The notes under the pieces were generated by a model, which was given only the letters and a program-made list of their open reading frames with translations, was not told the origin of the DNA and did no database searches. From the NCBI GenBank assembly GCA_016401345.1, contig JAEACG010000002.1, forward strand, positions 434,001 to 498,000: a stretch of 64,000 nt of DNA. Reading direction: 5' to 3'. The position numbers and the translations under genes were made by a program. Positions 1 to 64,000 of this stretch are shown here, piece by piece. Origin of the DNA: Fictibacillus nanhaiensis (lineage in GTDB: Bacteria > Bacillota > Bacilli > Bacillales > Fictibacillaceae). How positions within the stretch are numbered: the stretch's first letter is position 1; every line of letters starts with the position of its first letter.

Positions 1-462
1 GCGATTGGATATTCCGCCATCCGAATGGCTCTTGCATGTGAGAATGCTGAAGTTATTAGTATTGAAAGAGATGAAGAACGGTACAATATAGCAAAAGATA
101 ATGTCAGATCCTTTCATCTAGAGAGCAGAATTACCTTGTTATTTGGAGATGCGAATGAATTGCAGAGCCAAGTAGAAAACTATGCCCCATATGACTTTAT
201 TTTTATAGATGCAGCAAAAGGACAATATCAAAACTTTTTTGATCATTATTCCTCCATGCTGTCTCCTGATGGCATCATCGTCACAGATAATGTTCTCTTT
301 AGAGGGTATGTCGCTGATGAAAGCGGCTTAGAGAGTAGAAGACTTCGTTCTCTAGTAAAAAAAATTAGAAGTTTTAACGAATACATGATGCAGCATCCTG
401 ACTATCAGTCTTCAATCTTACCGGTTGGAGATGGAATGATGGTGAGTATTAGAAATTCTTAA
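1..462 (+). CDS. yrrM: Class I SAM-dependent O-methyltransferase, YrrM family (5' end missing)
   Basis: The reading frame is already open at base 1 (AIGYSAIRMALA...), so the gene starts upstream of the window and 153 C-terminal residues remain. The part seen holds the SAM-binding Rossmann core of caffeoyl-CoA/catechol-type O-methyltransferases: the acidic strand end ISIERD, the metal/SAM segment FIFIDAAKGQY and the late motif IIVTDNVLFRG. Proteins of this family methylate hydroxyl groups. YrrM is also discussed as a tRNA 5-hydroxyuridine methyltransferase (TrmR); that assignment is family knowledge, not visible here. It lies 30 bp upstream of udk and is probably cotranscribed with it. Confidence 0.85.
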   Translation, partial: AIGYSAIRMALACENAEVISIERDEERYNIAKDNVRSFHLESRITLLFGDANELQSQVENYAPYDFIFIDAAKGQYQNFFDHYSSMLSPDGIIVTDNVLFRGYVADESGLESRRLRSLVKKIRSFNEYMMQHPDYQSSILPVGDGMMVSIRNS

Positions 463-492
463 TGGGACATGCAGTTTGGAGGAGTAATCAAA

Positions 493-1134
493 ATGGCACA
501 AAAACCAATAGTAATTGGGGTTGCAGGTGGATCTGGATCAGGTAAGACGACGGTAGCGAAAGAAATTTACAGGCAGTTTGCTAACCAATCCATCTTAATC
601 ATAGAGCAAGATGCGTATTACAGAGATCAATCAGAAAAATCGATGGAAGAACGATTGGATACGAACTATGATCATCCTCTTGCTTTCGATAATGATCTGT
701 TAATCCAGCACATTTCTTCACTTCTAAAATACGATTCCATCGAAAAACCAGTGTACGACTATACAGCACATACAAGAAGTGATAAAATTATCCCAGTTGA
801 TGCTAAAGATGTCATTATACTGGAAGGTATTTTGATCCTTGAAGACGAACGACTACGTGATTTGATGGACATCAAGCTGTTTGTAGACACGGATGCAGAT
901 GTTCGTATTATTAGAAGGATGGTTCGAGATATCCGAGACCGTGGAAGAACACTTGAATCTGTTATCGATCAATATACTGCAGTGGTTCGGCCGATGCATA
1001 ATCAATTCATAGAGCCAACGAAACGATATGCGGATATCATTATCCCAGAAGGCGGTCAGAATCTTGTAGCGATCGACTTAATGGTAACAAAGATTAAGAC
1101 GATATTGGAAGACAAAGCATTATTGAAAAAATGA
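493..1134 (+). CDS. udk: Uridine kinase
   Basis: Phosphorylates uridine and cytidine to UMP and CMP in pyrimidine salvage (cytoplasmic, 213 aa). The P-loop GGSGSGKTT is near residue 13 and the rest fits the Udk family along its length, including DAYYRD and YDHP in the nucleoside pocket. I chose the ATG at 493 (MAQKPIVIG) because GGAGG lies about 8 bp before it; an in-frame ATG at 469 has no such site. In B. subtilis two U32-peptidase genes (yrrN, yrrO) separate yrrM from udk; here they are absent. A terminator overlaps the stop codon. Confidence 0.95.
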
Positions 1135-1155
1135 GGAACATCATCCTCATTTTTT
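1126..1155 (+). terminator. Intrinsic terminator after udk
   Basis: The inverted repeat AAAAAATGAGG / CCTCATTTTTT overlaps the udk stop codon and ends in a T-run. Confidence 0.8.
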
Positions 1156-1285
1156 CGGTATACAGTGACAAATTTCAGTTTTAAGCCATTTGGCAATCAA
1201 CTAATAACCCATATTTTATACATACCCTAGCCGAATTATCATATAACGTAACAAGGGTACTGATTATTTAAGGAGTGAAAAAACA

Positions 1286-1762
1286 ATGGCAGACGAGAAA
1301 AAACACTATATGACCTTAGAAGGTAAAGAGAAGTTAGAGAACGAACTAGAGTTTCTAAAAACAGAACGAAGAAAAGAAGTTGTTGAACGAATTAAAGTAG
1401 CTCGTAGTTTTGGAGACCTTTCCGAGAACTCTGAGTATGATGCAGCAAAGGACGAGCAGGCATTTGTAGAAGCTCGTATCGTTCAATTAGAAAAAATGAT
1501 TCGTGATTCTGTTATTATTGAAGATAATAAAGACCAATCTGATAACGTTTCCATCGGGAAAACAGTTAAGTTTAAAGAGCTTCCAGACGGTGACGAAGAA
1601 ACTTACATCATCGTAGGTAGTGCAGAAGCGGATCCGTTTGAAGGGAAGATTTCTAACGATTCTCCGATGGCAAAAAGTCTTCTAGGTAAAAAACCGGGAG
1701 ATAAAGTTTCTGTTCAAACGCCTGGTGGGGAAATCAGTGTTGTTATATTAGAAGTAAAATAA
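1286..1762 (+). CDS. greA: Transcription elongation factor GreA
   Basis: Rescues backtracked RNA polymerase by stimulating transcript cleavage through the secondary channel. The 158-aa length is typical. The N-terminal coiled coil (about residues 8-75) carries the acidic tip motif [13 protein letters not shown], which places the catalytic D and E residues in the polymerase active site. The C-terminal FKBP-like domain (about 80-158) ends with [18 protein letters not shown] sits about 10 bp before the ATG. It stands alone between two terminators, as in B. subtilis, next to pbpI. Confidence 0.97.
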
Positions 1763-1778
1763 ACGTTTCAACCTATTG

Positions 1779-1813
1779 GAAGACTTGCAGAAATATGCAA
1801 GTCTTCTTTTTTT
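1779..1813 (+). terminator. Intrinsic terminator after greA
   Basis: Perfect 11-bp stem GAAGACTTGCA / TGCAAGTCTTC with a 6-nt loop, followed by eight T. Confidence 0.93.
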
Positions 1814-1868
1814 GCAGCCGTTTAGGATCAAAACGACTGGGTGAGAATAGGTGTAAGGTGGTGAGTGT

Positions 1869-3614
1869 GTGTTATCGAAGAAAAGAACGATGGTAGTAGC
1901 ACTTTTTTTCCTATTCCTTATCCTTTTTCTCACATATCGGTTAGCTGATATACAGCTGATTTCGACTACTTCCTTTTCCAAGAATAAAGTGAATCTCATA
2001 CAAGAAAGTGTTGATCAGCGTACACACCGTTTTACGATCAACGATGGTAGAGGTTATTTTCTTGATCGAAATGGTGAGCTGCTCTCAACAGATGTAACAG
2101 CTCAGGTCATCGTCTTTCCTAATCTTTACTCGAGTAAATGGCCGATTGATTCTATTGCTGGCATACTGGATATACCAACAAGTAACTTTACAAAAAAAAT
2201 CAGTGATCTAAAGAAACCATCTGCACTCTCTCTTTCAGAAGAAATCAGTATAGAGCAGATGAATGAGATTAATAAACTAGAGGTTCCCGGGCTTTACGCT
2301 CAGCTTGTTACAAAACGAAATCCAACTCCTTTCGCAAATCATATCATTGGAGCGGTTGGACAAGATCCGGACCTGATCAAAAGAAAGTATGAAGATAAAC
2401 TAAAAAAAGGCACGGTTACGATAAGCACAAAAACAGGTAAGAACGGAATGCAATATACGTTTGATCCTTTTTTAATTTCGGAAGGAGAAACAGAATATAT
2501 CTATCATGTGGATCGTCAAGGACATCCGTTGTTTGGACTTGATGTTAAATTCCGTTCGCAATCGAACCCCCTATATCCTCTTCACGTAAAAACGACGCTA
2601 GATAAGAAGATGCAGGAAACGGTAGAAAAAGCACTTGATATTCATGGTGTTGAAGAAGGCGGAGCTGTTTTGCTTGATATTGAAACCAATGAACTGTTGG
2701 CGATGTCAAGCAGACCCTTATTTTCAAGTAAGACTATCTATAAACATGTAGATCATATGACATCTCAACAAATTCCTGGTTCTGTATTTAAAATTGTGAC
2801 AGCAGCAGCTGCTATTGAAGAGAATAAGCTGCAAAACGGTAAGATGTATGATTGTAACCTTAACATCTACGGTAAGAGAGATGAAAGGCAGCTAGGTTTG
2901 TTAAATATTGAAGACAGCTTTACCCAGAGCTGCAATAGAACGTTTGGAGATTTAGCGAATGAATTGCAAAAAACAGATTCAGACTATATGAAAAAATATG
3001 CAGAAAAGTTAGGTCTACTTACGCAAAATGGATGGCAAGGTGAAGTCTATCATCTAGAAGCATTCTCACATTTCTATAAAGAAGAAGCGGGTCAGATCTA
3101 CAACTCGAAAAAGAAAGTATCTGACTACGAAAATATTTTGGCGGTATCACAAACTGCCATCGGTCAGCTTGATGTTAAGATCACACCGCTTGCTGTGGCA
3201 AATATGATGGCAACGATTGCTAGGGGCGGGGTCAGTTATGAAGTAAAGGCAGCTAAAAGTGTCAATTTTGCTAATGGTACCGAACTGATTAAGTTTGAAG
3301 AACACAAGAAAGAAGATGAAAAGTTATCTCCTTATACGATTATGAGACTTCAATCCTTACTGTTAAACGTAGTTAAGAACGAAAAAGGTACAGCACACGC
3401 TTTACAGGCACTGCCCTTTCAAGTTGCAGGAAAATCCGGAACCGCCCAAAAAGGAGACGATAAACGGTATAACAATAAATGGTTTGCAGGATACTTTCCG
3501 GCGGGTCAACCCCGTTTTGCACTTGTTATCGTAGATTTAAAACACGATACCATTAATCGCACGATTCCTGTATTTAGGGACATCGCAACTGAAATTATGG
3601 AAAAATCAAATTGA
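1869..3614 (+). CDS. pbpI: Penicillin-binding protein transpeptidase (PbpI/YrrR type)
   Basis: A class B penicillin-binding protein of 581 aa that would cross-link peptidoglycan outside the membrane. One N-terminal transmembrane anchor (about residues 8-28) is followed by a dimerisation domain and the transpeptidase domain. The active-site triad is readable: S-V-F-K with the acylated Ser near residue 305, S-C-N near 354, and K-S-G-T near 522. The GTG start at 1869 is supported by AAGGTGGTGA just upstream. The B. subtilis counterpart is sporulation-linked. It forms a pair with the DUF1510 protein downstream, 95 bp away. Confidence 0.92.
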   Translation: MLSKKRTMVVALFFLFLILFLTYRLADIQLISTTSFSKNKVNLIQESVDQRTHRFTINDGRGYFLDRNGELLSTDVTAQVIVFPNLYSSKWPIDSIAGILDIPTSNFTKKISDLKKPSALSLSEEISIEQMNEINKLEVPGLYAQLVTKRNPTPFANHIIGAVGQDPDLIKRKYEDKLKKGTVTISTKTGKNGMQYTFDPFLISEGETEYIYHVDRQGHPLFGLDVKFRSQSNPLYPLHVKTTLDKKMQETVEKALDIHGVEEGGAVLLDIETNELLAMSSRPLFSSKTIYKHVDHMTSQQIPGSVFKIVTAAAAIEENKLQNGKMYDCNLNIYGKRDERQLGLLNIEDSFTQSCNRTFGDLANELQKTDSDYMKKYAEKLGLLTQNGWQGEVYHLEAFSHFYKEEAGQIYNSKKKVSDYENILAVSQTAIGQLDVKITPLAVANMMATIARGGVSYEVKAAKSVNFANGTELIKFEEHKKEDEKLSPYTIMRLQSLLLNVVKNEKGTAHALQALPFQVAGKSGTAQKGDDKRYNNKWFAGYFPAGQPRFALVIVDLKHDTINRTIPVFRDIATEIMEKSN

Positions 3615-3709
3615 TGGAAGAGATAATCAAAAAAGAGTAATAGGAAATAGTGTTCCTACACCTCCTCCTCGTGGTAAAATAAAAAAAGTATTTTACTGAG
3701 GAGGATATT

Positions 3710-4345
3710 ATGAAACGAAACCAACGTTATGAATCAAGACTAGAAAAACGAAAACAAAATCGTTTTTTAAACATAGCAATCGGGTTAGTTGTTTTGCTGA
3801 TTGTTGTTGTTGCATTTAATCTTTTCTCAGGCGATGATAACGAAACAGCTTCCACGAACAAATCTAATTCTGAAGAAACAACTGAAAACAACGAATCCAA
3901 TAACCGTTCAATTGAGATGGAAACGGATGATTCAAAGTCAAAAGCTAATGATGAGGATTCTGAGTCTCAGGATAAAGAAGAATCAGCTGAAGATAAAGAC
4001 AAAGCAGATGAAGAAGCAACAGAAGAAGAAAAGACAGAATCAGAAACGCCTGAAGGTGGAGGTCCTGAAGGTCCATGGCAACCAATCGGAACTTCACAAA
4101 CAGAACCTCATACAAAGACGTATGATGATGGTTCACAAGACTGGAACGAGATGGTCCAAGCCCTTTCTTATGCGACCAGCATTCCACAAGATCAGATGAC
4201 TATTTTTTGGTTAGGAAATGGTGGAGGTCCTGATCTTTCAAAAGGTACCGTACAATCGAAAGCCGATGGTAAAAAATATGATGTTATGCTTCAATGGATT
4301 CCTGAAAAAGGATGGCAGCCAACGAGTGTGACACCTGTTCAATAA
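3710..4345 (+). CDS. yrrS: YrrS family membrane-anchored protein (DUF1510)
   Basis: A 211-aa protein of unknown biochemical role. A basic N-terminus is followed by one membrane segment (about residues 22-41), then a long Glu/Asp/Ser/Lys-rich low-complexity linker (about 45-115). The conserved C-terminal globular domain contains GPWQPIGTSQ, WLGNGGGPDL and KYDVMLQWIPEKGWQPT. The topology suggests the domain lies outside the cell at the end of a flexible charged tether. The start follows a perfect GAGGAGG site. It always neighbours pbpI in relatives and may assist that transpeptidase; this is inference from linkage only. Confidence 0.85.
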   Translation: MKRNQRYESRLEKRKQNRFLNIAIGLVVLLIVVVAFNLFSGDDNETASTNKSNSEETTENNESNNRSIEMETDDSKSKANDEDSESQDKEESAEDKDKADEEATEEEKTESETPEGGGPEGPWQPIGTSQTEPHTKTYDDGSQDWNEMVQALSYATSIPQDQMTIFWLGNGGGPDLSKGTVQSKADGKKYDVMLQWIPEKGWQPTSVTPVQ

Positions 4346-4357
4346 AACGAAGAAAAG

Positions 4358-4388
4358 CAACCTGTTAATATTACAGGTTGTTTTTTTT
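4358..4388 (+). terminator. Intrinsic terminator after yrrS
   Basis: Stem AACCTGT / ACAGGTT followed by about ten T. Confidence 0.9.
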
Positions 4389-4440
4389 GTTTAACACTCT
4401 TTTCAAAAAGATTGTTGCTTTGAACTCCTTGTCACCCTTG

Positions 4441-4600
4441 ACAATTGATTGGAGTGCAAGGTGCGTGCTTACCACCTGAAATACATCTTCCATGGCATGG
4501 GACGAGGGAGCTTACTCCGCTAGCATTTAACTTGTAGACGCAAGAGCAAGGAGCATAAAGGCAGGCAGTTTGAAATGTGGAAAGCGAGCTGCTTTATAGA
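4441..4600. repeat. Decayed copy of the Bacillaceae palindromic repeat (tentative)
   Basis: The left part GATTGGAGTGCAAGGTGCG and the right part TGGAAAGCGAGCTGC resemble the ends of the better preserved element at 55724-55978 (GATTGAAACGTAAGGTGCG and GCGGAAAGCGTGCAGC). The middle does not align by eye. The stretch has no convincing reading frame. I call it a degraded relative of that repeat with low certainty. Confidence 0.4.
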
Positions 4601-4626
4601 GAATGTGGGATCGAAATGAGAAGGCC

Positions 4627-4658
4627 CTGTCACTTTAGGTGGCAGTGTCTTTTTGGAG
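4627..4658 (+). terminator. Possible weak terminator hairpin
   Basis: CTGTCAC / GTGGCAG (one G-T pair) is followed by TGTCTTTTT. No gene lies directly upstream, so it may belong to the decayed repeat. Confidence 0.35.
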
Positions 4659-4683
4659 TGTACACGTTATGAGTTGAAATTTA

Positions 4684-4791
4684 TTTTTATATGATTAAGG
4701 GCAAGTTTTATGTGATAACCTTAAATTTTTATGTGATGCCTGCTCTTTTTTATGTGATGTTACTCCATTTTTATAGGATGGTGTATTTTTA
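4684..4791 (-). repeat. 21-bp-period degenerate tandem array (SYKN/SHKN type)
   Basis: Copies of a TTTTTATGTGAT-like core end at 4695, 4716, 4736, 4758 and 4779, so the spacing is 21, 20, 22 and 21 bp. Read on the minus strand, the three best copies stay in one frame as heptads S-(Y/H)-K-(N/K)-x-x-x, with a stop codon after a few units. No start codon with a ribosome-binding site was found. It is the only clear structure in the 676-bp gap between yrrS and yrrT apart from the terminator and decayed repeat. Confidence 0.7.
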
Positions 4792-4950
4792 GCAGCAGGC
4801 CGACCACCATGACTTCCATTTTCCATGCACAAATGCCAGCTGCAGAGAGCTGGCCATCACCTAACTCCATTCGTAAAGTCGAAATGTATCTGTAATTTTT
4901 GCCAATAGAAAAAGATTTTTCATTTGAAAATTTTTAGTAATTATGATAAT

Positions 4951-5003
4951 TTGGAACCTGTAAGATTTTAATTCATAGTATATTGATAGGAATTATATAA
5001 ATT
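4951..5003 (+). promoter_or_regulatory. Candidate promoter and CymR-type operator of the yrrT operon
   Basis: TTGGAA (4951) and CATAGT (4974) are 17 bp apart and could be -35 and -10 boxes. ATAGGAATTATAT just downstream resembles the GGAATT half of the CymR operator known to control this operon in B. subtilis. The match is by eye and only partial. Confidence 0.35.
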
Positions 5004-5021
5004 AAAAGGTGAGTGTGAAAA

Positions 5022-5660
5022 ATGGGACGAGAATTTATTGATCTGTTTGATGAGTGGTCTTCCTCTTATGACGAAACGGTTTCAGGAAATGATCAGGAAT
5101 ATAAGGAAGTTTTTCATAAATATGATGAAATATTAGAAACGGTTGTTCAACGTTCAGGAAATGTTGTCTTGGAGTTCGGAGTTGGAACAGGCAACTTAAG
5201 CGAGAAATTACTTAAAAGCGGTAAACAAGTGATTGGCATTGAGCCGTCAAAAGGGATGCGTGAAAAAGCGTCCGACCGTCATCCAGATCTAACACTTTAT
5301 GATGGTGACTTTTTATCTTTTCCAAAACTCGATCAAGAGATTGATACTATCGTAAGCACTTATGCGTTCCACCACCTAACAGATGAAGAAAAGGATATTG
5401 CAATCGGACAGTATAGCCAGCTGCTTAAAAAGAATGGTAAAATTGTGTTTGCAGATACCGCTTATCTTCACGAAGATGATAAAAAAGAGCGTCATGAAAA
5501 AGTAAGATCTCAAGGGTTTCTTAACTTGTTAAAAGATTTGCAGACTGAGTATTATACAACCCTCGGAGTACTAGAAGATCTATTTAAGAAACATGACTTT
5601 GGGGTTTCGTTCAAAAAACTTAATGAATATGTCTGGCTGATGGAAGCGGTAAAAAAATAG
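5022..5660 (+). CDS. yrrT: SAM-dependent methyltransferase YrrT
   Basis: A class I methyltransferase of 212 aa. Motif I is VVLEFGVGTGNLS near residue 50, followed by the acidic VIGIEPS and a YAFHHLTD segment. Its substrate is not known. It heads the operon that recycles S-adenosylhomocysteine, the product of its own reaction, through mtnN, luxS, mccA and mccB, so the operon handles methylation waste. The start follows AAAGGTGAG. This is the same first gene as in the B. subtilis yrrT-mtnN-mccAB operon. Confidence 0.9.
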   Translation: MGREFIDLFDEWSSSYDETVSGNDQEYKEVFHKYDEILETVVQRSGNVVLEFGVGTGNLSEKLLKSGKQVIGIEPSKGMREKASDRHPDLTLYDGDFLSFPKLDQEIDTIVSTYAFHHLTDEEKDIAIGQYSQLLKKNGKIVFADTAYLHEDDKKERHEKVRSQGFLNLLKDLQTEYYTTLGVLEDLFKKHDFGVSFKKLNEYVWLMEAVKK

Positions 5661-5675
5661 ACATTGGAGAATATT

Positions 5676-6380
5676 ATGAAGCGAATTGGAATTATCGGTG
5701 CAATGGAAGAAGAAGTTGTTCTGTTGAGAGAGCAATTAGAAAATCTAGAAGAAAATAAGCTAGCAGGTTGTGAATTCTACAAAGGCTTACTCGGTGGTCA
5801 AGAAGTCGTGTTATTAAAATCAGGAATCGGAAAAGTAAACGCAGCGATCGGTACTACGTTAATGATCCAGCTTTATGGACCGGACGCTATTTTGAACACG
5901 GGATCTGCAGGAGGTTTTCATTCGGATCTAAACGTCGGTGATGTAGTCATCTCAACTGATGTGCGCCATCATGATGTAGATGCAACGATCTTTGGTTATG
6001 AGCACGGTCAAGTACCACAGATGCCTCCGAACTACCTTCCTGACGAAAAACTTGTGAATGCAGCTGAGAGAGCTGGAGCGAGAGTAGAAAACATACAAGT
6101 TGCAAAAGGTTTGATCGCTTCAGGAGATTCGTTTATGAGTGACCATGCTAGGGTAGAAGATATCAGAGGCAAGTTTCCTGCTCTATTTGCAGCTGAAATG
6201 GAAGCCGCAGCTATCGCTCAAACGTGTTATCAATTCAACATTCCTTTTGTGATCATCCGCTCTTTATCAGATATTGCAGGAAAAGATGCACGTGTTTCTT
6301 ATGACCAATTCTTACAAACAGCATCTAAGAACTCGGCAGAATTAGTACAAAAAATCGTTGAGGAGCTGAAATCATTATGA
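5676..6380 (+). CDS. mtnN: 5'-methylthioadenosine/S-adenosylhomocysteine nucleosidase
   Basis: Hydrolyses S-adenosylhomocysteine to S-ribosylhomocysteine plus adenine, and also methylthioadenosine (234 aa, cytoplasm). Readable family residues are GAMEEEV at the start (catalytic Glu), [16 protein letters not shown], the substrate Glu in AAEMEAAA and the catalytic Asp in SLSDIAG. ATG 5676 is preferred: TTGGAG lies 6 bp before it, and the B. subtilis protein starts at the same residue. The end overlaps luxS by 4 bp (ATGA), which implies translational coupling to the next enzyme of the pathway. Confidence 0.96.
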
Positions 6381-6844
6381 CAAAGAAAATGAATGTAGAA
6401 AGCTTTAACCTTGATCATACAAAAGTAGTCGCGCCATATATCCGTTTAGCAGGTACGACAACAGGTGCTAACGGAGATATTATCCATAAGTATGACATCC
6501 GTTTTTGTCAGCCGAACAAAGATCATATGCCGATGGAAGGACTTCATTCCATTGAACATTTGATGGCAGAAAACATTCGAAATCACCATTCTACTGTAGT
6601 GGATATCAGCCCTATGGGTTGTCAGACTGGTTTTTATCTATCTGTGATCAACCATGATAACTATGATGAGATTTTAGATGTTCTAGAAAAGACGTTGCAC
6701 GATGTATTAGAAGCTACTGAAGTACCTGCATGTAATGAAGTACAATGTGGCTGGGCAGCTAACCATAGTCTTGAAGGTGCGAAAGAGATCGCGCGCAAGA
6801 TGCTTGCTAAAAAAGACGAGTGGCATATTGTTTTCGGAGAATAG
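6377..6844 (+). CDS. luxS: S-ribosylhomocysteine lyase LuxS
   Basis: Cleaves S-ribosylhomocysteine to homocysteine and the AI-2 precursor DPD. The 155-aa length is typical. The metal site H-S-I-E-H (near residue 54) and the third ligand Cys in EVQCGW are present, as is the catalytic Cys in MGCQTGFY. It overlaps mtnN by 4 bp and precedes mccA by 12 bp, between the enzymes that make its substrate and use its product. In B. subtilis luxS is a separate locus, so this placement is notable. Whether AI-2 signals here cannot be judged. Confidence 0.96.
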
Positions 6845-6856
6845 AGGACGATTTCA

Positions 6857-8916
<2,060 letters not shown>

Positions 8917-8935
8917 ATGAGGAACATAAAGGGTA

Positions 8936-8970
8936 GAACAAGTGCTTTAACCGGCACTTGTTCTTTTTTT
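8936..8970 (+). terminator. Intrinsic terminator after mccB
   Basis: Stem GAACAAGTGC / GCACTTGTTC and seven T. It ends the sulfur operon, so yrhC has its own promoter or depends on readthrough. Confidence 0.93.
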
Positions 8971-9287
8971 GTTTGCGTGTGTTGATAAGTCAACATCTAT
9001 GGAAGAATGAAAAAAGCCTTTTCGATTGCAAAATTAAAGATTTTGCTGAATTATTACTTTGAATCCCCCGCAGGGTACACTGCTAACAGTTTTAGAGGCC
9101 CTTTGAACCATTTTGATTCTAATTAATAAAAGATATATTCACCTTCCATTTAAGGCATACGATGCAAATTTTTGATCACAATTTAGACAAATTTACTTCA
9201 CGCTTTTGTCAAAATCTACTTGGTAGAATAGGGTCTTACCTATGTTATCCTTTATATAGAGATTAGGAGTAGGAGGTAGACACCGCT
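8971..9287. other. Intergenic region between mccB terminator and yrhC
   Basis: A stretch of 317 bp with no supported gene. A small palindrome GTTGATAAGTCAAC lies at 8981. Near the end AGGAGTAGGAGG forms the yrhC ribosome-binding site. I could not settle on a promoter. Confidence 0.5.
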
Positions 9288-9524
9288 ATGAAAAACAATG
9301 CTGAATTCATTCAAAAGAAAATCGCTGACTACCAGCGCTTCGGTTTTATTTTATTGGCTGTTAGCACGTTCTTTTATTTAGGACTAGTACTTCCTGTTGA
9401 AGACAAAAACTTTGTTCAATCCATCACATTAGGTATTGCATCGACAACATGTTTGGGATTCACTGCACTTATGTATAACGTTGTAAGAAAGTGCAAAACA
9501 CAATTACAAGAATTAAGTGAATAA
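9288..9524 (+). CDS. yrhC: YrhC-like small membrane protein
   Basis: A 78-aa protein with two predicted membrane segments (about residues 18-36 and 46-66). A charged N-terminus containing KKIADYQRFGF is characteristic of YrhC family proteins. The function is unknown. In B. subtilis yrhC directly follows mccB, as here, but in this window a terminator and about 370 bp separate them. AGGAGG lies 10 bp before the ATG. Confidence 0.8.
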   Translation: MKNNAEFIQKKIADYQRFGFILLAVSTFFYLGLVLPVEDKNFVQSITLGIASTTCLGFTALMYNVVRKCKTQLQELSE

Positions 9525-9544
9525 ACCATATAAATAATTTCACG

Positions 9545-9576
9545 TACCGTCCCTTAAGCAGGGGCGGTATTTTTTA
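9545..9576 (+). terminator. Intrinsic terminator after yrhC
   Basis: Stem TACCGTCCC / GGGGCGGTA (one G-T pair) followed by six T. Confidence 0.9.
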
Positions 9577-9745
9577 TGTTCTTAATCGTATTTGAAAAAG
9601 TGTCTTCACTCGCTACACCTCATAAAAAGAAAGCGATTACGCAATCACTTGAACTAAATCGTTAACAAAGCTTAATTCTTCAGTCTTTCATGTCACCTAA
9701 AGAAGTTTTAGTTTAACTAGTTTATTCCGTTAGAACAATCGGGTA

Positions 9746-9777
9746 TGGATACAGAACGGCCGAAGAAGGTCATAATA
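9746..9777 (+). promoter_or_regulatory. Candidate forespore (sigma-G-like) promoter of glcU-gdh
   Basis: TGGATA at 9746 and CATAATA at 9771 resemble the sigma-G -35 (TGMATA) and -10 (CATWMTA) boxes. The spacer of 19 bp is 1-2 bp longer than usual. gdh of B. subtilis is a forespore gene, which fits. Confidence 0.35.
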
Positions 9778-9806
9778 AGTTTTAACAATCTATATTAAAG
9801 AAAGAA

Positions 9807-11476
<1,670 letters not shown>

Positions 11477-11479
11477 AAG

Positions 11480-11510
11480 AAAAAGTCCACTTTATAGAAG
11501 TGGACTTTTT
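11480..11510. terminator. Bidirectional terminator between gdh and menA
   Basis: Stem AAAGTCCACTT / AAGTGGACTTT flanked by A-run and T-run, so it can serve both convergent genes. Confidence 0.9.
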
Positions 11511-11515
11511 CACGT

Positions 11516-12406
11516 TTATAATAGGATTCCAGTTAACGTACCTAAACAAAGTAAAATACCAAAAGCCATATGAAGAAGTGCAGTTAAACCAAGCGCCTTG
11601 TTTAACTCTTTAGCATCCCATGTGGATATCGCAATCTTTAACCCTTTTAACGCGATGGGAAGGGTAATCGCCGCGATTAGACTCCAAAGCGGTAAGATGT
11701 CTAAGAATATAAGAGCTAATAAACTTACGTACGTACCAAGCATTAAGACATAGTATTCTAGTCGTGATGCTTTTCTTCCGATCAAACCAGCGATAGTGGT
11801 TTTGCCGATCTGCTTATCTGTATCGAAATCACGCAAGTTGTTAGCATGAAGGATAGCCATAACAAGAAGAGCGTTAGGGATAGCAGCTAAAAAGATTTCT
11901 GTGTTTAACGTTAATGTTTGTGTGTAGAACGAACCAACAACTGCGAGAATACCTAGCGTACTTCCAGATGCGATCTCACCTAGTCCGTTGTAAGCAAGCG
12001 CATAACGAGTAGCTGTGTAAAAGTACCCTACAAGTAATGAAGGAATCCCGAAATAAAGAACAACAGGGCCGGTAAGTGCAGTTAAAATAAGTCCCACAAT
12101 AATACTTAGACCAAAGAAAATAAGTCCTGTGATATATACTTGCCGCGGAGTCATCTCTTTTCGGTCGATGACGCCTGATGGGCTCAACGAACCAGGAATA
12201 TCCGCACCTTTTACATGATCAAAATAATCGTTCACTAAGTTCGTTCCGCACTGTAGAAAAACAGCACCAATAAGTGTTAGAAAAAAAGTAGTCCAATGAA
12301 TGCTTGTCCACTGCAATGCAAGAATTGTCCCGAAGATAACGGGAATGACAGATGCTGTTAATGAAAAAGGCCGTGTTGAAGCAAAGATGACCTTAGGATG
12401 TATCAT
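11516..12406 (-). CDS. menA: 1,4-dihydroxy-2-naphthoate polyprenyltransferase
   Basis: A UbiA-family membrane enzyme (296 aa) that prenylates DHNA in menaquinone synthesis. Two Asp-rich diphosphate motifs are visible: NDYFDHVKGAD near residue 70 and DFDTDKQIGKTT near 195. About eight hydrophobic helices follow the UbiA pattern. The start at 12406 (MIHPKVIFASTRPFS) follows GGGGGA by 8 bp. An in-frame extension to 12508 lacks a ribosome site and homologous sequence. It is a single-gene unit, convergent with gdh. Confidence 0.93.
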   Translation of the reverse strand: MIHPKVIFASTRPFSLTASVIPVIFGTILALQWTSIHWTTFFLTLIGAVFLQCGTNLVNDYFDHVKGADIPGSLSPSGVIDRKEMTPRQVYITGLIFFGLSIIVGLILTALTGPVVLYFGIPSLLVGYFYTATRYALAYNGLGEIASGSTLGILAVVGSFYTQTLTLNTEIFLAAIPNALLVMAILHANNLRDFDTDKQIGKTTIAGLIGRKASRLEYYVLMLGTYVSLLALIFLDILPLWSLIAAITLPIALKGLKIAISTWDAKELNKALGLTALLHMAFGILLCLGTLTGILL

Positions 12407-12632
12407 TTGTGTTTCCCCCTTTACACTCATAATTATAGTAAAAGTTTGTGAAAGTGTACACATAATTATCTTATGTAGGTATTGCCTATTTATAGAAAAC
12501 CTATCCAATTTTTGTGAACTTTCGATTTCACATGCATATACTTATCTAGGATAAAAAAACTCTTTACACAACTTGGTAAATAGTGTAAGATTTTCTAAGT
12601 AAAGTAATTTATAAAAAAGGAGGTTGAACAAA

Positions 12633-12713
12633 ATGATGATGTACATTGATCCGATCTACCAACTGAATAAATTTTTACGTTCGACCGCCAATCAGAGCAG
12701 TATGTCTATTTAA
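12633..12713 (+). CDS. Small peptide gene, 26 aa, unknown
   Basis: ATG ATG ATG TAC starts 7 bp after a perfect AAAGGAGG site, and the frame runs 26 codons to TAA, directly before a strong terminator. The peptide begins MMMYIDPIYQLNKFL and ends in a Ser/Asn/Gln-rich tail. I recognise no family. The ribosome site, the terminator and the absence of any other reading make real expression likely, but homologues need checking. Confidence 0.6.
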   Translation: MMMYIDPIYQLNKFLRSTANQSSMSI

Positions 12714-12727
12714 CTTATTTAAAAGAC

Positions 12728-12755
12728 ACCGCAGGTCGAATGCCTGCGGTTTTTT
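12728..12755 (+). terminator. Terminator after the 26-aa peptide gene
   Basis: Stem ACCGCAGG / CCTGCGGT with T-run. The stem core is repeated in the next terminator 40 bp downstream. Confidence 0.9.
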
Positions 12756-12768
12756 GTGTGCTTTTTTA

Positions 12769-12800
12769 ACACCGCAGGGGTTATTCTGCGGTGTTTTTTT
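12769..12800 (+). terminator. Second terminator with the same core stem
   Basis: Stem AACACCGCAG / CTGCGGTGTT and seven T. No gene lies between it and the preceding terminator, which suggests a local duplication. Confidence 0.88.
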
Positions 12801-12825
12801 ATACAACTTAAAGGAGGAGAAGAAA

Positions 12826-12885
12826 ATGATAATGATTGGAATTGCACTGCTGACTTGGCTTTTAACGGAGAAAGATTCAACCTGA
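12826..12885 (+). CDS. Small hydrophobic peptide gene, 19 aa, unknown
   Basis: AAAGGAGG lies 7-8 bp before ATG. The 19-aa product is a short hydrophobic helix (MIMIGIALLTWLL) with a charged tail. It could be a leader peptide for the YrzI-type gene 39 bp downstream, a tiny membrane protein, or a type I toxin-like peptide; the sequence does not decide. Confidence rests on the ribosome site only. Confidence 0.45.
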   Translation: MIMIGIALLTWLLTEKDST

Positions 12886-12924
12886 GGGAAAAAATACGAT
12901 TGAAACGAAGGAGCTAAAAAAGAT

Positions 12925-13077
12925 ATGTTTACACTACATTTGTTTTTTGTAACGATTACCTTTTCTATTAAGAGGAACAGTCGATCTGATGAGCTTTACG
13001 CTCGTGATAGGGAAGTAAAAACACTTTATGATCGTGCTAAAGAAAAAGCATCTAATAATTTGTCTTCATGGCTGTAA
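12925..13077 (+). CDS. YrzI-family small protein
   Basis: A 50-aa protein that starts MFTLHLFFVTITFSIKR and continues with a charged helix (RDREVKTLYDRAKEK). This matches the layout of the Bacillus YrzI family: a hydrophobic start, a basic turn, then a Glu/Lys-rich helix. Those proteins are often multicopy and thought to be sporulation-related, with no known function. GAAGGAG precedes the ATG by about 10 bp. It ends at a strong hairpin. Confidence 0.65.
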   Translation: MFTLHLFFVTITFSIKRNSRSDELYARDREVKTLYDRAKEKASNNLSSWL

Positions 13078-13081
13078 AAAG

Positions 13082-13115
13082 TAGCGCGTGCCGGTTCGGC
13101 ATGCGCTATTTTTTT
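13082..13115. terminator. Bidirectional terminator between YrzI-type gene and the ATP-grasp gene
   Basis: Stem TAGCGCGTGCC / GGCATGCGCTA with a T-run on the plus strand. The minus-strand version overlaps the stop codon of the ATP-grasp gene and ends in CTTTTT. Confidence 0.88.
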
Positions 13116-14347
13116 ATACAAGAAGGCAAGAAATAAGATAGGTTATCGGTTATCGCATTTCCAATACGATATCCAAAAGCGCTTGGTTTTCCGTTAATGA
13201 TAAATGTACCTGTCATTCGGTAGCCTTCTTGAACACCTTTATGAGATTGGAAAGCCATCTTAGGAAGTGGTACATGCTTTTGATAAACACTTACATAGTT
13301 GTCATAACTCTGATGTTTGTCTTGATCAATGATGCTGCCGACACCATCAAAAATACGAACTGTATCTCCTTCTCTGCCAAAAACGGGCTTTTGCACATAC
13401 TTTTCTTTGTTTTTCAAAAATGGATCAGGTTCAAGATAAGTAGGTAAAAAATAGCGTTCGATCCATTCGTGTTCCTCACTAGAAAAGTAAGGAGATCGTG
13501 CCTCATGTAATCCCCATATGACGGCTAAGATGGCTTTGCTCTGTAATAAAAAAGCTGATGGTGGATTAATGATAGCCAATTTGTTTTGAACCACGAGCTG
13601 TGTTAACTGTAACCCTATATCCTCGTTTGTTACTTTGTCTACATCTTGAATAAGAAGCTCGATCGGAAATGTTTGTCTATATAAAACATCAATTTTTTTC
13701 CCGTTTTGATCGAATAAACCAATTCCTTTTCGTATGACCAATTCTTCTAAAGGGACAAACTGAGAAGGAAATCCTGAAAGTTTCTTTAAATAAAGAACAG
13801 TCTGTTTGTCTTCGATGTTCTCTTCATGTGCTGTAAAAACAATATGTGGGGCATGCTCTGTTTGTAAGTGTCGATACGCACTCAGGATGGAGGAGCGTAC
13901 AGCGTTCTTTAATTGTTTTTCTTTGTCTTCGTTAGGATCGCGATATCCGTGTTGTTTACAGATTAAACCGTTCACCTTAAAACATTCATAAATAAATGTG
14001 GGCGTATCACTGTTAAACTCCATTATCTTATGTCCTTCAGGTGTTTCGATTGAATCAATCCTGCCAATTACCGTTTTCGCTAATGGCGTTTGATAGCGTA
14101 GAAACGAATTAAGAACCTCTGGGAAACCTAGAAGCTGTAAGGTATCATCTTCAATATTTTCAGATTGCAGGAGGGAAGCGGTCTTAAACAGTATATGACC
14201 GCCTCTTTCGCCAAGCAGTTTCGCATCATTTACAGCGTCTTCTGAAATTTCAGCTGGTTCGTATAAAGCATATTCTTGGCCATACATATCGGCCCAAAAT
14301 TCAGGTAGCTGATTATAAAATTTTTGTCTGTTATCTATATAGGTCAT
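13106..14347 (-). CDS. Glutathionylspermidine synthase-like ATP-grasp amide ligase (YjfC/YgiC type)
   Basis: A 413-aa protein of the GSP_synth family. Visible landmarks are GRIDSIETPEGHKIMEFNSDTPT in the N-terminal part, the ATP-binding KPVFGREGDTVRIFDG in the C-terminal part and the YRMTGTFIING strand. Such enzymes use ATP to join a carboxylate, often a C-terminal glycine, to an amine. Gram-positive hosts usually lack glutathionylspermidine, so the substrate is probably another peptide. ATG 14347 follows GGAGG by 11 bp. The companions DUF350 and a Gly-rich lipoprotein lie nearby, as in the E. coli yjfLMC cluster. Confidence 0.85.
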   Translation of the reverse strand: MTYIDNRQKFYNQLPEFWADMYGQEYALYEPAEISEDAVNDAKLLGERGGHILFKTASLLQSENIEDDTLQLLGFPEVLNSFLRYQTPLAKTVIGRIDSIETPEGHKIMEFNSDTPTFIYECFKVNGLICKQHGYRDPNEDKEKQLKNAVRSSILSAYRHLQTEHAPHIVFTAHEENIEDKQTVLYLKKLSGFPSQFVPLEELVIRKGIGLFDQNGKKIDVLYRQTFPIELLIQDVDKVTNEDIGLQLTQLVVQNKLAIINPPSAFLLQSKAILAVIWGLHEARSPYFSSEEHEWIERYFLPTYLEPDPFLKNKEKYVQKPVFGREGDTVRIFDGVGSIIDQDKHQSYDNYVSVYQKHVPLPKMAFQSHKGVQEGYRMTGTFIINGKPSAFGYRIGNAITDNLSYFLPSCIKK

Positions 14348-14429
14348 GCGTGTGATTACCTCCAAAACATACATTTAGAACTGTAAACTGGTATGATAAA
14401 CATAACAAATTATAAAGAGGATGAAAATA

Positions 14430-14876
14430 ATGGAACTCACTTATTTTATCGAAAGAGACAACGAATATGAAGCCTTCTTAACGTATAAGATTCCTGAAAA
14501 CATGCATAACGATGAAAAATATGCGCGGCAGCTCTGTGAATTTTTTGTAACAGGTGGAAAAGAGTACGAGCTTCAATCGAATGAGATGAAAGGTAGCGAG
14601 GAGATCTTAATCATAAAAGAAGTAGGAGAAGCGCGAAGATTTACAGAGGAAACGAGTTATAAAGGAAGAGGGATATTTTTAGAATTCCGCTCTTATAACT
14701 CTTCAGGAGATATGCCTGTACTTCATACGCAAGCTTTAAACAGCCATTGGGATGTTATCCGTTATTTATTAAAAGACGTAGTAGATATACCTGGTAAAGG
14801 ACAGTATTTACGTGATTCAGCTGAAATAGATGAAGACCGTGCTGTTTATGTGATGTATGTCGGAGATAAAATTTAA
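14430..14876 (+). CDS. Conserved-looking acidic protein of unknown function
   Basis: A 148-aa soluble, acidic protein with no signal peptide or membrane segment and no motif I recognise. Hydrophobic and charged residues alternate as in an alpha/beta fold. Notable stretches are FVTGGKEYEL and LNSHWDVIRYLLKDVVD. It starts 82 bp from the divergent ATP-grasp gene and converges on the DUF350 gene, sharing a terminator with it. AAAGAGG sits 9 bp before ATG 14430; an in-frame ATG at 14421 is too close. It may belong to the ligase system, by position only. Confidence 0.65.
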   Translation: MELTYFIERDNEYEAFLTYKIPENMHNDEKYARQLCEFFVTGGKEYELQSNEMKGSEEILIIKEVGEARRFTEETSYKGRGIFLEFRSYNSSGDMPVLHTQALNSHWDVIRYLLKDVVDIPGKGQYLRDSAEIDEDRAVYVMYVGDKI

Positions 14877-14905
14877 GCATGTGGCAGATGCCACATGCTT
14901 TTTCT
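14875..14905. terminator. Bidirectional terminator
   Basis: Near-perfect palindrome AAGCATGTGGCA / TGCCACATGCTT with T-rich flanks, between convergent genes. Confidence 0.9.
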
Positions 14906-14906
14906 T

Positions 14907-15305
14907 TTAATATGTAAGACACTGAGCGATAACCCAACCAACGGAAATACTTAAAAACATGACAAGAAGTCCAACTGCTTTATTATCCGCATCGATTGCT
15001 TTTGAGATGCTTGAACGAATCGCTAGGTGTTCTGCTACGAATAAAGCTACGATCTGAGCGATGATTCCGACTGATCCCCAAATTAGCAAATCAATAATGC
15101 TCAATGAATTTGCGATCGATGATCCAATGACAAAAGCAAGGCCAAAAAGTCGTCCGCCAAGTGATAAAGCAGCTGCGCAATTTCCTTTACTGATTAATTG
15201 AAGTTCTTTCGTTTTTGTTGTTAATTCAAATATAATAAAGCCGACAAAAAGTAATCCAAGTCCTGTTGCCGCATAAAGGGCAAAATTAAGAAATAAGTTC
15301 TCCAT
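14907..15305 (-). CDS. DUF350 membrane protein (YjfL-like)
   Basis: A 132-aa protein with four hydrophobic segments, containing GNCAAALSLGGRLFGLAFVIGSSI in the middle, typical of the DUF350 family. The function is unknown. E. coli YjfL sits in the same set with a lipoprotein and a glutathionylspermidine synthase-like ligase. GAGGAG lies 8 bp before ATG 15305; the GTG two codons earlier is too near that site. It is 19 bp downstream of the lipoprotein gene on the same strand, so the two are one operon. Confidence 0.82.
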   Translation of the reverse strand: MENLFLNFALYAATGLGLLFVGFIIFELTTKTKELQLISKGNCAAALSLGGRLFGLAFVIGSSIANSLSIIDLLIWGSVGIIAQIVALFVAEHLAIRSSISKAIDADNKAVGLLVMFLSISVGWVIAQCLTY

Positions 15306-15324
15306 CTTCACAACTCCTCATGAT

Positions 15325-15648
15325 TTATCCGCCAAATCCTTTACTTCCTCCGAAGCCAGATCCACCGCCTTTGAAACTCGAACTACTTTTGTAGGATTTA
15401 TAAGCAGAACTTTTTAATAAGCTGCTCTTTCCTTTGTAGTAACTTCCGCCGTGGTAATAGTGACCGAAATAGCGAGAACCGGTATCATCACATTCATATA
15501 CCCCATCGTCTTCATCCCATTCCCAATCTTGGCATTCCGTATCAGTTGGCTCTGGTGGGATATCTTGTGCTTGGTCGTTACAGCCAGAGAGCATAACTGC
15601 AACAGATGCAGAGGATACACCTGCAATAAGCTTTTTTGTTTTATTCAT
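15325..15648 (-). CDS. Small lipoprotein with Gly/Ser-rich C-terminus (YgiB/YjfM-like)
   Basis: A 107-aa protein. The signal peptide ends in lipobox LSGC (Cys near residue 23), so the mature protein is lipid-anchored outside the membrane. Next come an acidic Trp/Cys segment (ECQDWEWDEDDGVYECDD), a His/Tyr patch, and a Ser/Lys then Gly-rich tail ending GSKGFGG. E. coli YgiB/YjfM lipoproteins have the same architecture and the same neighbours. The terminal glycines make it a candidate substrate for the ATP-grasp ligase; this is inference. GAGGTGA precedes the start. Confidence 0.75.
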   Translation of the reverse strand: MNKTKKLIAGVSSASVAVMLSGCNDQAQDIPPEPTDTECQDWEWDEDDGVYECDDTGSRYFGHYYHGGSYYKGKSSLLKSSAYKSYKSSSSFKGGGSGFGGSKGFGG

Positions 15649-15761
15649 ATCTTCACCTCATTCCATGCTCCATTATAGTATGGATTTCTTCATAATTGAA
15701 CCATTTATTTCTAGTACGATTTAAAAAATAAAAAGGTTCCCAGGTTTTTAAAGATGTACAG

Positions 15762-15790
15762 ACACACCCAAGCCCAGCACCGCATACTGT
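15762..15790 (+). promoter_or_regulatory. Candidate sigma-E-type promoter of sigK
   Basis: CATACTGT at 15783 matches the sigma-E -10 box CATACANT. The expected -35 region (15762-15768, ACACACC) is poor. Weak -35 boxes with SpoIIID help are known for sigK, and GACA-containing sequence is present at 15761. Tentative. Confidence 0.4.
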
Positions 15791-15824
15791 TAAGGGAATA
15801 GAGAATCGTCTTGGAGGTGCTGTC

Positions 15825-16532
15825 ATGTCATTAGTAGGTGTGTTGGCTTACTTTTTTAAGGAAGTTATGCTTTTTGTATCATACGTTAAAAATAATGCAT
15901 TTCCCCAGCCCCTGTCTGAAAATGAAGAAAAGCAGTACTTAAAAGAGATGGCCGAAGGAAACGAACATGCTAGAGCCATGTTGATCGAGCACAACTTAAG
16001 GCTTGTTGCGCATATCGTGAAAAAATTTGAAAACACAGGTGAAGATACGGAAGACTTAATATCAATTGGGACGATCGGATTGATAAAAGCTATTGAGAGC
16101 TATTCGAGAGGAAAGGGTACGAAGCTTGCTACGTATGCAGCTCGGTGTATAGAAAACGAAATCTTAATGCATTTAAGAGCTCTAAAGAAAACGAAGAAAG
16201 ATGTTTCCCTTCATGACCCGATCGGAACGGATAAAGAGGGAAATGAGATCACATTGATTGATGTGTTAAAAGCGGAAACTGAAGATGTTGTTGATGCCAT
16301 CCAATTAAAGATGCAGAAAAAGAAAATATACGACTACATTCATGTATTAGATGACCGAGAAAAAGAAGTGATCGTAGGACGATTTGGACTCGATCTTCAA
16401 AAAGAAAAAACACAGCGTGAGATCGCAAAACAGCTAGGGATTTCTAGAAGTTATGTCTCAAGGATCGAAAAACGAGCGCTCATGAAGCTTTTTCATGAAT
16501 TCTACCGCAGCCGACAGCAATCAGAACGATAA
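15825..16532 (+). CDS. sigK: RNA polymerase sporulation sigma factor SigK, uninterrupted
   Basis: The late mother-cell sigma factor, 235 aa. It begins with a hydrophobic pro-sequence of about 20 residues ([20 protein letters not shown]) that membrane protease SpoIVFB removes in relatives. Region 2 holds [18 protein letters not shown] and [14 protein letters not shown]. Region 4 helix-turn-helix is [22 protein letters not shown]. In B. subtilis the gene is split by the skin element; here the frame is whole with no integrase or attachment site nearby. TTGGAGGTG precedes the ATG. Confidence 0.97.
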
Positions 16533-16545
16533 ATATTTATCTTTA

Positions 16546-16581
16546 AGAAGACTGGTAACAATTACAGTCTTTTTATTTTTT
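16546..16581 (+). terminator. Intrinsic terminator after sigK
   Basis: Stem AAGACTG / CAGTCTT followed by a T-rich tail. Confidence 0.8.
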
Positions 16582-16618
16582 TATTCGGACAAACTAAAGA
16601 AAAAAGGAGTTTTTATAT

Positions 16619-16900
16619 ATGGCAAGAAGAAAACGACAGCCTATCGTCCCAGAAGCTAGAGAAGGGCTTGATCGGTTAAAAGCGAAAGTGATGAGAGAAG
16701 CAGGTTACAACGTTTCAGATCAGTCACCAGATGATGTGAAGTATGAAGTAGCAAGAGACATGGGTGTGAACTTGCAAAAAGGATATAACGGTACGATCAC
16801 GTCAAAAGATGCCGGAAAAGTAGGCGGACAGATTGGCGGGAGAATGGTAAAAGAACTCATTCAGCAGGCAAAAGCGAATTTAGGCAAGCAAGTACGTTAA
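16619..16900 (+). CDS. Alpha/beta-type small acid-soluble spore protein
   Basis: A 93-aa DNA-binding protein that coats and protects spore DNA and is degraded by the Gpr protease encoded at 45.9 kb. Family hallmarks are VPEAREGLDRLKAKVMREAG, the GPR-site region YEVARDMGVNLQKGYNG, and the second motif TSKDAGKVGGQIGGRMVKELI. The basic N-terminus MARRKRQ is typical of the longer members. AAAAAAGGAG lies 9 bp before ATG. It follows sigK but is expected to be forespore-expressed. Confidence 0.93.
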   Translation: MARRKRQPIVPEAREGLDRLKAKVMREAGYNVSDQSPDDVKYEVARDMGVNLQKGYNGTITSKDAGKVGGQIGGRMVKELIQQAKANLGKQVR

Positions 16901-16960
16901 CATGGTGTTTAGATATACAAAATAGGGAATAGAATAGGTAAAAAACCAGGAGGGGTTCTT

Positions 16961-17035
16961 ATGCAAGACGCTGTACTTTATGGATCATTCGTAGTAATGC
17001 TGGCCTATTTTGTCTATGTTTCAATCGCAGAATAA
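16961..17035 (+). CDS. Small membrane peptide gene, 24 aa, unknown
   Basis: ATG lies 8 bp after an AGGAGGGG site. The 24-aa product MQDAVLYGSFVV... is one hydrophobic helix with an acidic end. A strong terminator starts 2 bp after the stop. No family recognised. The position between a SASP gene and pepF suggests a sporulation-time peptide, but this is a guess. Confidence 0.55.
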   Translation: MQDAVLYGSFVVMLAYFVYVSIAE

Positions 17036-17037
17036 TG

Positions 17038-17072
17038 TGAAGCTCTCCTTGCTAAGGAGAGCTTCATTTTTT
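17038..17072 (+). terminator. Intrinsic terminator after the 24-aa peptide gene
   Basis: Perfect 13-bp stem TGAAGCTCTCCTT / AAGGAGAGCTTCA with a 2-3 nt loop region and six T. Confidence 0.95.
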
Positions 17073-17191
17073 ATGTTCGTAAGATTTATATAAAAAAATA
17101 AATCAAAAAAATAAACTTCATGGTCGATTTTTGTTTGAATATTTTTTATAATAAGAAAAGAGTGGAAATATGTACATATGGGGGAGAAATA

Positions 17192-18973
17192 ATGTTATTA
17201 CAAGATTTAAGACAAACATGGGAACTTGATTCCGTTTTTCCTGGTGGTAGTGAATCGAAAGAACTATTAGCTGAAATAAATTGGACGGAGAACGAAGCGA
17301 AAGAATTAGCAAAAAAAGCAGATTCCTTCACGTTTTCAAACGAAACTTTCTTATCATTGATCAAAGAGCTTCAAAGCTTTTCTGAAAGATTATCAACTGC
17401 TGGAGCTTTCATTGGCTGTTTGATCGCTCAAGATGTAAAAGACAAGAAGGCGATGGCTCTTCGTGGTAGATTAGAATCGGTATACGCAGCATTCTCTAAC
17501 GTGGGTTCAGTTATCGATCAAAAGCTAATGGATATCTCTGAAGATGCATGGAAAGATCTGATGAGTCTTCCTGAGTACGAACATATTGCGTTCTCTTTGA
17601 ACGAGAGAAGAATGAATGCAAAAGAAAAGCTTGGTATCTCAGAAGAATCATTGATCAATGATCTAGCTGTAGACGGCTATCATGCTTGGTCAACGTTATA
17701 CGATCTAGTGGTGGGTAGAATCTCGATCAAAGTTGAGATTGATGGAAAGGAAGAAGAACTCTCTGTAGGGCAAGCGGAGAATAAGTTTTCAAGTCCTGAC
17801 CGCAACGTAAGAAAAGATACGTTTGAAAAATTTGTTCAAGCTTGGGATCACGAAGGTGAGTTTTGTGCGGCTTCTCTAAATCACATCGCAGGATTTAGAA
17901 ACGAGATCTATAAGCACAGAGGCTGGGAAGAAACATTAAAAGAGCCTCTTGCGATCAATCGTATGAAGGAAGAGACTCTCTCAGCGATGTGGAACGCGAT
18001 CTCTTCTCAAAAAGAGATCTTCGTTAAATACTTAGATCGAAAAGCTAAACTTTTAGGTCTAGATAAATTAAGCTGGTATGATGTTGATGCACCATTATCT
18101 TCTGCAAACAGCAAGATGAGTTATGACGAAGCGGCTCAATTTATCGTAGAGCATTTCCGTACGCTCGCACCTAAGATGGCTGATTTCTCTGAAAAGGCAT
18201 TCCTAGACGGCTGGATTGAAGCAGAAGATCGTTCTGGGAAAAGACCAGGAGGATTTTGTACCGGGTTCCCAACTAAGAAAGAAACAAGAATCTTTATGAC
18301 GTTCTCAGGAACACCAAGCAATGTTTCTACGTTAGCACATGAGCTTGGTCATGCGTTCCATACGGATGTGTTAAAAGAGATGCCATACTATGCAACAAAT
18401 TATGCGATGAACGTTGCTGAAACAGCTTCCACTTTTGCTGAGATGATCGTTGCTGATGCAGCCGTTTCAAACGCAAAATCGAAAGAAGAGAAAATTGCGC
18501 TTTTAGAAGATAAAGCTCAACGTTCCGTAGCCTTCTTTATGAATATTCATGCTCGTTTTCTGTTTGAAACGAGAATGTACGAAGAAAGAAAAGCGGGTCA
18601 GTTATCAGTTGAACGTCTATGTGAACTGATGGAAGAGGCTCAAAAAGAAGCATTTAACGGTGCACTCGATGAGTATCATCCTTACTTCTGGGCGTCTAAG
18701 CTTCATTTCTATATTACAGACGTACCGTTCTATAACTTCCCGTATACATTCGGTTATCTGTTCTCTGCAGGAATCTATGCAAAAGCGAAAGAAGAAGGCC
18801 CTTCATTCGAAGAAAAATATATTGCACTCCTACAAGATACAGGAAAGATGGAAGTGGAAGAGCTCGCACAAAAACATCTTGGAATAGATGTTACGAAACA
18901 AGATTTCTGGTTAAAAGGTATTGAGCTTGCTGCAGCCGATGTAGAAGAGTTTTTAGCATTAACAGAAGAATAA
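17192..18973 (+). CDS. pepF: M3-family oligoendopeptidase (PepF type)
   Basis: A cytoplasmic zinc metallopeptidase of 593 aa that cuts short peptides. The zinc motif H-E-L-G-H begins at about residue 383 in LAHELGHAFH; the third ligand Glu is in NVAETASTFAEM about 25 residues later. The GYLFSAGIYAKAK and YNFPYTFGY regions are typical of PepF. ATG 17192 is chosen because GGGGAG lies 6 bp before it; an upstream in-frame ATG at 17120 gives a non-homologous, low-complexity extension. It is a single-gene unit. Confidence 0.93.
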   Translation: MLLQDLRQTWELDSVFPGGSESKELLAEINWTENEAKELAKKADSFTFSNETFLSLIKELQSFSERLSTAGAFIGCLIAQDVKDKKAMALRGRLESVYAAFSNVGSVIDQKLMDISEDAWKDLMSLPEYEHIAFSLNERRMNAKEKLGISEESLINDLAVDGYHAWSTLYDLVVGRISIKVEIDGKEEELSVGQAENKFSSPDRNVRKDTFEKFVQAWDHEGEFCAASLNHIAGFRNEIYKHRGWEETLKEPLAINRMKEETLSAMWNAISSQKEIFVKYLDRKAKLLGLDKLSWYDVDAPLSSANSKMSYDEAAQFIVEHFRTLAPKMADFSEKAFLDGWIEAEDRSGKRPGGFCTGFPTKKETRIFMTFSGTPSNVSTLAHELGHAFHTDVLKEMPYYATNYAMNVAETASTFAEMIVADAAVSNAKSKEEKIALLEDKAQRSVAFFMNIHARFLFETRMYEERKAGQLSVERLCELMEEAQKEAFNGALDEYHPYFWASKLHFYITDVPFYNFPYTFGYLFSAGIYAKAKEEGPSFEEKYIALLQDTGKMEVEELAQKHLGIDVTKQDFWLKGIELAAADVEEFLALTEE

Positions 18974-18978
18974 AATAG

Positions 18979-19016
18979 AATCGGCAGTTCCTTGAATAGG
19001 AATTGCCGATTTTTTG
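18979..19016 (+). terminator. Intrinsic terminator after pepF
   Basis: Stem AATCGGCAGTTCCT / AGGAATTGCCGATT (one mismatch) followed by T-run. Confidence 0.92.
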
Positions 19017-19112
19017 CTTTTTTGGAGTTTATAGAACATGGAAACTTTGGCTGTTATTGAGCATGAATTGTAAACCTATGCACAGTTGCATATGGAGGAA
19101 GGGGGGTATTGA

Positions 19113-19190
19113 ATGGATTATTTGTATCAAACTTTGTCGACTCGCCGATTTATGAGCAAATCTCGCCGTATTATTGGAGAAACTCGCTGA
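19113..19190 (+). CDS. Possible 25-aa peptide reading through the first repeat units
   Basis: ATG follows a very purine-rich GGAGGAAGGGGGG site. The frame runs 25 codons and enters the 21-bp array in phase (STRRFMSK, SRRIIGE, TR-stop). The ribosome site is strong but translation is unproven, and the repeats continue past the stop. Confidence 0.35.
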   Translation: MDYLYQTLSTRRFMSKSRRIIGETR

Positions 19191-19244
19191 ATGAACACTG
19201 AAATTTCTAGAATTATTTTAAAAAGTGTTAGGATTACAAAGGTG
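19140..19244 (+). repeat. 21-bp-period degenerate array (TRRI type)
   Basis: Units begin at 19140, 19161, 19182, 19203 and 19224, exactly 21 bp apart. The first three carry ACTCGCCGAATT-like cores, the fourth TTCTAGAATT, and the last is diverged. In plus-strand frame the heptads read TRRFMSK, SRRIIGE, TR-stop-MNTE, ISRIILK, SVRITKV. The same family recurs at 45262-45345. It lies between the pepF and pssA terminators and fills much of that 359-bp gap. Confidence 0.75.
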
Positions 19245-19284
19245 TATACCTAATGGGGTATTCGTTTAAACAATGGAACGCAAA

Positions 19285-19318
19285 ATAAAAAGCTTGGCAA
19301 CACCATGCCAAGCTTTCT
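19285..19318 (-). terminator. Intrinsic terminator of pssA
   Basis: Stem AAAGCTTGGCA / TGCCAAGCTTT. On the minus strand it is followed by TTTTATTTTG. Confidence 0.88.
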
Positions 19319-19332
19319 TAATGACCTATTAT

Positions 19333-19878
19333 TCATCTTTTTTCAATCGTAATGGTACTAATCATAAGTACAGATAACCCGAACGTCAGGAACATATAAA
19401 GAAATCCTGGGACTAGATCAACCGTCAGATAACCAGCAGCCATCAAACAACCAGCTAAAGTGATCGGCATACCCACAAATGAACCCGTAAACTCTGTGAT
19501 GTTAAACCGAGCTAACCGTATCGCACCGCAGACAATAAAGATAATGGTGAAGATCATGCCTGATACACCAAACTGATGAAGGGCGACCTGATAGATTAAA
19601 AATGCAGGCGCAATTCCAAATGAGATAAGGTCACAAAGAGAGTCTAATTGTTTCCCAAACTCGGATTCGATATTTAACTTTCGGGCAACCATTCCATCAA
19701 AACGATCAAACAAACCGGCTAAGAAGATTAAGATGAATCCTAATTTCAAATCTCCTGAGATCATAATTAATAACGCCAAAGTTCCTAGTGATAAATTGAT
19801 CAATGTTAAGAAGTTAGCGGTTTGTCCCTTCACTTTCTTAAACGTTGAATCAATACGCTCTCTTTCGAGCATGAACAT
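19333..19878 (-). CDS. pssA: CDP-diacylglycerol-serine O-phosphatidyltransferase
   Basis: A CDP-alcohol phosphotransferase (181 aa, about six membrane segments) making phosphatidylserine, the precursor of phosphatidylethanolamine. The signature D-G-x2-A-R-x8-G-x3-D-x3-D is intact in DRFDGMVARKLNIESEFGKQ and the following LDSLCD. ATG 19878 follows GAGGAG by 7 bp; a longer in-frame TTG overlaps that site. psd is not adjacent. It is a single-gene minus-strand unit between a repeat array and the mrp operon. Confidence 0.93.
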   Translation of the reverse strand: MFMLERERIDSTFKKVKGQTANFLTLINLSLGTLALLIMISGDLKLGFILIFLAGLFDRFDGMVARKLNIESEFGKQLDSLCDLISFGIAPAFLIYQVALHQFGVSGMIFTIIFIVCGAIRLARFNITEFTGSFVGMPITLAGCLMAAGYLTVDLVPGFLYMFLTFGLSVLMISTITIEKR

Positions 19879-20044
19879 ACAATCACTCCTCAAACGGGTA
19901 ACCGGCTAAAACGCAGTAAGTGCGCATCTTCCAAAGAGATAAACAATGATCCTTTGAAATATAAACTTATCCTTGTTCGTTGCTTAAAATTATATACCCA
20001 TTCTAATCATTATATGACAACGAGAAAGTGATTAATAGTAGATA

Positions 20045-20398
20045 TTATTCAAGGTTGGAACTATCTTTCTTTTCTAGTTCATTGAATACCGTTTTATCTG
20101 AAAGAGGCACTCCTGTTCTGTATGCTGCTCTTGAAATCATATGCCCTGCTACTGGAGCAGTCATCAGAACGAAAAGGATACCAAGTATCAATTTACCGCT
20201 AAACACATGCATCTCAGACAACACATAGATGAAGGAACCGATCAGGATTCCAGATACCCCCAAAGTCGAAGCTTTACTGGCAGCGTGAAGTCTTGAATAA
20301 ACATCAGGAAAACGGAGTACCCCAAGTGTTCCTGAAAAGATGATAAAGGTGCCAGCGATGAGGAAGAAGCTAATCACGATCTTGATCAATGATAACAC
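20045..20398 (-). CDS. mrpG: Mrp Na+/H+ antiporter subunit G
   Basis: The small membrane subunit closing the operon (117 aa, three helices). The family core GTLGVLRFPDVYSRLHAASKASTLG is near residues 24-48. GTG 20398 overlaps mrpF by 29 bp; TTG 20389 with AAAAGGG upstream is an alternative start. The required role in the multisubunit antiporter is family knowledge. No terminator with a clear T-run was found after it; the plus-strand region to pssA is AT-rich. Confidence 0.9.
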   Translation of the reverse strand: MLSLIKIVISFFLIAGTFIIFSGTLGVLRFPDVYSRLHAASKASTLGVSGILIGSFIYVLSEMHVFSGKLILGILFVLMTAPVAGHMISRAAYRTGVPLSDKTVFNELEKKDSSNLE

Positions 20399-20660
20399 CC
20401 TTTTCTAGAAATTTTGCAACAGCGACAGTCGCAATAAACGTCAATATTCCGATCAATAAGATAATATCGTTCAGCTGAACAGTATCCAAGATAATTGCCA
20501 TAATACCAGTGATGGCGATCAAGTTAATACCGATCGTATCGAGAGCTACAACGCGATCTGGATTTGAAGGACCCGTTACCGCTCGATAGAGAAGAAGCAG
20601 AATCGAGATGGTCGTTACGAATAAACAAACATGAACAACGACTGTGAACCAATCTGTCAT
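20370..20660 (-). CDS. mrpF: Mrp Na+/H+ antiporter subunit F
   Basis: A 96-aa protein with three helices. The conserved block TGPSNPDRVVALDTIGINLIAI lies near residue 30. It overlaps mrpE by 4 bp (ATGA), which points to coupled translation, and continues into mrpG. In B. subtilis the homologue is also linked to bile-salt efflux; the complex as a whole exchanges Na+ for H+. Confidence 0.92.
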   Translation of the reverse strand: MTDWFTVVVHVCLFVTTISILLLLYRAVTGPSNPDRVVALDTIGINLIAITGIMAIILDTVQLNDIILLIGILTFIATVAVAKFLEKGVIIDQDRD

Positions 20661-21133
20661 CGTGTTACCTCCCTTATTGCTTTTTCAAATGATTCCTTAA
20701 TGCTAACGATGGTTTCATTGACATCTGGAAGATCGAGCGCATGGATATAGATATATCGTTGATCTCTTGAGACATCCACAGACAAAGTTCCAGGAGTTAA
20801 GGTGATTAAGTTAGCAAGTAAGGTGATCTCCCAATTCTTCTTAACATCAATTGGAAGTGCGAGTATACCCGGTTGAAAATCAAGCCTTGGTTTATAAATC
20901 CATTTTAAAACTTCAATATTTGCTAGAAGAAGTTCTTTTATGAACAAAAAAATGAGATAAAGAATCGCTCTCACATGTTTAAAATAGTACGAATCAGGAA
21001 TGAATCGATTCAGCAAGAAGAGAAGTGCTGACCCAATCACAAATCCAACTATAAAACTTGCGAAAGAGTAGCTCTCAGATAAAAACATCCAAATAACGCC
21101 GATCAGCAAATTTAGAATAAGTTGAAATGTCAT
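20657..21133 (-). CDS. mrpE: Mrp Na+/H+ antiporter subunit E
   Basis: A 158-aa membrane subunit with two or three N-terminal helices and a cytoplasmic C-terminal domain. It contains LTPGTLSVDVS and YIHALDL, characteristic of MrpE. It starts 4 bp after mrpD on the same strand. The gene order D-E-F-G is the standard one. Confidence 0.92.
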   Translation of the reverse strand: MTFQLILNLLIGVIWMFLSESYSFASFIVGFVIGSALLFLLNRFIPDSYYFKHVRAILYLIFLFIKELLLANIEVLKWIYKPRLDFQPGILALPIDVKKNWEITLLANLITLTPGTLSVDVSRDQRYIYIHALDLPDVNETIVSIKESFEKAIREVTR

Positions 21134-21137
21134 GGAA

Positions 21138-22616
21138 TTACTCCTTTAATACATAATCGATATAGATTTGCGGATCGATCAGACTGTCTGCTGCTGCCTG
21201 GACATATGGATAGAACCATTCTGCTCCAACACCAAGCAAGATAGAGATTGCGATCAATACAGCTGATGCTGCTAATCCTGAGGTTTTCACAGCTTGTTTC
21301 GGCTCTTCTTTTAGCTCACCCCAGAATGCACCGATAAAGATGCGAATCACAGAAAATAAGATTAACAGACTTGATAATAATCCGACTCCAGCAGCTATAT
21401 AATGTCCTTCATCCATTGCACCTCTTAAGAGGAGGTATTTCCCGATAAAACCACTAAAAGGCGGGATGCCGGCTAATATGAGAGATGCGATAAAGAACAT
21501 CCAACCCATAAGTGGTGCGGTTTTTATATATCCACCCATCTTTTTTAGGTTTGACGTTCCAGCATGCCAAACAAGTAGGCCAGCAAGGAAAAATAAAGCC
21601 GCTTTAATCGCCATATCATGAACAAGGTAGTAGATCGTACCTGCAAGTGATTCTGCTGAGAACGTTCCTATACCGAGAAGCATAAAGCCGATCGCTGGCA
21701 TGATATTATAAGCGATAATCAATTTCACATTAGATGTAGAAAGGGCACCAATGACTCCGATGATCATGGTTAGAGTTGCTACCCAAATAAAAAAGGTGTG
21801 TGTGAGCTCAAGTTTATGAGAAAAAATGAGTGTAAAGACTCTTAGCATAGAGTACACACCTACTTTAGTTAACAGTGCTCCAAACAATGCAGAGACGATA
21901 GGTGATGGCACGATATACGATTTAGGAAGCCAAAAATACAAAGGAAATAGAGCACCTTTTGTCGCGAAAACGATAAATAGTAAAATCCCAATTCCTGTTA
22001 AGATACCTTGCTGTTCTACTTGGGCAACACGTTCCCCGAGTTGCGCCATGTTAACTGTACCGGTAACAGAATAGAGAAAAGCTACCGTTGTAACGAATAG
22101 AATGGACGAAAACAGATTGAGTAAGATGTATTTTACAGATTCCCGAAATTGATGCTTGGAACCCCCGATAATGATCAATCCATAGGATGCCATTAACAAC
22201 ACTTCAAAAAACACGAACAGGTTGAACAGATCTCCTGTTAAGAAAGCGCCACTCACCCCTGCGATCAGTAAAAAGAACAAAGGGTAAAAGTAGTGCTGTA
22301 CCATCTTTTCTGTAACGGATGATAGCGCGAAGATAGCTGCAGTTAATGCGATCACATTCACAGCGAGTATCATGATGACGGACAGCTTGTCTGCAACAAG
22401 AATGATTCCGTAAGGCGCTTTCCAACCACCTGTTTCTAAGGTTAATGGTCCGGTGGAAAATACATGGTAACTTAAGAAGATCGATACGCCTAAACTTAAC
22501 AAGACCACTAGAAATGAAATGTTTACCGTTACTTTTTGTTTCTTATTAAAGAAAACAAGTAAAGCTCCGAAAAACAAAGGTATAAATATTGGCAAGAATA
22601 CTAAATTACTCATCAT
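21138..22616 (-). CDS. mrpD: Mrp Na+/H+ antiporter subunit D
   Basis: A 492-aa protein with about 14 helices, homologous to proton-pumping NADH dehydrogenase subunits (NuoN/M). Conserved features are the membrane Glu in FVFFEVLLMASY and the Lys-containing AYNIMPAIGFMLLG and HDMAIKAALFFLAG segments, thought to form the proton path. The start overlaps mrpC by 11 bp. A second ATG one codon on is equally placed relative to AAGGGG. Confidence 0.95.
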   Translation of the reverse strand: MMSNLVFLPIFIPLFFGALLVFFNKKQKVTVNISFLVVLLSLGVSIFLSYHVFSTGPLTLETGGWKAPYGIILVADKLSVIMILAVNVIALTAAIFALSSVTEKMVQHYFYPLFFLLIAGVSGAFLTGDLFNLFVFFEVLLMASYGLIIIGGSKHQFRESVKYILLNLFSSILFVTTVAFLYSVTGTVNMAQLGERVAQVEQQGILTGIGILLFIVFATKGALFPLYFWLPKSYIVPSPIVSALFGALLTKVGVYSMLRVFTLIFSHKLELTHTFFIWVATLTMIIGVIGALSTSNVKLIIAYNIMPAIGFMLLGIGTFSAESLAGTIYYLVHDMAIKAALFFLAGLLVWHAGTSNLKKMGGYIKTAPLMGWMFFIASLILAGIPPFSGFIGKYLLLRGAMDEGHYIAAGVGLLSSLLILFSVIRIFIGAFWGELKEEPKQAVKTSGLAASAVLIAISILLGVGAEWFYPYVQAAADSLIDPQIYIDYVLKE

Positions 22617-22944
22617 CTGTTCCCCTTAGCTGATCCATCATATCTGTCTTGTTGCTTTGATAGGTTCGATAAGCTAGTACAAGTAGAAAGCTCGTAACCC
22701 CAAAACTTATAACAATAGATGTCAGTATTAGCGCTTGAGGAAGGGGATCGGTATAGTCCTTAATCCCCTCAATTAATATAGGAGGTTTTCCACGGTTTAA
22801 TTTTCCCATCGTTAAAATAAACAGGTGAGCTCCATGTGATAAAAGCGCCGTACCAAGTACAATTTTTAATAACTGTTTTTGAAGTATTAGATATACGCCG
22901 GCTGCAAATAACGTTCCGGCAAGTATAGACATAATTATTTCCAT
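22606..22944 (-). CDS. mrpC: Mrp Na+/H+ antiporter subunit C
   Basis: A 112-aa NuoK-like subunit with three helices. Family stretches are LLSHGAHLFIL and DPLPQALILTSIVISFGVTSF. Its ATG shares one base with the mrpA stop codon (TAATG), so there is no room for mrpB, which normally lies between A and C. AAAGGAG is 13 bp upstream, inside mrpA. Confidence 0.94.
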   Translation of the reverse strand: MEIIMSILAGTLFAAGVYLILQKQLLKIVLGTALLSHGAHLFILTMGKLNRGKPPILIEGIKDYTDPLPQALILTSIVISFGVTSFLLVLAYRTYQSNKTDMMDQLRGTDDE

Positions 22945-25289
22945 TAGTGGTTCATGTCTCCTTTATCCCGGTATTTTATCATGGCATAAATGCCTAAAGC
23001 AGCTAGACCAAGTACTGCTATTTCAAATAAAGTATCCAAGCCACGGAAGTCAACAAGGATGACGTTGACGATATTATCTCCACCGCCAAGCTTATAAGAG
23101 TTATCTACAAAATATTTTGAAATGCTCTCAAAATATTTAGAGCTATGAGCGCAGATCGCTACTACAGTTAAGAGTGCTCCCGTCGAAGCCGCAATAATAA
23201 AATCTACAAGCTTTTCAGAAGGTTTTTTATCCGATTTCTTCAATTTTGGAAGATGCGCAAAACATAGCAAGAAGAGAGCAACAGTTATGGTCTCAACGAT
23301 GAGCTGTGTAAGTGCGAGATCTGGTGCACGGAAGAAAACGAACAATAATGAAAGACCATATCCTACAACTCCGATTACAATAATCGCAGCTATTCTCTGT
23401 GTCATCCAGATCGTTGCAATGGCAGCAACTGCCATAACAAAACCGACTAACACCTCTGGCCACGTAACCGGTGCTAAGTCATCGAACGCAATTTTAAAAC
23501 CGTCTGTGACATAGATAAAAATCGATGTAGACACCACCAAGAATACAAGGATGATGGATGTGTACAATCGCAATGAACCAGTCATATAAAATTTCGTAAA
23601 TTTACTCGAGAAACTCAATAGACCGTTTACGATAGACTGATATATACGATCGGTTGAAAACTTTCCAGGTACTCTATTGTAGATCGGTTGCCACCTTTTT
23701 AAAGTTAAAGCGAGAATGGTCCCGACTGCTACTACAACAAGCGACATATGCAAAGGCGTATTATCAAAACCATGCCAAAATGCTAAGTGGGTTAGAGCGA
23801 AATCTCCTGTTACTGACCCGACTGCTGGTGCAAGTAATGCCTCATTCAATGGATTTGGAAATAATCCGATCAAAACGACAAATCCAATGAGTATAATCGG
23901 AGAAATCAGCATGCCAATTGGCGCTTCGTGAGGTTTTTTCTCTAATTGATCTAGCTTGGCTTTACCTGTAAATGCGCCAAATACTAAATACATGGAATAA
24001 ACAAATGTAAAGATACTCCCAATTACAGCTAATAATGGAACCCACTCAGCAAACATCCCAGCAAAACCGCTCGTTTGCTCTAATTTCAATGAAGAATCAA
24101 AGAACATTTCCTTGCTTAAGAAACCATTGAAAATCGGAAGTGGTACTCCAGCCATAGAGAAAGCTCCGAAGAATGCTAGAGTGGCGGAGATCGGCATAAA
24201 TGTATAGAGTCCGCCAAGTCTTCTGATATCTCTCGTTCCTGTCTCATGATCAACAATACCCGCTATCATAAACAAGCTGCCTTTAAAGGTAGCGTGGTTA
24301 AAGATATGGAAGATTGCAGCGAGTGTAGCAATACCAGTACCAAAGCCAAGCATTGTCATGATCATACCAAGCTGGCTGATCGTTGAATAAGCTAAAATAC
24401 CCTTCAGATCAGTCTGTCGAGAAGCAAGTATCGATCCTAAACAGAGTGTGATCAGACCAACACCAGAAACGATAATGAAAAATACATCCGTCCCACTAAA
24501 TATGAGTGAAAATCTGGCTACAAGATAGATCCCTGCTTTAACCATCGTTGCAGAGTGAAGGTATGCACTAACCGGAGTTGGTGCTTCCATCGCATCAGGA
24601 AGCCAGCTGTGAAATGGAAACTGTGCCGATTTTGTAAAAGCTCCGATTAGTAGCAATATCAATATCGGAATAAACAGATCGCTCTCAATAATGTCAGATC
24701 GATTCGCGATCATCTCTCGTATACTGTTCGTCTCGGCTGTGATGGATAGGAGTATGAGAGCACCTAGCATGGACAGTCCGCCAAAAACAGTTACGAGCAT
24801 TGATTTTTGTGCACCATATGTGGAACGTTCACGATAAAACCAAAATCCAATTAATAGAAAGGATGAGATACTCGTGAACTCCCAAAAGGTATAAAGTACG
24901 AATACGTTGTCAGATAGAACGACGCCAAGCATCGATCCCATAAATAATAATAAATAAACATAGAAATGGACGAGCTGTTCTTTTTTCGATAAATAAAAGA
25001 TGGAATAGAGTACGACAAGTGTTCCGATTCCGGTGATTAATAGCGAAAAAAGCATGCTAAGTCCATCCAAGTAAAAACTTAATTGGATGTCGAGTGATGG
25101 AATCCAATTCGCGATGCTTTGAACGATCTTCCCTTCAGCCAATGTAGGCAGTTTTGAAATAAACAGAATAAAAAGCACTGCTGGAACAGGCAGAACAAAC
25201 CAACCAGTATGTATCCGGTCTACTTTCTTAGCGGCAAGTCCAATGAGCAATGCTGCTAAAAAAGGAATGAGTATGTAGATGTGCAACAT
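22944..25289 (-). CDS. mrpA: Mrp Na+/H+ antiporter subunit A
   Basis: The large NuoL-like subunit (781 aa, about 20 helices). The proton-antiporter core (about residues 60-410) contains TFWEFTSISSFLLIGFW, KSAQFPFHSWLPDAMEAPTPVSAYLHSATMVKAG-like sequence and HIFNHATFKGSLFM. The C-terminal MrpA-specific part includes RAPDLALTQLIVET and ends GGGDNIVNVILVDFRGLDTLFE. No MrpB domain is fused to the end. AAGGAGG lies 12 bp before the ATG. It heads the operon and is divergent from the lipoprotein gene at 25.5 kb. Confidence 0.95.
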   Translation of the reverse strand: MLHIYILIPFLAALLIGLAAKKVDRIHTGWFVLPVPAVLFILFISKLPTLAEGKIVQSIANWIPSLDIQLSFYLDGLSMLFSLLITGIGTLVVLYSIFYLSKKEQLVHFYVYLLLFMGSMLGVVLSDNVFVLYTFWEFTSISSFLLIGFWFYRERSTYGAQKSMLVTVFGGLSMLGALILLSITAETNSIREMIANRSDIIESDLFIPILILLLIGAFTKSAQFPFHSWLPDAMEAPTPVSAYLHSATMVKAGIYLVARFSLIFSGTDVFFIIVSGVGLITLCLGSILASRQTDLKGILAYSTISQLGMIMTMLGFGTGIATLAAIFHIFNHATFKGSLFMIAGIVDHETGTRDIRRLGGLYTFMPISATLAFFGAFSMAGVPLPIFNGFLSKEMFFDSSLKLEQTSGFAGMFAEWVPLLAVIGSIFTFVYSMYLVFGAFTGKAKLDQLEKKPHEAPIGMLISPIILIGFVVLIGLFPNPLNEALLAPAVGSVTGDFALTHLAFWHGFDNTPLHMSLVVVAVGTILALTLKRWQPIYNRVPGKFSTDRIYQSIVNGLLSFSSKFTKFYMTGSLRLYTSIILVFLVVSTSIFIYVTDGFKIAFDDLAPVTWPEVLVGFVMAVAAIATIWMTQRIAAIIVIGVVGYGLSLLFVFFRAPDLALTQLIVETITVALFLLCFAHLPKLKKSDKKPSEKLVDFIIAASTGALLTVVAICAHSSKYFESISKYFVDNSYKLGGGDNIVNVILVDFRGLDTLFEIAVLGLAALGIYAMIKYRDKGDMNH

Positions 25290-25468
25290 GAATACCGGTA
25301 AACCTCCTTAAAACCCAAAAATAATCGTCATAGTCCATTACATTGTAAGCAAAACCTTTCCTTTTTAGCAAATACTTTACCAAAGAGAAACTCTCTAATC
25401 AGATTGATTTTGCATCTCTTGAATATCCTTCCCAAAAAATACCTAACCTATTTGAGAGGTGATTGAAA

Positions 25469-25879
25469 ATGAGACTACTACATACATACGGAATACTCTT
25501 GATTTTGTTTCAACTAACTGGCTGTTTTAATGATTCTATTTATAAAAGAGATGAGACGAGTCCAAAGTTTCAACCGAGAGAATACTACAGGAAGCACGTT
25601 AGCTTCTCTGAAGCAGGCGTTTCAAACGCCTCTTCATTAGCAGAAGAAATGAAAAGGGAAATTAAGAAAGATAAATTTATTAAACGTGCAGTAGTGGTTA
25701 AAGAAGGTGGCAAATACGTAGTGGCGATTCAGATGAAGTCTTACCACTACAAAAAAGCAGAATCTTTGAGTAAAAAATACAAGCAGGCGTGGGAAGAGCA
25801 GTGGAGAATTCCAATTGAAATAACTTTTAATCCAGGAGAATATCGAAAAGCTGAAAGAGAGTTGGCCACAAAAAAATAG
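25469..25879 (+). CDS. Putative lipoprotein of unknown function
   Basis: A 136-aa protein. A short signal peptide ends at LTGC (lipobox, Cys near residue 19), so it is probably anchored outside the membrane. The mature part is basic and helical, with a central strand pair KRAVVVKEGGKYVVAIQM that vaguely recalls the YhcN/YlaJ sporulation lipoprotein fold. I would not name it. ATG 25469 follows GAGAGGTGA. It converges on sda. Confidence 0.6.
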   Translation: MRLLHTYGILLILFQLTGCFNDSIYKRDETSPKFQPREYYRKHVSFSEAGVSNASSLAEEMKREIKKDKFIKRAVVVKEGGKYVVAIQMKSYHYKKAESLSKKYKQAWEEQWRIPIEITFNPGEYRKAERELATKK

Positions 25880-25897
25880 AGCGTATGTTTACGCTCT
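25869..25897 (-). terminator. Intrinsic terminator of sda
   Basis: Stem AGAGCGTA / TACGCTCT. On the minus strand it is followed by ATTTTTTT. The plus strand side has no T-run. Confidence 0.85.
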
Positions 25898-26039
25898 ACA
25901 TTAGAACTTGCTGTAATCTAGCATGAAGAGATCTTCTGTCGATCTCTTTCTTTATGAGTAGTATAAAGTCCTTACTAAGTTTCAGTTCTCTAGCTTTTAG
26001 ATAAGATTCAATCAACAGGTCGTCTGAAAGTTTTTCCAT
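25896..26039 (-). CDS. sda: Sporulation checkpoint inhibitor Sda
   Basis: A 47-aa helical-hairpin protein ([20 protein letters not shown]...). It matches B. subtilis Sda closely, including LSDELLIESY, DFI-LI--EI and RRSL. Sda binds the dimerisation domain of histidine kinase KinA and blocks entry to sporulation when replication is disturbed or newly started. Location next to yqeG agrees with B. subtilis. The start ATG 26039 is preceded only by AGGG; a perfect AGGAGGTGA lies further up, before a four-codon frame (see findings). DnaA boxes lie upstream. Confidence 0.9.
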
Positions 26040-26048
26040 AATATAGCC

Positions 26049-26074
26049 CTATATGAGCGGCATGGTCACCTCCT
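26049..26074 (-). promoter_or_regulatory. Strong ribosome site with four-codon upstream frame before sda
   Basis: On the minus strand AGGAGGTGA (26074-26066) is followed by ATG CCG CTC ATA TAG (26063-26049), then 9 bp to the sda ATG in the same frame. It looks like a leader for translation coupling or reinitiation. Confidence 0.55.
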
Positions 26075-26208
26075 GTTTTTTATAAAAAATGGTGAAACCG
26101 TATTCTAAATTCATATAAAGTGAATATGATGATAAGTTCATGTTTTTATGTACTTGCTTTATGTACTTTGAAGCTTACCATGTATTGTAAAAAGGAACAA
26201 CCGTTCGT

Positions 26209-26308
26209 TTATCCACAGTGTTTGGTGGATAAGTTGTGGGTAAAATGTTAACATCTTTAAGAAAGATAGCGGATACTTAGGTGAATAATGTGAATAAGAT
26301 TATCCACA
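26209..26308. promoter_or_regulatory. DnaA-box cluster upstream of sda and yqeG
   Basis: Two perfect TTATCCACA boxes (26209-26217 and 26300-26308, plus strand) are present. On the minus strand there is TTACCCACA at 26243-26235. Near-matches TTATCCACC (26232-26224) and TTATTCACA (26297-26289) are also on the minus strand. DnaA control of sda is established in B. subtilis. A Spo0A-like TGTCGAA lies at 26330. Confidence 0.85.
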
Positions 26309-26474
26309 CTGTTGGGTAGGGGAACAAATTGTCGAAAACTTTTTATTTTTTCTAAACTAGTCTATTATTAACAATTTATAAACGTTGCTTGTTTTAATTG
26401 ATCAATTTAGAAGAAAAACCTCATGGAAAGCTCTTGAAATTGATCTATTATGACAGTTATTGTAGAAAAATCGT

Positions 26475-26502
26475 TTGTACTTCCTTTCATTACTGGTAAA
26501 AT
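26475..26502 (+). promoter_or_regulatory. Candidate sigma-A promoter of the yqeG operon
   Basis: TTGTAC and TAAAAT with a 16-bp spacer, about 36 bp before the yqeG ATG. Confidence 0.45.
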
Positions 26503-26538
26503 AGATACGTTGAAATGGAAACGTGAAGAGGTGCTAGA

Positions 26539-27054
26539 ATGTTAAAACATTTTTTACCGGATCAACATGTTCAAAATATAGTGGACATCACACCGGAAAT
26601 GTTAGTTGAACGAGGAGTAAAAGGTATTATCACAGATTTGGATAATACGCTTGTGGAATGGGATAGACCTGAAGCGACTCCAGAATTGATCGAGTGGTTT
26701 ACTTCTATTAAAGAAAAAGGTATTTTGATCACAATTGTTTCAAACAATACACAACATAGAGTGAAGAGCTTCTCAGACCCAGTTGGCATTCCGTTTATCT
26801 ATAGTGCGAGAAAGCCAATGACTAAAGCTTTCAAGCGCGCTTTGAAAGATATGAAGCTGAAAAATGAAGAAGTTGTTGTTATCGGAGATCAGCTTCTTAC
26901 TGACGTACTTGGCGGAAATCGATTAGGTTTGCATACTATACTCGTTGTACCAGTGGCTAGCAGTGACGGTTTTTGGACAAGGTTTAACAGAAAGATCGAA
27001 CGCATCATATTGTCTTGGATGAAAAGAAAAGGCATGCTGCATTGGGAGGAATAG
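26539..27054 (+). CDS. yqeG: YqeG family HAD-type phosphatase
   Basis: A HAD superfamily IIIA protein (171 aa). Motif I is TDLDNTLVEWD (nucleophile Asp near residue 33), motif II is IVSNNTQ, and motif III/IV is KAFKRAL...VVIGDQLLTDVLGG. Homologues include mitochondrial phosphatidylglycerophosphatase GEP4. The substrate in Bacillus is not certain. It is the first gene of the conserved operon to yqeM. GAGGTG precedes the ATG. Confidence 0.9.
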   Translation: MLKHFLPDQHVQNIVDITPEMLVERGVKGIITDLDNTLVEWDRPEATPELIEWFTSIKEKGILITIVSNNTQHRVKSFSDPVGIPFIYSARKPMTKAFKRALKDMKLKNEEVVVIGDQLLTDVLGGNRLGLHTILVVPVASSDGFWTRFNRKIERIILSWMKRKGMLHWEE

Positions 27055-27056
27055 GA

Positions 27057-28154
27057 TTGGAACAAATTAAATGTGTGGGTTGTGGAGTTTCCATACAAAC
27101 AGAAGACAAAGAAGCGCTTGGATACGCACCTCTTTCGGCACTGACGAAAGAGCTGCCTATTTGCCAGCGCTGTTTTCGTTTAAAACACTATAACGAAATT
27201 CATGACGTGAGTTTAACAGATGATGATTATCGTAAAATCGTCTCAAGCATTGGAGATGAAGATGCGTTAGTTGTAAAAATCGTTGATATTTTTGATTTTA
27301 ATGGAAGCTGGCTGCCGGGACTCCATCGCTATGCGGGGAACAACCCAATCCTTCTTGTCGGAAATAAGCTTGATCTGCTTCCAAAATCAGTGAATCCGAA
27401 TAAGGTGATTCATTGGATGAAGAAGGAAGCAAAAGAGCTAGGCTTAAAACCGATTGATGTTAAATTGATCTCTGCTGATAAAGGATATGGTATTGAAGAG
27501 TTGGCAGAGTCAATTGATTATTATCGCCAAGGAAAAGATGTATATGTGGTTGGCTGTACAAATACAGGAAAGTCAACGTTCATTAACCGTTTGATCAAAC
27601 AATTTGGCGAAGAAGCTGCTGATTTGATCACAACTTCTCATTTTCCAGGAACAACCTTAGATCTCATTGATATTCCACTCGATGGAAGAAGTCACATGTA
27701 CGATACGCCTGGAATTATAAATCACCATCAGATGGCACATTATGTTTCTAAAAAAGAACTGAATATCATCATGCCTAAAAAGGAAATTAAACCTATGGTG
27801 TTTCAGTTGAATGAGTTGCAGACTCTGTATTTTGGCGGACTCGGAAGAATGGATTATATAAAAGGCGGCAAACAGTCATTTGTATGCCATTTTTCAAACC
27901 ACTTGAATATTCATCGAACAAAGACCGACAAAGCGGACGAACTTTATGAGAAACATCTTGGTGACATGTTAGCACCACCTGAAGATACCGAGAACTTTCC
28001 AAAGCTAAAACGCTATGAATTTGTTATAAAGGAAAGCAAAACAGATATTGTGATCTCTGGATTAGGCTGGGTAACCTTCCCAGAAGCAGGTGCGAAGGTA
28101 GCTTTTTATGCACCAGAGGGTGTAGCAGTAACGGTTCGAAAATCCTTAATCTAA
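27057..28154 (+). CDS. yqeH: Ribosome biogenesis GTPase YqeH
   Basis: A circularly permuted GTPase for 30S assembly (365 aa). The N-terminal zinc finger C-V-G-C-G ... C-Q-R-C lies in the first 45 residues. The G motifs run in permuted order: G4 NKLDLLPK, then G1 GCTNTGKST, then G3 DTPG. TTG 27057 is the likely start: GGGAGG lies 7 bp before it and the product MEQIKCVGCG matches the family. An in-frame ATG at 27015 would overlap yqeG without a ribosome site. Confidence 0.94.
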   Translation: MEQIKCVGCGVSIQTEDKEALGYAPLSALTKELPICQRCFRLKHYNEIHDVSLTDDDYRKIVSSIGDEDALVVKIVDIFDFNGSWLPGLHRYAGNNPILLVGNKLDLLPKSVNPNKVIHWMKKEAKELGLKPIDVKLISADKGYGIEELAESIDYYRQGKDVYVVGCTNTGKSTFINRLIKQFGEEAADLITTSHFPGTTLDLIDIPLDGRSHMYDTPGIINHHQMAHYVSKKELNIIMPKKEIKPMVFQLNELQTLYFGGLGRMDYIKGGKQSFVCHFSNHLNIHRTKTDKADELYEKHLGDMLAPPEDTENFPKLKRYEFVIKESKTDIVISGLGWVTFPEAGAKVAFYAPEGVAVTVRKSLI

Positions 28155-28169
28155 GGAGAGATTTTCATC

Positions 28170-28997
28170 ATGATTAAAGCACTTGTCATCGGAGATCCAA
28201 TCGATCATTCCTTATCACCTGTCATGCAAGAGGCCGCATTTCAGCAAACAGGTATTTCTGGAGCATATGAAAAAAAACGTGTGCCTTCTGATGAATTAGA
28301 GGCGTTCGTTAATTTTTTGAAAGATAGTCACTATGCAGGATGCAACATTACCATCCCTCACAAAGTATCGATTCTTCCATTTTTGGATGAGATTGATGAG
28401 GAAGCAAAAGAGATAGGCGCTGTTAACACAGTCGTAAATAAAGATGGAAAATTGATTGGATATAACACAGACGGTAAGGGATTCTTACTGAGTTTAAAAG
28501 AAAAGATCAGAAAGCCGCTTTCAGATCTAAACGTTCTGTTGATCGGTGCTGGCGGAGCTGCTCGATCTATCGCTTATGCTCTAAGTAAAGAAGCGCCAAA
28601 ATATATGGCGATAGCGAATCGTTCAGAAGGACGTCTTCATTCTTTATTAAAAGATTTGAAGGATGAGCGTGTAGAAGGTATGTCTTTACAAAGAGCTGAA
28701 GAAAATCTTGCTCGTTTTGATGTGTTAATCAACACGACTAACGCTGGTATGCACCCAGATACTGAGTCGGTTCCGCTTAACCTTAACTTGCTGAAGACAG
28801 GCGCAGTAGTGAGTGATATCGTATATAATCCGCTAACAACAAGATGGCTTAAAGAAGCTGAGGAAAAAGGTGCTACTACTGATAATGGTGTATCTATGCT
28901 CGTTATGCAAGGAGCTATGGCATTTGAAAAGTGGACAGGTACTTTTCCAGATACAAATAATATGAAACAAGTCGTTATGGAACAACTTAGGAGGTAA
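28170..28997 (+). CDS. aroE: Shikimate dehydrogenase
   Basis: Reduces 3-dehydroshikimate with NADPH in aromatic amino acid synthesis (275 aa). The shikimate-binding SLSPVMQEAAF is near residue 14. The catalytic Lys and Asp are in NITIPHKV and NTDGKGF, and the nucleotide loop is GAGGAARS. AAGGAGA precedes the ATG, 15 bp after yqeH. It sits in the ribosome/NAD operon as in other Bacillus. Confidence 0.96.
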   Translation: MIKALVIGDPIDHSLSPVMQEAAFQQTGISGAYEKKRVPSDELEAFVNFLKDSHYAGCNITIPHKVSILPFLDEIDEEAKEIGAVNTVVNKDGKLIGYNTDGKGFLLSLKEKIRKPLSDLNVLLIGAGGAARSIAYALSKEAPKYMAIANRSEGRLHSLLKDLKDERVEGMSLQRAEENLARFDVLINTTNAGMHPDTESVPLNLNLLKTGAVVSDIVYNPLTTRWLKEAEEKGATTDNGVSMLVMQGAMAFEKWTGTFPDTNNMKQVVMEQLRR

Positions 28998-28999
28998 CT

Positions 29000-29290
29000 A
29001 TGCTTACAGGTAAACAAAAACGTTTTTTACGATCAAAGGCACACCATATTCAACCTATCTTTCAGGTTGGTAAAGGTGGAGTTAATTCAAATCTAGTCAA
29101 GCAGGTTGACGAAGCACTCGAAGCGAGAGAGCTAATAAAAGTTAGCGTCCTTCAAAACTGTGAAGATGATAAGGATACAGTAGCGTCACAACTTTCTTCT
29201 GGTTCAAAATCTCAGTTAGTACAAGTGATCGGAAGCACGATCGTACTCTACAAAGAATCGGTCAATCAAAAACGCATCCAACTCCCTTAA
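29000..29290 (+). CDS. yhbY: YhbY-type RNA-binding protein (CRM domain)
   Basis: A 96-aa single CRM-domain protein, known in relatives as YqeI/YhbY and associated with pre-50S particles. The signature QVGKGGVN contains the conserved GKGG loop, and KVSVLQNC forms the following strand. Start 2 bp after aroE with GGAGGT in the aroE end shows coupling. Confidence 0.93.
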   Translation: MLTGKQKRFLRSKAHHIQPIFQVGKGGVNSNLVKQVDEALEARELIKVSVLQNCEDDKDTVASQLSSGSKSQLVQVIGSTIVLYKESVNQKRIQLP

Positions 29291-29304
29291 GGAGTGACAT
29301 TGGT

Positions 29305-29889
29305 ATGAATAGACAAATTGGACTTTTTGGAGGCACGTTTAATCCACCACATATCGGACATCTGATTATTGCTCAAGAGGCATTAACTCAATTGCATCTA
29401 GATGAAGTGTGGTGGATGCCATCCTCTACGCCCCCTCATAAGGAAAAAGACAATGAAGTCTCTGATATGCAGCGAATCGAAATGGTTCAGAAAGCTATTG
29501 GTAACAATGAGCAATTTTCCCTTTCTTTGCTTGAGTTTGAGAGAAGTGGACCTTCATATACTATTGATACGATACGCCTCTTGAAGGATAAATATCCACA
29601 AGAAAACTTCACTTTTATAATGGGTGGAGATATGGTTCATTCATTAAGCAGCTGGCATAAAATTGAAGAGTTGAAAGACCTTATTGATTTTGCGGGTGTT
29701 GGTCGTGCGGGATATGCCGTTGATCATCATTGGGAGAGGTATCGAGTAAAGCATGTAGAAGTACCTATTATCGAGATCTCTTCCTCATTTATCCGTAATC
29801 GATCACGTGCGGGTCATGATATTCGTTATTATGTCTCAGATGAGGTCTGGAATCATATAAAGGAGAACCACCTTTATGGAACGAACTAA
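29305..29889 (+). CDS. nadD: Nicotinate-nucleotide adenylyltransferase
   Basis: Converts nicotinate mononucleotide plus ATP to deamido-NAD (194 aa). The nucleotidyltransferase loop GGTFNPPHIGHL is near residue 8 and the second motif EISSSFIRNR near 157. The end overlaps yqeK by 14 bp. Confidence 0.97.
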   Translation: MNRQIGLFGGTFNPPHIGHLIIAQEALTQLHLDEVWWMPSSTPPHKEKDNEVSDMQRIEMVQKAIGNNEQFSLSLLEFERSGPSYTIDTIRLLKDKYPQENFTFIMGGDMVHSLSSWHKIEELKDLIDFAGVGRAGYAVDHHWERYRVKHVEVPIIEISSSFIRNRSRAGHDIRYYVSDEVWNHIKENHLYGTN

Positions 29890-30448
29890 AGCACTTGAAA
29901 TAGTGAAAAAACAGCTTACAGAGCACCGTTTTATCCATACGTTAGGAGTGGAAGAAACAAGTCTTGCTCTCGCGAAGAAATATGGAGTGGATCCTAAAAA
30001 AGCAGAAACCGCCGCCATATTTCATGATTATGCTAAATTTCGGCCAAAAGAAGAAATGAGAGATATCGTACGAAACGAAGGACTTTCACAAGATTTGTTG
30101 TACTATGGAAATGAAGTATTGCATGCACCTGTTGGAGCGTTTTTAGTTGAAAAAGAAGTTGGAGTAACAGACAGCGACGTTTTAAGTGCTATCTATTACC
30201 ATACAACAGGTCACGGAGCGATGACTGGGCTTGAAAAAGTGATATTCTTAGCAGATTACATCGAACCGAACCGTCAGTTCCCAGGTGTGGAAAGTGTTAG
30301 AGAGATGGCAGAGAATAATCTTGATCAAGCTTGTTTGATGGCCGTTAAAAACACGATCACTTTTTTAATGAAACAGAATCAAAAAATCTATCCACTCACG
30401 TTTGAAGCGTATAACGGATTGCTTCAAGAGATTAAACTACAAAAATAA
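29876..30448 (+). CDS. yqeK: HD-domain diadenosine tetraphosphatase YqeK
   Basis: A 190-aa HD phosphohydrolase. The metal motif is visible as H near residue 18 (FIHTLGV), HDYAK near 50 and the later LADYIEPNR. Members hydrolyse Ap4A symmetrically to ADP. AAAGGAGAACC lies inside the nadD end. It is next to nadD and rsfS in nearly all Bacillaceae. Confidence 0.93.
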   Translation: MERTKALEIVKKQLTEHRFIHTLGVEETSLALAKKYGVDPKKAETAAIFHDYAKFRPKEEMRDIVRNEGLSQDLLYYGNEVLHAPVGAFLVEKEVGVTDSDVLSAIYYHTTGHGAMTGLEKVIFLADYIEPNRQFPGVESVREMAENNLDQACLMAVKNTITFLMKQNQKIYPLTFEAYNGLLQEIKLQK

Positions 30449-30463
30449 GAAGGAGTGCACTGG

Positions 30464-30832
30464 ATGAACGTAAAAGAGCTTATGGAATTGGTCGTAAAGA
30501 CCGCTGATGATAAAAGAGCAGAGAACATTGCCGTGTTAGATATGGAAGGAATCTCGCTTGTAGCAGATTACTTTGTTATCTGTCATGGTAATTCTGAGAA
30601 ACAAGTCCAAGCCATTGCAAGGGAACTGAAAGATGTTGCCATAGAGAATGATATTCAGATTCGCCGAATGGAAGGCTATGACCATGCAAGATGGGTTTTA
30701 ATCGATTTAGCAAATATCGTAGTTCATGTATTTCATCGTGATGACCGCAGTTATTATAACCTTGAGAAACTATGGGGAGATGCCAATAAGATAGATGTAG
30801 ATCCTATCATTGCCCCACAACAAAACTTATAG
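30464..30832 (+). CDS. rsfS: Ribosome silencing factor RsfS
   Basis: Binds ribosomal protein uL14 and blocks joining of subunits in starved cells (122 aa). The family core is DYFVICHGNSEKQVQAIA, then RRMEGYDHARWVLIDL and VVHVF...YYNLEKLW. ATG 30464 is preferred, with AAGGAG 8 bp before it; a GTG three codons earlier lies inside that site. Confidence 0.95.
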   Translation: MNVKELMELVVKTADDKRAENIAVLDMEGISLVADYFVICHGNSEKQVQAIARELKDVAIENDIQIRRMEGYDHARWVLIDLANIVVHVFHRDDRSYYNLEKLWGDANKIDVDPIIAPQQNL

Positions 30833-31573
30833 ATGAGTTATCAGCGATTTGCCTATCTATATGATGAGTTGATGGAGGATGCTCCATACGATGAATGGCT
30901 TAACTTTGTTAAAACATCCGCCTCAAAACATTTAGAAAGTGGAAAGCGTTTTTTAGATGTGGGTTGTGGTACGGGTTCGATGACGATTCTACTCGCGAAA
31001 GAAGGCTTTGATGTTAAAGGGGTTGATCTTTCTTCAGATATGTTGATGGTCGCTAAGGAAAAAGCTGAAGCTGAAAAGGTTAACCTTTCCCTTTTTCAGC
31101 AAGATATGCGAGAGTTAGAAGGATTAGGAGTATATGATTGCGTCACGATATTATGTGATTCGCTTAATTACATCTTAACTGAGGAAGATGTGAAACGTAC
31201 TTTTCTTTCAGTGGGTAGTCACCTGAAAACAGGAGGACTTCTCCTTTTTGATGTTCATTCTTTACATAAGATCAATGAAATCTTTATTGGACAAACCTTC
31301 GGAAGTAACGAAGAGAAGCTTTCTTACATTTGGCAGTGCTACCAAGGCGACCTTCAAAATAGTGTAGAACACGACTTATCATTTTTTATTCAAAATGGGG
31401 ATCATTACGAACGATATGATGAACTTCATACACAAAGAACTTTTTCTATTGAGGACTATTGTAATTGGTTAAAAGAATGCGGATTTGAACACTTAGATGT
31501 CACAGCTGATTTTAATGAAAATGAGCCGACTGAGGAAAGTGAACGGATTTTATTCGTTGCGAGAAAAAGATAA
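30833..31573 (+). CDS. yqeM: SAM-dependent methyltransferase YqeM
   Basis: A class I methyltransferase (246 aa) of unknown substrate. Motif I is FLDVGCGTGSMT near residue 42, motif II is VKGVDLSSDML, and CDSLNYI follows. Its ATG abuts the rsfS stop codon. In B. subtilis it also ends this operon before comER; here a strong terminator and the 7.6-kb insertion follow. Confidence 0.9.
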   Translation: MSYQRFAYLYDELMEDAPYDEWLNFVKTSASKHLESGKRFLDVGCGTGSMTILLAKEGFDVKGVDLSSDMLMVAKEKAEAEKVNLSLFQQDMRELEGLGVYDCVTILCDSLNYILTEEDVKRTFLSVGSHLKTGGLLLFDVHSLHKINEIFIGQTFGSNEEKLSYIWQCYQGDLQNSVEHDLSFFIQNGDHYERYDELHTQRTFSIEDYCNWLKECGFEHLDVTADFNENEPTEESERILFVARKR

Positions 31574-31580
31574 AAATGAT

Positions 31581-31613
31581 GAAAAGACAGCCAATGTGCT
31601 GTCTTTTCTTTTA
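31581..31613 (+). terminator. Intrinsic terminator after yqeM
   Basis: Perfect 11-bp stem GAAAAGACAGC / GCTGTCTTTTC with a 6-nt loop, then TTTT. Confidence 0.92.
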
Positions 31614-31672
31614 GGAAACGGTACAATAATCCATAAAGATTTACTACTTTTCTACAGAATTAGGTGATGTGT

Positions 31673-33040
31673 ATGTTGGATCAAGATCCATTGTTTAAGA
31701 ACAACATTTTAGAGACGATCATTGACAGCGCTTATGAATGGATTGTCGTTGTTGATCATGAAGGGATCGTCCGGTATATGAATAAAACATACTGCGAGTT
31801 TTTAGATGAAAATCCTAAGTATGTGGTAGGAAAGCATGTTACAAAAGTTATTGAAAACACAAGAATGCACAAAGATGTTTTACAAGGAAAAGTTGAAATT
31901 GCGGATCTACAATTTATTAGAGGGAACTACATGATAGCAAACCGTGTTCCAATCTTAAATGAAGGAAAAGTAATCGGAGCTGTAGGAACTGTAATATTTA
32001 GAGATACAGAGCAATGGAAAAGGATGAACTCTCATATTAAAGCGCTTCTTCATGAACTCAATTTTTATAAAAAAGAGTGGGAAGAAATAAATGGTGCCAC
32101 TTATACGCTAAATGATTTTGCGGGAACTTCAGCAGAAGTTCAAAAAGTAAAAAAACATGTGAAAAATATTGCCAGTGGAGATCTATCCGTATTGATCCGC
32201 GGAGAGAGCGGAACAGGAAAAGAGTTGCTTGCCCATAGCATTCATCAATTAAGTGAAAGAAGTGGAAAGCCCTTTATAAAACTGAATTGTGGTGCAGTGC
32301 CAGAGCATTTGTTTGAATCTGAGCTATTCGGCTATTCCGAAGGAGCATTTACAGGAGCAAAAAAAGGCGGGAAATTAGGTAAGTTTCAACTTGCAGACGG
32401 AGGCACTCTATTTTTGGATGAGATTGGGGACCTTCCTCAAAGTATGCAAATAAAATTGCTGCGTGTACTTCAGGAAAAAGAAGTTGAGCCTGTAGGAGCT
32501 GTTCAACCCCAAAAAGTAAACGTGCGAGTGATCGCTGCTACAAATCGCTCATTAGAAGGATTGATCAATGAGAATAAGTTTCGTGAAGACTTGTTTTATC
32601 GGATAAATGTCCTTCAAATCCAAATACCTCCGCTTCGTGAGAGAAAAGAAGATATATGGCCTCTCGCAGAAAATTTTATCCGATTGAACTGTGCTGAAAC
32701 AGGTAAAAGAATCCTTAGTATTGATCAAGATGTAAAAGAAGCATTCTTAGAATACAGCTGGCCAGGCAATGCGAGAGAACTTAAGAATTTTGTTGAGGCA
32801 GGCATCCAACTTACCCATAGTGATAGATTATCGTTAGATGTTTTTCCGGATTTTCTAAAAGAAAAGCTCGGAATCAATAAGAAGCAGATGACACTCAAAG
32901 AACATCTTCAAGAAACAGAAAAAAATGTGATTGCTTACTATTTAGAGAAGATGAACGGGGATATTATGCAAGTTGCTAAACATCTAGGCATTGGAAAGAC
33001 AAACCTATATGATAAGATTAAAAAATATAACATTCGTTAA
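31673..33040 (+). CDS. Sigma-54-dependent transcriptional activator (PAS-AAA-Fis)
   Basis: A 455-aa enhancer-binding protein. An N-terminal PAS sensor (about residues 12-120) precedes the AAA+ domain (about 150-375). That domain has Walker A GESGTGKE, the sigma-54 contact loop GAFTGA, Walker B TLFLDEIGD and the arginine segment ATNRS...FREDLFYR. A Fis-type helix-turn-helix ends the protein (QVAKHLGIGKTNLYDKIKK). It should switch on the permease-dehydrogenase operon 314 bp downstream, whose upstream region has three matching palindromes and a -24/-12 promoter. Ligand unknown; a 3-hydroxybutyrate-related signal is inferred. ATG 31673 follows AGGTGA. Confidence 0.92.
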   Translation: MLDQDPLFKNNILETIIDSAYEWIVVVDHEGIVRYMNKTYCEFLDENPKYVVGKHVTKVIENTRMHKDVLQGKVEIADLQFIRGNYMIANRVPILNEGKVIGAVGTVIFRDTEQWKRMNSHIKALLHELNFYKKEWEEINGATYTLNDFAGTSAEVQKVKKHVKNIASGDLSVLIRGESGTGKELLAHSIHQLSERSGKPFIKLNCGAVPEHLFESELFGYSEGAFTGAKKGGKLGKFQLADGGTLFLDEIGDLPQSMQIKLLRVLQEKEVEPVGAVQPQKVNVRVIAATNRSLEGLINENKFREDLFYRINVLQIQIPPLRERKEDIWPLAENFIRLNCAETGKRILSIDQDVKEAFLEYSWPGNARELKNFVEAGIQLTHSDRLSLDVFPDFLKEKLGINKKQMTLKEHLQETEKNVIAYYLEKMNGDIMQVAKHLGIGKTNLYDKIKKYNIR

Positions 33041-33052
33041 TCTAATCTGCTA

Positions 33053-33199
33053 TTCCGAAAAAACGGAACGCCTTTCCGTATTTTCGGAATGATTCATTTT
33101 ATTAATTAAATGAGATTTCCAAGTATCATCTATGTTATATTCTAACTTTCTATAATCACAAAGTTTAAGTATCAATATTATTTTTCCGTTTTTTCGGAA
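33053..33199. promoter_or_regulatory. Three palindromic operators, TTCCG-N6-CGGAA
   Basis: Identical half-sites with a 6-bp A/T spacer lie at 33053-33068, 33074-33089 and 33184-33199. They sit between the activator gene and its presumed target, upstream of the sigma-54 promoter. They are the likely enhancer sites for the Fis domain. Confidence 0.75.
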
Positions 33200-33239
33200 A
33201 AATAATAGGATGATGTATACCCATTATACGTTCTGATGT

Positions 33240-33255
33240 TGGCATGAAACTTGCA
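33240..33255 (+). promoter_or_regulatory. Sigma-54 (-24/-12) promoter
   Basis: TGGCATGAAACTTGCA fits the consensus TGGCAC-N5-TTGCW, with the invariant GG and GC ten bases apart. It lies about 98 bp before the permease ATG. Confidence 0.88.
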
Positions 33256-33305
33256 TATGAATTAAAGGGTGTAAATGATATGGAAAGGTGATGATGCTAA
33301 AAAAA

Positions 33306-33319
33306 TGAAAGCGCTTCAA
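33306..33319 (+). promoter_or_regulatory. Degenerate cre-like site
   Basis: TGAAAGCGCTTCAA resembles the CcpA operator TGAAAGCGCTTTCA but is one base short. It lies between promoter and gene, where a roadblock cre would act. Weak. Confidence 0.3.
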
Positions 33320-33353
33320 AAATGTTAAATGGATAGAATGGGGGAATTTGAAA

Positions 33354-34748
33354 ATGGACATTATTATTATTTTATTAGCTTTATTCTTCTTAATGTTCGT
33401 AGCATACAGAGGATTCAGCGTTATTTTATTCGCGCCGATCGCTGCTTTGTTTGCTGTATTGCTTACTGAACCTGGTCACGTATTACCCTTTTTCTCAGGA
33501 GTGTTCATGGAGAAAATGGTTGGTTTTATTAAACTCTATTTCCCGGTCTTCTTACTAGGGGCGATTTTCGGGAAAGTTATTGAAATGTCAGGATTTGCAA
33601 AATCAATCACTCAGTTTGTCATCAAACTGATCGGACCTGCTAGAGCAATGCTTGCAATCGTACTTGTTGGTGCAATTTTAACGTATGGTGGGGTCTCTCT
33701 GTTTGTTGTTGCTTTTGCTCTCTACCCGTTTGCATCTGAACTTTTTAAACTTGCTGATATTCCTAAAAGACTTATACCGGGTACGATCGCGTTAGGTGCT
33801 TTTACTTTTACAATGGATGCTTTTCCAGGGAGTCCGCAGATTCAGAATATAATTCCTACATCTTTCTTCGGAACAACAACATGGGCTGCACCGTGGCTCG
33901 GGTTTATCGGAGGAATGTTTGTTTTCATATTGGGTATGATCTACCTTGAGTGGAGACGTAGACAAGCGGCTGCAAAAGGTGAAGGATACGGAACAGGACA
34001 TACCAATGAGCCTGAAAAGCTAGATTCTGAAAATCTACCAAATGCTTTTATAGCGATTCTTCCGCTTATTCTAGTAGGAGTGTTCAATAAATGGTTCACC
34101 GTCTTAATTCCACAGTATTACGGTAAGACGTTTGATTTTTCTGCTATTGGTATGAAGAACGTGCCTGAGATTCAGATCCCATCACTTGCTGCTGTATGGG
34201 CAGTTGAAGGAGCTTTGATCATTGGTATCGTTACAGTTCTTTTGTTCTCTTTCAAGAGAATTAAAAACAACTTTAATAAAGGAATTAATCTATCCATTGG
34301 CGGAGCGTTACTGGCAACATTAAATACAGCATCAGAGTATGGATTTGGTGGTGTGATCGCAGCACTTCCTGGCTTTACTGCAGTAAACTCGGCGATGTCG
34401 AATACGATTAAAGACCCGTTGATCAATGAAGCGATTACGACTACGACGTTAGCAGGTATTACAGGATCAGCGTCTGGCGGGATGAGTATTGCACTCGCAA
34501 CGATGAGTGAAACGTATATCGCACAAGCAGACAAACTAGGAATTGATACAGAAGTACTTCACCGTGTTGCTTCTATGGCGAGTGGTGGAATGGATACACT
34601 CCCTCACAACGGTGCTGTAATTACGTTGTTAGCCGTTACAGGTTTAACTCACAAACAGGCGTATATCGATATTTTTGCTATGACGATCATTAAAACGATA
34701 GCCGTGTTTGTAATCATTGGTTTGTATTACGGATTTGGTATCGTTTAA
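33354..34748 (+). CDS. GntP-type permease, probable 3-hydroxybutyrate transporter
   Basis: A 464-aa membrane protein with about 12 hydrophobic segments. It belongs to the gluconate/GntP-like permeases annotated as D-beta-hydroxybutyrate permease when next to the dehydrogenase. The paired motifs LTYGGVSLFVVAFALYPFA and ITGSASGGMSIAL plus GGMDTLPHNGAVIT are typical. ATG 33354 follows GGGGGA by 7 bp. The substrate call rests on the neighbouring dehydrogenase. The sigma-54 promoter upstream makes it inducible by the adjacent activator. Confidence 0.85.
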   Translation: MDIIIILLALFFLMFVAYRGFSVILFAPIAALFAVLLTEPGHVLPFFSGVFMEKMVGFIKLYFPVFLLGAIFGKVIEMSGFAKSITQFVIKLIGPARAMLAIVLVGAILTYGGVSLFVVAFALYPFASELFKLADIPKRLIPGTIALGAFTFTMDAFPGSPQIQNIIPTSFFGTTTWAAPWLGFIGGMFVFILGMIYLEWRRRQAAAKGEGYGTGHTNEPEKLDSENLPNAFIAILPLILVGVFNKWFTVLIPQYYGKTFDFSAIGMKNVPEIQIPSLAAVWAVEGALIIGIVTVLLFSFKRIKNNFNKGINLSIGGALLATLNTASEYGFGGVIAALPGFTAVNSAMSNTIKDPLINEAITTTTLAGITGSASGGMSIALATMSETYIAQADKLGIDTEVLHRVASMASGGMDTLPHNGAVITLLAVTGLTHKQAYIDIFAMTIIKTIAVFVIIGLYYGFGIV

Positions 34749-34779
34749 ACCATTATTCTAAAAAAGGAGTAATAATTCC

Positions 34780-35565
34780 ATGAGAGCGTTTGTCGAGGGG
34801 AAAGTTGTTTTTATTACAGGAGCAGCTAGTGGAATCGGTTTGCAGTTAGCAAAGGCTTTTGCTGAACAAGGAGCAAAAGTCGTGATCAGTGATTTGAATG
34901 ATGAGAAAGCAAAGGAATCAGCACATTTGTTGGCTCAAGATGGTCTTGAAGCAATCGGACTTGGCTGTAATGTGACCACGGAGGAAGATATAACAAAAGC
35001 GTTGGACGAAACACTGAAACAATTCGGACGCATCGATGTGCTCATCAACAATGCAGGATTGCAGTATGTATCTCCACTTGAAGAATTCCCGACTGAGAAA
35101 TTCCAGCAATTGATCAGTGTCATGCTTACCGCTCCATTTATAGCAACTAAACATGTGTTTCCAATCATGAAGAAACAACGGTTCGGACGCATCATCAACA
35201 TGGCGTCCATAAATGGGCTTGTAGGTTTTGCGGGGAAATCAGCTTACAACAGTGCGAAGCATGGAGTTATTGGTTTAACAAAGGTGGCTGCCTTAGAAGG
35301 TGCATCACATGGAATAACGGTAAATGCGCTTTGTCCGGGATATGTTGACACACCTCTTGTAAGAGGGCAATTAGAAGATCTGGCGAAAACGAGAAACGTA
35401 GAGTTAGAAAAAGTTTTGGAAGAAGTAATCTATCCTCTTGTTCCACAAAAAAGATTGTTAGATGTTCAGGAAATTGCAGATTACGCACTCTTTCTTTCAA
35501 GTGAGAATGCGAAAGGTGTTACAGGGCAAGCGATTGTGATCGACGGAGGATATGTCGCACAATAA
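34780..35565 (+). CDS. 3-hydroxybutyrate dehydrogenase
   Basis: A 261-aa short-chain dehydrogenase. The NAD loop is TGAASGIG near residue 14 and NNAG near 90. The catalytic set is MASIN (Ser), then YNSAKHG (Tyr, Lys). ALCPGYVDTPLVRGQ is close to known D-3-hydroxybutyrate dehydrogenases, as is the length. It would oxidise imported 3-hydroxybutyrate to acetoacetate. It lies 31 bp after the permease with AAAAAGGAG before the ATG. Confidence 0.88.
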   Translation: MRAFVEGKVVFITGAASGIGLQLAKAFAEQGAKVVISDLNDEKAKESAHLLAQDGLEAIGLGCNVTTEEDITKALDETLKQFGRIDVLINNAGLQYVSPLEEFPTEKFQQLISVMLTAPFIATKHVFPIMKKQRFGRIINMASINGLVGFAGKSAYNSAKHGVIGLTKVAALEGASHGITVNALCPGYVDTPLVRGQLEDLAKTRNVELEKVLEEVIYPLVPQKRLLDVQEIADYALFLSSENAKGVTGQAIVIDGGYVAQ

Positions 35566-35587
35566 ACGATAGATAATTTATTGACAT

Positions 35588-35603
35588 TCACTATATTTAG
35601 TGT
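35588..35603 (+). promoter_or_regulatory. NrdR-box-like palindrome
   Basis: TCACTATATTTAGTGT closely matches the NrdR box ACACTATATATAGTGT. A TTGACA (-35-like) starts at 35581 directly before it. The placement before a ribonucleotide reductase operon supports the call. Only one clear box is seen, although NrdR boxes usually come in pairs. Confidence 0.65.
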
Positions 35604-35630
35604 CAAAGTATATAGTACAAACCTATATAT

Positions 35631-35817
35631 GGAGAATTCAGGTGCCGGAATATCCGGCTGAAAAGGGAATTCGGTGCAATGCCGAAGCTGTCCCCGCAAC
35701 TGTAATTGTGGACGAAATGGAATAGCCACTGTACGGATCAGTTATTTACAATGACTGCTGTATGGGAAGGCCCAAAGTAGGAAGAAGCAAAAGCCAGTAG
35801 ACCTGCCTGAAGACTCC
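35631..35817 (+). ncRNA. Cobalamin riboswitch
   Basis: The aptamer shows the conserved parts in order: AAGGGAATTCGGTG (35662), GCTGTCCCCGCAACTGT (35687) and the B12 box AGCCAGTAGACCTGCC (35792-35807). P1 forms from TTCAGG (35637-35642) with CCTGAA (35806-35811), extended by GGAG/CTCC. It precedes a B12-independent ribonucleotide reductase, so adenosylcobalamin binding should shut the operon off. Confidence 0.95.
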
Positions 35818-35839
35818 TATTTTCTTTTCCTCGGGGATT

Positions 35840-35906
35840 GGGAGAAAGAACAGCGGCTGTTTTATGCGGACGATTGTCCGTCGAAATACACGTCATTCTT
35901 TCACCC
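35840..35906 (+). promoter_or_regulatory. Predicted antiterminator of the cobalamin riboswitch
   Basis: GGGAGAAAGAA (35840-35850) can pair with TTCTTTCACCC (35896-35906) over 10 of 11 positions, consuming the start of the terminator's 5' arm. CTTTTCC (35824-35830) could compete for the same GGGAGAAAG. The pairing is by eye. Confidence 0.5.
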
Positions 35907-35931
35907 TCTTCCTGATGGAAGAGGGTTTTTA
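35903..35931 (+). terminator. Riboswitch-controlled terminator
   Basis: Perfect stem ACCCTCTTCC / GGAAGAGGGT with TGAT loop and T-run, about 25 bp before the reductase start. Confidence 0.93.
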
Positions 35932-35955
35932 TTATGACTAGGGAGTGTATTTAAT

Positions 35956-38181
35956 ATGAAAATGACAACTGAAAACTCTTTACTCGGGGAGTGGTTAAGG
36001 AGTTGTGTCGAAAATTTTCCGAACATACAAGCTGAAACTTTTCTAAAAAATGCTGAGAAAATGGAAACTCAAACAGGAGAATCAAGCTCACTTTACAGAC
36101 AGTTAATCATGGAAGCTTTAAATAGATTAAATGCAGAAGAACCACAGTGGACATTTGTGGCATCGCAAATCTATTTAAAGCAATTATATGAAGAAGTCAT
36201 GATCAATCGTGCTGAAGCAGAAAAACGTCCATATACGAACCTTTATGGCTTGATCTCTAAGTTAGTAAGTTTGAATATCTATGATGATACCATTCTATCT
36301 GCGTACTCTAAGGAAGAGTTGGAGAATGCTGAAAACATGTTAGACCCTACGAGAGATAAGTTATTTACATACATCGGACTCAAAACGCTTGCTGATCGAT
36401 ATTTGGCAAAAGGGTTCAATCACGAAATTTATGAATTGCCACAAGAACGTTGGATGCTGATCGCGTTGTTTTTAATGAGAGACGAGAATCCAACGAATCG
36501 ACTTCAATTAGTCGAAGAAGCATACTGGGCGCTATCGAACCTTTATATGACGGTTGCCACCCCGACTTTAGCGAATGCAGGCAAGAGTTATGGGCAGCTT
36601 AGTTCTTGTTTTATTGATACGATCGACGATAGTTTAAGAGGGATCTTTGATTCTAATACAGATGCTGCAACTGTTTCGAAAGGTGGCGGCGGACTTGGTA
36701 TCTATCTCGGTAAGATTAGAGCAAGAGGTTCTGACATAAAAGGATTCAAAGGAAACTCATCAGGTGTAATACCGTGGATGAAGCAGTTAAATAACACGGC
36801 AGTTTCTGTAGATCAGCTTGGACAGAGGCAAGGTGCGATTGCAGTCTACCTGGATATTTGGCATAAAGACATTTTGGAGTTTTTAGATGCAAAGTTAAAT
36901 AATGGTGATGAACGAATGAGAACGCATGACCTTTTTACAGGTGTGTGTCTGCCAGATCTTTTCATGGAGCGCGTGGAAAAACGCGAGGATTGGTATCTGT
37001 TCGATCCTCATGAAGTAAGAAAAATCAAAGGCTATTCGTTAGAAGATTTCTATGATGAAACGGTTGGGTCAGGAAGCTTTAGAGAAAAATATGCTGATTG
37101 TGTAGAGGATGAGAGACTTTCAAAAAAATCCATTCCTGCTATTGAGATCATGAAACGGATCATGAAGTCGCAACTTGAAACCGGAACACCGTTCATGTTC
37201 TATCGAGATACTGTAAACCGATTAAATCCGAATTCTCACAAAGGGATGGTCTATGCATCTAATCTGTGCACAGAGATTATGCAAAACATGTCTGCAACGG
37301 TTGTCACTTCAGAGGAGGCAGAGGATGGAGAAATTGTCATCAGAAAAACGCCAGGAGACTTTGTCGTCTGTAATCTGTCATCTCTTTCTCTTGCTAAAGT
37401 AATCAATAATCAAGTGTTAAAGAGAGTCATTGATATTCAAATCCGAATGCTAGATAACGTTATTGATCTAAATCGTATAGATGTACCTCAAGCAGAACTT
37501 ACAAATAAGAAATATCGTGCGGTCGGTGTAGGTACGTTTGGATGGCACCACCTTTTAGCAAAAGAGGGAATCAAGTGGGAAAGTGAAGAAGCCGTTTCGT
37601 ACGCTGATAACCTTTATGAAATTATTAATTTTCATGTAATCAACGCTAGTTGTGAGCTTGCGAGAGAAAAGGGAAGATATCCGGCATTTTCAGGTTCAGA
37701 TTGGGAGACAGGAAACTACTTTTCGAAGCGTAACTATTCCTCTGAAGAATGGAATAGTCTAAAAAAACGAGTTAATATGCACGGCTTAAGGAATGGGTAC
37801 CTCATTGCGGTTGCACCGAATTCATCAACGTCGATCATCGCAAATTCGACACCGAGTGTAGATCCTATATTTAAAAAATTCTATTCTGAAGAAAAAAAGA
37901 ATTACAAAATACCTGTAACCGCTCCTGACTTGAATGCAGACACAACTTGGTTTTATAAATCTGCGTTCTTAATCGATCAAACATGGAGTATTGAACAGAA
38001 CGCAGCTAGACAGAGACACGTGGATCAGTCCATTTCGTTTAATCTTTATGTCAATCACAATATAAAGGCAAAGGATCTGTTGCACTTGCATATGCTCAGC
38101 TTTAAAAAAGGATTGAAGACTACGTATTATACCCGATCTACATCGATTGAGTTAGAAGGATGTGAAAGCTGTGAAAGTTAA
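35956..38181 (+). CDS. nrdE: Class I ribonucleotide reductase, large (alpha) subunit
   Basis: Reduces ribonucleotides to deoxyribonucleotides using a thiyl radical (741 aa). Active-site parts seen are LSSCFIDT (redox Cys near residue 217), NLCTEIMQN (Asn-Cys-Glu radical site near 435) and the second redox Cys in FVVCNLSSLSL. The C-terminal tail ends C-E-S-C, the pair that accepts electrons. No N-terminal ATP cone is apparent. No nrdI or nrdH lies nearby, so class Ia/Ib cannot be decided. The operon has an NrdR-like box and a cobalamin riboswitch upstream. Confidence 0.93.
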   Translation: MKMTTENSLLGEWLRSCVENFPNIQAETFLKNAEKMETQTGESSSLYRQLIMEALNRLNAEEPQWTFVASQIYLKQLYEEVMINRAEAEKRPYTNLYGLISKLVSLNIYDDTILSAYSKEELENAENMLDPTRDKLFTYIGLKTLADRYLAKGFNHEIYELPQERWMLIALFLMRDENPTNRLQLVEEAYWALSNLYMTVATPTLANAGKSYGQLSSCFIDTIDDSLRGIFDSNTDAATVSKGGGGLGIYLGKIRARGSDIKGFKGNSSGVIPWMKQLNNTAVSVDQLGQRQGAIAVYLDIWHKDILEFLDAKLNNGDERMRTHDLFTGVCLPDLFMERVEKREDWYLFDPHEVRKIKGYSLEDFYDETVGSGSFREKYADCVEDERLSKKSIPAIEIMKRIMKSQLETGTPFMFYRDTVNRLNPNSHKGMVYASNLCTEIMQNMSATVVTSEEAEDGEIVIRKTPGDFVVCNLSSLSLAKVINNQVLKRVIDIQIRMLDNVIDLNRIDVPQAELTNKKYRAVGVGTFGWHHLLAKEGIKWESEEAVSYADNLYEIINFHVINASCELAREKGRYPAFSGSDWETGNYFSKRNYSSEEWNSLKKRVNMHGLRNGYLIAVAPNSSTSIIANSTPSVDPIFKKFYSEEKKNYKIPVTAPDLNADTTWFYKSAFLIDQTWSIEQNAARQRHVDQSISFNLYVNHNIKAKDLLHLHMLSFKKGLKTTYYTRSTSIELEGCESCES

Positions 38182-39223
38182 AGAGGTTGAACTACTCAAA
38201 GAGAGAAAAATCTATGATGTGGAAGCTCCTAATCGATCTACAGGTATCATAAATGGTAAGAGTTCTAATATTCTAAACTGGGACGATGTGAGATATCAAT
38301 GGGCTTATCCTTTATATAAGAACATGTTAGCCAATTTTTGGACACCGTTTGAAATAAATATGTCGAGTGACAGCAAACAATATGTTAGCTTGAGCGAAAA
38401 AGAACAAGATACATTTAATAAAATCATAGGGTTATTGGCATTCTTAGATAGTGTTCAAACGGATTATTCAAGCAAAGTAGCAGCCTACTTAACAGATTCA
38501 AGTCTTGCTGCACTCATGGCCACGCTATCGTTTCAAGAAGTCGTTCATAATCAGTCATATTCATATGTGTTGTCCTCTTTAGTACCGAAGTCCAAGCAGG
38601 ATGAGATATTCGAATACTGGAAAACAGATGCTGTGCTAAGAGAGAGGAATGATTTTATTGTTGAAGGCTATGAGGAGTTCCTTCATAATCCTACGCCTCA
38701 ATCTTTTTTGAAATCTATTATTTACGACGTGATTCTTGAAGGATTAAATTTTTATTCTGGTTTTAGCTTCTTCTATAATTTGGCCAGAAATCAAAAGATG
38801 GTCTCGACTTCAACGATGATCAACTATATTAATAGGGATGAGCAGCTGCATGTTTATCTGTTTACGCAAATTTTTAAAGCCGTAATAGAAGAAGATCCGC
38901 ATTTAAGAGATGAAGAGTTGGAGATGTTTGCGAAAAACACGTTTCAGCGAGCGGCGGAGCTCGAGATCAAATGGAGTAAGTATATAATAGGAAATTCATT
39001 TGAGGGCATCCATGAATCCGATTTAGAAGCTTATATTAAATTCATGGCGAATAAACGATTGAACGAATTAGGATTTAACAAGCTTTATCCAGAATACAAT
39101 AAAAATCCACTTCCTTGGATAAAGGCTTATTCTGATGTGAATTCTGGAAAAAGTGATTTTTTTGAACAGAAATCGAGACAATATACTAAAGTTTCTGATG
39201 AAAATGGTTTCGATGAACTATAG
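38171..39223 (+). CDS. nrdF: Class I ribonucleotide reductase, small (beta) subunit
   Basis: A di-metal radical-generating subunit (350 aa). Metal ligands are visible in SFQEVVHNQSYSY (Glu and His), in ILEGLNF (Glu) and in RDEQLHVYL (Glu, His). The Tyr four residues after the first His matches the radical-bearing tyrosine, so this is a tyrosyl-radical type. GTG 38171 follows AAGGA by 10 bp and overlaps nrdE by 11 bp; an in-frame GTG at 38162 is too close to that site. Confidence 0.92.
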   Translation: MKVKEVELLKERKIYDVEAPNRSTGIINGKSSNILNWDDVRYQWAYPLYKNMLANFWTPFEINMSSDSKQYVSLSEKEQDTFNKIIGLLAFLDSVQTDYSSKVAAYLTDSSLAALMATLSFQEVVHNQSYSYVLSSLVPKSKQDEIFEYWKTDAVLRERNDFIVEGYEEFLHNPTPQSFLKSIIYDVILEGLNFYSGFSFFYNLARNQKMVSTSTMINYINRDEQLHVYLFTQIFKAVIEEDPHLRDEELEMFAKNTFQRAAELEIKWSKYIIGNSFEGIHESDLEAYIKFMANKRLNELGFNKLYPEYNKNPLPWIKAYSDVNSGKSDFFEQKSRQYTKVSDENGFDEL

Positions 39224-39257
39224 AAAGCCGGGATCTAGGTCCCGGCTTTCTTTTTTT
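39223..39257. terminator. Terminator between nrdF and comER
   Basis: Perfect 11-bp stem GAAAGCCGGGA / TCCCGGCTTTC with a T-run on the plus strand. Confidence 0.93.
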
Positions 39258-39282
39258 AGATGTTTTATAATGACGATAGAAA

Positions 39283-40119
39283 TTACTTAAGCTCTTCTTT
39301 CACTTCAAACTGCTGACTCACCTTATCACATTCTTCATGATATTTTTCATGTGTACGTTTAATGACATGATCGAATACTTCATCGACCTCATTGCTCAGA
39401 ATCTTAATGCCCTCTCCTGTAATACCGCCTTTTACGCATACCTTTTGAATGAGTGTAGGCAACGTATAAATATCTTTCTCAAGTAGTTTCCCCATTCCGA
39501 TAATCATATCGCTTGCCAGTTGAGTTGCCTGAGCTTTAGTGATTTCAGTTTGATCGACTGCTGAGTTAATAAAGCATTGCAGGACATAACCGATAAACGC
39601 AGGACCGCAGCTTGCGATATCAGAAGAGATACGAGTGATATTTTCATCGATAACAAGAGGTGTAGAAATAAAGCTCATTAAAGAAAGCAGCTTTTCTTTG
39701 TAATCAGCGTGGCACCTTTTTCCGAATGATACAAGTGATGATCCAGCTAGTGCCCGGTTATTAATGCTCGGAATAGCTCTTGCAATATTGCAATCTAGTA
39801 GATCTTCCAACTGTTCACAGGAAATAGGACTCGTAATAGAAACGAGCAACTGATGTTTAGAGATGGAGCTTTTATTGCTAGATAGCAACGAATAAAACTC
39901 GTGTGGCTTCACACATATGAACACAATTTCAGCAAAACGGAAAACTTCTTCAGGATTATTTCCAACCTTCATTTTTGGATAGACATTCTGCAGCCTCTCA
40001 GCTTTAGACAGAGTGCGGTTAGTGACCATGAGCCTTGATGGCGAAATGGCTGAAGATTCGATAAAAGAAGAAGCAAGAACGCTTCCCATATTTCCGGTTC
40101 CGATAATTCCAACCTTCAT
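39283..40119 (-). CDS. comER: ComER, pyrroline-5-carboxylate reductase-like protein
   Basis: A 278-aa protein of the ProC family with the dinucleotide loop GTGNMGS at the N-terminus. It contains VFICVKPHE and the C-terminal TKAQATQLASDMIIGMGK segment. Its enzymatic role is unclear: it lies divergent from comEA but is not needed for competence in B. subtilis, and relatives link it to biofilm and sporulation. ATG 40119 follows GGAGG. A longer start nine codons upstream lacks homology. Confidence 0.88.
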   Translation of the reverse strand: MKVGIIGTGNMGSVLASSFIESSAISPSRLMVTNRTLSKAERLQNVYPKMKVGNNPEEVFRFAEIVFICVKPHEFYSLLSSNKSSISKHQLLVSITSPISCEQLEDLLDCNIARAIPSINNRALAGSSLVSFGKRCHADYKEKLLSLMSFISTPLVIDENITRISSDIASCGPAFIGYVLQCFINSAVDQTEITKAQATQLASDMIIGMGKLLEKDIYTLPTLIQKVCVKGGITGEGIKILSNEVDEVFDHVIKRTHEKYHEECDKVSQQFEVKEELK

Positions 40120-40212
40120 ATCTGAACCTCCTTCCTCTACGTTCAAATTTATGCACGCAGTGTATCAAATATGTTTTTTTGCAAGTTCAAGCCTAGTTAA
40201 GAAGGTGAATTT

Positions 40213-40848
40213 ATGGAAAAGTTAAAGCGACATATGAACTGGATTATTGGTGGTGGTATACTGCTCATCCTTGCAATAATTGTATCTCTATTCAATTATT
40301 TTCAAAGTGAACCAAATATGCCTATAACTTCACAGATACCTATACAAATGGAATCGGAATCGCCAATTCACACTGATAAGCCTAAACGAAAGAAGGAAGA
40401 TAAGATCCAAAAAGAGGCTGAAATTATGGTCGATGTCCAGGGAAGTGTAAAGCGTCCAGGCGTATACGAATTGAAAGAAGGAGACCGAGTGTTGGATGCT
40501 ATACAGATGGCAGGGGGCTTTAAAGATGGAGCGGAGGTTCGTTCGGTCAATCAAGCGTTAAAAATTTCCGATGAGATGATCGTGTATGTAGCTGAGAAAG
40601 GTGAAAAGTATGAGTTGCAGCCAGCATCAAGTAATCCTGTGGAAGAAAACAGCACGCTAGTTAACATCAATTCTGCTGATGAAACGGTGCTCCAAACTCT
40701 AAATGGAGTGGGTCCTGCAAAAGCGCAAAGCATTATTTCCTATCGTGAAGAGAACGGTCCTTTTACCTCCTTAGAACAGTTATTAGAAGTAAGAGGAATA
40801 GGAGAAAAGACGATTGAAAAATGGAAAGATCAAATTCGTTTTGATTAA
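40213..40848 (+). CDS. comEA: Late competence DNA receptor ComEA
   Basis: A membrane-anchored double-stranded DNA-binding protein for natural transformation (211 aa). It has one N-terminal membrane helix (about residues 10-28) and an acidic/basic linker. The SLBB domain (about 72-135) contains VDVQGSVKRPGVYEL, and the C-terminal helix-hairpin-helix pair (about 150-211) contains LNGVGPAKAQSIISYR and VRGIGEKTIEK. GAAGGTGA precedes the ATG. It is divergent from comER. Confidence 0.95.
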   Translation: MEKLKRHMNWIIGGGILLILAIIVSLFNYFQSEPNMPITSQIPIQMESESPIHTDKPKRKKEDKIQKEAEIMVDVQGSVKRPGVYELKEGDRVLDAIQMAGGFKDGAEVRSVNQALKISDEMIVYVAEKGEKYELQPASSNPVEENSTLVNINSADETVLQTLNGVGPAKAQSIISYREENGPFTSLEQLLEVRGIGEKTIEKWKDQIRFD

Positions 40849-40917
40849 TGGTTTTTATTGACCCATTAAAATACGAATACTACACTTAGGATATAGAAAT
40901 AGAGGAGGCGTTTAGCG

Positions 40918-41379
40918 TTGCAGCGAATATCGTGGAACGAATATTATATGGCACAGAGCCAATTGCTTGCACTTAGAAGTACGTGCACCAGATTAGCTGT
41001 AGGAGCAACAATCGTAAGAGATAAACGGATTATCGCTGGAGGGTATAACGGCTCGATCTCAGGTGGTGTTCATTGTATTGATGAAGGCTGCTATGTAATA
41101 GATGGTCATTGTGTAAGGACCATTCATGCAGAGATGAACGCTCTACTGCAATGCGCGAAGTTCGGTGTACCGACAGAAGGTGCCGAAATGTACGTGACCC
41201 ACTTTCCTTGTTTGCATTGTTGCAGATCAATCATTCAAAGCGGTATTAAAAAAATCTATTATGGTCAGGACTATAAAAATCACCCCTATAGCATTGAACA
41301 GTTTAAAGAAGCGGGAGTAATCGTTGAGAAAGTGGAGATGAACTTCTTGCCTTCAACATTTCTTACTCATAAAGCATGA
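40918..41379 (+). CDS. comEB: ComEB, deoxycytidylate deaminase-like
   Basis: A zinc deaminase of 153 aa. The site H-A-E in RTIHAEMNAL and the C-x2-C pair in FPCLHCC bind zinc. It should convert dCMP to dUMP. It starts with TTG, 8 bp after AGAGGAGGCG. It is about 35 residues shorter at the C-terminus than the B. subtilis protein. The end overlaps comEC by 4 bp. Its need in transformation is not established. Confidence 0.93.
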   Translation: MQRISWNEYYMAQSQLLALRSTCTRLAVGATIVRDKRIIAGGYNGSISGGVHCIDEGCYVIDGHCVRTIHAEMNALLQCAKFGVPTEGAEMYVTHFPCLHCCRSIIQSGIKKIYYGQDYKNHPYSIEQFKEAGVIVEKVEMNFLPSTFLTHKA

Positions 41380-43664
41380 ACCCTAGACATGCCGTCTTGA
41401 GTGCATGCTCTGCATTTTATGGGATCTGGCTTTCTCAGAACTCTTCGATAACCGGGTTAGTTGTTACGGCTTTCCTGGTTATCGTTATGGTTTTACAGAT
41501 CAGAAAAAAATCAGTATACATCCTCGTTTTTCTCCCAATCTTCTTTATTTATTCTCAGTACGATAACACTAAAAGTTTCTCAAAGCTTCCAGAGGAACAA
41601 ATGATATTTACAGGCAAGGTAAAATCAATCCCCAAAATAGACGGAAACCTGCTAAGTTTTGAATTTGTAACCTTTGATGAAACGATTGTTGTTCATCATA
41701 AAATTAAATCAGCAACTGAAAAGGACCAGCTCAGAAATCTTCGTATAAATTTGACTTGCCCTTTAAAGGGGAAACTTCAGGAACCCAGGAGGAATAGCCA
41801 TTTTTATGGAATGGATTATCGTGAGTATTTGAGGATCGACAATATCTATTGGACCTTAAGAACGACTGAGTTTGATTTGGATCACTGTAAAGAAGCAGGT
41901 GATCCAAGTGTTCTTGAACAAATAAATACTTGGAGAAGCAAGAGTATTAAAGAGTTAGAAAGTCATTTCTCTAAAAATACAGCAGGGTTGATGAACGCCT
42001 TACTTTTTGGTTATAGAGATGGAATAGAAGCAGAAACACTTCAGCATTATCAAGGACTAGGACTGACGCATCTATTAGCAGTCTCAGGATTCAATGTTGG
42101 AATTGTAACTTACTTCTTGTATTTATTCCTTGTTCGGCTAGGTGTGGTAATAGAAGTAGCCTACACCCTAATGATTCTCTTCTTGCCGATCTACATTGTT
42201 CTAACAGGAGCTGAGAGCTCCATTATAAGAGCGGGTATGATGGGCATGATCGTGATAGTAATCATGATGTTTAGAAGAAAAGTGCACCCTGTGACCCTCT
42301 TGTCATTTGTATGTATCGGGATGCTGAGCTACGATCCTTCATTTGCTTTAGACCTTGGATTTCAATTTTCTTTTTTAATGACCTTCGTTTTGATCACTTC
42401 TGTATACGTTCTTGAAAACTCTTCAGCTATTGTATTGCTTATCATGACTTCTTTTATCTGTTCTTTATTTTCCTTTCCGATTATTCTTTATCACTTTTTT
42501 GAGTTTTCCTTATTGTCGATTCCATTCAATGTCATATACATTCCTTTCGTATCGATGGTTTTGTTCCCTATTTCTTTTTTTATTCTGATACTTTCTCTGT
42601 CTGTACCAAAAGCTATTCTGATTGTTAAAGAGATTATAGAATACTTGTTTAATTTTTCAGTCTTGTTCATGGAAAAGGCACAATTTCTTAAGATGTCTAT
42701 TGTTTTAGGAAGACCAGATCATTGGATATTTGTACTGTATTATGTTGCGATATTCTACTTTCTATATAAGTGGGAAATAAGTAAGCGTATCAGCATAGTG
42801 ATCACTATTCCGTTTCTCTTGATCTGTTTCATTCATTTGGGACTGCCATATGTGAATCCAAAAGCAACGGTATCTTTTATTAATGTAGGACAAGGCGATA
42901 GTATTCTCATTGAGCTACCCTACAGAAAAGCAGTATATTTGATTGATACTGGCGGCTCGGTCTCTTTCGATCAAGAGGATTGGGAAAAAAGAGAGGTAGG
43001 ATATGACGTTACGAAAGAAGTAGTATATCCGTTCTTAAAAGCTAGAGGTATTCGACATTTAGATGGATTAATCATTACTCATGGAGACTTGGATCATGCT
43101 GGTGGAGGAGAGTTTTTACTCGATAATATTAAAGTTAACAATGTTTTTTTACCTCTTAAACAAACAGAAAATAACATTGAGACGCTCATTCAAACCGCTG
43201 CAGCAAGAAACAATATAAATGTGGTAAAACTGGCTAAAGGTATGCAGTGGGAATCGGCTCACACGCTATTTTTAGTTTTACATCCTGGAGCCAAAGAAAG
43301 TACCTCAAATAATAACTCTATCGTTCTCTGGGTGAAGGTGTACGATCGTACATTTTTATTTACAGGTGATATAGAAGAAGAAGCTGAGACTGAGGTAATA
43401 AATAGTTTTCCAAGAATAAAGTCTGATGTCCTCAAGGTCGGTCATCATGGAAGTATGACATCTTCAACTGAATCTTTCTTAGACAGTGTTTCTCCTCGAT
43501 ATGGAATTATATCTGCAGGCGAAAATAACATGTATGGCCATCCTGCTCTAGAAGTTTTGAAGAGGTTAAGGGAAAGAGGTATTTTCATTTATCGGACAGA
43601 TCAACATGGTGATATTTCTTTTGTGGTAGATAAAGCAGGGTTAAAAGTTATAACAGCACAATAA
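41376..43664 (+). CDS. comEC: Competence DNA channel ComEC
   Basis: A 762-aa polytopic membrane protein that carries single-stranded DNA across the membrane. The N-terminal OB-like region is followed by the competence domain with LLFGYRDGIEAETL and HLLAVSGFNVGI. The C-terminal metallo-beta-lactamase domain (from about residue 500) keeps the metal motif THGDLDHAGGG and GHHGS, so nuclease function is possible. It overlaps comEB by ATGA. Complete comEA-EB-EC suggests a transformable ancestor or strain. Confidence 0.95.
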   Translation: MNPRHAVLSACSAFYGIWLSQNSSITGLVVTAFLVIVMVLQIRKKSVYILVFLPIFFIYSQYDNTKSFSKLPEEQMIFTGKVKSIPKIDGNLLSFEFVTFDETIVVHHKIKSATEKDQLRNLRINLTCPLKGKLQEPRRNSHFYGMDYREYLRIDNIYWTLRTTEFDLDHCKEAGDPSVLEQINTWRSKSIKELESHFSKNTAGLMNALLFGYRDGIEAETLQHYQGLGLTHLLAVSGFNVGIVTYFLYLFLVRLGVVIEVAYTLMILFLPIYIVLTGAESSIIRAGMMGMIVIVIMMFRRKVHPVTLLSFVCIGMLSYDPSFALDLGFQFSFLMTFVLITSVYVLENSSAIVLLIMTSFICSLFSFPIILYHFFEFSLLSIPFNVIYIPFVSMVLFPISFFILILSLSVPKAILIVKEIIEYLFNFSVLFMEKAQFLKMSIVLGRPDHWIFVLYYVAIFYFLYKWEISKRISIVITIPFLLICFIHLGLPYVNPKATVSFINVGQGDSILIELPYRKAVYLIDTGGSVSFDQEDWEKREVGYDVTKEVVYPFLKARGIRHLDGLIITHGDLDHAGGGEFLLDNIKVNNVFLPLKQTENNIETLIQTAAARNNINVVKLAKGMQWESAHTLFLVLHPGAKESTSNNNSIVLWVKVYDRTFLFTGDIEEEAETEVINSFPRIKSDVLKVGHHGSMTSSTESFLDSVSPRYGIISAGENNMYGHPALEVLKRLRERGIFIYRTDQHGDISFVVDKAGLKVITAQ

Positions 43665-43670
43665 AAAAAG

Positions 43671-43696
43671 GACCGAAACAATTCGGTCTTTTTTTT
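43671..43696. terminator. Terminator after comEC, shared with yqzM
   Basis: Stem GACCGAA / TTCGGTC with an A-run before and eight T after, between convergent genes. Confidence 0.88.
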
Positions 43697-43701
43697 ATGT
43701 A

Positions 43702-43833
43702 TTATGCGATTGCTTTTAGAATGACTCCGATGGCGAAGATTACCGTAAAGAATCCAAATGATACAACAAAGCCCATGCCGGAATCAATAAGGTCGTTACG
43801 CTTACTCTGTACATCTTTTTCGAAATGGTTCAT
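43702..43833 (-). CDS. yqzM: YqzM family small membrane protein
   Basis: A 43-aa protein: NHFEKDVQSKRNDLIDSGMG, followed by one hydrophobic helix ending in KAIA. This matches B. subtilis YqzM, which occupies the same place between comEC and holA. Function unknown. GGAGG lies about 8 bp before the ATG on the minus strand. Confidence 0.88.
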   Translation of the reverse strand: MNHFEKDVQSKRNDLIDSGMGFVVSFGFFTVIFAIGVILKAIA

Positions 43834-44036
43834 GTGACAACCCTCCTAATCCATCCTTAGTATACGTTAACATTTTTAAAAAATCCATACTGAAAATGCT
43901 TTCTTTTATGTGTTTTATCTAAAACTTACCAAAGATGAGATTCGTTGTCACCAATATTTTAAAAATGCATAGGATATCCTATTAAAGCTAGCCTCGAACG
44001 ATTATATCGTTTTGGTGTTAGTGTTTATCATAAATG

Positions 44037-44069
44037 AAGGAACAGACATATGCGCTGTTCCTTCTTTTG
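44037..44069 (+). terminator. Orphan terminator hairpin
   Basis: Perfect 9-bp stem AAGGAACAG / CTGTTCCTT followed by CTTTT. No reading frame precedes it on the plus strand. Confidence 0.7.
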
Positions 44070-44119
44070 CTTGCAAATGCCCTTAGTTCCTCATAGGATA
44101 AGAGATAGAGGTGAAAAAG

Positions 44120-45145
44120 GTGCTTACAGTAGAAACGTTAAAAAAGAAGATTAAGAACAAAGAGACATCTCCGATCTATCTGATTTGGGGCACGGAAACA
44201 TATTTAGCGGAAGAAGCTATACAAACCATATCAAGCCTTTTGTCTCCTGATGAAAAGGACTTTAACTTAAGTGTACATAATTTGGATGAAATCTCGGTTC
44301 AAGAAATAATGGAAGACGCAGAAACAATGCCGTTCTTGGGAGAACGTCGCGTTGTCGTTGTAAAGAACGCAACATTTTTAACTGCTGCTAAAGAAAAATC
44401 AAAAATCGAACACGATTTCAAAGTTTTTGAACAATACATACAAAATCCTGCAGATTATACTACGTTAGTCATTGTAGTTCCTCATGAAAAGCTCGATGAA
44501 AGAAAGAAGATAGTAAAACAGGTAAAAGCGCAATCCGAAGTGATTCAGGTTTCAGGGCTTAGTAATGATACCGCTGAAAAATGGCTCCAAAAAGAAGCTG
44601 TGAATTTAGAGGTCTCCATCGATGGAGAAGCGATACAACTGCTTCTATCAAGGCTAGGTACACATATGGCGGTATTAGCGAAAGAAATGGAAAAGATGGC
44701 ACTCTTTGTAGGTGTGAATGGAGTTATCACAAAGGAAACCGTGGATTCATTAGTGGCTAGAACTCTTGAAGATGACGTGTTTGCATTAGTTGATCATGTG
44801 GTGCATAAAAGAACAGAACAAGCTCTTAGAAGCTTTTATGATCTTATGAAACAAAATCAAGAGCCGATTCAAATCCACGCTTTGATTACGAGGCAATTTA
44901 GAATGATTAACGGTGTTAAAGAACTGCAGAAGAAAGGATATGGAGAAAAGCAAATTGCTTCTTCACTAAAATTACATCCTTACGCAGTAAAGTTGGCTGC
45001 AAAGCATGCCAATCGATTTCATGAAGTTTTTCTTCGTAACTGTCTGAATGAATTTGCAGAAACCGATTATAAATTAAAAACAGGCCAGATGGACAAAATA
45101 CTCTTGCTGGAGTTGGAAATCGTAAAACTCTCACAAGGCTCATGA
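44120..45145 (+). CDS. holA: DNA polymerase III delta subunit
   Basis: The clamp-loader subunit that opens the sliding clamp (341 aa). The family features are YLIWGTETYLAEEA near the start, FLGERRVVVVKN, HEKLDERKK and the C-terminal RQFRMINGVKEL...LKLHPYAVKLA. GTG 44120 is chosen because AGAGGTGA lies 5 bp before it; GTG 44111 three codons upstream overlaps that site. B. subtilis calls it yqeN. Confidence 0.92.
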   Translation: MLTVETLKKKIKNKETSPIYLIWGTETYLAEEAIQTISSLLSPDEKDFNLSVHNLDEISVQEIMEDAETMPFLGERRVVVVKNATFLTAAKEKSKIEHDFKVFEQYIQNPADYTTLVIVVPHEKLDERKKIVKQVKAQSEVIQVSGLSNDTAEKWLQKEAVNLEVSIDGEAIQLLLSRLGTHMAVLAKEMEKMALFVGVNGVITKETVDSLVARTLEDDVFALVDHVVHKRTEQALRSFYDLMKQNQEPIQIHALITRQFRMINGVKELQKKGYGEKQIASSLKLHPYAVKLAAKHANRFHEVFLRNCLNEFAETDYKLKTGQMDKILLLELEIVKLSQGS

Positions 45146-45154
45146 GTTTGTCTC

Positions 45155-45194
45155 AAAACCTCTTTTCGAACGTTGAAAAAGAGGTTTTTTTTTA
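45155..45194 (+). terminator. Intrinsic terminator after holA
   Basis: Stem AAAACCTCTTTT / AAAAAGAGGTTTT and a long T-run. Confidence 0.92.
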
Positions 45195-45255
45195 TGAATA
45201 AAAATACTTTGTAGGTGAAGGGTGAGGGTATAAAAAGCTGAATATTTGACTAGAT

Positions 45256-45345
45256 ATGTCGACTCGCCGAATTAAGCTAAAAACTCGCCGTATTAACGCC
45301 TGAATTTCTAGAATTGATACTGAAAAATCTAGAATTAATGCTTAG
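45256..45345 (+). repeat. 21-bp-period degenerate array (TRRI type)
   Basis: Four units start at 45262, 45283, 45304 and 45325, exactly 21 bp apart. Two carry ACTCGCCGAATT-like cores and two carry TCTAGAATT. In plus-strand frame they read TRRIKLK, TRRINA-stop, ISRIDTE, KSRINA-stop. An ATG at 45256 opens MSTRRIKLKTRRINA but lacks a ribosome site. It sits between two terminators in the 378-bp holA-rpsT gap. Confidence 0.75.
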
Positions 45346-45416
45346 AATACCATGTGAAGTTTAAGTGGCACATGAATGAACTCCATAGTGTAACAGTTTC
45401 GATGTACAAACATACT

Positions 45417-45455
45417 AAAAGCCAGCTCATCTGCTTAAGATGAGCTGGCTTTTAT
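45417..45455. terminator. Strong bidirectional hairpin, no gene directly attached
   Basis: A 16-bp perfect stem beginning AAAAGCCAGCTCATCT with a 5-nt loop and T-rich end. It closes the segment that holds the 21-bp array. Confidence 0.85.
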
Positions 45456-45472
45456 AAAAAGTTCTGCAAAAT

Positions 45473-45506
45473 AAAAAAACGACCTATTGGTGTAAGGCCG
45501 TTTTTC
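45473..45506 (-). terminator. Intrinsic terminator of rpsT
   Basis: On the minus strand, stem ACGGCCT / AGGTCGT (one G-T pair) followed by seven T. Confidence 0.8.
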
Positions 45507-45523
45507 GGGTTTCATCCTTCAAT

Positions 45524-45790
45524 TTATGCGTTAACACCGTTTAAAGCCTTAGCAAGACGAGACTTTTGGCGAGAAGCTGCATTTTTGTGGATAAGTCCTT
45601 TGTTTGCTGCTTTGTCAATCTTCTTAGAAGCAGTAACAAAAGCTGCTTGAGCACCTTCTGCATTGTTTGAAGCTGCAAGTGCTTCAAAGTTTTTGATAGC
45701 AGTACGCATGCCAGACTTTAGTGAAGCGTTGTGTGCACGACGCTTTTCGTTAGTTTTTACACGTTTAATCGCTGATTTAATATTAGCCAA
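45524..45790 (-). CDS. rpsT: Ribosomal protein S20
   Basis: A 30S subunit protein of 88 aa, all-helical and Lys/Arg/Ala-rich. It begins [20 protein letters not shown] and ends [12 protein letters not shown]. The start is TTG 45790, 5-6 bp after GGGAGGTGA; the longer frame upstream is not homologous. A good promoter lies 70-100 bp upstream on the minus strand. It is divergent from gpr, as in B. subtilis. Confidence 0.96.
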
Positions 45791-45860
45791 TCCATTCACC
45801 TCCCTAAATGAACCATGAGCAACAAAATTACTTTCCGTTGCAAAAAATAGGACACAAAGT

Positions 45861-45889
45861 ATTCTATCAAAATCGCCCTCTAAATGCAA
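45861..45889 (-). promoter_or_regulatory. Sigma-A promoter of rpsT
   Basis: On the minus strand TTGCAT (45889-45884) and TAGAAT (45866-45861) are separated by 17 bp. Confidence 0.75.
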
Positions 45890-45946
45890 TACAAGAATGA
45901 AAAGGAAGAGTTGCGGCAAAAATAATACAAAGGAAGGTGGTAGATT

Positions 45947-47056
45947 ATGGGTAAGGATTTAGACTTGTCAGCCTATTCAGTGCGAACGGATTTGGCTATT
46001 GAAGCGCACGATATGCTTTTAAAAGAAGATGAAGTTGTTAATAAAAGCACGCTAGAGGGTGTCATTATACATGAAAAAGATAGAGATGGTATCAAGATCG
46101 TTAGAGTAGAGATCGACGAAAAGGGAGCAGAGACTACAGGGAAAAAGGCAGGCGTGTATGTCACTTTTGAAGTTCAAGGAATTCGTGAAAAAGATTCAAA
46201 ACTTCAAGAACGCGTACAAGAAGTATTCGCGCATGATTTTAATTCATTCTTAAAAGAACAAGGCATCAAACAGGATGACACTTGTCTCGTTGTGGGGTTA
46301 GGGAATTGGAATGTAACGCCAGATTCTTTGGGACCTTTAGTTGTTGAAAATTTGACGATCACAAAGCACCTGTTCGAGTTAGCTCCCGAAAACGTTGAAG
46401 AGGGCTTTCGACCGGTCTGTGCGATTTCGCCTGGAGTAATGGGCATTACAGGTATAGAAACAAGTGATATCATCGATGGTATCGTAAAAAAGGCAAATCC
46501 GGACTTTGTCATTGCAATCGATGCGCTAGCTTCTCGTTCGATTGAAAGAGTGAATGCTACGATTCAGGTTTCAAATACAGGTATCCATCCGGGATCGGGT
46601 GTTGGAAACAAGCGTAAAGAGCTTAGCAAAGAAACGTTAGGTATACCGGTTATCTCTATAGGCATTCCCACAGTTGTTGATGCGGCAACGATCACAAGTG
46701 ATACGATCGATTTTATCCTCAAGCACTTTGGGCGTGAGATGAATGAGAAGGATAAACCTTCTAAATCCCTCTTGCCAGCGGGTATGACGTTTGGGGAAAA
46801 GAAAGTACTTACTGACGATGATTTGCCAGAGGAAGATCATCGTAAATCGTTCTTAGGAATTGTTGGTGTCTTAGAAGAAGATGAAAAGCTTCGATTGATT
46901 CGTGAAGTGCTCGCGCCGATCGGACATAACTTGATGGTCACACCTAAAGAAGTTGATGTGTTTATTGAGGACATGGCTAATGTTTTGGCGAATGGTTTAA
47001 ATACAGCTCTTCATGGTGGAATCGATCAAGGAAATACTTCTTCTTATACACATTAA
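45947..47056 (+). CDS. gpr: Spore protease GPR
   Basis: The aspartic-type endoprotease that degrades small acid-soluble proteins at germination (369 aa). It is made as a zymogen. The N-terminal segment [17 protein letters not shown] contains the propeptide and processing region. [33 protein letters not shown] and [12 protein letters not shown] are family landmarks. AAGGAAGGTGG precedes the ATG. Forespore expression is expected. Its substrate SASP is encoded at 16.6 kb. Confidence 0.96.
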
Positions 47057-47124
47057 GTTTTAGGCATGTTTGGACAAGCTTGTGCATAAATTGAAATCGT
47101 ATATCCCCACATGGAGGAATGATC

Positions 47125-47478
47125 ATGACAAAATTTATGTTAAAGTGTTTCGGACTGGTAACTATTCTTTTATTTGGGGTTTTATTTGGTATTCAAAAAG
47201 CACACTTTGAAATGGATGAGCTAAAAGGCTCTTCACAAGAAAGTGTTGAATCAAGTTCAAATCCTTCAATCAAACAAGAAGAAACGAAACAAAACCCTGC
47301 TTCAGCAACAAGTCATGATATAAAAGCGAAACAAGAATCGTTAAGTAAAATAGATTCGTTCAATGTGTTTTCAGCACTTGGACAAAGACTTACATCGTGG
47401 ATTTCATCAGCTTTTGGTGTCATGATCTCTATATTTGGTGTTATCATTAGTGAGATGCTAGCTGTATTTTCACCCTAG
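47125..47478 (+). CDS. yqxA: YqxA family protein (DUF3679)
   Basis: A 117-aa protein. An N-terminal membrane helix with LLFGVLFGIQKAH is typical of YqxA. A polar Ser/Gln/Lys linker follows, then an amphipathic or membrane C-terminal segment (SFNVFSALGQRLTSWISSAFGVMISIFGVII). Function unknown. In B. subtilis the order is gpr-spoIIP-yqxA-lepA; here yqxA follows gpr directly. ATG 47125 sits 7 bp after GGAGG; ATG 47119 is too close. Confidence 0.78.
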   Translation: MTKFMLKCFGLVTILLFGVLFGIQKAHFEMDELKGSSQESVESSSNPSIKQEETKQNPASATSHDIKAKQESLSKIDSFNVFSALGQRLTSWISSAFGVMISIFGVIISEMLAVFSP

Positions 47479-47515
47479 AACCATAAAGGATTCTATCCTT
47501 TATCGGTTCTTTTTG
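47477..47515 (+). terminator. Intrinsic terminator after yqxA
   Basis: Long stem AGAACCATAAAGGAT / ATCCTTTATCGGTTCT (one bulge) followed by five T. Confidence 0.92.
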
Positions 47516-47636
47516 TTTAAATGACTTTCACCATTCACCATAGAATTTAAAAATGATCAAAATGAACAGAATAAAATTTTGTAAAAAGTTACTATGAACG
47601 TAAAACGCGCCTTCACCCTATTTTTTTAGGTTGTGA

Positions 47637-47665
47637 TTGAAACAGATACTTTGTATTGCTATAAT
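47637..47665 (+). promoter_or_regulatory. Sigma-A promoter of lepA
   Basis: TTGAAA and a perfect TATAAT separated by 17 bp, about 44 bp before the lepA ATG. Confidence 0.85.
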
Positions 47666-47708
47666 CAAAGCTAGTGACTTTTCCTAAAATTGTAGGAGTG
47701 AACGTATA

Positions 47709-49547
47709 ATGAATAGAGAAGAAAAATTAAAAAGACAAGCTAAGATCAGGAATTTCTCCATAATTGCACATATTGACCATGGGAAATCCACTTTAGCGGA
47801 CAGAATTTTGGAAGAAACGAGTGCACTAACACAGCGTGAGATGAAAGAGCAGCTGTTAGACTCGATGGATCTTGAACGTGAACGTGGAATAACGATTAAA
47901 TTGAATGCCGTTCAGCTTCAATATAAAGCTAAAGATGGCGAGATTTATACGTTCCACTTAATTGATACCCCAGGACATGTAGATTTTACATACGAAGTGT
48001 CTAGAAGCTTAGCAGCCTGCGAAGGAGCATTGCTTATCGTGGATGCTGCTCAAGGGATTGAAGCACAGACGCTCGCAAACGTGTATCTCGCACTTGAGAA
48101 CGATCTAGAGATATTACCGGTTATCAACAAGATCGATCTGCCAAGTGCAGAGCCTGAACGTGTGCGTCAGGAGATTGAGGATGTTATCGGACTGGATGCG
48201 TCAGAGGCAGTACTTGCTTCAGCTAAAGCGGGTATCGGTATTCAAGATATTCTTGAACAGATCGTAGCAAAAGTACCGGCGCCACCTGGTGATCCGGAAG
48301 GGCCGTTAAAAGCACTTATCTTTGACTCTCTTTATGATCCATATAGAGGTGTTGTTACGTATATTCGAGTAGCTGAAGGTACAGTGAAAGTCGGCGATAA
48401 GATTAAGATGATGGCGACAGGTAAAGAGTTTGAAGTACTTGAGCTTGGGGTGTTTACACCAAAAGCGGTTCAAAAAGACTTTTTAACGGTTGGTGATGTA
48501 GGATTCTTAACCGCTTCGATCAAAAATGTTGGAGATACACAAGTCGGGGATACGATAACGAGTGCAGTAAAAGGCGCCTCTGAACCTCTGCCTGGTTATA
48601 GAAAGATGAACCCGATGGTTTACTGCGGATTATATCCAGTAGACACAGCGAAATATAACGATCTTCGTGAAGCGTTAGAACGTTTAGTGTTAAATGATTC
48701 TGCTCTTCAATATGAGCCAGAAACATCTCAAGCACTTGGTTTTGGTTTCCGTTGCGGATTCTTAGGACTGCTTCACATGGAGATCATCCAAGAGCGTATC
48801 GAGCGTGAGTTCAACATCGACTTGATCGCGACAGCTCCGAGTGTTATCTACAATGTTACGATGACGGATGGAGAGAAGATCATTGTTGATAACCCGGCGA
48901 ACATGCCAGAAGCACAGAAGATTTCTGTAGTTGAAGAACCTTATGTTAAAGCATCTATCATGACGCCGAACGATTATGTTGGTACGATTATGGAGATCTG
49001 TCAAAAGAAACGCGGTATCTTCATGACGATGGATTATTTAGAAAACAACCGTGTAAATGTTTTATATGAGATTCCTCTTTCAGAGATCGTGTATGATTTC
49101 TTTGATCAGTTGAAATCGAGTACGAAGGGATATGCATCTCTTGACTATGAATTGATTGGTTATAAACCATCTAAGCTGGTTAAAATGGAAATATTACTGA
49201 ACAACGAGAAGATCGATGCACTGTCTGTAATCGTTCATAAAGATTTTGCATATGAGCGTGGAAAGGTAGTCGTTGAAAAGCTGAAAGAGCTTATTCCGCG
49301 TCAGCAGTTCGAAGTGCCGATCCAAGCGGCAATCGGACAGAAGATTGTGGCTCGTTCAAACATTAAAGCATTACGTAAGAACGTTTTGGCTAAATGTTAC
49401 GGTGGAGATATCTCTCGTAAGCGTAAGCTTTTAGATAAGCAAAAAGAAGGCAAGAAGCGTATGAAGACCATCGGTCGAGTAGACGTTCCGCAAGAAGCGT
49501 TCATGGCGGTTCTTCGTATGGATGATACAAATAATAACAACAAATAA
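47709..49547 (+). CDS. lepA: Elongation factor 4 (LepA)
   Basis: A ribosome-bound GTPase (612 aa) related to EF-G that acts on stalled or misassembled ribosomes. G1 is [14 protein letters not shown]2 RERGITIK, G3 DTPGHVDF and G4 NKIDLP. The unique C-terminal domain includes [31 protein letters not shown] and ends in a Lys/Arg-rich tail ([16 protein letters not shown]). GTAGGAG precedes the ATG. Confidence 0.97.
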
Positions 49548-49557
49548 AAAGCAACTT

Positions 49558-49590
49558 AAGACCGCGAAGGCAATTCTAGCGGTCTTTCCT
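49558..49590 (+). terminator. Weak terminator after lepA
   Basis: Stem AAGACCGC / GCGGTCTT with a 13-nt loop and a short T-rich end. Confidence 0.6.
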
Positions 49591-49620
49591 AATTTATGAG
49601 ACAAAAAGGCGGTGAACATC

Positions 49621-50766
49621 TTGCTAAAAGCGGCGTATCTGCATATTCCATTCTGTGTACAAATTTGTCATTATTGCGATTTTAACAAGATATTTATTCA
49701 TCAGCAGCCAGTGGATGAATATCTACAATCTATGAAAAAAGAGATGATTCATACAACGACGAGATTCAAGGATTATGAGATGGAAACCATCTTCGTAGGT
49801 GGTGGAACACCAACTTCTTTGAGCGAACAGCAGCTGCAGACGTTCTTGAGTGATGTGAATGAAGTGCTAGGTAACAGATCCCTAAAAGAATTCACTGTTG
49901 AAGCGAACCCAGAGCAGACAACAAAAGAAAAAATTGCAGTGTTAAAAGAGAATGGAGTTAACAGGCTAAGTGTTGGCGTTCAAGCTTTCCAGTCTTCTTT
50001 GTTAAAAAAATTAGGCAGAACACATAACAAAGAAGATATCTATTCTACGGTTAGAGAGGCAAAAAAAGCAGGTATTGAAAACATGTCGATCGACCTCATG
50101 TTTGGATTACCAGGCCAAACGATGGATATGTTTAAGGAATCGGTAGATGAAGCATTAGCCTTAGATGTTCCTCACATTTCTTCTTATTCGCTGCAAATCG
50201 AAAAGAAAACCGTTTTTTATAACTTGGCTCAAAAAGGAAAGTTGACTCTTCCGGAGCAAGAGCTTGAAGCTGCCATGTATGAATATTTAATTGAGGCACT
50301 TGATAAAAAAGGTTTCAAACAATATGAGATCAGCAATTTTGCAATTCCAGGGTTTGAGAGCAAGCATAATCTCCAATACTGGAACAATAACGAATATTTT
50401 GGTATAGGTGCTGGGGCTCACAGTTATGTTGAAGGAACAAGAAGAAGAAATGCGGGTCCACTAAAACAATATATGAACTTGGTCGCGGAACATGGTTTTC
50501 CGTATATCGAAGAACATCAGGTTCCACTATCTGAAAAGATGGAAGAAGAAATGTTCATGGGCCTTCGGAAACAGGAAGGTGTTTCTGATACGACGTTTAT
50601 GAGTCGATATGGCAGATCCATGTTTGATATTTATAAAGAACCTATTCAAAGACTCATTCAAAAAGGCTGGCTAGAACAGCGAGAAGACACTCTCGTTTTA
50701 ACCAAGGATGGAAGACCATTAGGCAACGAAGTCTTCCAAGAATTTATTGGTGTAGTTTTAGATTGA
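49621..50766 (+). CDS. hemW: Radical SAM protein HemW (heme chaperone, formerly HemN-like)
   Basis: A 381-aa radical SAM protein. The cluster motif C-x3-C-x2-C is CVQICHYC at residues 12-19 after the start. FVGGGTPTSL, VEANPEQTT and the C-terminal HemN domain (YWNNNEYFGIGAGAHSYV) follow. Bacterial HemW is thought to insert heme rather than oxidise coproporphyrinogen III. TTG 49621 lies 5 bp after AAGGCGGTGA; the GTG three codons earlier is inside that site. Confidence 0.92.
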   Translation: MLKAAYLHIPFCVQICHYCDFNKIFIHQQPVDEYLQSMKKEMIHTTTRFKDYEMETIFVGGGTPTSLSEQQLQTFLSDVNEVLGNRSLKEFTVEANPEQTTKEKIAVLKENGVNRLSVGVQAFQSSLLKKLGRTHNKEDIYSTVREAKKAGIENMSIDLMFGLPGQTMDMFKESVDEALALDVPHISSYSLQIEKKTVFYNLAQKGKLTLPEQELEAAMYEYLIEALDKKGFKQYEISNFAIPGFESKHNLQYWNNNEYFGIGAGAHSYVEGTRRRNAGPLKQYMNLVAEHGFPYIEEHQVPLSEKMEEEMFMGLRKQEGVSDTTFMSRYGRSMFDIYKEPIQRLIQKGWLEQREDTLVLTKDGRPLGNEVFQEFIGVVLD

Positions 50767-50830
50767 CAACGGAGAGTACCTTTTGGTAACTTATATTATA
50801 GATTTAGCACTCGCTCTTTAAGAGTGCTAA
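50763..50830 (+). promoter_or_regulatory. CIRCE operator with promoter elements
   Basis: TTAGCACTC (50804-50812), nine bases, GAGTGCTAA (50822-50830): a perfect CIRCE bound by HrcA. A TTGACA at 50763 and TATATT at 50792 lie just upstream, but the 23-bp spacing is long, so the exact promoter is unclear. Confidence 0.95.
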
Positions 50831-50846
50831 CAAGTGGGGTGATGGT

Positions 50847-51872
50847 ATGTTAACGGAACGACAACTCTTTATTCTTCGTGTTTTAATAGATGACTATATT
50901 AAGCATGTTGAGCCTGTGGGTTCCCGTACGATCTCTAAACGAGAGGACATTACCTACAGTCCCGCAACGATTCGAAACGAACTTGCGGACTTGGAGGATC
51001 TTGGCTTTCTAGAGAAAACCCATACATCATCTGGTAGAATACCATCTGAAAAAGGATATCGATTTTACGTGGACCACCTGCTTCCTTCTCTTTCTATGAA
51101 AGAGAGTGAGATAGGTCATTCAGAATTTTTATTTACAGAAAAGGTCCAGGAGGCAGAGGCATTATTTGATCAATCAGCTAAGATTCTATCAGATCTGACA
51201 AACTATACATCTGTAGTGTTAGGACCTAACGCATTAGACATGAAGTTAAAGCACATGCAGATCATTCCGATCTCTTCTCAAGTCGCAGTGGCAATCTTTG
51301 TGACGAACACGGGACATGTTGAGAACAGACAGATTGTACTGCCTGATACGATCGAACCTTCAGAACTAGAAAAGCTCGTCAATATTCTAAACGAAAGGCT
51401 TGCAGGTGTTCGATTGATAGAATTGAACACACGGATACAAAAAGAACTTTCGGCGGTGTTTAAAAAACACCTTAAAGATTATCAAAACATGGGTGTATTC
51501 TTAGATCAGCTTCTTTTATGGAGCAAGAAGGAAAAGCTTTTTTATGGCGGGAAAACAAATATGCTTTCTCAGCCTGAATTTCGAGATTTAGATAAAGTTA
51601 GACCGCTTCTAGATTTTTTAGAAACGCGTGACTTAATGGAGAAGCTCGTGTCATCTACAGAAAAAGGGCTTACCATAAGGATCGGAACAGAAAATGAGCA
51701 TGAAGCGATGAAGAATTGTAGTGTTATCAATGCCTCTTACACGATGCATGGTAAACATATAGGTACGATCTCATTAATCGGTCCAACCCGAATGGAATAT
51801 CAAAAGGTCATCTCATTACTAGATTCATTATCAAAGGAAATGACCAACATATTAAACGATTTTTCAAATTAG
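50847..51872 (+). CDS. hrcA: Heat-inducible repressor HrcA
   Basis: Represses the hrcA-grpE-dnaK-dnaJ operon and groES-groEL through CIRCE, with activity that depends on GroEL (341 aa). The winged-helix DNA-binding domain (residues 1-90) contains VGSRTISKREDITYSPATIRNELADLEDLGFL. The GAF-like and dimerisation domains follow. GGGGTGATGGT precedes the ATG, 17 bp after CIRCE, so it is autoregulated. Confidence 0.97.
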   Translation: MLTERQLFILRVLIDDYIKHVEPVGSRTISKREDITYSPATIRNELADLEDLGFLEKTHTSSGRIPSEKGYRFYVDHLLPSLSMKESEIGHSEFLFTEKVQEAEALFDQSAKILSDLTNYTSVVLGPNALDMKLKHMQIIPISSQVAVAIFVTNTGHVENRQIVLPDTIEPSELEKLVNILNERLAGVRLIELNTRIQKELSAVFKKHLKDYQNMGVFLDQLLLWSKKEKLFYGGKTNMLSQPEFRDLDKVRPLLDFLETRDLMEKLVSSTEKGLTIRIGTENEHEAMKNCSVINASYTMHGKHIGTISLIGPTRMEYQKVISLLDSLSKEMTNILNDFSN

Positions 51873-51897
51873 TGGATTACTTTAGGGAGGTGAAAGC

Positions 51898-52470
51898 ATG
51901 AACAAAGAGGACATCACTCAAGATCAAACACAAACTGATGTGAATGAAGAAGTAACAGAAACAGAAGAAGTTGTTGTTGAAGAAGTGGAATCTACTACGG
52001 AAGAACCTCTAACTGAAGAACAACAACGTATTTCAGAGCTAGAAGCAAAGCTTGAGGAAGCCAGCCAAAAAAATCTTCGCCTTCAAGCGGATTATGATAA
52101 TTTCCGCCGCAGAACAAGAGAAGAACAGGCAGCGAGCCTTAAATATAAATCTCAAAGTCTTCTTGAACAGTTATTACCTGCACTCGATAACTTTGAGCGT
52201 GCTTTGAAGACTGAAGCTACAAACGATCAGACCAAAACCCTTATTCAAGGAATGGAAATGGTTTATCGTCAACTAGCGGATGCACTTAAACAAGAAGGTC
52301 TGACAGAAATTCCGTCAGTCGGTCAAACGTTTGACCCCAACCTGCATCAAGCAGTTATGCAAGTGGAAGATTCTGAAACAGAATCCAATACAGTTATTGA
52401 GGAACTGCAAAAAGGTTATATGTTAAAAGATCGAGTTATTCGACCTGCGATGGTAAAAGTAAACGCGTAG
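51898..52470 (+). CDS. grpE: Nucleotide exchange factor GrpE
   Basis: Releases ADP from DnaK (190 aa). An acidic disordered N-terminus ([15 protein letters not shown]) leads into the long dimerising coiled coil (about residues 45-95) with [12 protein letters not shown]. The C-terminal beta domain contains [16 protein letters not shown] and [26 protein letters not shown] precedes the ATG. 26 bp after hrcA. Confidence 0.97.
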
Positions 52471-52504
52471 ATAAGACTACATATGAATGATGGAGGGAAA
52501 AAAC

Positions 52505-54334
52505 ATGAGTAAAATCATCGGTATTGACTTAGGTACAACAAACTCTTGTATAGCTGTTATGGAAGGTGGAGAAGCGGTAGTTATTCCAAACCCGGAAGGT
52601 AACCGTACAACACCATCTGTTGTAGCTTTCAAAGATGGAGATCGTTCAGTTGGAGAAGTAGCAAAACGACAAGCTGTAACGAACCCGAACACAATCATGT
52701 CGATCAAACGTTACATGGGAACTGATCATAAAGAAACAGTTGAAGGCAAAGATTATACGCCACAAGAGATCTCTGCGATCATCCTGCAAAAATTAAAATC
52801 TCATGCCGAAGATTATCTTGGAGAAAAAGTTGAAAAAGCGGTAATTACAGTTCCTGCATATTTCAATGATGCACAGCGTCAAGCTACTAAAGATGCTGGG
52901 CAGATTGCTGGACTTCAAGTTGAGCGTATTGTAAACGAGCCAACAGCAGCTGCATTAGCATATGGACTTGAAAAAGATGAAGACCAAACAATCTTAGTAT
53001 TTGACCTTGGTGGTGGTACGTTTGACGTTTCCATCCTTGAACTAGGAGATGGCTTCTTCGAAGTTAAAGCAACATCTGGTGATAACAAGCTTGGTGGAGA
53101 TGACTTTGACCAAGTGATCATCGACTATCTAGTAAGCGAATTTAAGAAAGAGAACGGTATCGATCTTTCTCAAGATAAAATGGCACTACAACGCTTAAAA
53201 GATGCTGCAGAGAAAGCGAAGAAAGACCTTTCTGGTGTAACATCTACACAAATCTCACTACCGTTCATCACAGCTGATGCTTCTGGACCTAAGCACTTAG
53301 AATTAAACTTATCACGTGCAAAATTCGAAGATCTATCTTCAGATTTAGTTGAACGTACGATGGGACCTACTCGTCAAGCGCTAAATGATGCTGGGATGTC
53401 ACCATCTGACCTTGATAAAGTTATTCTTGTTGGTGGATCAACTCGTATTCCAGCTGTACAAGAAGCAATTAAGAAGTTTACAGGTAAAGATCCGCATAAA
53501 GGCGTAAACCCTGACGAAGTTGTTGCACTTGGTGCTGCAATTCAAGGTGGAGTACTTGCAGGAGATGTGAAAGATGTTGTTCTTCTTGACGTAACACCAC
53601 TTTCATTAGGTATTGAAACGATGGGCGGCGTGTTTACAAGATTAATCGATCGTAACACGACGATTCCAACTTCAAAATCTCAAACGTTCTCAACGGCTGC
53701 TGATAACCAGACGTCAGTAGATATCCATGTTCTTCAAGGAGAGCGTGAAATGGCAGCACACAATAAGACGCTTGGAAGATTCCAGTTATCTGAGATTCCA
53801 CCAGCACCACGCGGAGTGCCTCAAATCGAAGTAAGCTTTGACATCGATGCGAACGGTATTGTAAACGTACGTGCTAAAGATCTAGGTACGAACAAAGAAC
53901 AATCCATTACGATTAAATCTTCTACAGGACTTTCTGATGAAGAAATCGATCGCATGGTAAAAGATGCTGAAGAAAATGCAGAGTCGGATAAGAAGAAACG
54001 TGAAGAGATCGACACTAGAAATGAAGCAGATCAACTTGTTTTCACAGTTGATAAAACGTTGAAAGACCTTGAAGGCAAAGTAGACGAAGCTGAAGTGAAG
54101 AAAGCTGAAGAAGCAAAAGAGAGCTTGAAAAAAGCTCTTGAAGGTGACGATATCGAAGCGATTAAGAAAGAAAAAGAAGCATTGAGCGAAATCGTTCAAC
54201 AACTTTCTGTAAAACTTTATGAGCAAGCAGCTCAACAAGCTCAAGCTCAGGGAGATGCAGAGGGACAATCAACGAAGAACGATGACAACATCGTTGACGC
54301 TGATTACGAAGAAGTAAACGACGATAAAAAGTAA
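52505..54334 (+). CDS. dnaK: Chaperone DnaK (Hsp70)
   Basis: An ATP-driven chaperone of 609 aa. The nucleotide domain starts [11 protein letters not shown] and contains [14 protein letters not shown] and [12 protein letters not shown]. The substrate domain contains [14 protein letters not shown], then [11 protein letters not shown] and the helical lid. The tail ends in the acidic [15 protein letters not shown] typical of Bacillus. ATG 52505 follows GGAGGG; codons before it to 52487 are non-coding. A strong terminator follows. Confidence 0.98.
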
Positions 54335-54346
54335 CACTTAGCAGAT

Positions 54347-54385
54347 AAAAGTCAAAGTCAGGTCATCTTGACTTTGACTTTTTTT
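54347..54385 (+). terminator. Intrinsic terminator after dnaK
   Basis: Stem AAAGTCAAAGTCA / TGACTTTGACTTT with an 8-nt loop and T-run. It should attenuate transcription into dnaJ. Confidence 0.93.
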
Positions 54386-54446
54386 CTGAGTTGACATTTT
54401 TAGTTAATTTGACTTAAGACGTAACAAAACCTTTGCAGTTTTCGTC

Positions 54447-54475
54447 TTGAGTCAGGTGGTATTCAATGGTAAGAT
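54447..54475 (+). promoter_or_regulatory. Candidate separate promoter of dnaJ
   Basis: TTGAGT and TAAGAT are 17 bp apart, 33 bp before the dnaJ ATG and after the dnaK terminator. Confidence 0.45.
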
Positions 54476-54507
54476 AACTTTTATGTGAGAATTCGGGAGT
54501 GTCCTAT

Positions 54508-55620
54508 ATGAGTAAACGAGATTATTACGAAGTACTTGGATTAGATAAAAATGCCTCAAACGATGAGGTGAAAAAAGCATACCGTAAACTTGCCAGAAAG
54601 TATCACCCAGATGTAAATAAAGAGGCAGATGCGGAAAATAAATTTAAAGAAGTAAAAGATGCTTATGAAACACTGAGTGATCCTCAAAAGAAAGCTCATT
54701 ATGACCAATTTGGCCATACCGATCCAAACCAAGGATTCGGTGGGGGCGGAGCTGGTTTTGATGGCTTTGGCGATATTTTTGATATGTTCTTTGGTGGAGG
54801 AGGAGGACGAAGAAATCCAAACGGTCCTCGTCAAGGAAACGATCTTCAGTATGGTCTTAGACTCTCTTTTGAAGATGCGGTATTCGGTAAAGATACCGAA
54901 ATACAGATTCCTACAGAAGAATCTTGTGAAACGTGTCATGGATCGGGTGCAAAGCCAGGAACAAAGCCTGAGACGTGTTCACATTGTAACGGAAGCGGTC
55001 AGTTGAATGTTGAACAGAACACACCGTTTGGCCGTATTGTTAATCGCCGAGTATGTAACCACTGTAGTGGAACAGGAAAAATCATAAAAGACAAGTGTAA
55101 GACGTGTCATGGTAATGGTAAAGTGCGCAAAAACAAGAAGATTTCTGTTAAAGTGCCAGCTGGTGTCGATAACGGCCAGCAGATCCGTATGTCTGGACAC
55201 GGGGAAGCAGGGGTGAACGGCGGTCCTGCGGGTGATCTTTATGTGGTCTTCCAAGTAGCAGATCATGAGTTCTTTGAACGTGATGGAGACGATATCCTTT
55301 GTGAGATGCCGTTAACGTTCTCTCAAGCAGCGTTAGGTGATGAGATTGAAGTTCCGACACTCTATGGAAAAGTTAAGTTGAAGATTCCAGCAGGTACACA
55401 GACAGGAACTCATTTCCGCTTAAGAGGAAAAGGTGTTAAAAACGTGCATGGAAGAGGTCAAGGTGACCAACATATTCAAATTAAAGTCATCACACCAAAA
55501 AATCTAACAGAAAAACAAAAACAGCTTCTGCGCGACTTCTCAGAAATCAGCGGAAGCATGCCAGATGAACAACAAGATGGATTTTTCGACAAAGTAAAAC
55601 GCGCATTTAAAGGCGAGTAA
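54508..55620 (+). CDS. dnaJ: Chaperone DnaJ (Hsp40)
   Basis: A DnaK co-chaperone of 370 aa. The J domain has KYHPDVN (HPD motif near residue 32). A Gly/Phe-rich region (about 75-110) follows. Four C-x2-C-x-G-x-G zinc repeats ([36 protein letters not shown]) lie near 140-210, then the C-terminal binding domains. ATG 54508 follows GGGAGTG. No terminator was found right after it; the palindromic repeat element follows. Confidence 0.97.
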
Positions 55621-55723
55621 AATTCACCTGCAATAAAATCAAATTTGCACCAACATGCATTAGATAAACTTTCTAGAACTCTTTCTAAAAGCTTTTTGTT
55701 TTGTATGTTATAACATCTTTGGC

Positions 55724-55978
55724 GGTTGATTGAAACGTAAGGTGCGAGACTCCTGCGGGACAGGCGGGCAGTCGGAAGAGTGGAAGTGGCTCGTTCAGCC
55801 CCGACAAGCAAAAGGTGAATGAGCAAGGAAGGCGTACTTTGCCTTCTGGATCATTTAACTTTTGACCTCGAGGGGCTAGCCACTGCAACTAGACAGGTGA
55901 GACCCTTAACGGCGCAAAGCGGCAAGGGGCTCACCGCCTGCCCCGCGGAAAGCGTGCAGCCTGGAGTGGAAATCAACC
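55724..55978. repeat. Bacillaceae-type dispersed palindromic repeat element
   Basis: The ends are inverted copies (GGTTGATT at 55724 and AATCAACC at 55971). Inside are GTAAGGTGCGAGACTCCTGCGGG, ACAGGTGAGACCC, GGGGCTCACCGC and CCCCGCGGAAAGCG, a set I recognise from intergenic repeats common in Bacillus relatives. The left and right cores are separated by about 125 bp of unlike sequence (about 55765-55890). It lies in the 423-bp dnaJ-prmA gap. No transposase gene. Confidence 0.75.
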
Positions 55979-56043
55979 ACCCTCATTGCCTTAGAAATAG
56001 CTTGAAATTTTTAAAAGCCAAACTAATAAACGGAGTTGATATG

Positions 56044-56985
56044 ATGAAATGGTCAGAGATTAGCATCCACACTACTCAGGAAGCTGTTGAACCAGTATCG
56101 AATATTTTACATGAGGCAGGAGCTAGCGGAGTTGTGATTGAGGATGTAGATGACCTCTCAAAAGAGCGTCAATCCGTATTTGGCGAAATCTATCAGCTGA
56201 ACCCTTCAGATTATCCCTCTGAAGGTGTAATATTAAAAGCTTACTTACCTGTTAACAGTTTTTTAGGTGAAACGGTAGAAGAAATCAAACAATCGATCAC
56301 AAATCTTGTGAAATTTGATATTGATATTGGGGCAAACACGATTTCCATTTCAGAAGTGAATGAGGAAGAATGGGCGACCGCTTGGAAAAAATATTATAAG
56401 CCAGTAAAGATCTCAAAGCGGATCACGATCACTCCTACATGGGAAGATTATAAACCTGTACATTCTGATGAACTTATTATTGAACTTGATCCAGGTATGG
56501 CGTTTGGTACAGGAACACATCCAACAACTGTTATGAGCTTACAAGCTATTGAAAAATATATTGCTGAAGGTGATTCAGTGATTGATGTTGGAACGGGATC
56601 TGGTGTATTAAGCATTGCATCAGCTATGTTAGGTGCTAACAAAGTTGAGGCGTATGACCTGGATGAAGTTGCAGTAAATTCTGCCCGTTTGAATGTGAAA
56701 TTGAACAAAGTAAACCAAAAAGTGCAGGTTGATCAGAATGATCTCTTAAAAGGGATTGAAGGCCCAGTTGACCTTGTAGTAGGGAACCTTTTAGCAGAAA
56801 TCATACTCTTGTTTGTTGAAGATACAGCTAAAGTGTTAAAGCCAGGGGGTTATTTTATAACGTCCGGAATTATTCAAGGGAAAAAACGCGATGTCAAAGC
56901 GAAATTGGAAGAGCACGGATTCAAGATTGTAGAAGTACTAGAGATGGAAGATTGGGTTGCGATCGTTGCTCAAAATAAGGAATAG
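56044..56985 (+). CDS. prmA: Ribosomal protein L11 methyltransferase
   Basis: Trimethylates ribosomal protein L11 (313 aa). The N-terminal substrate domain ([34 protein letters not shown]) matches Bacillus PrmA. The SAM domain has [12 protein letters not shown] and [14 protein letters not shown], then [13 protein letters not shown] 56044 lies 8 bp after GGAG; an adjacent ATG is at 56041. The frame stays open into the repeat element upstream, but that part is not protein-like. Confidence 0.95.
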
Positions 56986-57002
56986 GATAGGAAGTGCATT
57001 TC

Positions 57003-57755
57003 ATGCAAAGGTACTTTGTTTCATCAGAAAACTGGAAAGATGACGTCGTTACGATTACAGGGGACGATGCCAAGCACATCTTAAAGGTGATGAGAATGCA
57101 AGTAGGAGACCATTTCATCTGCTGTGATAACAAAGGCCGTACATCTTTGTGTGAAATCATAGAGGTCGACGGTACCGAAGTAGAGACGAAAATCGTCAAT
57201 GATATTGAGAAAAGTGCTGAGCTTCCTGTCTCTGTTACCATTGCTCAAGGACTGCCAAAAGGGGATAAGTTAGAATACATCATCCAAAAAGGTACCGAAC
57301 TTGGTGCTTTATCCTTTTTTCCATTTTCTGCAGACCGATCTGTTGTAAAGTGGGATGACAAAAAAGCGGTTAAGAAAAAAGAAAGACTCGAAAAAATCGC
57401 AAAAGAAGCAGCAGAACAGTCACATAGAAACCGGGTTCCAGTCATTTTGAATCCTGGTTCTTTTTCTGATTTGCTAAAAATGGCAGAACAGTATAAGATA
57501 AAAATCGTTGCATTTGAAGAAGAAGCAAAACAGAACGAAATTTCTAGATTTGCTTCTGCTTTAAGCTCAGCTGATTTAGGAGACTCAATCCTTTGTGTGA
57601 TCGGTCCAGAAGGTGGCATAAGTGATAAAGAAGCAACCTTGTTAAGTGATCATGGATTTGTATTGTGCGGGCTGGGTCCGAGGATATTAAGAACGGAAAC
57701 AGCGCCGTTGTATCTATTATCAGCTATATCATATCATTTTGAATTAAAGGGGTGA
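57003..57755 (+). CDS. rsmE: 16S rRNA (uracil1498-N3)-methyltransferase RsmE
   Basis: A SPOUT methyltransferase of 250 aa. An N-terminal PUA-like domain (HILKVMRMQVGDHF) is followed by the knotted SAM domain. Typical blocks are QGLPKGDKLEYIIQKGTELG, AEQSHRNRVP, CVIGPEGGISDKE and LGPRILRTETAPLYLLSAI. ATG 57003 follows AGGAAG. It ends 5 bp before mtaB. Confidence 0.96.
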   Translation: MQRYFVSSENWKDDVVTITGDDAKHILKVMRMQVGDHFICCDNKGRTSLCEIIEVDGTEVETKIVNDIEKSAELPVSVTIAQGLPKGDKLEYIIQKGTELGALSFFPFSADRSVVKWDDKKAVKKKERLEKIAKEAAEQSHRNRVPVILNPGSFSDLLKMAEQYKIKIVAFEEEAKQNEISRFASALSSADLGDSILCVIGPEGGISDKEATLLSDHGFVLCGLGPRILRTETAPLYLLSAISYHFELKG

Positions 57756-57760
57756 TCAAT

Positions 57761-59113
57761 ATGCCATCCGTTGCATTTCATACATTAGGTTGTAAAGTAA
57801 ACCACTATGAGACAGAAGCGATCTGGCAGCTTTTTCAAGCTGAAGGATACGAACGTACAGATTTTGATAGTACAGCAGACGTCTATGTGATCAATACATG
57901 TACCGTAACGAATACGGGAGATAAAAAAAGCAGACAAGTTATACGGAGAGCCATTCGAAAGAACCCGGACGCTGTTATTTGCGTTACAGGTTGTTACGCT
58001 CAAACGTCGCCTGCTGAGATTATGGCGATTCCAGGGGTTGACGTTGTTGTCGGCACGCAAGACCGTTCTAAAATGCTCACTTACATTCAACAATATAAAG
58101 AAGAACGTATGCCTATTAATGGAGTTTCAAACATCATGAAGGCACGTGTATATGAGGAACTAGATGTTCCTGCATTTACTGATCGAACAAGAGCATCGCT
58201 TAAGATACAGGAAGGCTGCAATAATTTTTGTACGTTCTGCATTATTCCTTGGGCAAGAGGCCTCCTTCGTTCGCGTAAACCTGAAGATGTCCTTTCTCAA
58301 GCACAGCAGCTTGTAGATTCTGGTTACAAAGAGATCGTTCTAACAGGCATTCATACAGCTGGATACGGAGAAGATATGAAGGATTATTCTTTTGCGAAGC
58401 TGTTAGATGACCTTGATAAGAACATCTCTGGATTAAAACGTATCCGTATTTCATCGATTGAGGCTAGCCAGATCTCAGATGAAGTGATTGAAGTTATGGG
58501 CAGATCAGACAAAGTAGTTCCTCATCTGCATATACCACTTCAATCCGGTTCAAACACTGTGCTCCAACGAATGAGAAGAAAATATTCAATGGAAATGTTC
58601 GGTGAAAGATTAGACCGTCTTAAAGAAGCACTTCCAGGACTTGCGATTACATCAGATGTAATTGTTGGTTTTCCAGGTGAGACTGAGGAAGAGTTCATGG
58701 AGACGTATCGATTCATTGAGAAACATAAATTTATGGAACTTCATGTATTCCCTTATTCTAAGCGTACTGGTACACCAGCTGCTAAGATGGAGGATCAGGT
58801 CCCAGAGGATATTAAGAACGAACGTGTACACAAGCTGATCGCTCTTTCAGATCAATTAGCTAAAGAATATGCATCCAACTATGAAGATACAGTTGTTGAA
58901 GTAATTCCTGAAGAGGCTTTTAAAGAAGACACTACGAACAAACTATACGTAGGATACACTCCAAACTATCTTAAAGTTTTATTTGAAGGAAACGAAGAGA
59001 TGATTGGGAAATTAGTAAAAGTGAAAATTACTGAAGCTGGGTATCCTTATAATAAAGGTGTCTTTGTAAAACAAGAAATGGAAGAAATCCTAAAGCAAGC
59101 TGTATCAAGCTAA
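57761..59113 (+). CDS. mtaB: tRNA methylthiotransferase MtaB
   Basis: Converts t6A37 to ms2t6A37 in tRNAs reading ANN codons (450 aa). The N-terminal UPF0004 domain has three cluster cysteines (TLGCKVN, NTCTVT, VTGCYAQ). The radical SAM domain has C-x3-C-x2-C in CNNFCTFCIIPWARG. A C-terminal TRAM domain ends the protein. ATG 57761 sits behind AAAGGGGTGA, which overlaps the rsmE stop. Confidence 0.95.
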   Translation: MPSVAFHTLGCKVNHYETEAIWQLFQAEGYERTDFDSTADVYVINTCTVTNTGDKKSRQVIRRAIRKNPDAVICVTGCYAQTSPAEIMAIPGVDVVVGTQDRSKMLTYIQQYKEERMPINGVSNIMKARVYEELDVPAFTDRTRASLKIQEGCNNFCTFCIIPWARGLLRSRKPEDVLSQAQQLVDSGYKEIVLTGIHTAGYGEDMKDYSFAKLLDDLDKNISGLKRIRISSIEASQISDEVIEVMGRSDKVVPHLHIPLQSGSNTVLQRMRRKYSMEMFGERLDRLKEALPGLAITSDVIVGFPGETEEEFMETYRFIEKHKFMELHVFPYSKRTGTPAAKMEDQVPEDIKNERVHKLIALSDQLAKEYASNYEDTVVEVIPEEAFKEDTTNKLYVGYTPNYLKVLFEGNEEMIGKLVKVKITEAGYPYNKGVFVKQEMEEILKQAVSS

Positions 59114-59144
59114 CATCCTGGCGTTCATACCAGGATGTTTTTTT
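59113..59144 (+). terminator. Intrinsic terminator after mtaB
   Basis: Perfect stem ACATCCTGG / CCAGGATGT with seven T, beginning at the mtaB stop codon. Confidence 0.93.
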
Positions 59145-59276
59145 AAAAACATACTAGGGGTTTCGGGTGTTTATTGTACCTCTCTGTAAAAATATTTTAG
59201 ATGCTCGATTTATGTCGAAAAATTTGTTATGATACTAACGTTGTTTAATTTTTTTATTTAGAAAGGGTTTGTTGAA

Positions 59277-59951
59277 ATGAGCAATTTAAACGTTGCAAGA
59301 ATGATCGACCACACAGCATTAAAAGCTGAAACTTCAAAGAAAGAAATCTTAACTCTTTGTGAGGAAGCTAAAAAATATAATTTCTTTTCTGTTTGTGTTA
59401 ATCCAACTTGGGTTTATACAGCATTCGAACAATTAAAAGGTTCAAATGTAGCGGTTTGTACTGTAATTGGTTTTCCATTAGGTGCAAACACTCCAGAAGT
59501 AAAAGCGTTCGAAACGAAGAATGCGATTGAAAATGGTGCTACTGAAGTTGATATGGTTATTAACATTGGGGCTTTAAAAGATGGAAACTATGAGCTAGTT
59601 GAACAAGATGTTCGTGCTGTTGTTGAAGCAGCTAAAGGTAAAGCACTTACTAAAATCATTATTGAAACGTGTCTTTTAACGGATGAAGAAAAAGTAAAAG
59701 CATGTGAAATTGCTGTAAAAGCTGGAATTGATTTTGTTAAAACTTCAACAGGATTCTCTACTGGTGGAGCAACTGTAGAAGATATCAAATTAATGCGTAA
59801 AACTGTTGGACCAAATATTGGTGTAAAAGCATCTGGAGCAGTTAGAGACCGTGAGACAGCTTTAGCTATGATCGAAGCTGGTGCGACTCGTATTGGTGCT
59901 AGTGCAGGAATCGCAATTGTTGAAGGCGGAACATCCACTTCAGACTATTAA
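59277..59951 (+). CDS. deoC: Deoxyribose-phosphate aldolase
   Basis: Splits deoxyribose-5-phosphate into acetaldehyde and glyceraldehyde-3-phosphate in nucleoside catabolism (224 aa). The start [14 protein letters not shown] is typical. The Schiff-base Lys lies in FVKTSTGFS near residue 152, with the partner Lys in [17 protein letters not shown] precedes the ATG. It stands alone between two intrinsic signals, without nupC or pdp. Codon use is slightly more A/T-rich than its neighbours. Confidence 0.96.
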
Positions 59952-60004
59952 TATCTGTTTTTGAATAATTACCTGCTCTCTCCGACCAACTTGTTTAAAT
60001 TGAG

Positions 60005-60033
60005 TTGACCGTATTGCAAGGATATATTATAAT
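60005..60033 (+). promoter_or_regulatory. Sigma-A promoter of rpsU
   Basis: TTGACC and a perfect TATAAT with a 17-bp spacer, about 64 bp before the rpsU start. Confidence 0.85.
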
Positions 60034-60096
60034 GGCAAAAGATATGTGACGCATCTTTACTTTATGTAAGGGTGGTCTGGAGGGAGGGAAATACAA

Positions 60097-60270
60097 ATGG
60101 CAGAAACACGTATTCGCAAGAATGAATCCATTGATGATGCTCTTCGTCGTTTTAAAAGATCCGTTTCCAAAGATGGAACATTGGCTGAAGTTAAAAAGCG
60201 CAAGCATTATGAAAAGCCAAGCGTAAAGCGTAAGAAGAAGGCTGAGGCAGCAAGAAAGCGTAAGTTCTAA
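60097..60270 (+). CDS. rpsU: Ribosomal protein S21
   Basis: A 57-aa basic 30S subunit protein: [20 protein letters not shown] at the N-terminus and a Lys/Arg-rich tail ending ARKRKF, as in all S21 proteins. GGAGGGAGGG lies 8 bp before the ATG. It is cotranscribed with yqeY, 20 bp downstream. In B. subtilis S21 affects motility and biofilm choice. Confidence 0.96.
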
Positions 60271-60290
60271 GCGGGGTGTAAGTTAGTAAT

Positions 60291-60734
60291 ATGAGTCTTC
60301 TTAATGAATTAAATCAAGATATGAAACAAGCGATGAAGGACAAGAACAAGCAGAAGCTTTCTGTAATTCGCATGCTTAAGGCATCACTTCAAAATGAGGC
60401 AATCAAGCAAGGGCGTGAATTAAACGAGGAAGAAGAGCTTACCGTTCTTGTACGCGAAATGAAACAAAGAAAAGACTCCCTCCAAGAATTCGAAAAAGCT
60501 GGCCGCGATGATTTAGTCGCTGGACTTCAAGATGAAATTGCTGTTCTTACGCCATATTTACCAAAACAGCTCACAGAAGAAGAACTTCACGAAATCGTTG
60601 CTCAAACCATTTCTGAAATAGGTGCTGCTTCAAAAGCTGATATGGGTAAAGTTATGGGGGCTCTCATGCCTAAAGTTAAAGGGAAAGCCGATGGCGGACT
60701 CGTTAATCGTATTGTTCAGCAACAACTATCATAA
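60291..60734 (+). CDS. yqeY: YqeY family GatB-like protein
   Basis: A 147-aa helical protein (GatB/YqeY family). It has an N-terminal bundle with [23 protein letters not shown] and a C-terminal domain related to the tRNA-binding tail of GatB ([32 protein letters not shown]). The function is not established, but a tRNA-linked role is inferred from the fold. GGGGTG precedes the start. Confidence 0.93.
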
Positions 60735-60746
60735 TTGAAATGACAA

Positions 60747-60775
60747 ACGCTCTGTATTTATACAGGGCGTTTTCT
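60747..60775 (+). terminator. Intrinsic terminator after yqeY
   Basis: Stem AACGCTCTGTAT / ATACAGGGCGTT (one G-T pair) with T-rich end. Confidence 0.85.
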
Positions 60776-60835
60776 TATTTTTTGAAACTTTTTTCCACAA
60801 ATTAACGTAAAATAGAGTGGAGGGGGTGTTAGTTT

Positions 60836-62167
60836 GTGAAAAGGATTCGACTGCTCATCTATATGCTTTGTCTGATCTGGGGAATATATGGAGTGCTTTC
60901 AACTTCACAAGTATTCTCAGCAGGTAAAGGAAAGACGGTTACTTTCATACCTGTAGAACATGAAGTAGAAAGAGGTCTTGAAGCTTTTTTAGATCGAAGT
61001 ATCCAAAAGGCAAAAAAAGATGGAACGGATCATATCGTTCTAGAGATCTATACTCCTGGTGGCCGAGTAGACGCAGCATTACATATTGCAAAAGTCATGA
61101 GAGAATCAGAAATTCCAATCACAGCTTACGTGGTTAAAAATGCTTTTTCAGCAGGAGCGTATATCGCCTTAAATGCCGACCAAATTGTTATGAAGCCATC
61201 TACAACAATTGGATCTGCCGCTGTGATCGATAGCCAAGGAAATACCGCTGGACAAAAAGCAGAGTCTGCTTGGAAAGCGGAAATGCTCGCAGCAGCAGAG
61301 CTGAATGAGAGGACTCCCATATATGCTGAGGCGATGGTAGACCCAGACGTTGAGATTCCTGAACTTGGCTTAGAAAAAGGTGAGTTGCTTACTCTAACAG
61401 CCAGTGAAGCATTAAAAGTAGGATATGCAGAAAAAATTGCAGAAGATCGTCAAGAACTGCTAGCACATCTGAATTTGGAGGATGCTAAGATTTTAGAGTC
61501 TAATCCTACTTTCGCGGATAAGATAGCACGTTTTGTTACAAATCCTGTTGTCGTGCCTATTCTTTTATCTTTAGGAAGCTTAGGTCTTGTATTAGAGCTC
61601 TATACACCTGGTTTTGGAATTGCAGGTTCTATCGGTGCATTATCATTATTGCTATTTTTTTACGGTCATATGATAGCCGGTCTTGCCGGTTGGGAAGCAA
61701 TTATTTTATTTGGTGTTGGACTGATCTTACTGATCCTAGAGTTGTTTCTACCAGGTGGTATTATCGGTATACTGGGGGTGTTGGCCGTGTTAACAGGATT
61801 GATCATGGCAGGTGGATCATTAACAGGAATCTTAATCGCCATTGCAATTGCGATTGTTGTTACAATCATTGGATCTTACTTCTTCTTACGATCATTTGGT
61901 TATAACGGTTCTTTAAAAAAACTCGTACTATTTGATTCAACGAGCTCTGAAAAAGGTTATCTATCTCACAAAGAACGAGTTGATTTAACAGGCAGGATTG
62001 GCGTAACAGCGACAACATTACGCCCTTCTGGCAGTTTAAAGCTTGATGATGAGTTCTTAGATGTAGTGACTGAAGGATCGTATATTGAAAAAGGCACGAC
62101 TGTAAAAATCATTAAAGTTTCTGGTGGACGTGTTGTAGTAAGAGCTATTGAAAAAAATAATGAATAA
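60836..62167 (+). CDS. yqeZ: NfeD-type membrane-bound serine protease homologue (YqeZ)
   Basis: A 443-aa NfeD1b protein. A signal/anchor helix starts the protein. A ClpP-like domain (about residues 35-220) has the nucleophile Ser in NAFSAGAYIAL and STTIGSAAVI near the Lys region. Three or four membrane helices (about 230-350) and a C-terminal OB-fold NfeD domain (LTGRIGVTATTLRPSG) follow. The GTG start lies after GGAGGGGG. It pairs with the flotillin FloA, 22 bp downstream, as is usual; together they organise membrane microdomains. Confidence 0.92.
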   Translation: MKRIRLLIYMLCLIWGIYGVLSTSQVFSAGKGKTVTFIPVEHEVERGLEAFLDRSIQKAKKDGTDHIVLEIYTPGGRVDAALHIAKVMRESEIPITAYVVKNAFSAGAYIALNADQIVMKPSTTIGSAAVIDSQGNTAGQKAESAWKAEMLAAAELNERTPIYAEAMVDPDVEIPELGLEKGELLTLTASEALKVGYAEKIAEDRQELLAHLNLEDAKILESNPTFADKIARFVTNPVVVPILLSLGSLGLVLELYTPGFGIAGSIGALSLLLFFYGHMIAGLAGWEAIILFGVGLILLILELFLPGGIIGILGVLAVLTGLIMAGGSLTGILIAIAIAIVVTIIGSYFFLRSFGYNGSLKKLVLFDSTSSEKGYLSHKERVDLTGRIGVTATTLRPSGSLKLDDEFLDVVTEGSYIEKGTTVKIIKVSGGRVVVRAIEKNNE

Positions 62168-62189
62168 ATAACGAATGGAGAGTGTGTAG

Positions 62190-63197
62190 ATGTTAGAATT
62201 CGGATCGATCGCCAGCATTGTAGTTATAGGGTTGATTGTAATCGCATTAGCTGTATTATTTACGTTTGTGCCCGTCATGTTATGGATTTCTGCATTAGCG
62301 GCAGGAGTAAGAGTAGGGATATTTACTTTGGTCGGGATGAGATTAAGAAGAGTTATTCCAAACCGTGTAGTTAATCCATTGATTAAAGCGGTAAAAGCAG
62401 GGTTAGATTTAAGTACGAACCAGCTTGAAAGTCATTACCTAGCTGGAGGGAATGTTGACAGAGTAGTAAATGCGTTGATTGCAGCGCATCGAGCAAATAT
62501 AGAACTAAGCTTTGAGAGAGCAGCAGCTATTGATCTTGCGGGACGTGATGTACTCGAAGCCGTTCAAATGAGTGTAAACCCTAAAGTAATTGAAACACCT
62601 TTTATTGCGGGTGTAGCATTAGATGGGATTGAAGTGAAAGCAAAAGCCAGAATTACCGTTCGTGCGAATATCGATCGTCTAGTAGGTGGAGCTGGTGAAG
62701 AAACGATAATCGCCCGTGTTGGTGAAGGGATTGTTAGTACGATCGGTTCTTCAGCGACACACAAAAAAGTGCTTGAAAATCCAGATCTGATCTCACAGAC
62801 CGTTTTATCAAAAGGATTAGATGCTGGAACGGCTTTTGAGATTCTGTCCATTGATATTGCAGACATTGATATTGGCAAGAACATCGGAGCGGAACTTCAA
62901 ACAGATCAAGCGATGGCGGATAAAAATATCGCTCAGGCAAAAGCAGAAGAAAGACGTGCGATGGCGGTAGCTAAAGAGCAAGAGATGAAGGCAAAAGTAC
63001 AAGAGATGCGAGCAAAAGTTGTAGAAGCAGAAGCAGAGGTTCCAATGGCATTAGCAGAAGCTCTTCGTTCTGGTAACATGGGTTTTATGGACTATATGAA
63101 CATGAAGAACATAATGGCGGACACGACGATGCGTGAATCCATCAGTAAATCATCAAACCCTGATAAAGAGAATGATGATAAAGGACGGAAGTTGTAA
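62190..63197 (+). CDS. floA: Flotillin-like protein FloA
   Basis: A 335-aa membrane scaffold of functional membrane microdomains. An N-terminal hydrophobic hairpin (about residues 8-45) is followed by the PHB/SPFH-like domain. A coiled coil of Ala/Glu/Lys repeats (about 235-290; [23 protein letters not shown]) drives assembly. In B. subtilis it supports signalling and secretion and belongs to the SigW regulon. GGAGAGTG precedes the ATG. yqfB starts 2 bp after its stop. Confidence 0.95.
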
Positions 63198-63199
63198 GT

Positions 63200-63637
63200 A
63201 TGAATATTATAGAAGCGATTATTGAACTCTTACTAGCAAATATCGCTTTTGTTATTCTGATCGCAGGCGGCTTGTATAGTGTCTTTAAACGCCAAAAAGA
63301 AATGAAGGAAACAAAACGTGCGGAACCTAATCGACGGAATAGAGAAAATCCAAAACAAACCGTTTCTCCTTTCGGTTTGCCAGCTGAACCTACAGCCAAC
63401 GAATTGAAAAAAGCGGAAAAGGCGATTGAAATAGGAACAGCGAAAATGGCTGACAAAGTATATGAACGCCGAACCAATCAACGTCAGGTTAAACAGGCAG
63501 AAAAAGTCTCTAACCGATATCAAGATAAAGAAGATAAAATTATGAACGATTTTAAAGTAGATCAACAAGAATTGCAAAAAGCAGTCATATGGTCAGAGAT
63601 TCTTTCAAAGCCTAAAGCGTTGCAAAAGCGTTCTTAA
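63200..63637 (+). CDS. yqfB: YqfB-like protein of unknown function
   Basis: A 145-aa protein. One N-terminal membrane helix (about residues 10-28) is followed by a highly charged Lys/Glu/Arg-rich cytoplasmic region with coiled-coil tendency. A central Pro segment holds VSPFGLPAEPT. No known domain. It is placed and oriented like B. subtilis yqfB after floA, which is the reason for the name. It ends before a strong terminator. Confidence 0.7.
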   Translation: MNIIEAIIELLLANIAFVILIAGGLYSVFKRQKEMKETKRAEPNRRNRENPKQTVSPFGLPAEPTANELKKAEKAIEIGTAKMADKVYERRTNQRQVKQAEKVSNRYQDKEDKIMNDFKVDQQELQKAVIWSEILSKPKALQKRS

Positions 63638-63661
63638 AGAAAGAGATACTTGTATTTAGAG

Positions 63662-63690
63662 TGATAGTTTCCCCCCTTCTCTCATAAAAA
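63662..63690 (+). promoter_or_regulatory. Candidate sigma-E promoter of yqfC
   Basis: TGATAGT (63662) and CATAAAAA (63683) are 14 bp apart, as sigma-E -35 and -10 boxes should be; the base match is moderate. The start point would fall near 63697, inside the hairpin's right arm. Confidence 0.35.
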
Positions 63691-63710
63691 TGGAGAGAGG
63701 GGGTTTTTTT
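63672..63710 (+). terminator. Terminator after yqfB overlapping the yqfC ribosome site
   Basis: Stem CCCCCTTCTCTC / GAGAGAGGGGG (one bulged T), 9-nt loop and seven T ending right at the yqfC ATG. The GAGGGGG of the right arm is also the yqfC ribosome-binding site. Confidence 0.92.
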
Positions 63711-63992
63711 ATGGGCAAATTGCGGCAGCAAGTGAATAAATGGATGATGCAAAACCTTGAGCTACCAGCAGATGTAGTGATGGATCTACCCCGGATCACG
63801 ATGATCGGACAGCTGCACATATATATTGAGAACCATAGAGGAGTTAAAGCGTTCTCGAATGAACAACTCACACTCAAGCTAAAACAAGGCATGCTTCATA
63901 TAAAAGGAAGCGAGTTTGTTATTAAAACGATCTTACCGGAAGAAATCTTATTAGAAGGTACGATCGCTTCTGTCGACTTCGAAAACGAATAA
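63711..63992 (+). CDS. yqfC: Sporulation protein YqfC
   Basis: A 93-aa YabP/YqfC-family protein. The family core is ELPADVVMDLPRITMIGQLHIYIENHRG, then LKLKQGMLHIKGSEFVIKTILPEEILLEG. ATG 63711 is chosen over 63690 because homology starts at GKLRQQVNKWM and GAGGGGG is 7 bp upstream. In B. subtilis it is a mother-cell gene paired with yqfD, which would lie just beyond the window. Confidence 0.93.
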   Translation: MGKLRQQVNKWMMQNLELPADVVMDLPRITMIGQLHIYIENHRGVKAFSNEQLTLKLKQGMLHIKGSEFVIKTILPEEILLEGTIASVDFENE

Positions 63993-64000
63993 GACTTTAT

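Follow-up and report, generated by a model that had tools for sequence, protein, structure and literature searches.

An old, dispersed intergenic element of helically phased 21-bp units in the genus Fictibacillus

An array of five 21-bp units between two genes of Fictibacillus nanhaiensis was found to be the middle part of a longer element of ca. 165 bp. This is a real, old intergenic DNA element, and the reading of its units as coding sequence was rejected. The stretch of DNA that was analysed, hereafter the window, has a length of 64,000 nucleotides. In Fictibacillus, the element is non-coding, its composition follows the turns of the DNA helix, and its copies show a characteristic position and polarity relative to the neighbouring genes. 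The array might represent a row of usually five candidate protein sites that serves as a boundary behind gene ends. This is the interpretation that we tentatively prefer, with a likelihood that we place slightly below even.

The unit starts given in the preliminary description (19140, 19161, 19182, 19203 and 19224) were confirmed exactly, and the TCGC/TTCT cores start 2 bp into the units (19142, 19163, 19184, 19205 and 19226). TRF and an exact-seed repeat finder reported nothing at 19113–19244, the units being too degenerate for these tools. A lag scan of non-ORF DNA from 72 sources yielded 3567 scan windows with at least 40 of 84 identities at lag 21, compared with 0–232 at each of ten other lags between 16 and 26 (232 at lag 20). 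Because most of the 72 sources were chosen for holding the repeat, this excess is evidence of the period and not of density. A model-free BLAST search with window positions 18500–19900 returned a match of 81 bp (85% identity, E = 4.9e-19) at another place in this genome, together with dozens of weaker matches across the genus. Two further places in the same genome were detected with a single unit (up to three mismatches), and a two-core pattern with the same tolerance matched 25 places in the 4.28-Mb genome versus two for the reversed control. These results confirmed that the 21-bp units exceed chance.

The architecture of the element was derived from an alignment of 21 full-length copies selected for having both ends. 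The left end GGGTAT was present in all 21 copies, as expected from this selection, and was followed by a leader that contains TTGTCGA..TGTCGAC and terminates in TTGTCGAnnnATGTCGAC. Units 1–3 broadly follow TCGCnGnATTA, with the consensus TCGCCGATATATG in unit 1 and TCGCnGnATTA in units 2 and 3, and units 4 and 5 follow TTCTAGAATTA; the right end reads ATACCCC..GGTAT. The usual copy thus consists of five units placed 21 bp apart. Both ends were located by pattern in 77 of 111 copies, and the distance between them was 142–143 bp in 60 of these 77 and 141 or 144 bp in five. Seven copies measured 121–123 bp, corresponding to one unit fewer, and five lay off the 21-bp steps (132, 139 and 152–154 bp). 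The features identified in the window are as follows.

4686..4790, + strand: array of another 21-bp family with a TTTATGTGATG core and about five units (lag scan; TRF finds part of it, with period 21)
9041..9077, + strand: probable element remnant, right end (orthologue alignments; element at the same locus in G024 and G025)
17120..18973, + strand: upstream gene, M3 family oligoendopeptidase, pepF-like (NCBIfam TIGR02290, 684.9 bits)
18981..19014, + strand: terminator-like hairpin and T run behind the pepF-like gene (by eye)
19098..19265, + strand: whole element (model match 3–170 of 173)
19104..19109, + strand: left end GGGTAT, which together with the G run before it belongs to the supposed ribosome site (alignment of selected copies)
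19110..19141, + strand: leader, whose conserved module is the right part TTGTCGAC at 19134–19141 (alignment, column information)
19142..19162, + strand: unit 1, TCGCCGATTTATG (unit reading, alignment)
19163..19183, + strand: unit 2, TCGCCGTATTA (unit reading, alignment)
19184..19204, + strand: unit 3, TCGCTGAATGA (unit reading, alignment)
19205..19225, + strand: unit 4, TTCTAGAATTA (unit reading, alignment)
19226..19246, + strand: unit 5, degenerate, TGTTAGGATTA (unit reading, alignment)
19246..19261, + strand: right end ATACC-N6-GGTAT, inverse of the left end (alignment, family logo)
19333..19893, − strand: pssA, downstream convergent gene (NCBIfam TIGR00473, 138.1 bits)
45220..45355, + strand: second copy of the element, with four units, between convergent holA and rpsT (63.7 bits)

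The window element therefore sits between the terminator-like hairpin of the pepF-like gene and the convergent pssA. Its model score is not independent because the copy was among the 21 sequences of the model; model-free support was provided by the single-unit search and the BLAST search of the region. The remnant at 9041–9077 was not significant by the model alone (E = 1.7).

The element was widespread in the genus. Of 18 Fictibacillus genomes, 17 had 23–73 matches each to a sequence-only model at E ≤ 0.01, the weaker matches including sub-families, and G021 was the one genome with no match to the model. In a control with 400 kb of G025, two places matched at E = 1e-8 or better and a third at 0.01, and the same 400 kb reversed gave a single match with E = 6. 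Recurrence in intergenic regions of related genomes, which the preliminary description had anticipated for a genuine element, was seen across Fictibacillus. A strict two-core pattern recovered 19 stretches from the collection, originating from Fictibacillus, Mesobacillus, Bacillus sp. ISL-37 and ISL-41, and one metagenome-assembled genome. Order-wide, a pattern with up to two mismatches matched 38 of 299 genomes (20 of 116 genera); the reversed control matched 27 genomes, mostly once, and single-match genomes are therefore no evidence. Three or more places per genome were counted by hand in 24 genomes of 10 genera, compared with eight genomes of five genera for the reversed control. At 22 loci outside the genus (L235–L256), the chained steps measured 21 bp 41 times, 20 bp seven times and 22 bp once, in a search whose query demanded one 21-bp step, in which three of the 22 loci gave no chain and some of the chains of two units could be coincidental or stem from coding sequence. 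Several loci of g64 (genus probably Mesobacillus) shared a different leader, and one G101 locus carried a leader similar to that of Fictibacillus, both judged by eye. No array excess was detected in 100-kb stretches of G015, G017 and G018, which belong to other families of the order; these had 3, 2 and 1 lag-21 clusters, respectively, at most one above the best other lag. Overall, the element is common in one genus, with likely relatives in several others.

The preliminary description had read the array as a heptapeptide repeat, coding or decayed, with conservation in codon phase and a strong ribosome site in front of ATG 19113. The unit length is indeed divisible by three, and ATG 19113 opens 25 codons ahead of the first stop. 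However, column information by codon position amounted to 1.04, 1.06 and 1.11 bits, revealing no codon phase, and the proposed frame was open in 21 of 90 copies versus 21.5 expected from column-shuffled copies. None of the other five frames was open more than two standard deviations above expectation in these 90 copies, and one minus-strand frame was open less often than expected (28 vs. 41.1). The purine-rich GGAGGAAGGGGGG taken for a ribosome site overlaps the left end GGGTAT of the element. Three genomes keep five units at this locus, and the supposed start codon corresponds to ATG (G000), GTG (G003) or GGA (G024); in G003, a stop closes the frame after 11 codons. Moreover, relatives outside the genus show 20-bp steps. 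Decayed coding repeats are contradicted by the same three properties, namely the absence of codon phase, stops at their expected frequency and a start codon that is not conserved. Since neither codon-phased conservation nor stop avoidance was found, the coding heptapeptide repeat was rejected, and we give it almost no credence.

The 90 distinct copies contained 69 orthologous pairs in 20 groups; after exclusion of four pairs that differed in length, 65 pairs remained, which represented 19 of the 20 groups. Group means of orthologue divergence were 13% in conserved columns versus 48.5% in variable columns, and the conserved columns diverged less in all 19 groups; this comparison favours conserved cores, as both members had to match the model and the column classes were derived from an alignment that included some of the tested copies. 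The adjacent 20 bp on each side of the element diverged by 66% and 50%, values inflated by the ungapped comparison. Two loci found via their flanking genes showed the same direction, more weakly, with core versus spacer differences of 8/132 versus 25/96 and 23/165 versus 34/120. Among different copies, the variable columns agreed at 0.339, with 0.346 expected by chance; as the spacers of different copies match at chance, there is no sign of recent copying. Many copies are also common to orthologous loci. Dozens of old copies thus keep the core while most of the remainder randomises. This retention of the core looks like selection on its sequence; gene conversion could mimic such conservation, although the chance-level identity of the spacers speaks against it. 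The other reading in the preliminary description was an element spreading in steps of two helical turns. The two-turn phasing of that proposal holds, whereas recent spreading is opposed by the chance-level spacers and the shared orthologous loci.

These data also bear on the possibility of a selfish or relic miniature mobile element, in which GGGTAT and ATACCC would be transposase ends, the units transposase sites, and the insertions would prefer DNA behind terminators. Such an origin would fit the inverted ends, the fixed architecture and the dispersed copies, as well as the polarity and the terminators described below. Terminal inverted repeats, a criterion for MITEs, were present as GGGTAT...ATACC in 21 of 21 aligned copies, which were chosen for such ends. 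However, the sample contained no young copies (variable columns 0.339 vs. 0.346), partial copies at orthologous loci point to the decay of old ones, and the core is kept in orthologues. At the loci examined, no clean empty site was recognised, the array-less genomes being too diverged around the array to define one, and inspection by eye recognised no target duplication. We regard a mobile element as a rather improbable explanation.

The position of the element was analysed with 108 distinct copies scoring 30 bits or more, which came from 100 loci and from the window. These loci had been selected for matching and comprised the strong G024 and G025 matches and some of the weaker matches, with G000 contributing 15 loci and G004 five. 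None of the 108 copies overlapped a gene by more than 60 bp according to our own simple gene calls. In tandem gaps, 62 of 70 copies pointed with the upstream gene and eight against it; a further 35 copies lay in convergent gaps, where direction is uninformative, two in divergent gaps and one without a left gene. Co-directional copies in tandem gaps were located at a median of 76 bp behind the stop codon. For comparison, a 400-kb stretch of G025 had 93 gaps of 230 bp or more, of which 57 were tandem, 20 divergent and 16 convergent. Of 54 left gaps that measured up to 160 bp and followed a gene on the same strand, 30 contained a terminator-like hairpin ahead of the element, whereas 0.8 would be expected from shuffles. 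Local G-C skew was positive in 87 of 108 copies, a count confounded with the local gene strand, and gene direction, rather than replication orientation, was judged primary for the polarity of the element. Outside Fictibacillus, polarity was weak: 21 loci, some of them orthologues, divided into six with the upstream gene, four against it (one of which overlaps a called gene), five convergent, three divergent and three without a left gene. These were 21 of 38 loci, eight from Fictibacillus having been skipped and nine having fewer than three units. Family matches were obtained for 16 of 20 sampled upstream genes (NCBIfam 9/10, Pfam 7/10), and their functions were mixed. High expression of the upstream genes was considered and rejected, as their codon usage was no different (90 vs. 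623 genes, P = 0.57).

Alternatively, the element might act at the RNA level, as a transcribed regulator or part of a 3′ UTR that is recognised by an RNA-binding protein, and its polarity with the upstream gene is in favour of this. In addition, GTT occurred 12–14 bp before GGGTAT in 18 of the 46 copies (out of 90) whose ungapped frame shows GG(G)TAT, which may just reflect terminator T runs. GGGTAT resembles the −10 box of sigma-B promoters. As to a sigma-B promoter at the left end, the modest upstream enrichment of GTT is confounded because of the terminator T runs, and the logo showed no conserved −35 box. Against an RNA element, RNAalifold gave −4.4 kcal/mol with both-sided change in one of 12 pairs, 30 of 54 left gaps place the copy past a terminator-like hairpin, and the spacing of the units is helical. 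Half of the RNAalifold pairs (6 of 12) join the two ends of the element. A search of window positions 18900–19400 against Rfam returned no family at its gathering score, with four sub-threshold matches, the best at 21.6 bits versus 110 needed. RNA structure was therefore rejected by RNAalifold and Rfam, and an RNA-level role is very unlikely.

The two-helical-turn spacing suggested in the preliminary description was borne out by the steps in end-to-end distance and by the 10.5-bp variation in A/T content. Over the five-unit stretch, A/T content varied mainly with a period of 10.5 bp and not of 21 bp: the 10.5-bp harmonic was the largest in 89 of 90 copies, a set that includes orthologues. Among 24 arrays of other families kept by hand, this harmonic ranked first in 11, compared with 14.8% of 1732 overlapping background windows. 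This background comparison was preferred over a column-permutation test because permutation ignores base clumping. The less conserved part of the unit was enriched in G/C at offsets 13–15 (A/T 0.46 vs. 0.64 in the flanks), and the leader and the right end were not phased. Predicted curvature, calculated from wedge values, exceeded the mean of a copy's own dinucleotide shuffles in 87 of 90 copies; it was only modestly high, however, as 12 of 200 column permutations keeping the 21-bp period reached the observed value. In arrays such as those at 34053, L189, L169 and L141, predicted curvature was no higher than background. Intrinsic curvature was accordingly dropped as a trait shared by all array families, and composition phasing held better across them.

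The best named rival to our reading is that the copies are strong DNA gyrase sites like E. coli BIME-2, where the 10.5-bp alternation of A/T and G/C would wrap DNA around the enzyme directly downstream of genes, at places in which positive supercoils collect. The gyrase sites of E. coli follow a 130-bp motif in which two arms, whose GC content varies at 10.75 bp, flank a 36-bp centre; the sites are enriched behind operons with high transcription, and BIME-2 elements show an enrichment of gyrase cleavage (PMC6379681). The 10.5-bp composition phasing over five units and the location behind genes agree with this explanation. However, the published motif is one of degenerate composition, whereas the core TCGCnGnATTA is conserved here; the upstream genes are also without codon bias. 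To our knowledge, gyrase is universal, and the core is patchy, with three or more places in 24 of 299 genomes of the order (eight in the reversed control). The conserved core argues for a protein more specific than gyrase, and we regard gyrase sites as an unlikely, if serious, explanation.

If the array is a row of protein sites forming a boundary, a sequence-specific DNA-binding protein would occupy each unit core, and the two-turn spacing would place all predicted sites on one face of the DNA. The helix-phased base composition between the cores would suit the DNA to bending or wrapping, and the short inverted ends GGGTAT and ATACCC would bound the site. The bound proteins could then form a polar nucleoprotein complex just behind the terminator of the gene. 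Such a complex might act as a boundary that restricts read-through or confines the supercoils driven by transcription between adjacent units. We infer protein binding and DNA wrapping, that is, a repeated protein on one face of bent DNA, from the conserved core, the free but composition-phased spacers, the two-turn steps and the defined ends. The boundary role is suggested by position and direction, which point to the end of the transcription unit.

Arrays with the same 21-bp period and other cores were common in the same genomes. In 400 kb of G025, 22 lag-21 clusters were detected and 14 were kept by eye; several of the 22 are expected by chance because other lags between 15 and 27 gave 2–15 clusters each. 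The lag scan of the 72 sources contributed 10 of 23 rows, the 13 dropped being four copies of the element, one likely orthologue of a kept row and eight weak or chance rows. The 24 kept arrays were sorted by eye into 12 families. The stretch from G016 was left out since, unlike other stretches, it had a mean of 43–44 of 84 identities at every lag.

At two loci, different array types were found in different genomes. Between pepF and pssA, the element was present in G000, G003 and G024 and half of it in G002 and G023, and G025 and G011 carried a TTCCGTGATTA array instead; inspection by eye revealed neither array type in the other 11 genomes. Between holA and rpsT, the element was found in four genomes and a remnant in G002, and G025, G011, G001 and G021 carried arrays with four other cores, two of which were alike (ATTAAG-); no array was seen by eye in the remaining nine genomes. 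These patterns are only suggestive of the replacement of one array family by another at the same locus, and convergent gaps may simply collect such arrays. In a broader and doubtful extension, Fictibacillus chromosomes would carry about a hundred ‘phased boundary arrays’, usually of about five two-turn units behind a gene. These would belong to several families that differ in their core and presumably in the protein that binds them, and one family could take the place of another at a given intergenic locus. If this were true, what the cell requires at such a site would be an array and not a particular sequence, and the arrays would constitute a chromosome-organising element of bacteria whose sites and proteins turn over together.

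Further repeats and arrays were also observed. In the window, positions 4397–4582 form a dispersed repeat with many matches elsewhere in the genus (77–91% identity, BLAST), and positions 4579–4854, which contain the TTTATGTGATG array, form another with several genus matches (70–88%, BLAST); both look younger than the studied element. Arrays of ATTAAGTC were present in L189 (near 6806) and L163 (near 1207). On the other strand, the L189 array starts with TATGTCGAGCTGTGTCGAATCGCC, close to the leader of the element, and L163 is similar by eye, which suggests a shared leader combined with different units. In the holA–rpsT gap of L322 (G021), 21-bp units resembling TGTCGAAnCATCTAGAATAAT seemingly merge the leader motif with the motif of units 4 and 5 (by eye), and the same gap in L321 (G007) holds at least three tandem copies of a unit of ca. 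120 bp starting with GATAAGCGGCGAATCTCGTCGTCAG. In the 600–1000 kb region of G025 (L195–L214), TGAGCGAAAC/GTGCGCGAA arrays at offsets 7084 and 17738 share the tail GCGAACGTGTAA.AAATA.AAGAACACGTACCG, which has an inverted repeat of its own and parts of which recur at 10257, 39229, 58706 and 78095. Finally, a TCGTGGATATATGGC array in L055 (1309–1434) is followed directly by a TCGCCG-type array.

Beyond gyrase sites, we know of few regularly phased, nucleosome-like DNA sites in bacterial chromosomes. The present element adds one genus with dozens of defined, old and oriented arrays that combine two-turn units, half-turn composition phasing and fixed ends. With these arrays, the question of how transcription-unit ends are marked in these bacteria becomes testable. 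Different cores in different lineages would, in addition, provide an example of joint evolution of a binding protein with dozens of its sites.

No description of the repeat was found among the titles and abstract openings listed by searches of mainly open-access papers, and the element was compared with known families of dispersed repeats. The BOX elements of Streptococcus pneumoniae consist of a left module, a variable number of middle units and a right module, with a stem-loop and longer units. The present element is likewise modular (left, middle units, right), dispersed and intergenic; it does not belong to BOX, whose definition includes a conserved stem-loop, as no fold was supported here. 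The bcr1-type repeats of the Bacillus cereus group are mobile elements of ca. 155 bp with target duplication; compared by description only, they resemble the element in being dispersed and intergenic in Bacillaceae. REPs are palindromes, whereas the element consists of directly repeated units that share a conserved core and for which no fold was supported, and membership in the BIME/REP class of stem-loop-forming imperfect palindromes was rejected (RNAalifold, −4.4 kcal/mol). The element resembles BIME-2 in being intergenic and the gyrase sites of E. coli in its ten-bp composition phasing and its position behind genes (PMC6379681). The closest described repeats, as far as we know, are the STAR elements of Staphylococcus aureus. 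These have a 14-bp GC-rich core, T(G/A/T)TGTTG(G/T)GGCCC(C/A), spacers of at least 40 bp and 1–6 motifs at the studied loci, and their loci differ between species (PMC3532100). Like STAR (PMC3532100), the element is made up of dispersed intergenic direct repeats with a conserved core, locus-specific spacers and a ‘start signature’ before the array. The element is not a STAR, its core and 21-bp period being different. Unlike STAR, it combines this period with usually five units, inverted ends and a helix-phased composition, and its loci are shared between species.
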